Below, in pieces: positions 1 to 34,340 of a stretch of 34,340 bases of DNA. The notes beneath the pieces were generated by a model. It did no database searches and was not told the DNA's origin. It saw only the letters and a list, made by a program, of their open reading frames with translations. A program made the position numbers and the translations under genes. Each line of letters opens with the position of its first letter. The stretch's first letter is position 1. Source of the DNA: Bacteroidota bacterium (GTDB lineage Bacteria > Bacteroidota > Bacteroidia > B-17B0 > Aurantibacillaceae); NCBI GenBank assembly GCA_013816615.1, contig JACDED010000034.1, forward strand, positions 1 to 34,340, written 5' to 3'.

Positions 1-1
1 A

Positions 2-697
2 AGTATTGGCCCGGCAAATGGCGATCCAAATACCACATCGTATAAATATAAATTGCAAATTCGCGATACCTGTGGTCATTACGGTGTTTTAAGTAAATGG
101 CATCAAACTATTTTTATCCAGGATCAGCAAAACGGAAATTTTAACTGGAACTCTTATGCTGTTGAGAATAGCACAGCTCCTGTTACTGTTTACGATCTTT
201 ACAGGATCAATTTAAGCAACAACACGTATTCATTGGTTACGTCAACAACCGCCGGTCTTGCAACAGACCCTCAATATAGTTCGTGGCAAACGGCTGCAAG
301 ATGGCGCGTGCAGGCTAATGGGTTTAATTGCAATCCAACACTTAAAACAAGTGGTACACTTGATCAAAAAATTAAAACGAAAAGTAATATTAAGAATGAT
401 AGGTTAGCCGGCCCTATCGGGATAAAAGAAAATAATACTTTTAATGCTTTAATAAATGTGTACCCTTCGCCGGCAAAAGATATTTTATATATTGATAGCA
501 AGGTTTTAAGAAATATTGATTTTGCAATAGAGATACAAAATACATTAGGTCAGATCATTTATAGCAGATCTTACGCATCAAGTACAATGGAAAAATACCA
601 GCTTGATCTTAATACTTGTGTAAATGGTTTCTATTTGATAAACATTAAACAGGAAAATAAAACAATTGCCACTAAAAAAATTGTGGTAAACAAATAA
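2..697 (+). CDS. T9SS type-A sorting domain protein, 5' partial
   Basis: The reading frame is open to the left edge, so the true start lies outside the window; an internal ATG-like start at position 53 is not the real one. The last ~85 residues form a T9SS C-terminal sorting domain: the VYPSPAKDILYID block, a middle strand with an NTLGQIIYS-type motif, and a final GFYLINIKQ...KKIVV strand. The visible upstream part (SYKYKLQIRDTCG, then a WRVQANGFNC segment) looks like a beta-sandwich domain and not like an enzyme I recognise. By family knowledge such proteins cross the outer membrane through T9SS and have the sorting domain removed. The passenger function cannot be judged from this fragment. 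A strong terminator follows. Confidence 0.85.
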   Translation, partial: SIGPANGDPNTTSYKYKLQIRDTCGHYGVLSKWHQTIFIQDQQNGNFNWNSYAVENSTAPVTVYDLYRINLSNNTYSLVTSTTAGLATDPQYSSWQTAARWRVQANGFNCNPTLKTSGTLDQKIKTKSNIKNDRLAGPIGIKENNTFNALINVYPSPAKDILYIDSKVLRNIDFAIEIQNTLGQIIYSRSYASSTMEKYQLDLNTCVNGFYLINIKQENKTIATKKIVVNK

Positions 698-728
698 CCC
701 TTTTTAACTTACTTTTTAGTTAAAAATC

Positions 729-779
729 ATCTTAGGATGGCGCTTAGTTTCAAACAAGCGGCCTTCCTAAGATTTTTTT
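729..779 (+). terminator. Rho-independent terminator after the T9SS cargo gene
   Basis: A 9-bp perfect stem (ATCTTAGGA at 729-737 with TCCTAAGAT at 765-773) is extended by an inner CGCTT/AAGCG stem around a ~10-nt loop. A run of seven T (773-779) follows directly. It lies 32 bp after the stop codon of the first gene and just before the next start, so it separates the two transcripts. Confidence 0.9.
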
Positions 780-794
780 ATTTATTTTCGCATA

Positions 795-1907
795 GTGTTG
801 CGTAAATTCATAGTTACATCCGTATTTGCTCTTTTTTGCTGTATACTTACAGCGCAAAATGGTATAACCGGCAATCCCGACTGGCAGATAAAGCCTGTGG
901 TTAATCAGGGCTTTGTTCTTATCCATCGCACCAGCATTGGGCATTTGGTAAAAGGTTTTCCTACTATTTATGAAGTAAACATTTCAAAACCCACTTTAGG
1001 AAATAAGCTTTGGCATTTAGAAAATAATAAACCGGATATTGGCATCTCTCTTCAATGCCTGGATTTTAAAAATCCCTCACAGTTAGGTTATGCATTAACG
1101 GCGGCACCGTATGTTGAAATTCCTTTAAATGCCAAAGAAAAAAGAGCGCGTGTAATTATGCGTTTGTGCTGGGGCGCAACGTATATTACAAAATGTTTTG
1201 ATCTAAAGGAGAACAGAAAAAATATTGCAATTGGCAGCCATATAAATTCATTCGTGCAATTTAAATGGTTCTGGCATTTACAACTCAGTAAAAATATACG
1301 CTTTGAACCGGGTATTGCATTTACACATGCAAGTAACGGTAAAGCAAAAAATCCAAACCTTGGCTTAAATGTTGTTAGCTTAAACGCAGGCTTAAATGTA
1401 TTGATCCCTTCTAAAAAAGCAAAACCTGAAATCTTAAAAGTAGATTCTTCTACAAGAGCAAGATCAAAGAATGAGATCTTTGCATTTGCAGCTATTGGCT
1501 TTAATCAACGCGAAATTGCTACTGAAGAATTAAAAGTTTTTGTTACTTCCGTTACATATCAGCGTAACGTGCGTAACACGCATAAATTTAGTGCAGGTAT
1601 TGATGTTTTTTATGACCAGATCTACATGCGGGATTATGAAACTGCATTTCAACACAAGCCCGAGGGCTTTGATCAAATGAGGGTTTCGGCAAGATTAGGT
1701 TATTCATATAACATTGGCCGAATTAGTTTTCCAATAGAAATGGGCTATTATGTATTTCAAAAAACAAATCCTGATGCTTTGGTTGTTAGTAGAATAGGCG
1801 TGAGGTATTACAGTAAATGTGGTTTAGTTGGCCATTTTGGCTTGCGTACACATTTTGCTGTTGCTTATAATTTTGAATACGGTTTAGGATATAGAGTTTT
1901 TTTATAA
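795..1907 (+). CDS. PagL-like acyloxyacyl hydrolase family outer-membrane protein
   Basis: A 370-residue protein with an N-terminal signal peptide ending near LTAQ (residue ~21), then alternating beta-strand-like sequence ending in an aromatic residue plus FL, as in beta-barrel proteins. The block THASNGKAKNPNLGLN (H178, S180, N181) matches the HxSN...NPG signature of PagL-type lipid A 3-O-deacylases, where His and Ser are catalytic. I could not confirm the third (acidic) residue: at the spacing expected from PagL I see Asn192. The protein is about twice as long as classical PagL, as is common in Bacteroidota members. The start is GTG; a TATTTTCG box (one mismatch to TAnnTTTG) ends only 4 bp upstream, so the leader would be very short. 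Function as lipid A deacylase is inference. Confidence 0.7.
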   Translation: MLRKFIVTSVFALFCCILTAQNGITGNPDWQIKPVVNQGFVLIHRTSIGHLVKGFPTIYEVNISKPTLGNKLWHLENNKPDIGISLQCLDFKNPSQLGYALTAAPYVEIPLNAKEKRARVIMRLCWGATYITKCFDLKENRKNIAIGSHINSFVQFKWFWHLQLSKNIRFEPGIAFTHASNGKAKNPNLGLNVVSLNAGLNVLIPSKKAKPEILKVDSSTRARSKNEIFAFAAIGFNQREIATEELKVFVTSVTYQRNVRNTHKFSAGIDVFYDQIYMRDYETAFQHKPEGFDQMRVSARLGYSYNIGRISFPIEMGYYVFQKTNPDALVVSRIGVRYYSKCGLVGHFGLRTHFAVAYNFEYGLGYRVFL

Positions 1908-1915
1908 AATAAATT

Positions 1916-2656
1916 ATTAAAAAGTATTTTACATATTTTATCGTTATTGTTTTTTTTACTGCCTGTAAAAAAGAAAATGCTGTGGATTGTTTTAGGTCTA
2001 ACGGGGCTGAGATCACAGACTCACGTACTCCCGGACAATTTACGATCATTAAAGTGTACGACAAAATAGATCTTAACATTAGTAAAGGCACCGAATTTAA
2101 AGTAGATGTGGTTGCCGGAAAAAATATTATTAAAAATATTAAAACAAACGTATCTGATGGGATTTTAAGTATCGATAACAATAACAGGTGTAATTTTGTG
2201 CGCGGTTATAAACGAAACATTACTGTTAATGTTACATTGCCTTATTTAGTAAGAGTTGAAAATCATGGTGTGGGTACAACTGTATTTAGTGAAGATTTTG
2301 CACAGGATACGATCCATGTTCTTGCCGAAAATTCGGGTGACATTTATTTGAACGGAACATTTAATCAAATAAAAACAAGTTCTCACGGTAATGGTGATAT
2401 TTATTTGAATGGCGTTTGTAATACCTTGTTTGTTTATACTTATGGTACAAATCTTTTAAAAGGAGAAAATCTTACCGTAAATACTTATGTGTTTGTTGAA
2501 AGTATAAGTATTGGTGATTGCTTTATAAACGCGCCCACAGGTGGTAAATTAGAATACAATATCTGGCGTAGTGGTAATATTTATTACAAAGGAAATCCTG
2601 CGCAAATAACGAATGTAAAGGGAGACGGAAGTGGCCAGCTAATTAAGCAGGATTAG
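1916..2656 (+). CDS. GIN-domain (DUF2807) lipoprotein with apparent ATT start
   Basis: The body matches the 'head GIN domain' (DUF2807) family: repetitive right-handed beta-helix-like sequence with recurring GDIYLNG turns and a typical GDGSGQLIKQD ending. A GTG start at 1982 would remove the export signal. Reading the same frame upstream gives KKYFTYFIVIVFFTACKKE, a textbook lipoprotein signal with lipobox FTAC, preceded by two ATT codons (1913, 1916) and then an in-frame TAA at 1910-1912. There is no ATG, GTG or TTG between that stop and the lipobox, so translation probably starts at ATT (1916 placed here), 8 nt after the previous stop. Either a rare start codon or a start-codon mutation is implied. 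The 3' end overlaps the convergent Lon-domain gene by 4 bp. Cellular role of this family is unclear. Confidence 0.75.
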   Translation: MKKYFTYFIVIVFFTACKKENAVDCFRSNGAEITDSRTPGQFTIIKVYDKIDLNISKGTEFKVDVVAGKNIIKNIKTNVSDGILSIDNNNRCNFVRGYKRNITVNVTLPYLVRVENHGVGTTVFSEDFAQDTIHVLAENSGDIYLNGTFNQIKTSSHGNGDIYLNGVCNTLFVYTYGTNLLKGENLTVNTYVFVESISIGDCFINAPTGGKLEYNIWRSGNIYYKGNPAQITNVKGDGSGQLIKQD

Positions 2657-3246
2657 TTCTCAATAAACCTGTCTTTTATTTGTTGTTCAGTATTAATAAT
2701 ATGAACAATAAATTTTATTTGGTTCAATAAAAATAATTGTTGATTGCGGTGAGAGATCAACTGATATTTTTCGGTATTGGTTAATTGTAAAGAAGAAGCA
2801 ATATTAAATACCGATAAGTTAGATACCGTTTCATAATCTACAAACTTACTTTGTACAGAGCCAAAATAATTAACTACTGCATCCTGTAAATTATTTAAAA
2901 TTATTTTTTGATTTATAGGAACATGTTCAATTAATCCTGCGCCGTATAATTTTGGAGTAAGTATTTCAGAATATTCAATTAAGCGAAAAAGATTTGTGCC
3001 TTCTATCATGATCTCAATATCACCGTTTGAAAATGTTTTTAAGATCCTTTTGATCTTTACTTCACAGCCATGATCTTTTACTTTTCCTTTTTCAAAATAA
3101 GGAATACCAAAAGAAGCATTGTTGGCTAAGCACTCTGTTACCAATTGCTTATAGCGTTCTTCGTAAATATGTAGTTTAGATGTTTCGCCGGGTAATAAAA
3201 CCATGTTTAAGGGAAACATCGGAATCGTTATTTGTCGGGTTGTCAT
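2653..3246 (-). CDS. LON peptidase substrate-binding (N-)domain protein
   Basis: A 197-residue protein consisting of a stand-alone Lon N-terminal domain: it opens with IPMFPLNMVLLPGE and LHIYEERYKQL, followed by the FGIPYF and KIKRI...GDIEIMIEG strands and a helical C-terminal half. No AAA+ or Ser-Lys protease domain is present, so it is not Lon itself. Such proteins are widespread in Bacteroidota; a role in substrate binding is inferred from the domain only. ATG start at 3246. Its stop overlaps the stop of the convergent GIN gene, leaving no room for a terminator between them. I found no clear TAnnTTTG box upstream. Confidence 0.85.
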   Translation of the reverse strand: MTTRQITIPMFPLNMVLLPGETSKLHIYEERYKQLVTECLANNASFGIPYFEKGKVKDHGCEVKIKRILKTFSNGDIEIMIEGTNLFRLIEYSEILTPKLYGAGLIEHVPINQKIILNNLQDAVVNYFGSVQSKFVDYETVSNLSVFNIASSLQLTNTEKYQLISHRNQQLFLLNQIKFIVHIINTEQQIKDRFIEN

Positions 3247-3405
3247 AATCTTATGGTTATATACAAAAACTGTGCTAGATATTTAGCCTCGTTTCTATTA
3301 TATATACGCTTAAAACCGACCTTTCAGTTGGGTAAATTAACATTCTTTTGATTAAAAGATGCGTAATTGTATACTTAATGTATTGATAATCAATTAATTA
3401 TATTA

Positions 3406-4032
3406 TTAAAGATTTTTATTGTAAATATCAACAATCTCCGTTTTGCTTTCCCTGATTTTTTTTCTTGACTTTATAAAAAAATAAATACCAGATCCCAATG
3501 CTGCTGCACCAACTGCGACAACAGGTATACCTGCATTTTCTTTTACTGCGAATGGAATACTATATAAACTTACATAGCCGGATCCTAAACCTAATAAAAA
3601 TGAGCCCAAATGTATTTTACGTTGCCTTTCAAGCTCTTTATATCTTAAAATTAATTGATCTCTAATGTTGACTTTTGGATAATTATACAATAATACCCAT
3701 AAAGCATCATCATTTAATGGACCTTTGGAATTATATATCCTGGTGTTTAAAAGCTGTAATTTATTTGGACTATAATTTATTGCAACAACATTAAATTTGT
3801 TTATCGTATCAATAATCCCGTTTTGATATTTGATCCAAAAAACCTCTTTGATATTAACCACATATAATGGTGTTTCAGTTCCATAACGTGTATATTTTAT
3901 TTCAACAGGATTAATTTCAGTAATGTTGGCCACTTTTCTTTCACCAGTATGAAAAACCAGAGTGTCTTGTGCAGTTAAATATTGAAATTGCGCAACAAAA
4001 ATTAAAATTAAAATATGAAATGATCTATTCAC
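3406..4032 (-). CDS. Secreted/membrane conserved hypothetical, tandem paralogue A
   Basis: A 208-residue protein of no assigned function. It has a signal peptide (to about residue 21, ...YLTAQD), then a ~50-residue beta-rich module (HTGERKVANITEINPVEIKY ... PLYVVNIKEVFWIKYQNG) resembling a module often seen in Bacteroidota exported proteins, 'gene product alters state X through residues EIKY...Y.I.KS.IF.IKY.NG'. A DDALWVLL segment and a basic linker follow, then two hydrophobic, glycine-rich membrane segments (about 140-165 and 168-190). It starts with GTG inside a GTGA overlap with its paralogue upstream, so the two are translationally coupled. It ends the seven-gene minus-strand run. Confidence 0.7.
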   Translation of the reverse strand: MNRSFHILILIFVAQFQYLTAQDTLVFHTGERKVANITEINPVEIKYTRYGTETPLYVVNIKEVFWIKYQNGIIDTINKFNVVAINYSPNKLQLLNTRIYNSKGPLNDDALWVLLYNYPKVNIRDQLILRYKELERQRKIHLGSFLLGLGSGYVSLYSIPFAVKENAGIPVVAVGAAALGSGIYFFIKSRKKIRESKTEIVDIYNKNL

Positions 4033-4685
4033 TTCAACTGATTATAATTATTGACCAATATTTTCATTTTCATAAAATATCTGTTCTTGTTTTTAGTTGA
4101 GCTTATCATTGCCGGAACAAAAACCAGTGTGCCGGCAGCGGCAAATGCAGCAAATGTTTCTATAGAATTTGAGATAGTTCCAAATATTAAACCGTAAAAT
4201 AAACTGCCCGCAAAAACACCTGTGCCAACAAGTAAATGTGTAAAATGCTTTCTCTGGTAACGTTTCATATCATCAAATTCATCAATAAGTTTATTTCTTA
4301 TAAGTGTATCTTTTATTTGCTCTAACAATTCACGCAGGGCTGCGTCATTTATTTTTTCCTTATTACAATAAATATTCCCTCCTCTGATATCCAGCTTTAA
4401 ATAATTTGATACTTCCGTATTTAAGGTTACTATTGAAAATGAGTCAATATAATTATCGGCATATTTAATAAATGCAATAGTGTTTTTTAAAACCACATAC
4501 AGTGGCCCTGAAGTATTGCCTTCCCTGTAGTATTTGACATGAGTGTTGTTTACCTCAATTACCTTTGCAGAGAGAGGGATGTTATCACGAAAAAAAATGC
4601 TATCCTGGGATAGCATTTTTAGTGTAAATAAAATTTGTAAGCCAAACAGCAAAAGGATTTTAATGATCAGTTTATTGTTTGGCAT
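4029..4685 (-). CDS. Secreted/membrane conserved hypothetical, tandem paralogue B
   Basis: A 218-residue protein clearly related to the next gene: same order of signal peptide, beta module (IPLSAKVIEVNNTHVKYY ... PLYVVLKNTIAFIKYADN), an INDAALRELL segment matching LNDDALWVLL, an RKH linker, and two C-terminal hydrophobic segments (HLLVGTGVFAGSLFYGLIFG and a following Ala-rich one). Sequence identity between the two is low outside these blocks, so the duplication is old. It lies 15 bp downstream of the peptidase gene and overlaps paralogue A by 4 bp. No function can be given. Confidence 0.7.
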   Translation of the reverse strand: MPNNKLIIKILLLFGLQILFTLKMLSQDSIFFRDNIPLSAKVIEVNNTHVKYYREGNTSGPLYVVLKNTIAFIKYADNYIDSFSIVTLNTEVSNYLKLDIRGGNIYCNKEKINDAALRELLEQIKDTLIRNKLIDEFDDMKRYQRKHFTHLLVGTGVFAGSLFYGLIFGTISNSIETFAAFAAAGTLVFVPAMISSTKNKNRYFMKMKILVNNYNQLK

Positions 4686-4700
4686 ATTTAATATGAAAGG

Positions 4701-5864
4701 TTATTGAGTAATTCCTAATTTTTTTGAAATAGCAGCAGGAATTGCTTTTTTGTGAAGCATAATACTTGTTGTTTTATAAAGTACATAACTTTCGCTTGCA
4801 TAAAAATAACCATCGCATTGGTTATTGTCTTTTCCCCAACTGTTCTTTACATAATAATACGGCGTGTTGTTTTGATCTTTTGCCATACCTAAAATATGCA
4901 TGCCATGATCATCTTGTGTTTCGTAATTATCAAATGCTTTTTGACGAATCTCTTGTGTAACGTTTAATTGTTTTGTAGGTTTTGTTGAAAGGCTTTTTTT
5001 ATCTTCTTCTGTCATTAAAGCAAAAGATTTTTCAGGTACAATGGCCAAACCATCTCTGAATAAAAATCCTTTTTCACTTACATCCGCAGCCCAGGCAAAT
5101 GAATAACCTGTATTAATAGCACTGTTCATAGTTTCTTGTAATTCGTTTAATGGAATATTATACATTAATTCCCAATTCCAATTGTCAGGTACTTCTAAAG
5201 CAAATTTGCTATAAAACGGATGGTGTGTGAAGGATGTTAAGAATACATAATCGTTTGGATTTAATCCTGTAGCCTCAGCATATGTTTTAGGGGTATAATT
5301 TTTACCTTTGTAATCAAATTTCTCAGGGGTTTTGCCTAAAAACTCATCGCACACGGCATTAACTGAATTATGTAAAAAGCTAAAATCAATTTCCTGTGTT
5401 TCGGATAATGCAGCAGGACGTAAAATATTGATCAACGTAGTTTCTAACATTTTATGATTGTGTTGATCTGTAATTTGTTTTTTACCGGTATAAACTTCTT
5501 CAGGTACCATGCCGTAATTTTTTAATACGTTTATTGCATCCGGAAATCCACCACCTTCACCAAAATTTGTTTTGCCATGCATACGTACAAAATTATCTGC
5601 CTTTAAAGAATACGCTTTTCTTGCAATGAACATTTCGCTTAAATTAAAATCTTTGCCTTTACCCATACGGATCATTTCGCTTTCGAAAAAAGACATAGAT
5701 GAAAAAGACCAGCAGGTACCGGTTATATTTTGATTTTGAACATCAGTAGCTTCTAAATTTTTAACGGTCGTAAATTTTATTTCGCTCCCGGCCTTATTTG
5801 TTTTTTCCTGGGCAACGACAATAGAGGAAATAAAGAGTAACGTAAAAAAGAAATTAATTTTCAT
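4701..5864 (-). CDS. Secreted C1 (papain-fold) peptidase, aminopeptidase C/bleomycin-hydrolase type
   Basis: A 387-residue protein with a signal peptide (to ~residue 18, VVAQ). The active site is complete: Gln in QNQ and the nucleophile C51 in TGTCWSFS, His in DDHGMHILG (~320), and Asn in YVKNSWG (~340). The large insertion with NLSEMFIARKAYSLKAD and GEGGGFPDAINVLKNYGMVP is typical of PepC/bleomycin hydrolase and not of plain papains. PepC is cytoplasmic; here an export signal points to the periplasm or outside, as in other Bacteroidota homologues. Its start overlaps the upstream AtpI-like gene by 11 bp, so it belongs to the same transcript. Aminopeptidase specificity is inferred. Confidence 0.88.
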   Translation of the reverse strand: MKINFFFTLLFISSIVVAQEKTNKAGSEIKFTTVKNLEATDVQNQNITGTCWSFSSMSFFESEMIRMGKGKDFNLSEMFIARKAYSLKADNFVRMHGKTNFGEGGGFPDAINVLKNYGMVPEEVYTGKKQITDQHNHKMLETTLINILRPAALSETQEIDFSFLHNSVNAVCDEFLGKTPEKFDYKGKNYTPKTYAEATGLNPNDYVFLTSFTHHPFYSKFALEVPDNWNWELMYNIPLNELQETMNSAINTGYSFAWAADVSEKGFLFRDGLAIVPEKSFALMTEEDKKSLSTKPTKQLNVTQEIRQKAFDNYETQDDHGMHILGMAKDQNNTPYYYVKNSWGKDNNQCDGYFYASESYVLYKTTSIMLHKKAIPAAISKKLGITQ

Positions 5865-6228
5865 TTTGTTTGGTTTTGATTAGTTGTAGCAAATATCTTA
5901 TTTCAAACACAGTAAACAAAACATAATGCCCTATAAAATGAAGAAAGAAGGCGAAAAATCCCCCTTTTAGGGTGAAAGAATAGATGAAAATCACAACCAT
6001 TGCTAATAATAACTTAATAGCGCCTGTAGCCAATAGTATTCCTGTAAAGGTCTTTACATCCGTTTTAATAAAACTGATCAGGGTTATGGCCGCAAATAAG
6101 CCGGTAAAGAGTATTAAACTATGCCACCATTGCGGTGATATTTTATGAAATTGCGAATTTAAAAGGTATGAGTAAATAAAAGAAACACCAATGGAAATTA
6201 AAATGGCTGATATGCTTTTTAATTTCAT
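5854..6228 (-). CDS. Small membrane protein, AtpI-like (putative F0F1 accessory)
   Basis: A 124-residue protein with four predicted transmembrane segments (about 8-24, 37-54, 62-84, 91-115) and short loops. By size, topology and its place directly after an atpZ-type gene it resembles the ATP synthase I-like protein often found before atpB in Bacteroidota; the sequence itself is not diagnostic. It overlaps atpZ by 4 bp (ATGA-type) and the following peptidase gene by 11 bp. The expected downstream atpB is absent: a peptidase follows instead. Confidence 0.6.
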   Translation of the reverse strand: MKLKSISAILISIGVSFIYSYLLNSQFHKISPQWWHSLILFTGLFAAITLISFIKTDVKTFTGILLATGAIKLLLAMVVIFIYSFTLKGGFFAFFLHFIGHYVLFTVFEIRYLLQLIKTKQNEN

Positions 6229-6437
6229 TTGTTGGATTTGATTACATCTTTTATAACAATGTATAATGCAGCTGCAATGCCTAAAAGTGATAGAACTATT
6301 GTAAAAACAGGGGTTTCATTTTTGTAATGAAGATCGAGCTTGTTACCTCCCCATGCGGATACACCAATAACTACAGCCATTTGAATACCTAAATTGCTGT
6401 ATTTAATTATTTGGTTAGGCTGTTTTAGAGGTGGCAT
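6225..6437 (-). CDS. AtpZ/AtpI family protein
   Basis: A 70-residue protein with two transmembrane helices and the family pattern: YSNLGIQMAVVIGVSAWGGNKLD in the first helix with its conserved Gly and Asp, then the TPVFTIVLSLLGIAAALY helix and a basic tail. AtpZ/AtpI proteins assist F0F1 ATP synthase assembly or ion supply and are normally encoded at the start of atp operons. Here it sits between bactofilin and an AtpI-like protein; its start overlaps the end of the bactofilin gene by 23 bp, so coupled translation is likely. Confidence 0.82.
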   Translation of the reverse strand: MPPLKQPNQIIKYSNLGIQMAVVIGVSAWGGNKLDLHYKNETPVFTIVLSLLGIAAALYIVIKDVIKSNK

Positions 6438-6837
6438 TGCTTGTATCCATATTCTGGTGCATGTTTTTTACTTTAGCTCCCATGTTACAGGTTCCTGTAA
6501 AAATTGCACCAGGCTCAATAGCTAATTTACCGGTAATTATATCGCCGCTAACTTTAGCGCTTGCTTTTAAAGAAAGCATTTCAGTTACATTTACTTTGCC
6601 TTTTATTTCGCCGCTTATATCGGCGTTGCCACTGGTAACATTACCATCTACAACACCGTTTGGCCCAAGAACAAATTTGCCGGTAGTAACAATATTACCA
6701 CTTAATATCCCGTCAATCCTTACATCGCCGGCAGAATGAATGTCGCCGGTAATTTTAGTACCATTACCAATTAAATTTACAGAACTAGCATCCAGGTTTT
6801 GATTTTTGTTTGAGTTCATTCCTAACATAACATTCAA
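6415..6837 (-). CDS. Bactofilin (polymer-forming cytoskeletal protein)
   Basis: A 140-residue protein with the bactofilin core (about residues 22-122): repeated short beta-helix rungs such as GTKITGDIHSAGDVRIDGIL, GNIVTTG, GVVDGNVTSG, ISGEIKGKVNV, KVSGDIITG and IEPGAIFTG. Bactofilins polymerise without nucleotide into filaments that shape cells or position machinery. ATG codons at residues 1, 4 and 7 are all possible starts. It is 15 bp downstream of porW, an arrangement I recognise as common in Bacteroidota, suggesting a structural link between the T9SS lipoprotein and this scaffold (inference). Confidence 0.9.
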   Translation of the reverse strand: MNVMLGMNSNKNQNLDASSVNLIGNGTKITGDIHSAGDVRIDGILSGNIVTTGKFVLGPNGVVDGNVTSGNADISGEIKGKVNVTEMLSLKASAKVSGDIITGKLAIEPGAIFTGTCNMGAKVKNMHQNMDTSNATSKTA

Positions 6838-6852
6838 TTTTTAGTGAATAGT

Positions 6853-9498
6853 TTATTTTATTTTGTTCTCGTTTAAATTCTTGTAATTATCGTTAAAGAA
6901 AATTTTGTAGGCCTCTACATTTTTCTTTTTATATAATACAGGTAAATTTGTTCCTAAGATAGGATAAATTTCTACCAATTCCTTTTTTACTTCTTCTTTA
7001 AAAAGCTCGGGGTCTTTGATAAGGTTTTCGTAATAATTTACTACTTCTTTAGCATTTGCGAACGATTTTAAAACCACCAATTGTTTATTGTTACCAAATA
7101 AATTACTGGTAGAGTTAAATGTTTTTGATGAATAATAAGTGTTGTTAAATGTATTGAGTCTTATTTTAAAGCTATCCGCAATTTTAGGATCATCAGGTAA
7201 AATTGCAATTATAAAGTGTTCTGCTTCCTGGTTAACAGTAAAAGTGTCTAATTGTAATTTCCCGGGTTCTGCACTTTTAAACAACTCAGGATTTTTCTGC
7301 CTTTTGATTGAAAGTAAAATATCATTTGCTAAAGGTGTAACTTCTGATTGCGGATGCTTTACCACTAATAATTTTAAATAGAATTCAAGTGAATCAATAC
7401 CTTTTAATTTTCCTGCGCTCAAGGCTTTAATAAACTCAAATTTAGGAACGAATACATTCTTGCCAAATTTCGAAAGTCCTTCGTTTGATTGCGCGTAGGC
7501 TTGACTGTAATTGTTTTCGAGATAAGATTGATAAACAGTTGTATAAAAACCTTCTACTTCGCTTTTTTTAGAATTGGCAGAAGTTGCGTATTCAGGATTT
7601 TTTATAATGAGTGCAAATTCACTGTCCGGAAATTCATTCAATATTTTTTCTTTATAAAAGTCTGCTTTAGGCTGATTTTTTTCAGATAAATAAGTACGGT
7701 ATAAAATATAATATGTGTTTAATAAATATTTATTTTGAGGAAAACGTGTATTCAATTCTTCAAAAGTTGCTACTGCTTTTTTTGTATTGTTTAATTCTTC
7801 TTTATAGATAGATCCCATCATGTAATAAGAATAAACGATCTTTTTATTGCTCTTTTTAATAAGAGAGTCGTTTACAGGCAACCCTTTTCTATAAAAATCG
7901 CGTGTTTTATTTACATTCACTGAGGTTGTTTTTACTTGTGCAGTATCTTCTTTTTCAACCTCAACAATAAGTGCTTTATTTGATCTTCTCCAGTTATCTT
8001 CTAACTTTCTGTTACCCCATTTTTTTACGAAATCAGATACACCAAAAGCAACGGTGCTTGGATTGTAAAAATAAAACGACGCTGCTGCTGATCCCGGCCC
8101 CGCTATTTCGCTTAAACTTGGCTGATTGATAGTGCCTGGTAAGATATTGCTTTTTTCAAGTATTTCTTTTTCTTTCTCTTTTCGTGCTTCTTCTTTTTCG
8201 AGGTTAGCAATAATACGGTCAATTACCCTGTTTTGTTCATTCTCACTTAAACTCACAAAACGTTGCAAGCTATCTTCTTTATTAATAGTGCGGATGTGAC
8301 CAACCAATGTTTCTAAGGTTTTTTTGCGTGCAACTATTGTCCCATAATCAGGATGATCTTTTGAAATGGTAACAACGGCGCTGTCGTAATAGGCTTCAGC
8401 AGGCTGATAATTTGTAAGATCAAAATTTATCTCACCTAATTTTAAATACGAAAGGCCTTTTTGGTTTGGATTGTTAAGACTGGTTTGCACCGATTTTTTA
8501 TAGTAAATCATAGCTTGTGCAGCATTTCTTTCTTTTTCTTCTATTTCTCCAAGTGTATAATAAATAACATCGTAATACTCGTTATTCTTAAACTCTTTCG
8601 CCATTTTTAAAAGGTCCTTCTTTGTTCCTTCCGAGTTATTACGTTTTACATCCAACAGTTTGGCTATTTTAATTTTACTGTAAAAAACAAGCTCGTAATT
8701 TGGTTTTAGCCTAATTGTTTTTTTATAATACTCAACAGCGCGTTTATTATTTTTTTGTTGTTCGAATAATTGTGCAACAATAAAACTATACCTGGCCCTT
8801 TTTTTACGTGTAGCCATGCCTCTAAATAAACCGGTGCTTCTTGACGCTTCCATTAGTTTTGTTGCGGCTTCGGTATTTAAACCGCGACGCATAAAATAAT
8901 CGGCTTCAAGTACTGGTAATTCTTTTTTTACTTTGCGGGGAAGGTCTTTTTCGTTTTTAAGTAAACTAATAATTTGTTCGGAGCTACTTACAGATCCGAT
9001 CTCATTATTTGTTTTTATCATCCACGCCATTGCGGTGTATTTATCTTTTGATTTTGTATATGTTCTGGCAACATATTCAAAAGCTTCAAGCCCACTAAAT
9101 AATTCACGCTTGTATAAATGTGATATGCCAATATTTATCCAGTTATTATCTATCCACTTGCCGGATGCTGGGATCTCGTTACCTTTTTTATCTTTTATTG
9201 CGTGACGCTGAATGCAGGTAGATGATTTTTTGATGGCCTTATCAAATTCAGGAAATGTAGCTTTTGCTTTATCGCCGGCAGGGTAAATATAAACAGGCAG
9301 GATCTTATCGAAATTATCCTTATTGGCCTTTTCAATTTTATAAACACCTTCATCAATATTCTCGCAAGAATAATAATAGCCATTGTAACGCGCTGTCATG
9401 TTATGATAAGCGCGGCTAACAACTGTATTTTTTTTTGTGCTACAGGCAACAAAAAGTAAAACAAATGCTAATGGGTATATGAAACGTTTAATTTGCAC
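6853..9498 (-). CDS. porW: PorW/SprE-type T9SS lipoprotein with TPR repeats
   Basis: An 881-residue lipoprotein: signal with lipobox FVACS, then the N-terminal block NTVVSRAYHNMTARYNGYYY typical of SprE/PorW, followed by TPR-rich stretches (for example around 250-400 and 560-640) and a charged low-complexity segment (EKEEARKEKEKEILEK, ~445). PorW (SprE in Flavobacterium) is an outer-membrane-associated T9SS component needed for secretion and gliding. Length agrees with the family (~860-880). The start codon is GTG at 9496-9498. A bactofilin gene follows after 15 bp. Together with the three T9SS cargo proteins in this window it supports a working T9SS. Confidence 0.9.
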   Translation of the reverse strand: MQIKRFIYPLAFVLLFVACSTKKNTVVSRAYHNMTARYNGYYYSCENIDEGVYKIEKANKDNFDKILPVYIYPAGDKAKATFPEFDKAIKKSSTCIQRHAIKDKKGNEIPASGKWIDNNWINIGISHLYKRELFSGLEAFEYVARTYTKSKDKYTAMAWMIKTNNEIGSVSSSEQIISLLKNEKDLPRKVKKELPVLEADYFMRRGLNTEAATKLMEASRSTGLFRGMATRKKRARYSFIVAQLFEQQKNNKRAVEYYKKTIRLKPNYELVFYSKIKIAKLLDVKRNNSEGTKKDLLKMAKEFKNNEYYDVIYYTLGEIEEKERNAAQAMIYYKKSVQTSLNNPNQKGLSYLKLGEINFDLTNYQPAEAYYDSAVVTISKDHPDYGTIVARKKTLETLVGHIRTINKEDSLQRFVSLSENEQNRVIDRIIANLEKEEARKEKEKEILEKSNILPGTINQPSLSEIAGPGSAAASFYFYNPSTVAFGVSDFVKKWGNRKLEDNWRRSNKALIVEVEKEDTAQVKTTSVNVNKTRDFYRKGLPVNDSLIKKSNKKIVYSYYMMGSIYKEELNNTKKAVATFEELNTRFPQNKYLLNTYYILYRTYLSEKNQPKADFYKEKILNEFPDSEFALIIKNPEYATSANSKKSEVEGFYTTVYQSYLENNYSQAYAQSNEGLSKFGKNVFVPKFEFIKALSAGKLKGIDSLEFYLKLLVVKHPQSEVTPLANDILLSIKRQKNPELFKSAEPGKLQLDTFTVNQEAEHFIIAILPDDPKIADSFKIRLNTFNNTYYSSKTFNSTSNLFGNNKQLVVLKSFANAKEVVNYYENLIKDPELFKEEVKKELVEIYPILGTNLPVLYKKKNVEAYKIFFNDNYKNLNENKIK

Positions 9499-9553
9499 TA
9501 ATTTTTTATAACGCTTTAAAATGTTGTTTAGTATGTGCTTTTTAGTTAAAAAA

Positions 9554-10477
9554 TTAAACTAAAACTATGTCAAATTGTACCAGGTCAATGAATTCCTGAA
9601 CTCTTTCGTCTACATCGTTCTGAGACAGGCCAATAAGACGTTCGGTGCCAAATTTTTCAACAGTAAAGCTGGCCATAGCGCTTCCAAAAATGATAGCACG
9701 CTTCATATTATCAAAGCTAATGTCTTTGGTTTTAGCTAAATAGCCAATAAAACCACCTGCAAAGCTATCGCCGGCACCGGTTGGATCATAAACTTCCTCT
9801 AAAGGCAGAGCAGGAGCAAAGAAAACTTCTTCTTTGTTAAATAACAAGGCACCGTGCTCACCTTTTTTAATTACCAACACTTGTGGCCCCATTAATAAGA
9901 TCTTTTGCGCTGCTTTTACCAGTGAATATTCGCCGGATAATTGGCGCGCTTCAGAATCGTTAATGGTTAAAACATCAATCATAGCAATGGTTTTCTTTAA
10001 TTCATCCATTGCAATATCCATCCAAAAATTCATAGTATCTAAAACTATTAATTTAGGGCGTTTTGTCATTTGGTTGATAACACTGCGTTGCACAGCCGGA
10101 ACCAGGTTTCCTAACATTAAAAAATCACATTCTTTAGCAGATTCAGGAACTATAGGATTAAAATTTTCAAGTACATTTAGCTGAGTATCCAGGGTATCGC
10201 GTGTATTAAGATCATTATGATACTTACCGCTCCAGAAAAAAGATTTTTCACCTTTTTTGATCTGAAGGCCTTCTAAATTCACGCCCTCTTTTTTCAGGAT
10301 ATTTAGAAAATCCTTAGGAAAATCGTCGCCAACAACGGAAACAAGTGACATTTCTTTAGTAAAATAAGAAGCTGCCAACGCAATATACGACGCTGCTCCG
10401 CCAACAATTTTATCGGTTTTTCCGAAAGGGGTTTCAATAGCATCAAAAGCTACAGTACCAACAATTAATAAGCTCAT
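9554..10477 (-). CDS. PfkB-family carbohydrate/nucleoside kinase
   Basis: A 307-residue ribokinase-fold kinase. The N-terminal glycine motif (GGAASYIALAASYF, residues 26-39) and the signature DPTGAGDSFAGG at 231-242, with catalytic Asp237 in the GAGD anion hole, are intact. The NDSEARQL stretch is also typical. The substrate cannot be told from sequence; adenosine-kinase-like or sugar kinase are both possible. It ends 55 bp before porW on the same strand with no clear terminator, so it may be the first gene of the long transcript. A TATCTTTA box (one mismatch) lies upstream. Confidence 0.88.
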   Translation of the reverse strand: MSLLIVGTVAFDAIETPFGKTDKIVGGAASYIALAASYFTKEMSLVSVVGDDFPKDFLNILKKEGVNLEGLQIKKGEKSFFWSGKYHNDLNTRDTLDTQLNVLENFNPIVPESAKECDFLMLGNLVPAVQRSVINQMTKRPKLIVLDTMNFWMDIAMDELKKTIAMIDVLTINDSEARQLSGEYSLVKAAQKILLMGPQVLVIKKGEHGALLFNKEEVFFAPALPLEEVYDPTGAGDSFAGGFIGYLAKTKDISFDNMKRAIIFGSAMASFTVEKFGTERLIGLSQNDVDERVQEFIDLVQFDIVLV

Positions 10478-10508
10478 TTAATTAATTTTATTTTTTTTTG
10501 TAAAGATA

Positions 10509-10539
10509 TTGTTTATTTCATAAAACTAGTGTAAATTTG
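10509..10539 (+). promoter_or_regulatory. Consensus promoter of tRNA-Asn
   Basis: TTG at 10509-10511, a 20-bp spacer, and a perfect -7 element TAAATTTG at 10532-10539. The octamer AAACTAGT precedes the -7 box and CACCC follows it, exactly as in the initiator tRNA promoter at 23017. The expected start of transcription is ~10546, about 60 nt before the mature tRNA. Confidence 0.8.
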
Positions 10540-10604
10540 CCACCCTAATCAAGAAAAATTATCTGTTCTTACAGACAATTTAAAAGGGTTAGGCAACCAG
10601 AAAT

Positions 10605-10678
10605 TCCTTCTTAGCTCAGCTGGTTAGAGCACATGACTGTTAATCATGGGGTCCCTGGTTCGAGCCCAGGAGAGGGAG
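10605..10678 (+). tRNA. tRNA-Asn (anticodon GTT)
   Basis: Full cloverleaf: acceptor TCCTTCT (10605-10611) pairs with AGAGGGA (10671-10677) with one T-G wobble; D stem GCTC/GAGC; anticodon stem CATGA/TCATG with loop CTGTTAA, anticodon GTT at 10639-10641; T stem CCTGG/CCAGG with loop TTCGAGC. The discriminator base is G, as expected for Asn. CCA is not encoded. A promoter lies upstream and a terminator directly downstream, so it is a single-gene transcript. Confidence 0.97.
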
Positions 10679-10681
10679 CGA

Positions 10682-10709
10682 AAAGGAAAGCGAAAGCTTT
10701 CCTTTTTTT
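10682..10709 (+). terminator. Terminator of tRNA-Asn
   Basis: A 7-bp perfect stem GGAAAGC/GCTTTCC (10685-10691 and 10696-10702) closed by a GAAA tetraloop, flanked by A's before and seven T's after (10703-10709). Confidence 0.92.
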
Positions 10710-10716
10710 ATTTATA

Positions 10717-10760
10717 CCTGGGCGAGAAGTTTATCCTGAGCGAAGTCGAAGGAAGCCCAG
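10717..10760 (+). repeat. REP-like hairpin element
   Basis: The outer arms CTGGGC (10718-10723) and GCCCAG (10755-10760) enclose the sequence CCTGAGCGAAGTCGAAGG. This core resembles small intergenic repeats seen scattered in many bacterial genomes. Only one copy is in the window, so its repeat nature rests on recognition of the core and not on counting. Confidence 0.6.
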
Positions 10761-10769
10761 AAGAGGGAG
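10755..10769 (+). repeat. Partial duplicate of the tRNA-Asn 3' end
   Basis: GCCCAGAAGAGGGAG matches the tRNA-Asn 3' end at 10664-10678 in 14 of 15 bases, at an offset of 91 bp in the same orientation. It overlaps the end of the REP-like hairpin. It could be an attachment-site-like remnant or chance overlap with the repeat arm. Confidence 0.5.
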
Positions 10770-10770
10770 T

Positions 10771-10807
10771 AACAAAAACCATGCAGAAATGTCGTGGTTT
10801 TTTTGTT
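10771..10807. terminator. Hairpin with T-run before the DUF5655-like gene
   Basis: The arm AACAAAAACCATG (10771-10783) pairs with CGTGGTTTTTTTGTT (10793-10807), with one wobble. The A-rich and T-rich flanks would allow it to act in either direction. It sits 15 bp before the next start codon and probably serves as a second stop for tRNA-Asn transcripts. Confidence 0.6.
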
Positions 10808-10821
10808 ATTTAGCCTTTGTA

Positions 10822-11193
10822 ATGGCAAAGAAAACACCTTTAAATGGCCCCGAAGATTTCTTAAAAGGAAAATCAGAATATACTTTGGCCTTATACGGCC
10901 ATTTTATTTCTGAATTTGAAAAGATTGGTATTATAAAGATCGAATCTACCAAAACCATGATAGGAATTTCTAATTCAAATAAACGCATTGCCTGGGTAAC
11001 GCAATTAGGCAAGAATTTTATTCATGTTGTTTTTCCTTTTAAACAAGCGTATTCAGATAATTTATGTTTTCAAAAAGTAGCTGAGGTTCCGGGTCAAAAC
11101 CAGGTAAATCATCATTTCAGAATGTTGTACAAAGAGGATGTAAATAAGGAAGTAATAACGTTTATGAAACTGGCTTTTAAAGAAGAGAAGTAA
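10822..11193 (+). CDS. Small cytoplasmic protein, DUF5655-like
   Basis: A 123-residue protein starting at the ATG 10822 (MAKKTPLNGPEDFLKGKSEY). The open frame runs much further upstream, but only because it crosses the tRNA and terminators. The pattern DFLKGKSEYTLALYGHFISEFEKIG, then IGISNSNKRIAWVTQLGKNFIHV and a closing NHHFRMLYKEDVN resembles the DUF5655 family of small nucleic-acid- or transport-associated proteins, function unknown. No signal peptide. The identification is from memory of the family pattern and only moderately sure. Confidence 0.65.
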   Translation: MAKKTPLNGPEDFLKGKSEYTLALYGHFISEFEKIGIIKIESTKTMIGISNSNKRIAWVTQLGKNFIHVVFPFKQAYSDNLCFQKVAEVPGQNQVNHHFRMLYKEDVNKEVITFMKLAFKEEK

Positions 11194-11203
11194 ATCTTAT
11201 TTT

Positions 11204-11236
11204 TTTGGATAAAAAAATCATCGCCATCTGTATCGA
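11204..11236. repeat. Duplicated fragment of the cupin gene 3' end
   Basis: This stretch repeats the last codons of the cupin gene (12495-12528) with about 33 of 35 positions matching, allowing two single-base gaps. Read on the minus strand it still encodes DTDGDDFFI, against DTDADDFFI in the intact gene. It sits just downstream of the T9SS cargo gene, so the cargo gene is bracketed by direct copies. Likely a remnant of a duplication of the cupin locus. Confidence 0.75.
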
Positions 11237-11242
11237 AAAAAA

Positions 11243-12376
11243 TTATTGAATCACGATCCGTTTTCTTTGTAAACGATCGTTTAAGAGCAGTGTGATCAAA
11301 TATATTCCCTTTGGTTGACCTGTTAGATCTAATTCAACCAATTGTTCTTTACTCATCTTCTTTTCAATTACAAGTCTGCCAAAATTATCATAAACATTTA
11401 TGTTTTTTAGAATAGCTTTATTACTATTCACAAAAAAAATTCCAGAAGAAGGATTTGGGTATAGGATTATACTTTCGCTATCTTTTTCATCTGAATTTTT
11501 AATTCCGGTTAAAATCTGTAAAGAATCTTGTCCACAGGTAGCAAAAGAAATATCATCAATGCCAAAATCTCTGTAAGCGTCTTTTGTACCATTTACAGAT
11601 TCAATAAACAAACTAAGAGTTGTTATATTTGATGTTGCAGTATAGGCGGGAGCTATATATTGTTTCCAGATACCTGGTGTAATTGGATTTGTTGTATAAG
11701 TGCTTAATCCGTTAATTATTGTTCGTATTTTAAAAGGATAAGTAATTTGCGAATAGATACAATTTGCCCAAAAAGAGAACCTGTATGAGTTACCGGGTAC
11801 TGTGCTCACAGTTTGGCTCCAGGCAGTTTGAACACCTGTGTTAAACCCATTATCAATTACCAGGAAACGTCCGGAAGAGTTGCCAATTGTATGATCATAA
11901 ACTACGGGCCAGAGTGAGCATTTTGTATTCATGCTTAAAGTTATTACATACACGTTATCGGCACAACTATTGATTACGCCAAGTGGAAGAGAAGAGTTCA
12001 CCGTATTGGTTGTAGAAGAAAAATTACCATTTATAACTACATCTGTTATTTGATTTACAAATACAGTACACGTAGCTGTACTTATAAAAGGTTCTCCATT
12101 GCTATTAATGCCTTCGCCTGTTACGGTATAAACAGTAGTAACAGAAGGTGATACATACACGCTATCATTTGTTGATCCGTTGGCATTTACACTCCATGTA
12201 TATGAAAAAGCTCCACTAGCAATTAATAACACTGAAGTATTTGGGCAAATTGACATTCCACAAGCGCCACCTATTGTTACATTTGATGTTTGTGCTGTAA
12301 CAACTTTTTCTTCGTTCTGTGCTAACGAAGTATAGTTAATGAGTATAAAAAACAATATTGAGAAATTTACTTTCAT
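11243..12376 (-). CDS. T9SS type-A sorting domain secreted protein
   Basis: A 377-residue protein starting at ATG 12376, chosen because it puts the signal peptide (MKVNFSILFFILINYTSLAQ) at the N-terminus; a longer frame adds 21 implausible residues. After the signal come a ~70-residue Ig-like segment (CPNTSVLLIASGAFSYTWS ... VYTVTGEG) and a ~150-residue jelly-roll-like segment (VVINGNFSS ... DDISFATC) similar to carbohydrate-binding or adhesive modules. The last ~75 residues are a T9SS sorting domain (LYPNPSSGIFFVN ... GIYLITLLLN...KRIVI). Predicted cell-surface or secreted, possibly glycan-binding; no catalytic domain seen. Confidence 0.85.
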   Translation of the reverse strand: MKVNFSILFFILINYTSLAQNEEKVVTAQTSNVTIGGACGMSICPNTSVLLIASGAFSYTWSVNANGSTNDSVYVSPSVTTVYTVTGEGINSNGEPFISTATCTVFVNQITDVVINGNFSSTTNTVNSSLPLGVINSCADNVYVITLSMNTKCSLWPVVYDHTIGNSSGRFLVIDNGFNTGVQTAWSQTVSTVPGNSYRFSFWANCIYSQITYPFKIRTIINGLSTYTTNPITPGIWKQYIAPAYTATSNITTLSLFIESVNGTKDAYRDFGIDDISFATCGQDSLQILTGIKNSDEKDSESIILYPNPSSGIFFVNSNKAILKNINVYDNFGRLVIEKKMSKEQLVELDLTGQPKGIYLITLLLNDRLQRKRIVIQ

Positions 12377-12484
12377 TTTTTTTGTATAGGTGGCTAACAA
12401 AGAAAACCAATTAAAACGAAAAATGATAACACAAACCAATAAATGGTCTATTTTTCATAATAGACGGCGAATCCTACAAATTAA

Positions 12485-12844
12485 TTATTCTGTGTTTGGG
12501 ATAAAAAAATCATCGGCATCTGTATCCGGAACTATATAGATCCTGTGCCACTCTTTACCATCTAAAATTTCCCAGCTGTGCCCGGCTCCTTTCGTGTCTT
12601 TTGCAATTAAAATAATTCCGGGCTCAATAATAAACGAATCGCCATTAGTGACTTTAAATTTTAATTTGCCTTTTAAAGTTATAACAAACTGGTAACGTGG
12701 CGCCGGATGCGCAGTTAACTGGTAAGGATCAAAATCGGTTTTTATTATAAAATGATTTCCATCTATGTTAATCGATTCTGCTATTGTCCCTTCTTCAAAA
12801 GAACAATCAGTTTCGTTTATATTTATAAGTTTAAATGCTTTCAT
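12485..12844 (-). CDS. Small cupin-domain protein
   Basis: A 119-residue single-domain protein without signal peptide. A glycine- and proline-turn pattern (HPAPRYQFVITLKGKLKFKV, DSFIIEPGIILIAKDTKGAGHSWE) fits the cupin barrel, with possible metal ligands at His in TAHPAPRYQ and in GHSWE. Cupins of this size include sugar isomerase-like and sensor proteins; the ligand is unknown. Its 3' end is the source of the copy found at 11204. The T9SS gene downstream on the same strand is 108 bp away. Confidence 0.8.
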   Translation of the reverse strand: MKAFKLININETDCSFEEGTIAESINIDGNHFIIKTDFDPYQLTAHPAPRYQFVITLKGKLKFKVTNGDSFIIEPGIILIAKDTKGAGHSWEILDGKEWHRIYIVPDTDADDFFIPNTE

Positions 12845-13046
12845 AAATAAATTTTAATACTATAATAATACAAAAAAATAAGACTGTATTTGTTGAGGTA
12901 TTTATAGCCATATTTGTGAATGCAGAAATAATTCAACATTTTGGGGAAGTAACAGATTATAAAACGCTTATAAACAGTTTACGCACAACATATAAACTTT
13001 TTTTGTATGTGGCAACAGAATTGCACATTTTAAAAATTATCCTGTT

Positions 13047-13922
13047 ATGAAAACGCTTTGTTTCATCCTGCTTTTTGCTTTTGGCTGGCAATTGAGATCG
13101 CAAAATCTTGAACCAAAAATAATTACTTATAATACCCTTGTTGGAGCAATAACCGGGGGCATTGGCTCACTCATTAATAAAAAGAAAGATCAAAAATGGC
13201 ACAAAACTTTTGCAAAGGGATTTGCAATTGGTGCGGGTGGAGGAGCAATTGTTTACTCAGGAAAAAAATTAAATTCTTTAATTGCCCTAAAACAAAATCT
13301 TGCTTACGGATGGGTTTCACGCGCCGTTTTTAGCGCAGGAAACTCGATCGTAGAAAATGCCGCCGCTAATCGCGACTTTTGGAGTCAATGGCATTACGAT
13401 GTTGGTTTTATAAGATTGGAATATAAGGCCAAAGAAAATAGTTTGATACCTAGATTTATGCCATCTACTTTTGGCGGCATGTTATTTATGACTTTAAACA
13501 GTACATCATTTGATTACCGCGCCTCTTTACGCTCGGGCACTTTTACTTTTTATACAGATAAGATCCGCTACGAGCCTCGTTTGGTTGGATCAACAGCGTC
13601 TAACGGCTTCCTGTTTACCGATACGCTTACATCCGGAAAAATATTTTATGATACTTATGCGCATGAAATGGTTCATGCTTTTCAGTTTCATGAATTTTCT
13701 GGCGTCAATCATTTTTTCGATCCTCTTTATAATACTATCAGCAACAAGCATCCTAAATTTAAAAAAATAAGTAAATGGGTTTATATTGATGCAAGCTATG
13801 AGGCCATGCTCATAAATTATTTTATAGTTAATCAAGGTCCAAAAGGCAAACTATATTGTAGAAATTATCTCGAAAATGAAGCTGAGTTCTTATCAGTAAG
13901 GAAACACGCCTGCGATTATTAA
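13047..13922 (+). CDS. Secreted protein of unknown function with HEMVH motif
   Basis: A 291-residue protein with a signal peptide (to ~residue 19, LRSQN). Residues 28-75 are glycine-rich and weakly hydrophobic (LVGAITGGIGSLI, GFAIGAGGGAIVY), like glycine-zipper membrane segments. The C-terminal half carries AHEMVHAFQFHEF at 205-217, which fits the HExxH zinc-peptidase motif (H206, E207, H210). A later ENEAEF block (276-281) offers Glu as a third ligand, a gluzincin-like arrangement. I recognise no named family; peptidase activity is inference. ATG start; a downstream small secreted protein may share the transcript. Confidence 0.7.
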   Translation: MKTLCFILLFAFGWQLRSQNLEPKIITYNTLVGAITGGIGSLINKKKDQKWHKTFAKGFAIGAGGGAIVYSGKKLNSLIALKQNLAYGWVSRAVFSAGNSIVENAAANRDFWSQWHYDVGFIRLEYKAKENSLIPRFMPSTFGGMLFMTLNSTSFDYRASLRSGTFTFYTDKIRYEPRLVGSTASNGFLFTDTLTSGKIFYDTYAHEMVHAFQFHEFSGVNHFFDPLYNTISNKHPKFKKISKWVYIDASYEAMLINYFIVNQGPKGKLYCRNYLENEAEFLSVRKHACDY

Positions 13923-14009
13923 AATAGTGATAATTAATGTTAATACTACTGGCAATATAAACAATTTTGAAAACCAATGTGTTAAATTGGTTATAGCAAA
14001 TTATCCCAC

Positions 14010-14441
14010 ATGAAACTTGTCTTGATTTTTTTTAGTCTGATTATTACTATTTATTCAGTAAAAGCGCAATCTGAGTATTCTTATTCTGTTGTTCCGGCGC
14101 AAAAGATCCAAAAATTAAAACCTGGCAATTATGTTTTTAAAGAGGGTTTCGAATATATTAACTTCAGGAACATAGGTGATCAGGATATTCTATTAGAACC
14201 TGTATTTTTTTCTGAAGGGGAGTTTGGCTTAATATTACCAAGAACGCTAACTTCCGGAAGTAATTCTTTTCGACTTGTATCTGTTATAGAAACAGAAACT
14301 AATATTATTGTGAATACAAAAATAATAAAGAGTTATATAGGAACTTGTGATATGAAGGATTGTATTATTTTTTTAAAAATCCCGAAAAGCGAAAAGGAAA
14401 TTATTTTTAATGAAATTGTGGAGCAAATGAGCCTTCACTAA
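14010..14441 (+). CDS. Small exported hypothetical protein
   Basis: A 143-residue protein with a clean signal peptide (MKLVLIFFSLIITIYSVKAQ). The mature part is beta-rich (YVFKEGFEYINFRNIGDQDILLEPVFF...) with two cysteines close together in GTCDMKDC, possibly a disulphide. No family recognised. It follows the HEMVH protein by 87 bp on the same strand. Confidence 0.7.
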   Translation: MKLVLIFFSLIITIYSVKAQSEYSYSVVPAQKIQKLKPGNYVFKEGFEYINFRNIGDQDILLEPVFFSEGEFGLILPRTLTSGSNSFRLVSVIETETNIIVNTKIIKSYIGTCDMKDCIIFLKIPKSEKEIIFNEIVEQMSLH

Positions 14442-14540
14442 ATTTTTTTTAGCCTTTTTTTTAAACAAATAACGATTTTAATGTAAATAATTAGGATTTA
14501 AATTTTGATTTTTTTAATTTCAATAAACTAAAATCCTATC

Positions 14541-17500
14541 ATGAAAAAATTTACGCTTTTATTATTATTCAATTTTGTGATCAATACTTTTTTTTCGCAA
14601 GACTGGACAGAAAAAATGCAGGATCCAAATGCTAACTTTTATCAAATCCAGGCAGATTTTAATAATCATTGGTCTACTCGTGATAACACAGAAAAAGGTA
14701 AGGGATATAAAGCTTTTAAGCGTTGGGAAAATTTTGTTGAGCGCCGGGTTTATCCTTCAGGAAACTTGTCTTTATTATCTTTAACTGCAAAAAATTTCCA
14801 GGCTTTTTTAGATATCTATCAACCAGAAAATACTGGAAATAAATTCAGCAGCAGTAGTATGCTTGCTTCTGCTACCTGGACTCCCATTGGGCCCATGGGT
14901 GCTATTAGCGGTAATGCAGGTGGCCAGTTATTAAAATCAGGAAGAATGTGTTTTATTACGGTTGACCCAACCAATTCCAATAATTTATGGGTTGGTGCTC
15001 CTGCGGGTGGATTGTGGAAATCTACAAACGGTGGTGTATCATGGACAACCAATACAGATAATTTAGGAGTTTTAGGCTGTTCAGATCTTGCTATCGACCC
15101 AACAAATACCAGCATCATGTACCTTGCAACCGGCGATGGTGATGCAGGTGATACAAGAAGCATAGGTGTTTTAAAATCTACCAATGGCGGTATCACATGG
15201 GTAACTACAGGCTTAACGAATGCTGTAACAAATAATTTTACAATTCGCAGATTGATCGTCAACCCATCTAATCCATTAATAGTTTTAGCTGCTACATCCG
15301 GCGGGATATACCGTACCATAAATGGCGGAACTAACTGGACGCAGGTTGCCACAGGTAGTACATTTGATCTAGAATTTAAACCAGGTACACCAACAACTGT
15401 TTATGCGGGTGGAACAACGTTTAGAATATCTACCGATGGCGGAGCTACTTTTACTGTAGTAAACGCTGGTATTCCATCAACTGGTGTTAACAGGATGGCA
15501 ATTGCGGTAACACCCGCAGATGTAAATTATGTTTATGTACTGGCTTCTAAAAGTTCAGATAATGGATTTCAGGGTTTTTATCGATCTGTAAACAGTGCCG
15601 CTGCTTTTACGCAAATGGCTACCACACCAAATCTTTTAGGGTGGGCAACTGCCGGTACTGATGCGGGTGGACAAGGTTGGTATGATCTCTGCATCGCAGC
15701 TTCACCAACAAATCCAAATGATGTTGTAACAGGTGGTGTAAATGTTTGGAGAACTACTAACGGCGGAACAAGCTGGACTATTTACGGACACTGGACAGGG
15801 TCCGGAGCGCCTTTCACGCACGCTGATCATCATGATCTTGAATACGATGCGGCAGGAACTTTATTTAATACCAATGATGGAACTGTTTATAGAAGAACAG
15901 CAACAGCCTGGCAGGAAATTTCAGGAACAATTAATATTTCACAGATCTATAAGATCGGCTTATCAACTTTAACGGCTAATAAATGGATCACGGGTCACCA
16001 GGATAATGGCACCAGTATTTGGAATGGTACAACTTACAATGCCGCACTTGGTGGTGATGGAATGGATTGTTTTATAGATCGCACAAATGATAATAATATG
16101 TTTGGTGAATATTATAATGGTGCGTTACGCAAATCAACCAATGGCGGTGTATCATGGTCAACCTGCACAACAGGAATGACAGGAACAGCACCATGGGTCA
16201 CAGCATGGAAACAGGACCCACTGGTAGCAGCAAATTTATATTGTGGTTATACCAATTTATTTAAATCTACAAACTCCGCAGGAAGCTGGACACAGTTAAC
16301 AGCGCTTCCTATTACAGGTTCGGTAAAAGAATTTGCAATAGCGCCATCTAATAACCAGGTAATTTATGTTTTAAAAAATTCCGGTATCTGCAAAACAACA
16401 GATGGTGGAGCAACATGGACCAACGTTACAGGAACAGTGCCTGTAGGTTCGGCTTCACCTGAATTTATTACTATCGACCCCACAGATCCAAATAATGCAT
16501 GGGTTGTTTTAAGCGGTTATTCTGCAGCCAATAAAGTTTTTATGACAGCAAACGGTGGTACTTCATGGACAAACTTTACAGCAAATCTTCCTAACATCCC
16601 GGCTAATTGTAGCGTTTATCAACCAGGAACAGCAGACAGGATTTATATAGGAATGGATGTTGGCGTTTATTACAGGGATAATGTTTCTGCAACCTGGACA
16701 TTATATAATGCAGGTTTACCAAATATGCCTTTGGCAGATATGGAGATATCACCGGCAAATCCAACAAAATTAGTAGCGGCGTCTTATGGCAGAGGTGTAT
16801 GGGTAGTTGATGTTGTTGGTGCAGCGCCGCCTCCGGTACCGGTTACAAATTTTAGTGTAACAGCGGCACCAAAATGTGCAGGCGCGCTTATTCCGTTTAC
16901 TGATCAATCAAGCAACACGCCAAATACATGGAGCTGGAGTGTATTAACAACAACGGGTGTTACAATTGCTTCGGCCACTTCGCAAAATCCAAATATTACT
17001 TTTGCAAATGCAGGAAATTATACGGTTACATTAATAGCTTCAAATGGCAGCGGGCCGGGTTCAACATTTAACCAGGCAGTTACAATTACAGCATTGCCAA
17101 ATGTTGTAGTATCTAATTCAGTGCAATCTATTTGTTCGGGCACAACTGTGGCATTTACAGCCAGTGGCGCAACAACTTACAACTGGAGCAATGGTGGCGG
17201 CACTACAGCTTTAGCAACTTATACACCGGCAGGCACAACGGTTTACACTGTTACAGGTACAACAAGCGGATGCTCTTCTTCAAAAACAACAACAGTTACG
17301 GTTAACACAATACCAAATGTTGTAGTATCTAATTCAGTTCAATCTATTTGCTCGGGTTCAACAGTGGCATTTACAGCCGCCGGCGCAATAATTTACACCT
17401 GGAGTAATGGTGGAGGATCTGCATCTACGGCAACTTATGCACCAACTGGCACAACGACTTACACTGTTACAGGTACAACAAGCGGATGCTCGGCTTCAAA

Positions 17501-18026
17501 AACTGCTACTGTTACACTATTAGCATTACCAACAATAAATGCTACACCTAACAATAGTATTATTTGTGTTGGCCAACCGGTAATATTAAATGCAACCGGT
17601 GCAACAACGTATTCGTGGATGCCCGGAAATTTAACCGGCAGCTCTGTAACGTATACGCCTGCAAGTTCTGCTGTTTATACAGTTACAGGAACGGGTGCGA
17701 ACGGATGTAAGAATATGGCCAATGTTACCGTAAATATTTCTACATGTACGGGTATAGATGAATTGGTAAATGTTTCAGGATTTTCTTTATTTCCAAATCC
17801 AACAAATGGCATCTTGACTTTAAAGATAACTACTGGGCAAACAAGTAATGGTTTAATTGAAGTAACGGATGCAGCAGGAAAGAGAATTTTACAAAGTGAA
17901 TATGATTTTAATGATAAAGAAAATTCTAAAGAGATCAATATCGAAAAATTTGCGAGCGGAATTTATTTCTTAACGCTGACCACTTCTGAAAAAACAACTC
18001 ATACAATTAAAATCATTAAAGAATAA
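14541..18026 (+). CDS. Sortilin/BNR-type beta-propeller T9SS secreted protein
   Basis: A 1161-residue secreted protein. Order: signal peptide (to ~residue 20, TFFSQ); a ~100-residue N-terminal segment with DWTEKMQDPNANFYQIQ; a long beta-propeller (about 110-765) made of VPS10/sortilin or BNR-type blades, recognised by repeats like KSTNGGVSWT, RTINGGTNWT, KTTDGGATW and ISTDGGATF; a PKD domain (about 770-848); three ~72-residue Ig-like repeats (852-1068), the first two nearly identical; and a T9SS sorting domain (about 1075-1161, LFPNPTNGILTLKI ... GIYFLTLTTS). Such propellers are found in cell-surface adhesins and in xyloglucanase-type hydrolases; no catalytic residues can be assigned, so adhesion or glycan binding is the safer guess. 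Confidence 0.9.
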   Translation: MKKFTLLLLFNFVINTFFSQDWTEKMQDPNANFYQIQADFNNHWSTRDNTEKGKGYKAFKRWENFVERRVYPSGNLSLLSLTAKNFQAFLDIYQPENTGNKFSSSSMLASATWTPIGPMGAISGNAGGQLLKSGRMCFITVDPTNSNNLWVGAPAGGLWKSTNGGVSWTTNTDNLGVLGCSDLAIDPTNTSIMYLATGDGDAGDTRSIGVLKSTNGGITWVTTGLTNAVTNNFTIRRLIVNPSNPLIVLAATSGGIYRTINGGTNWTQVATGSTFDLEFKPGTPTTVYAGGTTFRISTDGGATFTVVNAGIPSTGVNRMAIAVTPADVNYVYVLASKSSDNGFQGFYRSVNSAAAFTQMATTPNLLGWATAGTDAGGQGWYDLCIAASPTNPNDVVTGGVNVWRTTNGGTSWTIYGHWTGSGAPFTHADHHDLEYDAAGTLFNTNDGTVYRRTATAWQEISGTINISQIYKIGLSTLTANKWITGHQDNGTSIWNGTTYNAALGGDGMDCFIDRTNDNNMFGEYYNGALRKSTNGGVSWSTCTTGMTGTAPWVTAWKQDPLVAANLYCGYTNLFKSTNSAGSWTQLTALPITGSVKEFAIAPSNNQVIYVLKNSGICKTTDGGATWTNVTGTVPVGSASPEFITIDPTDPNNAWVVLSGYSAANKVFMTANGGTSWTNFTANLPNIPANCSVYQPGTADRIYIGMDVGVYYRDNVSATWTLYNAGLPNMPLADMEISPANPTKLVAASYGRGVWVVDVVGAAPPPVPVTNFSVTAAPKCAGALIPFTDQSSNTPNTWSWSVLTTTGVTIASATSQNPNITFANAGNYTVTLIASNGSGPGSTFNQAVTITALPNVVVSNSVQSICSGTTVAFTASGATTYNWSNGGGTTALATYTPAGTTVYTVTGTTSGCSSSKTTTVTVNTIPNVVVSNSVQSICSGSTVAFTAAGAIIYTWSNGGGSASTATYAPTGTTTYTVTGTTSGCSASKTATVTLLALPTINATPNNSIICVGQPVILNATGATTYSWMPGNLTGSSVTYTPASSAVYTVTGTGANGCKNMANVTVNISTCTGIDELVNVSGFSLFPNPTNGILTLKITTGQTSNGLIEVTDAAGKRILQSEYDFNDKENSKEINIEKFASGIYFLTLTTSEKTTHTIKIIKE
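17097..17744 (+). repeat. Three 216-bp in-frame tandem repeats in the propeller protein
   Basis: Copies begin at 17097, 17313 and 17529, a constant period of 216 bp (72 codons). Copies 1 and 2 share long identical runs such as CCAAATGTTGTAGTATCTAA; copy 3 is diverged. This implies a recent duplication of one Ig-like domain and a place where copy number may vary between strains. Confidence 0.9.
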
Positions 18027-18040
18027 AGTCTCACACTTAT

Positions 18041-18086
18041 ATTAAATAAAAAACCGGTTCGTTACTGAACCGGTTTTTTTTATTTA
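18041..18086. terminator. Bidirectional terminator between convergent genes
   Basis: A long near-perfect palindrome: AAAAAACCGGTTC (18048-18060), loop GTTACT, GAACCGGTTTTTTTT (18067-18081), with AT-rich arms continuing the pairing on both sides. Flanking A's and T's let it stop the propeller gene on plus and the E2 gene on minus. Confidence 0.95.
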
Positions 18087-18094
18087 AATAGGAA

Positions 18095-19450
18095 TTAAAC
18101 TTTTCTGTCAAGATCCCAATTCTCAAGGTAATCAGCTACTCTTCTTAAGAAAGTGCCACCTAAAGAACCATCTACAACACGGTGATCGTAGCTTAATGAT
18201 AAGAACATGAATTGACGGATGCCGATCATATCCCCTTGTGGTGTTTCAATTACAGCGGGTTTCTTTTTAATGGTGCCAACCGCTAATATTGCTACCTGTG
18301 GTTGTAAAATGATTGGTGTACCCATTACGTTTCCAAATCCACCCACGTTAGTTAATGTAAATGTTCCACCCTGAATTTCATCCGGTTGTAATTTGTTAGC
18401 GCGTGCGCGTGTAGCAAGATCATTAACAGCTTTTGTAATGCCGATAAGGTTGCGTTCATCTGCATTTTTAATTACCGGTACAATTAAATTACCTGTTGGC
18501 AGAGCTGCCGCCATACCAATATTAATATTTTTACGTTTAATGATCTTTGTTCCTGTTTGATCAACAGATACGTTTATCATTGGGAAATCTTTAATAGCGC
18601 GGGCAACAGCTTCGATAAATAAAGGAGTGAATGTTAATTTTTCGCCTTCGCGTTTCTCAAAATCTTTTTTCACTTTATCTCTCCATAAAACCAAATTGGT
18701 AACATCAGCTTCTACATAAGAAGTAACGTGTGGCGCAACATGTTTGCTCATTACCATGTTATCGGCAATGATCTTGCGCATACGATCCATTTCAATGATC
18801 TCGTCGCCGGCACCTACTGAAACAGCAGGACGTTGAACAAGAACTGTATTATCACCAACATTAACAGGAGTTGATTTTGTTGAGGTAGATGTTGTACTTG
18901 TTTCTGATTTACTTTCAGAAGATGAAGAACTGCTTTGCTTGCTGCGGTTTGGTAAATAAGCTAAAATATCAGCTTTGGTAACACGGCCTTCCTGGCCTGT
19001 ACCTTTAATATTATCTAATTCAGAGATAGAAATGCCTTCTTCTTTAGCAATGCTTTTTACAAGTGGAGAATAAAACTTGGTTGAATCGCCATAGTTATTA
19101 TCTACCGCGGTTTTTGGTGAGCTTACGCTTGAAGAAGCAGTTTCTTCTTTTTTAGTTTCTTTTACCTCAGGTGCTGTTGTTTTTGGAGTTTCAGAAACAG
19201 AAGCGTTTGCATCGCTGCTAATAACACCAATTACTGCACCAACCTGCACTACATCACCTTCTTTAAATAGGCGCTTTACCAATGTACCTTCAAAGGGTGA
19301 GGGAATTTCGCTATCTACTTTATCGGTAGCAATTTCTAAAACTGTTTCATCAATTTTAATTTTATCACCTTCGTTTTTAGTCCACTTAATAATTGTAGCT
19401 TCTGCTACACTTTCGCCCATTTTAGGCATGATCAAATCAAAGCTTGCCAT
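18095..19450 (-). CDS. Dihydrolipoamide acyltransferase (E2 of a 2-oxo acid dehydrogenase)
   Basis: A 451-residue E2 component. Residues 1-77 are a lipoyl domain with the lipoylated lysine K44 in EIATDKVDSEI. A Ser/Thr/Glu-rich linker follows, then the E1/E3-binding domain (about 125-168, FYSPLVKSIAKEEG ... GTGQEGRVTKADIL), a second Ser-rich linker and the catalytic domain with SYDHRVVDGSLGG near the C-terminus, where His and Asp are catalytic. The EXEXXVD-type lipoyl sequence and order fit branched-chain or 2-oxoglutarate E2 more than pyruvate E2. No E1 or E3 gene is adjacent, so the complex cannot be named. It has its own consensus promoter at 19471-19501. Confidence 0.9.
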   Translation of the reverse strand: MASFDLIMPKMGESVAEATIIKWTKNEGDKIKIDETVLEIATDKVDSEIPSPFEGTLVKRLFKEGDVVQVGAVIGVISSDANASVSETPKTTAPEVKETKKEETASSSVSSPKTAVDNNYGDSTKFYSPLVKSIAKEEGISISELDNIKGTGQEGRVTKADILAYLPNRSKQSSSSSSESKSETSTTSTSTKSTPVNVGDNTVLVQRPAVSVGAGDEIIEMDRMRKIIADNMVMSKHVAPHVTSYVEADVTNLVLWRDKVKKDFEKREGEKLTFTPLFIEAVARAIKDFPMINVSVDQTGTKIIKRKNINIGMAAALPTGNLIVPVIKNADERNLIGITKAVNDLATRARANKLQPDEIQGGTFTLTNVGGFGNVMGTPIILQPQVAILAVGTIKKKPAVIETPQGDMIGIRQFMFLSLSYDHRVVDGSLGGTFLRRVADYLENWDLDRKV

Positions 19451-19470
19451 CTGTTTTTTTATAAGAGTTA

Positions 19471-19501
19471 CAAAAATAGGTTTCTAAACAAGAAAACCCA
19501 A
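19471..19501 (-). promoter_or_regulatory. Promoter of the E2 gene
   Basis: On the minus strand, TTG (plus 19499-19501), a 20-bp spacer and a perfect TATTTTTG (plus 19471-19478). The -7 box ends 20 bp before the ATG, so the leader is about 13 nt. Confidence 0.75.
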
Positions 19502-19516
19502 AAAAATTACACACAA

Positions 19517-20725
19517 CTAGTTAAAATCGGGGTATAAAAGGTATTTTTTACGAATAAGCTTAAAATTATCAAGGTCTTTCTGCCATGTTTTCCTTATTTC
19601 ATCTTCTGAAAGGCCTGCTTTTAATTGATCCTGCAATTCAGAATTGCCCGAATGAAAATTAAAATTCCTGTCAAAAAAATCAGCTTTATTAAGATCGGCA
19701 TGCATTTTTTTTACCCAGCTTAAACTCATTTTGCGTGGATGTTCTTTTAAATAAACATCTTTTCTAAGATCCAAACCATAACAACGTTTATCCAAATACT
19801 TTGGCTCTTTTGATAAAGCGGTTGCTTTTGGAATAAAGCTAAAACTTGTATCGCTAAATTCCGGATGGCCAATCACCTGGAAAGGCAGATCAGTTCCACG
19901 GCCCAGACTAATGATCGTTCCTTCAAATAAACCTAGGCCCGGGTAAAGCAAAATAGCATCTAAATTAGGAATATTTGGAGAAGGCTTTACGGGTAAAGGA
20001 TAAGTGGCTTTACGATCGTAATTTTTTAATGGAATAACAAGCAAATTGCATTTTACTTTGTTCTTTAACCAACCTTCGGCATTGGCCATTCGCGCGTATT
20101 CACCGCAGGTCATGCCATACACCAAAGGCACATTATGAATACCTAAAAAACTTTTAAATTCATTCCTCATGCTTGGCCCGTCAATATAAAAACCGTTAGG
20201 ATTTGGGCGATCCAATACAATAAATTCTTTTTTACTCTCAGCGCAGGCTTCCATGGCATAACACATGGTAGAAATGTAAGTGTAAAAACGCACACCAATA
20301 TCCTGTATATCGTATATCAATACATCAATATCTTTTAACTGTTCAGCAGTGGGTTTTTTATTTGAACCGTATAACGAAACTATTGATAAACCTGTTTTTG
20401 CATCTATGTTGCTTGTTACCTTTTCGCCGGCTTCGGTATTACCCCTAAAGCCATGTTCAGGGCCAAATATTTTTTTTACGTTTACTTTTAATTTCAGTAA
20501 AGTATCTACAATACTGGTGGAATTTATAACGCCGGTAATATTTGTAACAATGCCAATACGTTTCTTTTTTAGCTGAGGTACATATTTATCAAATTGTTGT
20601 GCGCCAAGTGTAACAGAAGTGTATTCTTTTACCTGTAAAGCATTTTGGGCCAATAAAAGCTGAGATACTAAAATTAAAGCGCTGATATAGCAAATCAATT
20701 TGTTATTTTTGTGACAAGAGTACAT
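19517..20725 (-). CDS. DUF1343 family, NamZ-like exo-beta-N-acetylmuramidase
   Basis: A 402-residue protein with a signal peptide (to about residue 27, LLLAQN). It shows the family blocks: RIGIVTNITGV, FGPEHGFRG, DVLIYDIQDIGVRFYTYIST, VLDRPNPNGFYIDGP, GMTCGEYARMAN and GLGLFEGTIISLGRGTDLPFQ. DUF1343 contains NamZ, which removes terminal MurNAc from peptidoglycan fragments, and here would act in the periplasm during wall recycling. The Glu and Arg/His residues in PEHGFRG and FEGT are conserved in the family; I did not assign catalysis. The start codon lies only 2 bp from the divergent permease gene. Confidence 0.88.
   Translation of the reverse strand: MYSCHKNNKLICYISALILVSQLLLAQNALQVKEYTSVTLGAQQFDKYVPQLKKKRIGIVTNITGVINSTSIVDTLLKLKVNVKKIFGPEHGFRGNTEAGEKVTSNIDAKTGLSIVSLYGSNKKPTAEQLKDIDVLIYDIQDIGVRFYTYISTMCYAMEACAESKKEFIVLDRPNPNGFYIDGPSMRNEFKSFLGIHNVPLVYGMTCGEYARMANAEGWLKNKVKCNLLVIPLKNYDRKATYPLPVKPSPNIPNLDAILLYPGLGLFEGTIISLGRGTDLPFQVIGHPEFSDTSFSFIPKATALSKEPKYLDKRCYGLDLRKDVYLKEHPRKMSLSWVKKMHADLNKADFFDRNFNFHSGNSELQDQLKAGLSEDEIRKTWQKDLDNFKLIRKKYLLYPDFN
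20704..20711 (+). promoter_or_regulatory. -7 element of the FtsX-like permease gene
   Basis: A perfect TATTTTTG lying within the first codons of the divergent NamZ-like gene. Expected transcription start is near 20718, about 10 nt before the TTG start codon. No clear -33 TTG at the right distance was found. Confidence 0.55.
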
Positions 20726-20727
20726 TT

Positions 20728-21996
20728 TTGAATATAGAAAAATTTATAGCCGATCGGATCTCAGATCCAAAACAGGACAAAGGTAACATCTCTAAGCCTA
20801 TTGTAAAAATAGGTATTATTGGCATTGCTTTGGGCGTTTCTGTTATGTTTTTAACGGTGAGCATTGTACTTGGTTTTAAAAAAGAGATCACTAATCGTAT
20901 TACCGGCCTCACAACCGACCTGGTGGTAAGTAATATCAATATAAATGCAAGTAATGAACCCGAGCCAATCTCCTTAAATAAAGACACATTTGAAATAATT
21001 AAAAAACTGCCATTTGTAAATTACATGCAGGGCACCGCTTTTAAGAATGGGATCTTAAAAACGGAGACGGAGAATGAAGGGGTCGTTTTAAAAGGCGTTA
21101 ACAAAGATTATAATTTCGATTTTATAAAAAAATATCTTGTAGAAGGACGCTTGCCCGAATTTAAAGAAGGCGAAGCGGGTAAAGATGTTTTGATCAGTTC
21201 CAGCTTAGCCGAAAGATTAAGTTTAAAAGTGAATGAAAAAATGCTGGTGTATTTTATTTCGCAGCATGAAGTGTATGATAGTACCGTGAAGGATATGATC
21301 ATAAAATACGAGCAACGCTCGCGTAATTTTGTTATTTGCGGCGTGTTTAAAACCAGTTTTTCGGATTTTGATAATAATCTTTCGTTTGTTGATCTTAAGC
21401 AGATACAACGTTTAAATTATTGGAATGAGAACCAGGTTGGTAATTACGAAATAAGAATAAAAGATTTTGAGAAACTGGAAGCAAACCTCGAAACCGTTCA
21501 GGATCTTTTAGGATACAATTACAATGTTGGCAGCGTTAAAGAAATTTATTCAAACATTTTTATATGGTTAGAGAAACTGGATATAAATGGCATTATTATT
21601 ATTGTATTAATGGTAATCGTTGCAACCATAAATATGATCACAGCATTATTGATCTTAATATTAGAACGCACGAATATGGTTGGCCTTGTAAAAGCCCTGG
21701 GTATGAGTAATGGCAATGTGCGTAAGATCTTTTTAACGATAAGTTTAAAATTGGTTGGTAAAGGTTTGTTGTGGGGAAATGTATTTGGTATTGCGGCGTG
21801 TTTGATACAGCAGTATTTTAAGATCGTAAAATTAGACAGCAGTATTTATTATGTAGAATACGTTGCGGTTGATATTAACTGGCTGTATTTTTTAGGATTA
21901 AATATTGGAACCTTTATTATATGTTTTGTAATGTTGCTATTACCAACGCTTATTATTACAAAATTAACGCCAATTAAAACATTAAAGCTTGATTAA
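20728..21996 (+). CDS. FtsX-like ABC permease (LolC/E or MacB-like)
   Basis: A 422-residue inner-membrane protein with the FtsX/LolE layout: an N-terminal helix (KIGIIGIALGVSVMFLTVSIVLGFKKEI, ~27-54), a large periplasmic domain (~60-285), then three C-terminal helices (about 288-312, 340-362 and 382-405). The block VGLVKALGMSNGNVRKIFL between them is the typical coupling-loop region. It is probably part of a lipoprotein-release or export transporter; no ATPase gene is adjacent. The start is TTG, since no ATG or GTG occurs in frame upstream. Confidence 0.85.
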   Translation: MNIEKFIADRISDPKQDKGNISKPIVKIGIIGIALGVSVMFLTVSIVLGFKKEITNRITGLTTDLVVSNININASNEPEPISLNKDTFEIIKKLPFVNYMQGTAFKNGILKTETENEGVVLKGVNKDYNFDFIKKYLVEGRLPEFKEGEAGKDVLISSSLAERLSLKVNEKMLVYFISQHEVYDSTVKDMIIKYEQRSRNFVICGVFKTSFSDFDNNLSFVDLKQIQRLNYWNENQVGNYEIRIKDFEKLEANLETVQDLLGYNYNVGSVKEIYSNIFIWLEKLDINGIIIIVLMVIVATINMITALLILILERTNMVGLVKALGMSNGNVRKIFLTISLKLVGKGLLWGNVFGIAACLIQQYFKIVKLDSSIYYVEYVAVDINWLYFLGLNIGTFIICFVMLLLPTLIITKLTPIKTLKLD

Positions 21997-22001
21997 TAAA
22001 A

Positions 22002-22074
22002 TAGCCACAGATTGCACAAATTTGCGCTGATATCTAATTACTAAAATCTGTGTGATCAGCGAAATCTGCGGCTT
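22002..22074. repeat. Intergenic inverted repeat between convergent genes
   Basis: AGCCACAGATT (22003-22013) mirrors AATCTGCGGCT (22063-22073) with 10 of 11 matches, and an inner CGCTGAT (22025-22031) mirrors ATCAGCG (22055-22061). A further ATCTGTGTG sits in the middle. It resembles CCACAGATT-type repeats scattered in many genomes. It fills nearly the whole gap between the permease and era genes and may end both transcripts. Confidence 0.7.
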
Positions 22075-22077
22075 AAA

Positions 22078-22959
22078 TCAATACCCAAAATTATTTAATC
22101 GCTTATCGTTGCTGCGCCAGTCTTTGTCAACTTTTACAAATAGCTCTAAAAACACCTGTTTTTTAAAAAATGTTTCCATATCCTTACGTGCCGCTGTGCC
22201 AACGCGTTTTAGCGCTGAGCCTTTATCACCAATAATAATGCCTTTCTGGCTATCGCGTTCCACTAAAATATCTACCTGCATCTTAATGATCTTTTCTTCT
22301 TCTTTAAAAGAATTTACAACCACTTCAACACTATAGGGAATTTCTTTTTTATAATTTAATAAGATCTTTTCGCGAACGATCTCACTTACAAAGAAACGTT
22401 CTGACTTATCAGTAAATTCTTCTTTGCTATAAAAGGCATTACCATCAGGAAGTTTTTCGATAATGCGCGCCATGATCTTATCAATATTAAATTTTTCAAG
22501 AGCAGAGATTGCAATTATTTCTGCTTTGGGTAATTTTTCGCGCCAGTACAATAATTTTTCTTCGAGTTTTTCCTGGCTGGTTATATCAATTTTATTAATT
22601 AAAAGCAGAATAGGGGTTTCTGTCCTTTGAAGCCTCTCCAGATAAGAATCTTCCAGCTTTATATCTTCAAATACATCAGTGATCAATAAAAAGAGATCGG
22701 CATCCGAAAAAGCAGTGATCACAAACTGCATCATTTTTTCCTGCAACCTGTAAAGTGGTTTAATAATGCCGGGGGTATCACTGAATACGATCTGGTAATC
22801 TTCACCACTTACTATACCCATAATACGATGGCGGGTAGTTTGCGCTTTTGAAGTAATAATACTCAAACGCTCTCCTACCAAGGCATTCATAAGCGTACTC
22901 TTACCAACATTTGGACAACCAATAATATTTACGAAACCTGATTTATGTGTTTTTGTCAT
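22078..22959 (-). CDS. era: GTPase Era
   Basis: A 293-residue protein with all Era features: G1 GCPNVGKST (14-22), the AQTTRHRIMGI switch segment (39-49), G3 DTPG (61-64), G4 NKID (122-125), G5 SALE, and a C-terminal KH domain with GIIIGDKGSALKRVG. Era binds the 3' end of 16S rRNA and helps mature the 30S subunit. Length fits the family (~295). ATG start; a perfect TAATTTTG lies just 6 bp upstream, so the transcript may have little or no leader. Confidence 0.97.
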   Translation of the reverse strand: MTKTHKSGFVNIIGCPNVGKSTLMNALVGERLSIITSKAQTTRHRIMGIVSGEDYQIVFSDTPGIIKPLYRLQEKMMQFVITAFSDADLFLLITDVFEDIKLEDSYLERLQRTETPILLLINKIDITSQEKLEEKLLYWREKLPKAEIIAISALEKFNIDKIMARIIEKLPDGNAFYSKEEFTDKSERFFVSEIVREKILLNYKKEIPYSVEVVVNSFKEEEKIIKMQVDILVERDSQKGIIIGDKGSALKRVGTAARKDMETFFKKQVFLELFVKVDKDWRSNDKRLNNFGY

Positions 22960-22965
22960 TTAAAG

Positions 22966-22973
22966 CAAAATTA
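22966..22973 (-). promoter_or_regulatory. -7 element of era
   Basis: A perfect TAATTTTG on the minus strand, ending 6 bp before the ATG at 22959. The nearest TTG upstream is 26 bp away, longer than usual, so the promoter is either weak at -33 or not the main one. Confidence 0.45.
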
Positions 22974-23016
22974 ATCATTTAAAAACCGTATTCTCTTAAC
23001 AATGTTCATAAATAAT

Positions 23017-23047
23017 TTGCTAAACAACGAAACTAGTCGTATATTTG
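23017..23047 (+). promoter_or_regulatory. Consensus promoter of initiator tRNA
   Basis: TTG (23017-23019), a 20-bp spacer and a perfect TATATTTG (23040-23047), preceded by AAACTAGT and followed by CACCC as in the tRNA-Asn promoter. Expected start is ~23054, giving a 5' leader of about 35 nt. Confidence 0.85.
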
Positions 23048-23089
23048 CACCCGAATTTACAGCGCATTTAATCAATTAATAAGATATAG

Positions 23090-24473
<1,384 letters not shown>

Positions 24474-25190
24474 CTATTCGAAATATAGTGTATTAATTGG
24501 ATTTTTAGCAATAAAATTTTTTGTAATTTGGTCCGGATATATTCTATCATTTCCTAATTCTATTCCATTACAAATTTCTATTACAATATCAGAAGGTTCA
24601 GATTTAATTGTCTTTGTTTGTTCAGGAACCATTGGAGTATTTACATAACCCATATAAACAGCCATAACTTTAATGCCTTTTTCTGAAAGTTCTTCTCTAA
24701 TTGCTTCCGTCAAAATATGTGTTGCTGTTTTTGAAGCACAATAACTTCCAAGCCTTTTTACTATAACTAAACTTCCTATCGACAGTACATTTACAATAAT
24801 AGAATTTTTATTCTTTTCAAGATGCTGTACAAAATTGTTTATCATTTCTATTACACCAATATAATTGACCTTCATCTCAAAAGATGCGGCTTTACTGGCT
24901 TTTTCCGAAATAAATGGCGCTTTAAATTCTACACCAGCATTATTAATCAATATAGTTGTATCAGAACATATTAATACACATTTTTGAATACTTTCTGTAT
25001 TTGTTACATCTAATTCGACTGAAACTACCAGCTCACCGTATTTTTCAAACACGCTCTTCAAATTGTCTATTTTAAGACCGGTCGCATATATTTTCTTAAC
25101 TTTTCTGTTTATTAGTTCTGTAACTAATGCAGTTCCAAGTCCACCATCAGCCCCTGTTATTAATACAATTTGATTTTTAAATTCCGTCAT
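24474..25190 (-). CDS. Short-chain dehydrogenase/reductase (SDR)
   Basis: A 238-residue classical SDR: cofactor motif TGADGGLG (13-20), an LDVT acidic residue, NNAG (about 83-86), catalytic Ser in the SIGS stretch and YCASK with catalytic Tyr and Lys. It would reduce or oxidise a small alcohol/ketone with NAD(P)H; the substrate is unknown. Its TAG stop is directly followed, in the same frame, by the truncated recombinase, so the junction between them is a rearrangement point. A good promoter lies at 25258-25287. No partner gene is adjacent. Confidence 0.88.
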   Translation of the reverse strand: MTEFKNQIVLITGADGGLGTALVTELINRKVKKIYATGLKIDNLKSVFEKYGELVVSVELDVTNTESIQKCVLICSDTTILINNAGVEFKAPFISEKASKAASFEMKVNYIGVIEMINNFVQHLEKNKNSIIVNVLSIGSLVIVKRLGSYCASKTATHILTEAIREELSEKGIKVMAVYMGYVNTPMVPEQTKTIKSEPSDIVIEICNGIELGNDRIYPDQITKNFIAKNPINTLYFE

Positions 25191-25257
25191 AAAGTTATTG
25201 TTTGTGAATATTACGGTATACGCCGAAACGTTTATAAATGTAATGTTAATTAGTAAA

Positions 25258-25287
25258 CAAAAATAAGTTTGAATTTTGATGGAGCAA
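25258..25287 (-). promoter_or_regulatory. Promoter of the SDR gene
   Basis: On the minus strand, TTG (plus 25285-25287), a 19-bp spacer and a perfect TATTTTTG (plus 25258-25265). The leader to the ATG at 25190 is about 60 nt. Confidence 0.7.
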
Positions 25288-25535
25288 AAATCGGCTTTAG
25301 TTAATTACAATTAAATTAGTTGATTTAAGAATTACAATACAACTTTGACATTACGTTTGTATTCCAGGCTTTCGTATTTTTTTTTACTGTTTTTGTTAAA
25401 TGTTTATTTGTGTTTTAGCGATGCTTGTTTAAACTCTATGAGGTCATTTATTATAGTCATCGAATACTTGTAAAAAGTAAAATAATTAAAAGAATAATCC
25501 AAGAACCAAATACCATTCTGTTTTAGAAGATGCAT

Positions 25536-25576
25536 GTAGGTAATATTACCTATAGAAGGTAGGTAATATTACCTAC
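25536..25576. promoter_or_regulatory. Pair of perfect palindromes, probable operator
   Basis: TAGGTAATATTACCTA occurs twice (25537-25552 and 25560-25575), each copy a perfect 16-bp palindrome; the second extends to GTAGGTAATATTACCTAC (18 bp). Centres are 23 bp apart, about two helical turns. They sit about 40-75 bp upstream of the -33 TTG of the next gene. This is the form expected for two dimers of a DNA-binding regulator; no matching regulator is identifiable in the window. Confidence 0.8.
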
Positions 25577-25612
25577 TACCGAAATTAAAATAGCCTGCTC
25601 TAAATTAATATC

Positions 25613-25642
25613 TTGCTTAGTTAAATATTAATTATATCTTTA
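25613..25642 (+). promoter_or_regulatory. Candidate promoter of the kinase-stub gene
   Basis: TTG (25613-25615), a 19-bp spacer and TATCTTTA (25635-25642), one mismatch to TAnnTTTG. Expected leader is about 70 nt before the TTG start codon at 25718. Confidence 0.5.
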
Positions 25643-25717
25643 ATTAAACAACACTTACTGAATTAGTATTAAACTTTTCTAATATGGTTAAGAGCCCCTA
25701 TTAAAACTAAAATTATT

Positions 25718-26356
25718 TTGAAAACAGAAGAATTAAATTGCGATGCAAATAATGAAAATAATAATGGTAAATGCGAAGATGAATTACTTGCAGCTCAAAT
25801 TGAAATTGAAAAACGAGATAATGAATTGGAAATTGCCCATGTTGAAATTATCCATCAAGAGGAGGAGATAGAACTGCAGGCGACTGAACTTGTTGCGGCA
25901 TATAAAGAATTAAAGATTCAAAATATTTCCAAAGAAAAACAAGCAGCGGAATTAATCATTGCAAATAAAGAACTTACTTTCCAAAATGATGAAAAGGATG
26001 AACGTGCCAAGGAATTATTTATGGCCAATATAGAGTTAATGTTTCAAAATGATGATAAGGAAAAAAGAACAATAGAGTTAAATACTTCAAATGCCGAACT
26101 CATAAAAATAGATAAGCACTTAAAAGAACATATACGCGGTTTAGAGGAAATAATGTTTATGATTTCGCATAAAGTGAGACAACCGATTGCGAACATTTTA
26201 GGTCTGGCTAATCTTTTTGAATTAGAAAAAGACTCTTCAAAAGAGATAAAAAAACTTGTGATTTATAATAAGGAATCAGCACTTGCGTTGGATCAGTTCA
26301 CTAAAGAACTAACAATACTTATGAGTGATTTAAGAAAAAAGGCAGCAAACAATTAA
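25718..26356 (+). CDS. Coiled-coil protein with histidine-kinase H-box but no ATPase domain
   Basis: A 212-residue soluble protein starting with TTG. Residues 20-140 are a charged coiled coil with a 21-residue period (AAELIIANKELTFQNDEK, AKELFMANIELMFQNDDK, TIELNTSNAEL), a type seen as the signalling helix of Bacteroidota sensor kinases. Residues 142-205 resemble a HisKA dimerisation domain with the phospho-acceptor H151 in ISHKVRQPIANILG. The protein ends there: no N, G1 or G2 ATP-binding boxes follow, and the 194 bp after the stop do not encode them. It may be a phosphotransfer or dominant-negative partner of another kinase, or a 3'-truncated kinase. The first is speculation. Confidence 0.75.
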   Translation: MKTEELNCDANNENNNGKCEDELLAAQIEIEKRDNELEIAHVEIIHQEEEIELQATELVAAYKELKIQNISKEKQAAELIIANKELTFQNDEKDERAKELFMANIELMFQNDDKEKRTIELNTSNAELIKIDKHLKEHIRGLEEIMFMISHKVRQPIANILGLANLFELEKDSSKEIKKLVIYNKESALALDQFTKELTILMSDLRKKAANN

Positions 26357-26550
26357 GTTCGCTTCTTTCGATGAAAATATCTTAGTGGAAAAGAGAAATT
26401 AAAAATGTAAATCAGTATTTAAGGATTACTCCACCATTGGGCTTACTAAAATGTTCGTATAAACGCTATTTGCTTTCGCCCCCAGAAGCGGCAACAATTG
26501 TTAGCTGAAAGAGCAATAAACCTTAATGAGTTATAAATCAAAGCCGTAAA

Positions 26551-27531
26551 TTACCCAACTGTCTCTTTATTGTACTTGCTTCTGTATTCTAAAGGCGATA
26601 CACCCGTGATCTTTCTAAAGACTTCTCTAAAGGCTTTTACGTCCGAATAGCCCACATCAAACATTACTTCGTTAACGGTTTTACGACTACTCTCAAATGC
26701 TTTTTTTGCCGATTCAATTTTTACACGTTGCGAATATTCAAGCGGTGTATTGCCCGTTGCTTTTATAAACCTTCTGTCAAAATTCCTTCTGCTAATAGCA
26801 AAGTCTGAAGACAGATCTTCAACAGATATCTTTTCCTTGAGTTTGGTTTCAATAAATGCTTGCGCTTTTTTTACCATCTCGTCTCCATGTAATTTTTGTC
26901 CTTTAAAGATGGTGAATTCAGATTGACTTTGCCTGTCCATTTCTATCTGAAAAACTTTGGAACAAAAAATAGCTGTTTGCCTGTCGTAATATTTTTCAAT
27001 AATATAAAGCATTAGGTTTAAAAAAGAATAAGCGCCACCATTTGTATAAATACCATTCTCATCAGTAATTAATTTATCGGCCTGTAAATTTACGTTTGGA
27101 AATATATTTCTGAATTCATCTGCTGCAGACCAATGTGTTGAACAGTTTTTTCCATCCAGTAAACCGGTTGAAGCCAGCAAAAATGCACCAGTACAGATGC
27201 TTGCTATTTCTGCTCCTTCTTTATATTGTTTTCCAAGCCAGGAGATCAGTGATCGGTTTTCTTTTACAGCTTTATGATAATTGTGATTTAAAGAAGGAAT
27301 AATAATAAGATCTGTTTTTTTAATTTCCGAAATAGTAGTGTGTGGTTTTACACTAAATAAATCACCATAAAAATCTACTTTTTTTGAAGTGCCTGCCAGC
27401 TGAATTGTAAATAATTCTTTTTTCATATTTTGTTTCCAATACGAGTTGGCTCGTGAAAATAATTTGTAAGCACCTACAATGCTGCTTAAATTATTTTCAC
27501 CGTTAGGTACTATTATTGTGAGATGTTTCAT
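26551..27531 (-). CDS. GlxA-type transcription regulator (DJ-1/PfpI domain plus AraC HTH)
   Basis: A 326-residue protein. Residues ~1-185 form a DJ-1/PfpI-like amidotransferase fold with the nucleophile-elbow sequence ASICTGAFLLASTGLLDG (Cys ~112) and HWSAADEF. Residues ~225-320 form an AraC-family double HTH (EDLSSDFAISRRNFDRRF, TPLEYSQRVKIESAKKAFE, NEVMFDVGYSDVKAFREVFRKITGVSPLEYR). Such regulators sense small molecules and usually act on a divergent neighbour. The SRPBCC gene is divergent here, with a direct repeat in between, so self- and cross-regulation are likely. Confidence 0.92.
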   Translation of the reverse strand: MKHLTIIVPNGENNLSSIVGAYKLFSRANSYWKQNMKKELFTIQLAGTSKKVDFYGDLFSVKPHTTISEIKKTDLIIIPSLNHNYHKAVKENRSLISWLGKQYKEGAEIASICTGAFLLASTGLLDGKNCSTHWSAADEFRNIFPNVNLQADKLITDENGIYTNGGAYSFLNLMLYIIEKYYDRQTAIFCSKVFQIEMDRQSQSEFTIFKGQKLHGDEMVKKAQAFIETKLKEKISVEDLSSDFAISRRNFDRRFIKATGNTPLEYSQRVKIESAKKAFESSRKTVNEVMFDVGYSDVKAFREVFRKITGVSPLEYRSKYNKETVG

Positions 27532-27545
27532 GTAAATTATTTGTA

Positions 27546-27576
27546 CAAAGGTATATATTTAAAATGTCCAAATCAA
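27546..27576 (-). promoter_or_regulatory. Promoter of the GlxA-type regulator
   Basis: On the minus strand, TTG (plus 27574-27576), a 20-bp spacer and a perfect TACCTTTG (plus 27546-27553). One AATGTCCA copy lies inside the spacer, so the regulator could repress itself. Confidence 0.7.
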
Positions 27577-27592
27577 CCCGTTATAATGTCCA
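27563..27592. promoter_or_regulatory. 22-bp-spaced direct repeat, candidate AraC-type operator
   Basis: AATGTCCA at 27563-27570 and again at 27585-27592. The similarity continues beyond the octamer: 15 of 22 positions match. Spacing of two helical turns in direct orientation fits binding by AraC-family regulators. The second copy lies about 36-53 bp upstream of the expected SRPBCC start. Confidence 0.65.
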
Positions 27593-27623
27593 TTTTACAC
27601 CCTTTAAATGGCTGACTAAGGTG

Positions 27624-27631
27624 TAATTTTG
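27624..27631 (+). promoter_or_regulatory. -7 element of the SRPBCC gene
   Basis: A perfect TAATTTTG. No TTG is found 17-23 bp upstream, which suits a promoter that needs an activator bound at the direct repeat. Confidence 0.6.
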
Positions 27632-27661
27632 TAATAATATAAATCACTTAAGATCACGAGC

Positions 27662-28156
27662 ATGGAAAATAAAGATTTTACAACTACTATTTTAGTAGAA
27701 CAAACCCCCGAAAAAGTCTTTGAAGCAATTAATAACGTTCGCGGCTGGTGGTCAGAGCAAATTGCAGGCAACACAAATAAGCTGAATGAGGAATTTAAAT
27801 ACAATTATAAAGACGTTCATATTTCAAAAATGAAAATTGTAGAATTCGTTACCGGCAAAAAAGTTGTATGGCTGGTTTTAGAGAATCATTTTCAGTTTAC
27901 AAAGGATAAAACAGAATGGGTAGGTAACAAGATCATTTATGAAATATCTGAAAAGGATGGTAAAACACAATTGAAGTTTACGCACAAAGGCCTGGTTCCT
28001 GCATACGAATGTTACAAGGTTTGTTTTGATGCATGGACCAGTTATATACATGGAAGCCTGAAAAGTTTAATTACAACAGGCCAAGGAAAGCCCAATCCTG
28101 CCGAAGGTGGGCTTAATGAAGAGTTAATTGAAAAATTTAACCTGCCCAAAAAATAA
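27662..28156 (+). CDS. SRPBCC/AHSA1-like (START-fold) protein
   Basis: A 164-residue soluble protein of the SRPBCC fold: TTTILVEQTPEKVFEAINNV with the family's WW motif (RGWWSEQIAG), VVWLVLENHF, and a C-terminal helix ending LITTGQGKP. Proteins of this type bind hydrophobic ligands or Hsp90-like partners; several are co-located with AraC-type regulators and respond to toxic small molecules. It is divergent from the GlxA-type regulator and is followed by a decayed copy of itself. Confidence 0.85.
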   Translation: MENKDFTTTILVEQTPEKVFEAINNVRGWWSEQIAGNTNKLNEEFKYNYKDVHISKMKIVEFVTGKKVVWLVLENHFQFTKDKTEWVGNKIIYEISEKDGKTQLKFTHKGLVPAYECYKVCFDAWTSYIHGSLKSLITTGQGKPNPAEGGLNEELIEKFNLPKK

Positions 28157-28169
28157 AACGATAAGCAAA

Positions 28170-28589
28170 AAAAATCTTACAATAAATTTTTTGGTAAAAT
28201 CACCCCGAAGAAGTATTTAATGCTATAAATAATATAACAGCTTGTACACGAAAAACCTGTAAGGCAATTCACGAAAAATAAATGATGAATTTCTGTTCAG
28301 TTTTGGGATGGACCTTATTCCAAACAAAAAATAGTAGAAATAATGCCAAATAAAAAAATAGTTTGGTTAGTTACTGATAGCCAATTATCATTCTTAAAGA
28401 TAAAAAAGAGTCAGGTACAAAATAAGTTTTGAGATCTCTAAAAGAGATAATAAAAATCAGTTTACGTTCACTCATATAGGCTTGTTTCCTGAAATTGAAT
28501 GTTACGACGCTTATTCACCTGCTTGTTTAGGCTACAGATTACAAAACCTTATCACACAGGGAAAAGGGAAGGCAGAGAAAAAAGAATAA
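28170..28589 (+). pseudogene. Decayed tandem copy of the SRPBCC gene
   Basis: Reading across frames restores a protein parallel to the gene just upstream: [43 protein letters not shown], then a long clean stretch [35 protein letters not shown] and LITQGKGKAEKKE before TAA at 28587. At least three frameshifts separate these pieces and no start codon is obvious. Divergence from the intact copy is high, so the duplication is old or the copy came from a related gene. Confidence 0.85.
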
Positions 28590-28603
28590 TATTGGTTCAA
28601 TTT

Positions 28604-29164
28604 TTAATTCAACCAAATTCTGCCGAAGGTTTCGTATTTCTGTTTTGAACCCAGCTCTTTTCTTAAAACTGTAATACTATCGCACACAAAACAACCGTTA
28701 AGGTAATAACTCTTGAGATCTTTAATTCTTCTAAAATCTTTATTGGGCACCGAGCGCGCTATTGTAAGATGAGGTTTAAATGGATTTGGCTTAAATAAAA
28801 ATTCATTTAAGATCCTGTTATTGATCTCGCGCAACGGATCGGGGTCTTTAAAATCCAGGGCAATGGATTTTTTCTCACCATGATCAAATACAACCAGGTC
28901 TTTTATCTCCACCATAAAGCTTTTTACGTTTGTTAATGCTTTTTTTATTAAAGGAAGGATCAGGTCCTCCGAATTATAATTTTGAAGCTTGAATAAAGAA
29001 ATGTGTGGCACCGAATAAAGATTTTCTTTATTAAGCCCAATTTCGTTATGCAGTTTTAGTTTTTCGTTTTTTACTTTGGCGCGGATATTAAGGTCCGGCG
29101 ATGCAAGAAAGAAGTATTCATAAACTTTTTTTTCTTCCAGTGCGAATAAATTAAGTTGATCCAT
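28604..29164 (-). CDS. 2H phosphoesterase (2'-5' RNA ligase/LigT-like)
   Basis: A 186-residue protein with both catalytic motifs of the 2H superfamily: H54-I-S in SVPHISLFKL and H132-L-T in KPHLTIARS, about 78 residues apart. Members act on 2',3'-cyclic phosphate or related RNA ends; the substrate here is unknown. No signal peptide. It converges with the SRPBCC pseudogene. Confidence 0.9.
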   Translation of the reverse strand: MDQLNLFALEEKKVYEYFFLASPDLNIRAKVKNEKLKLHNEIGLNKENLYSVPHISLFKLQNYNSEDLILPLIKKALTNVKSFMVEIKDLVVFDHGEKKSIALDFKDPDPLREINNRILNEFLFKPNPFKPHLTIARSVPNKDFRRIKDLKSYYLNGCFVCDSITVLRKELGSKQKYETFGRIWLN

Positions 29165-29217
29165 GATTTCTTGTTTTAAGATTATAGATCAAAATTACTA
29201 CAAATTAAAGTTAAGTG

Positions 29218-29244
29218 TTGCTACGTTTTGTAGTATTATTTTTG
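29218..29244 (+). promoter_or_regulatory. Promoter of the Pro/Thr-rich exported protein gene
   Basis: A perfect TATTTTTG at 29237-29244 with TTG at 29218-29220, spacer 16 bp (slightly short). The transcript would have an ~80-nt leader. An ACTACAAA/TTTTGTAGT inverted repeat overlaps this site. Confidence 0.55.
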
Positions 29245-29333
29245 AGGCATAGAGCTGTGGAATTACTGCCATAAAAGGCCTTTTGAGAGCAGGCATTAAA
29301 TTGGATATACTTAATATAATAAAAACATAGATC

Positions 29334-29825
29334 ATGAAAAAGCTTTTTTTAACACTCAGCATAATTTTTACTTATACATTAAGTAATGCACAAAATCAAA
29401 ATACAAGTCCGTATCCACCACCGGTGGTTACACCGGGTAATCCATTACCAACGCAAAGCGGACCTCCATACGACGCTGCCAGCCCAACAGGTATGCCAAA
29501 TTCAGGTTATACCATAACCACACCGCCAAGCTTTACGGCGACGCCAAATCCTTTTATAAACCCTGAACCAACGTTTACGCCTACAACACCAACTACTAAT
29601 GTAACGCCTAAACAGTTTCATAATCTGTTATACCAGGATCCTGTTAAAACTCCAAAAAATCCAAGGCTTAAAACTGCAGGCAATGTAGATGGCTCGAACG
29701 GAAAATATGTTTCAGATCATAAGCAACCTAAAAGCGATTTTACAAAAAGGAAACATCACATTAAAAAAGCAAAACATTCTACCGAAAAGAAAGGAAATAC
29801 ACCTTCCTACTCATCAACAAAGTAG
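29334..29825 (+). CDS. Exported Pro/Thr-rich low-complexity protein
   Basis: A 163-residue protein: signal peptide (MKKLFLTLSIIFTYTLSNAQ), then ~80 residues rich in Pro, Thr and Ser with repeated TP/PNP patterns (SPYPPPVVTPGNPLPTQ, PTFTPTTPTTNVTPK), then a Lys/His-rich tail (KRKHHIKKAKHSTEKK). Probably disordered and exported; the basic tail could bind anionic polymers. No family recognised. Confidence 0.7.
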   Translation: MKKLFLTLSIIFTYTLSNAQNQNTSPYPPPVVTPGNPLPTQSGPPYDAASPTGMPNSGYTITTPPSFTATPNPFINPEPTFTPTTPTTNVTPKQFHNLLYQDPVKTPKNPRLKTAGNVDGSNGKYVSDHKQPKSDFTKRKHHIKKAKHSTEKKGNTPSYSSTK

Positions 29826-29837
29826 TAAGGTAAAAAG

Positions 29838-30074
29838 TTAAGGCGCGGGAAGTAATTCTTCGCGCCTTACTTCTTTATACAATTTTTTTAAGGCCGCAAC
29901 ATCTTTTAAAGGATACTCAAAACCAAGATTAGAGTAGAACAGAGAGCCATCATCAACTAACACCACTTCAAATTTATCTTTATAAAAAATAGTAAGTCGG
30001 TCTTTACTCTTCTTTTCATTTATCTTAAAACCATATTTTAATAGTACATCACTATTTATTAAAGTATCTTCCAT
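29838..30074 (-). CDS. Small hypothetical protein
   Basis: A 78-residue acidic/basic mixed protein without signal or membrane segment (LLKYGFKINEKKSKDRLTIFYKDKFEVVLVDDGSLFYSN). It is 3 bp downstream of the 131-residue hypothetical gene, so the two form an operon. No family recognised. Confidence 0.65.
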   Translation of the reverse strand: MEDTLINSDVLLKYGFKINEKKSKDRLTIFYKDKFEVVLVDDGSLFYSNLGFEYPLKDVAALKKLYKEVRREELLPAP

Positions 30075-30077
30075 AAT

Positions 30078-30473
30078 TTACATTATACCGGCAAAATATT
30101 CCGGGCCAACCAGTTCTAAATGTGTTATTGTTATAAATTGTTTTTTCTTAAAAGGCTTGCAAACAAATGCCTGGTTATCTTCCATATACACATGTACAAA
30201 ATCGATCGGTTCTTTATCTTTTATATAGGACAATATTTTTTGCAATAATACAGCTTTAAACTCAAGATCCTTATAGTTTATTTTGTACCCGCTTTGTTCT
30301 GATGTGAGCTGTAAATTAATGCGGGTATTTATCATTTCCAGTTTTGCGCTAAATGTATGGTTAGTACATTGATTCATAAACATTTCATAATCTTTTAATG
30401 CCTGGTAGGCATAAGGATATTTTATTCCCATCCGCGCCGGCCTGTCTGCAACTACTTTAAATAAAAGTTCCAT
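30078..30473 (-). CDS. Small hypothetical protein
   Basis: A 131-residue soluble protein (MELLFKVVADRPARMGIKYPYAY ... LVGPEYFAGIM) with alternating beta strands in the C-terminal half. ATG start; paired with the next 78-residue gene. No family recognised and no mobile-element signature around it. Confidence 0.65.
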   Translation of the reverse strand: MELLFKVVADRPARMGIKYPYAYQALKDYEMFMNQCTNHTFSAKLEMINTRINLQLTSEQSGYKINYKDLEFKAVLLQKILSYIKDKEPIDFVHVYMEDNQAFVCKPFKKKQFITITHLELVGPEYFAGIM

Positions 30474-30688
30474 CTCTCTCTACTTTTCTTCGTTCAACAA
30501 AATTATTAAATAATACGCAGTTATATAGCTATGAATTGTAGTATTTTATATGATAAATGAATAATTATTTATAATTTGTGTTTAATTGTAAATAAACCTT
30601 TTTTTAACTTGTTTCTTATTTGCTATACAGTCAGTTAGAAAGGTAATTCATTACATTTATGAAAATTCGAAATAAAAATAATTGATCA

Positions 30689-31045
30689 ATGCCGGAAACC
30701 TTAACAGAAACTAAAACCGAAGTAAAAACGCTTGAGAGTGAAGAGCGTCAAACGATAGTACATTGCAGTATTGGTGATAATGATGATTATGCATACCGTA
30801 TATGGCCAAGCACATTCTTAGTTGAGCACGGTACAGGCAGGCGTGCAAAATTAGTTACAGCTTATAATATTTCTTTTGCACCGCAATGGACCATTAATGA
30901 TGGAAAAGGTTTTACATTGATATTTGAAGGCTTAAGCAAAGGCTGCGCTAAATTCGATCTTAAAGAGATAATACCACAGGATGGTGGTTTCGAGGTGTTG
31001 AACATACCTCGTAATAATATGGATGTGTACCAGGTTAACTTTTGA
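30689..31045 (+). CDS. Conserved hypothetical protein
   Basis: A 118-residue cytoplasmic protein. After a charged ~20-residue start it has the well-patterned block YRIWPSTFLVEHGTGRRAKL, YNISFAPQW, FTLIFEGLSKGCAKFDLKEIIP and IPRNNMDVYQV. I have the impression this pattern recurs in Bacteroidota but know no function. The 215 bp before it contain no clear consensus promoter. Confidence 0.7.
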   Translation: MPETLTETKTEVKTLESEERQTIVHCSIGDNDDYAYRIWPSTFLVEHGTGRRAKLVTAYNISFAPQWTINDGKGFTLIFEGLSKGCAKFDLKEIIPQDGGFEVLNIPRNNMDVYQVNF

Positions 31046-31214
31046 TCTTGTGATAAAACCGTACCATTTTATATTTACTGGGGCGAGTTAATTTTAATGC
31101 TGCAATAAAACTACCACTTAATTCTTCTTCCAACCCACTTGTCAAAAAACAATGTTGTAATGCAACAGCATGCAGGTTTTTATCGTTAAAGAAATTAAAC
31201 TAAAATTAATTTTT

Positions 31215-32108
31215 ATGAAGATGAAATGCCTGTATATGGCTATGGTAATGCTTTTGTTTGCCTGCCAATCAAAAAATGAGAATGAGGAACTTGCAATGGA
31301 ATCTATGATGGATGTTAGTTTACCTGCAGCGTGTATGACACTGGCACCCCCGCCTCCGCTTGTTGAAATGGTGAAATTCACCCCGCCTGTTATTAAAGAC
31401 GATGCCGTAGAGGAAGAAGTAAAAGCTTCAAAAGCAAACGCAACAAAAAAAATAATTAAAGACGGTAATATTTCTATTAAAGTAAAAGCTGTTGAAATTG
31501 CCAAGCAACGTATGGATAGCGTTCTTAAAAAATTTGATGCGTATTACGAACTCGAAAAATTTAGAAATTATGAGAACAGAACTTCATACGATCTTAAAAT
31601 ACGAATACCCAGCAACCAATTTGATAGTTTTTTAAAAGCCACCGAAAAAGGTGAAGGCGAGATAATGAGTAAAGCCATTAATGCAAGAGATGTTACAGAA
31701 GAATATACTGATACTGAAGTAAGGTTAGAAAGCAAAAGGCTTTTTAGAAAACGCTATAACGAATTACTAAACAAGGCCGGAAAAGTAGTTGACATTCTTG
31801 CTATTGAAGAAAATATAAGACTATTGCAGGAAGAAATAGAAAGCGGCGAAGGTCGTTTAAAATTTTTAAACGACCAGGTTGCTTACAGTACATTAGAGGT
31901 AACGTTATTTAAATTAAAAGAAACTGCAATTGTTGAGGTAAAAAAAGAAACATTTGGCCAATTGATGAAAGCCAGCATAGGCAGTGGTTGGAGTTCGGTA
32001 ATTGATTTTTTATTATGGAGTATAAAACAATGGCCATGGGTAGTGGTGATACTTACTTTTATTTTTGTTTTAAAAATATTTTTGAAAAGAAGAAAGAAGG
32101 CGGTTTAA
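31215..32108 (+). CDS. DUF4349 lipoprotein
   Basis: A 297-residue protein starting at ATG 31215, chosen because it places the lipoprotein signal (MKMKCLYMAMVMLLFACQ) at the N-terminus; a longer frame adds 15 residues. The middle carries the DUF4349 pattern (IKDGNISIKVKAVEIAKQR, YDLKIRIPSNQFDSF, DVTEEYTDTEVRLESKR, a coiled-coil EEIESGEGRLKFLNDQVAYST), and a C-terminal transmembrane helix (WPWVVVILTFIFVLKIFL) ends in a basic tail. Function unknown. It starts a plus-strand cluster that runs to 33821. Confidence 0.85.
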   Translation: MKMKCLYMAMVMLLFACQSKNENEELAMESMMDVSLPAACMTLAPPPPLVEMVKFTPPVIKDDAVEEEVKASKANATKKIIKDGNISIKVKAVEIAKQRMDSVLKKFDAYYELEKFRNYENRTSYDLKIRIPSNQFDSFLKATEKGEGEIMSKAINARDVTEEYTDTEVRLESKRLFRKRYNELLNKAGKVVDILAIEENIRLLQEEIESGEGRLKFLNDQVAYSTLEVTLFKLKETAIVEVKKETFGQLMKASIGSGWSSVIDFLLWSIKQWPWVVVILTFIFVLKIFLKRRKKAV

Positions 32109-32131
32109 AAATCCGTATCTTCAATAAAAAA

Positions 32132-32524
32132 ATGGCCGAAGAATTTGTAACACTAACCACCTACACCTATACTACCGAAGCATATATATTGGTAGCAAAG
32201 TTGGAAGCTGAAGGAATCAGAAGCTTTTTAAAGAATGAGCACCTGGTATCTACACAACATATGTTGTCGAATGCTGTTGGTGGTATAGATGTACAGGTAA
32301 ATCCAAATGATCTGCAAAGAGGAAAAGAAATTTTTGAAAAGATGGAGCAGGAAAAAAAGGATTCTGAAAAATTACCGGAAGACTTACCTGCCGATTTTGA
32401 AAAAATACCCGTGTATTGCCCTGAATGCGAATCGTCTAATGTATATCGTAAAAAAAGTATTTTATTTTCGTTGTTTGATAAACCACACATTTGCACAGAT
32501 TGCGGAAATAAATGGAAGCAATAA
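32132..32524 (+). CDS. DUF2007-domain protein with C-terminal zinc ribbon
   Basis: A 130-residue protein starting at ATG 32132 (MAEEFVTLTTYTYTTEAYI). Residues 1-75 match the DUF2007 'putative signal transducing' module (AKLEAEGIRSFLKNEHLV ... IDVQVNPNDLQRGKEI). A CPECESSNVY ... CTDCGNKW zinc ribbon with four Cys follows. Function unknown; may bind nucleic acid or protein. It follows the DUF4349 gene by 23 bp; a longer overlapping frame from 32015 is not needed. Confidence 0.8.
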   Translation: MAEEFVTLTTYTYTTEAYILVAKLEAEGIRSFLKNEHLVSTQHMLSNAVGGIDVQVNPNDLQRGKEIFEKMEQEKKDSEKLPEDLPADFEKIPVYCPECESSNVYRKKSILFSLFDKPHICTDCGNKWKQ

Positions 32525-32535
32525 TTATATTATAA

Positions 32536-33021
32536 ATGTCGCACCCCAAACCAAATTATAACAGGATGCTGGACTTGATCGATGAAGTTTTTTCCACCAG
32601 GAATGATCCGGACCAGATACAGGTAAACCAACAACAATTAAAAAAATTACAAGCTATTCATCCTGCAACACTTACCGAATTTGCGAATGAAGATGGTCCG
32701 CTGATCTGGATATTGATCATTCCAACAACAAACAGTATAATGAATGATTTTTTAGAAGGAAAGATCTCAGAAAAAAGGCTTCTTGAAAAAACAAAAGAAG
32801 GCGATAAGTATGAGTGTATTTATTTATGTTCGGCTACAACCTTACCGGAATTTAGAGGTAAAGGCGAAACGAAAAAACTGTGTATAAAGGCAATTAACTC
32901 TATTACCGAAGTACATACTATAAAAACATTATTTGTTTGGCCTTTTACCAAAGAAGGAGGCGTGCTTGCTCAAAAGATAGCGAATGAATGCGATCTTGAA
33001 TTAAAGGTTAAAAGCAAATGA
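32536..33021 (+). CDS. GNAT-like protein
   Basis: A 161-residue soluble protein. The segment YECIYLCSATTLPEFRGKGETKKLCIKAI resembles the beta4-alpha3 acetyl-CoA-binding region of GNAT acetyltransferases (RGxG-like loop), followed by FVWPFTKEGGVLAQKIANE. The N-terminal half is not a typical GNAT. The substrate is unknown, and the GNAT call is moderate. It overlaps the next gene by 4 bp (ATGA). Confidence 0.6.
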   Translation: MSHPKPNYNRMLDLIDEVFSTRNDPDQIQVNQQQLKKLQAIHPATLTEFANEDGPLIWILIIPTTNSIMNDFLEGKISEKRLLEKTKEGDKYECIYLCSATTLPEFRGKGETKKLCIKAINSITEVHTIKTLFVWPFTKEGGVLAQKIANECDLELKVKSK

Positions 33022-33821
33022 AAAAATTTCTTATCAATACACTTAAGATTTTAGGGATACTTTACCTTTCTATTTGTATTTTCCTTTTCTTTTTCCAGGA
33101 AAATTTAATTTTTCACCCGCAAAAGCTTGACAAAAAATTTAGTTTTGAATTCGATCGTAAGTTTGAAGAGCTTAATATTAAAACTGAAGATACAATTGCG
33201 TTGAACGGATTACTATTTAGAGCAGACAGTTCAAAAGGCCTGGTTTTTTATCTTCATGGCAATAGCGGTTCTTTAAGAGGCTGGGGTAATATTGCCAAAC
33301 ATTATAACAGCAGGCATTACGATATTTTTATGATCGATTACCGGGGCTTTGGAAAAAGTGATGGTGAGATCGATGGTGGCGAAGAGCAGGTGTTTAAGGA
33401 TATTCAAACTGTTTATGATACTTTAAAATTACGATACAATGAAAATAAGATCGTTGTAATTGGCTATTCAATTGGTACCGGCCCGGCTACAATGCTGGCA
33501 TCTACTAATCATCCCAGGCAATTAATATTACAGGCTCCTTATTTTAGTTTAATTGATATGATGCAGCATGAATACCCCGGTGTGCCAACTTTTATTTTAA
33601 ACTATAAATTTCAAACCAATAAATATATCTGTGAGTGTAAAATGCCTGTTACTATTTTTCATGGCAATAAAGACCAGGTTATTTATTACAATTCATCGGT
33701 ACAGTTAAAAGCTTTATGCAAGGTGGGTGATAAGTTCATTACTTTATCAGGCCTGGGGCACAATGGTATTAATGATGATGAGCGCTATTTAAAAGAGCTG
33801 GATGAGATCTTAAAAAATTGA
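33018..33821 (+). CDS. Membrane-anchored alpha/beta hydrolase
   Basis: A 267-residue protein with an N-terminal membrane helix (about 5-27), then an alpha/beta hydrolase core: HGNSGS oxyanion region (80-85), DYRGFGKSDG, nucleophile S151 in GYSIGTG, D219 in HGNKDQV and H248 in GLGHNG. The layout is that of the ABHD12/13-like esterase/lipase group. The substrate is unknown. Translationally coupled to the upstream GNAT-like gene. Confidence 0.9.
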   Translation: MKKFLINTLKILGILYLSICIFLFFFQENLIFHPQKLDKKFSFEFDRKFEELNIKTEDTIALNGLLFRADSSKGLVFYLHGNSGSLRGWGNIAKHYNSRHYDIFMIDYRGFGKSDGEIDGGEEQVFKDIQTVYDTLKLRYNENKIVVIGYSIGTGPATMLASTNHPRQLILQAPYFSLIDMMQHEYPGVPTFILNYKFQTNKYICECKMPVTIFHGNKDQVIYYNSSVQLKALCKVGDKFITLSGLGHNGINDDERYLKELDEILKN

Positions 33822-33840
33822 TACTAATTTTAAATGTTTA

Positions 33841-33870
33841 ATAATTTAATGGAAGCCAGAATTAAATTAT
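33841..33870. other. AT-only hairpin before the sterol desaturase gene
   Basis: ATAATTTAAT (33841-33850) and ATTAAATTAT (33861-33870) form a perfect 10-bp stem around a 10-nt loop. It has no GC pairs, so it is weak as a terminator, but it lies right after the hydrolase stop and before the next promoter. Confidence 0.4.
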
Positions 33871-33872
33871 TA

Positions 33873-33880
33873 TATATTTG
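33873..33880 (+). promoter_or_regulatory. -7 element of the sterol desaturase gene
   Basis: A perfect TATATTTG, 17 bp before the ATG at 33898. No TTG at the usual -33 distance. Confidence 0.5.
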
Positions 33881-33897
33881 TTAAAATTTAATTACAA

Positions 33898-34340
33898 ATG
33901 AGTACCACTAGCTTAAAAATTGGCGAAGGAAAAATAAGCGGTTACGTGTCTATCTTTCTTGCCTTATTATCATTCCTAGCTGTTTTCTGTTTTAAATTTC
34001 CGGAGGTGTTAACCTCACCCGAATTCAGGGCAATTTATAAAGGAGAAGATATGGAAGTGTTACTGGCATCGGTCATCATTGCTTCTTTATTTTTTGCTGT
34101 TCTTAGTTTTATATTAAGCAAGAAAAAAGCGTATGCGCTAATTGGTATACTCGTTATTACAACCACAATTTTAATTGGTGGTTTTCAGGTAGAGGCAAGG
34201 GCTGTTGGATACAGTAAATGGCATTTAGGTTTGGATTGGTTGCTTTTAGATCTTTTATTAATGTCCATTATTTTTATACCCATAGAAATGGTGTGGCCAA
34301 AAAATAAAGAGCAATCGCGGTTTCATGAAGAGTGGAGAAC
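33898..34340 (+). CDS. Probable sterol desaturase/fatty acid hydroxylase family protein, 3' partial
   Basis: The frame is open to the right edge; 147 complete codons are visible. They encode hydrophobic helices (about 15-32, 53-74, 78-94 and 111-129) and end in WPKNKEQSRFHEEWRT, which resembles the start of the desaturase core in Bacteroidota members of this family. The His-box motifs that define the diiron site would lie beyond the window, so the call rests on the N-terminal pattern. ATG start. Confidence 0.65.
   Translation, partial: MSTTSLKIGEGKISGYVSIFLALLSFLAVFCFKFPEVLTSPEFRAIYKGEDMEVLLASVIIASLFFAVLSFILSKKKAYALIGILVITTTILIGGFQVEARAVGYSKWHLGLDWLLLDLLLMSIIFIPIEMVWPKNKEQSRFHEEWR

Follow-up and report, generated by a model that had tools for sequence, protein, structure and literature searches.

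A recurring pair of palindromes as the probable operator of a NarL/LuxR-type response regulator in an uncultured Bacteroidota genus

The palindrome pair and the genes around it

The window, a stretch of 34,340 nucleotides, is contig C52 of a host genome of 4.68 Mb in 246 contigs. It contains two copies of TAGGTAATATTACCTA, a distal one at 25537–25552 and an identical proximal one at 25560–25575, each a hexamer-4-hexamer inverted repeat with no assigned strand, and the two are separated by the 7-nt spacer TAGAAGG. A search of the window confirmed the original prediction that the palindromes are free of mismatches and have their centres 23 bp apart (pitch 23); the coordinates given then, 25536–25576, placed the site correctly and were one base too wide on each side. 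No further site within three mismatches of TAGGTAATATTACCTA was found elsewhere in the whole window, and shuffling the window gave a mean of 0.29 such sites, with two or more in 5 of 100 shuffles. The palindromes sit in a gap between two flanking ORFs (25191–25717), which has the 527 bp of non-coding sequence originally described.

The presumed target, on the forward strand at 25718–26356, is a gene for a 212-aa HisKA-like protein with a coiled coil. The HisKA match (E 0.0032) was below the cut-off, and no match to a HATPase or ATPase domain was found in this protein. Describing it as an orphan gene was not quite right, given the sub-threshold HisKA match and the matches to the ORF in 8 of the 11 genomes searched, many of them to the coiled-coil part only. 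Long repetitive open frames in the genus also match the coiled-coil part. On the opposite side of the gap is a divergent gene for a short-chain dehydrogenase (24474–25190, reverse strand), 349 bp from the sites. It is a less likely target, and the spacer between the palindromes resembles those pointing the other way.

The region upstream was compared in the three best homologues of the 25718 gene. One, in genome G056 (L230, 56 % over residues 57–208), has GGTAATATTACC and GGTAATATTACT at a pitch of 24, ending 130 bp before the start, while the closest, in genome G058 (L229, 70 %), has only the degenerate GGTATATGTACT; the third, a second copy in G058 (L236), is truncated by the start of its contig and is uninformative on an upstream site. 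A single palindrome lies about 60 bp upstream of a PAS/HisKA-like relative found in G054 (L233) and in the host genome (L029/L250). On this mixed evidence the 25718 gene appears a likelier target than the dehydrogenase, because a tandem pair lies upstream of the L230 homologue and because the window spacer TAGAAGG resembles TAAAAGG, which points towards the genes of the two-component cassette described below. The dehydrogenase and a gene for an AraC-type protein (26551–27531) are both in the window, and the palindromes could instead serve to repress the dehydrogenase through such a local regulator. We regard this as extremely unlikely, as neither gene type was recognised by eye among the nearest ORFs of other pairs and one homologue of the 25718 gene keeps the pair.

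Two other ORFs in the window overlap tRNA genes. A serine recombinase ORF (23090–24425) overlaps a tRNA-Met gene and lacks its N-terminal part, matching positions 72–145 only of the Resolvase profile; it is probably left over from an element that had inserted at the tRNA. The ORF at 10633 (within 10605–11193), the C-terminal part of which matches DUF5655, begins inside a tRNA-Asn gene (10605–10679), and its start is therefore probably wrong.

Distribution of the palindromes

Thirteen exact copies of TAGGTAATATTACCTA were found in the host genome, at six loci (contigs C52, C54, C81, C96, C126 and C209), all of them arranged as pairs or, in one case, a triple. Related copies with AAAT or ATTT centres were also present, some of them single. 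A tandem pattern of two GGTA-N4-TACC units 9–15 nt apart (allowing a pitch of 21–27) matched 13 times in the host genome and never with the reversed control pattern, and the single unit AGGTA-N4-TACCT matched 29 times, compared with 4 for its reversed control.

Many copies in one genome might be expected of a dispersed REP/MITE-type repeat or a recombination site, and it had been proposed at the outset that scattered copies would point to a repeat element. The copies are indeed scattered, but they precede genes and their flanks are mostly not homologous. When the 300-bp flanks of 10 pair loci were compared (45 locus pairs), long homology was found in only two locus pairs, both over related genes (C81/C96, 92 % over 296 bp; C81/C36, 70 % over 150 bp), while two further locus pairs shared just 24 and 35 bp of flank. 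At none of the 10 loci did the array overlap an ORF of at least 100 aa. Apart from these two locus pairs, the homologous flanks or element body and the positions unrelated to genes that mark REP and MITE elements were not seen, and the palindrome region had no match in phage records, nor was a strict pair found in viral contigs. Because the arrays lie outside ORFs and the flanks are mostly unrelated, the palindrome pair is, judged by its sequence context, probably a dispersed operator and not a repeat element. The sites also precede the same gene kinds across species and their half-sites vary by lineage, and a mobile repeat or recombination site is accordingly highly improbable. The same two observations, sites that precede genes and flanks that are mostly unrelated, speak against the recombinase that had been suggested as an alternative binder.

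Of 18 genomes from the genus, six contain strict pairs; none was found in the 43 family-sample genomes that belong to other genera. With a looser pattern, pairs were detected in seven of 40 genomes from the genus. A scan of named genomes identified 26 stretches with pairs, 20 of them in uncultured Bacteroidota MAGs that were taken as six of the genus genomes. Six pair loci were outside the genus (L064, L070, L071, L076, L077 and L087). At three of these (L071, L076 and L087) a gene for a NarL-type regulator ends 27–403 bp before the pair; no such gene was seen among the nearest ORFs at the other three. The L087 pair, a variant one, belongs to Flavobacterium urocaniciphilum and has a kinase gene beside it as well as the regulator gene. 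L070, labelled Parachlamydiaceae, shares its metagenome series (C12) with a member of the genus and is probably mis-binned. In the 40 unique pairs that remain when five loci from other taxa (L064, L071, L076, L077 and L087) are left out, the pitch was 23 in eight, 24 in 27, 25 in four and 26 in one, a spread bounded by the patterns used to recruit relatives, which permitted a pitch of 22–26 or 23–25 only.

The same gene kinds were found behind pairs in different species, as judged by eye from translations and with Pfam on examples. They include a DUF7793 protein with a PAS histidine kinase, Pmp3/YqaE, an 81–85-aa protein followed by one of about 142 aa, a family of about 160 aa without a Pfam match and a two-component cassette. 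The pair in the window is one copy of a putative paired switch that recurs before about a dozen genes in the host bacterium and its relatives. The genome-wide search that had been proposed as a means of naming the regulator found the copies but no TetR, MarR or Xre gene as a recurring neighbour; the regulator linked to the sites is a NarL/LuxR-type response regulator instead. A TetR-like ORF was seen by eye near the L019 and L024 sites and an Xre-like ORF, which matches HTH_3, near L024, and these classes find no support as binders, since such ORFs do not recur beside the sites.

A two-component cassette and its candidate regulator

In the host genome an array of three palindromes precedes a four-gene cassette (L023, 3766–6255). 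Its first gene encodes a protein of about 104 aa whose C-terminal cysteines are conserved, and genes for a membrane protein, a HisKA_3 kinase and a NarL/LuxR-type response regulator follow in this order. The last gene (G000:C46:5572–6255) encodes the candidate regulator, which matched PF00072 (Response_reg) at 88.4 bits (cut-off 30.2) and PF00196 (GerE) at 54.4 bits (cut-off 23.5); with both a receiver domain and a GerE helix-turn-helix it belongs to the NarL/LuxR type. The kinase has HATPase as well as HisKA_3, the ~104-aa protein has a DUF6968 match below the cut-off and the membrane protein has no Pfam match. A gene for a DUF3606 protein (25.6 bits, cut-off 24.3) adjoins the host cassette array. 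The original statement that none of the window's proteins is an obvious binder holds, the linked regulator being encoded outside the window. Contig C69 of the host genome also has an open frame of 84 aa that matches GerE.

In all seven genomes with pairs, the promoter of the cassette carries three or four units that deviate from GGTA-N4-TACC by no more than one mismatch and include at least one exact match; the last unit lies 152–154 bp before the ATG in each. The strict pair pattern matches this array in only three of the seven (G000, G041 and G054). A TAnnTTGT motif lies 43–45 bp before the ATG in 7/7 of these AGGTA-type cassette promoters. Among 40 genomes of the genus, orthologues of the regulator with at least 80 % identity were found in exactly seven, the same seven that have pairs, and the remaining matches were at most 55 % identical. 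These seven genomes may be one clade, and the phyletic match, weak by itself, is supportive only; it covers one of the 19 GerE matches in the host genome, the C46 regulator. Six of the 13 regulator matches in the search were at or below 55 %, and four of these yielded no operator, being either truncated at the end of a contig (G078) or not part of such a cassette (G001, G018 and the second G058 copy, where the stretch has no 104-aa gene). Two operons with 53–55 % regulators have variant palindrome pairs at about the same place, GAGTATTTCTACTC twice at a pitch of 23 in L128 (shuffle p 0.000) and AAGTATAAATACGT/CCGTATTTATACGG at a pitch of 24 in L127 (shuffle p 0.085). The recognition helices of these regulators also differ.

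We consider it likely that the window palindromes are a tandem operator of a NarL/LuxR-type response regulator, most probably the one encoded by the C46 cassette, and that they act in activation. The results behind this reading are the architecture of the site, its recurrence, and the link to the cassette by sequence and by phyletic pattern; the idea of a regulator binding two dimers is likewise supported by the genome-wide and comparative sequence data. Another NarL-type regulator of the host genome might bind the sites, with the cassette just one of its targets, and both the 19 GerE matches and a second such cassette in G056, which has a pair behind its genes, would fit with this. Against it, the cassette promoter carries an array in all seven genomes, and half-sites differ between lineages whose regulators differ in the recognition helix, with exceptions. 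We therefore regard a different binder as unlikely. The genes of the second G056 cassette (L086, 2061–2951) are followed by that for a 71-aa protein that consists of a GerE-type helix-turn-helix only.

The ~104-aa protein was found in 40 of 87 family genomes and in 31 of 295 genomes sampled from the class; five of the 31 belong to the same family. In a survey of 49 of the 54 family matches, a GerE-like helix-turn-helix was found 2.1–2.35 kb downstream of the 104-aa gene in 40 and 3.2 kb downstream in one, and was not found downstream in the other eight, some of which are cut by contig ends. Strong tandem palindromes were present upstream of the gene in 20/49 compared with 8/98 control promoters (p 5e-6). 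All eight high-scoring controls are sites of the same regulon (six in L122–L124 and two in L136, which was fetched because it held a pair), and the p value keeps them in. No strong tandem palindrome was detected by score at the other 29 copies. The count of 20 is probably low, as the strict tandem score missed arrays visible by eye (L125 and L126), and it includes one match (L181) whose gene start is uncertain and whose half-site is unusual. At the loci from the class search, strong arrays were found in 3 of 25 scanned (L258, L259 and L267).

The half-sites across cassettes were AGGTA, GAGTA, TAGTA, ACGTA, AAGTA and AGGGA; in the AGGGA cases (L198 and L203) the regulator was not found downstream. 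G013, from another genus, has eight CGTA-type pairs, two at the cassette promoter, one at the other end of the cassette and five elsewhere. Three of the eight are on the cassette contig (C17), and the pair at the other end is beside a DUF3606-like gene (22.7 bits, cut-off 24.3). Seven AAGTA-type pairs, distributed over five genomes, were present among the 87 searched; six are at cassette promoters and one is elsewhere, and no dispersed AAGTA regulon was seen in this set. CGTA tandem pairs were present without a match to the 104-aa family in G042 and G085 (L218, L221 and L219). At L188 the regulator helix is like that of the AAGTA group, yet only irregular sites were found, and L185 has one perfect site. 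It is conceivable, if somewhat less than probable, that the cassette represents a widespread type of Bacteroidota signalling unit not described before. Its regulators would have changed their DNA specificity several times over (AGGTA, GAGTA, TAGTA, ACGTA, AAGTA and perhaps AGGGA) and kept a rigid tandem operator (pitch 21–26), each lineage re-tuning its targets, and the small Cys-containing protein would be a signal or sensor part. This reading is made less probable by the finding of a clear dispersed set with another half-site only in G013 and by the location of nearly all AAGTA pairs at cassettes. Two sequences of the ~104-aa protein gave only a poor structure prediction (mean pLDDT 50.3), and the search for a relative with a solved structure found none (best E 0.68).

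Promoter geometry and comparison with known systems

Of 80 oriented flanks, 13 have a TTG that starts 2 nt past the TACC core and so adjoins the 16-mer (12 TATTG and one GATTG), compared with 0–2 flanks each at offsets 0–1 and 3–7, and 7/80 at offset 9. TATTG abuts 12 of the 40 unique pairs. An ORF begins within 350 bp in all 13 TTG-abutting flanks, and in eight of them the best −7 box (offsets 21–30) is within one mismatch of TAnnTTTG, always at offset 25–26. Excerpts of PMC9723704 give TAnnTTTG at −12 to −5 as the Bacteroidota −7 consensus. We infer that the TTG-abutting operators have their centres near −43 and −67, which would be a class II activator position. The window pair is without this geometry. 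The likelier window promoter is TTG-N19-TATCTTTA (25613–25642, forward strand), with predicted −33 and −7 elements of the Bacteroidota type, which is kept in the 70 % homologue (L229) and would place the operator centres near −79 and −102.

Tandem palindromes can also form an RNA hairpin or a DNA cruciform, and RNA from 25525–25600 is predicted to fold into an 18-bp hairpin (−25.4 kcal/mol, z −5.06). Among 71 pairs, asymmetric centres are mirrored in 22, which preserves the long stem, and both centres are self-complementary and the same in 17; they are asymmetric and in the same direction in 13 and otherwise different in 19, neither of which suits a hairpin. A hairpin does not require its arms to be palindromes themselves, as they are here, the class II arrays lie upstream of the predicted transcription start, and no terminator-like site is present within 25190–25760. 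A role as nucleic acid structure thus appears very unlikely. The mirrored centres (22, against 13 in the same direction) give many operators a second level of dyad symmetry; as a general rule, mirror-image centres were rejected, the two counts being too even and the pairs too related.

For the tandem operator of a NarL/LuxR-type regulator we propose the following. On receiving a signal, the cassette kinase would phosphorylate the regulator, one dimer of which would bind each 16-bp palindrome, with the dimers side by side at a pitch of mostly 23–25. The two neighbouring dimers would hold RNA polymerase at the promoter, giving activation rather than repression. Roughly one site in three has a −33-like TTG directly beside the operator, which would act there from the class II position; the window operator and that of the cassette promoter lie further upstream. 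The window operator would then switch on the 25718 gene.

An uncultured Bacteroidota genus would thereby gain a defined regulon and a probable regulator, readable from sequence alone, and a testable role is offered for several proteins of unknown function (the ~104-aa family, the DUF3606 protein, DUF7793 and the HisKA-like proteins without ATPase). As operator and regulator are encoded side by side, cassettes with differing half-sites could serve as a natural series for how NarL-type recognition helices choose DNA. No mention of the exact palindrome or of DUF6968, nor of a rigid tandem operator with lineage-specific half-sites tied to a conserved cassette, was found in the literature searched, which took in few subscription journals.

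The C46 regulator matches the solved structures of its family members VraR (E 2.6e-32), NarL (5.3e-24) and DevR (5e-23) over almost the full length, and the 25 NCBIfam models shown of 93 that matched (MctR, GacA, NarL and others) were all below their cut-offs. The cassette is like HisKA_3 two-component systems in having a HisKA_3 and HATPase kinase beside a GerE-type regulator, and differs from them in the added conserved ~104-aa protein and membrane protein without a Pfam match. ComA of Bacillus subtilis, which is of one family with NarL, has a site in which two hexamers form an inverted repeat around 4 nt; this site lies upstream of where the polymerase sits and has a second repeat nearby, according to excerpts of PMC4797271. 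The window pair resembles it in the hexamer-4-hexamer geometry and in the second repeat close by. The same excerpts give TTGCGG as the ComA hexamer and describe the second ComA site as a direct repeat spaced by 5 nt, whereas the half-site here is TAGGTA, both sites are inverted repeats and the pitch is mostly 23–25. The TAGGTA half-sites do not place the window pair in the ComA regulon, and only the geometry is shared. By analogy with ComA, which has the same hexamer-4-hexamer arrangement, the putative operator is of a kind already known.
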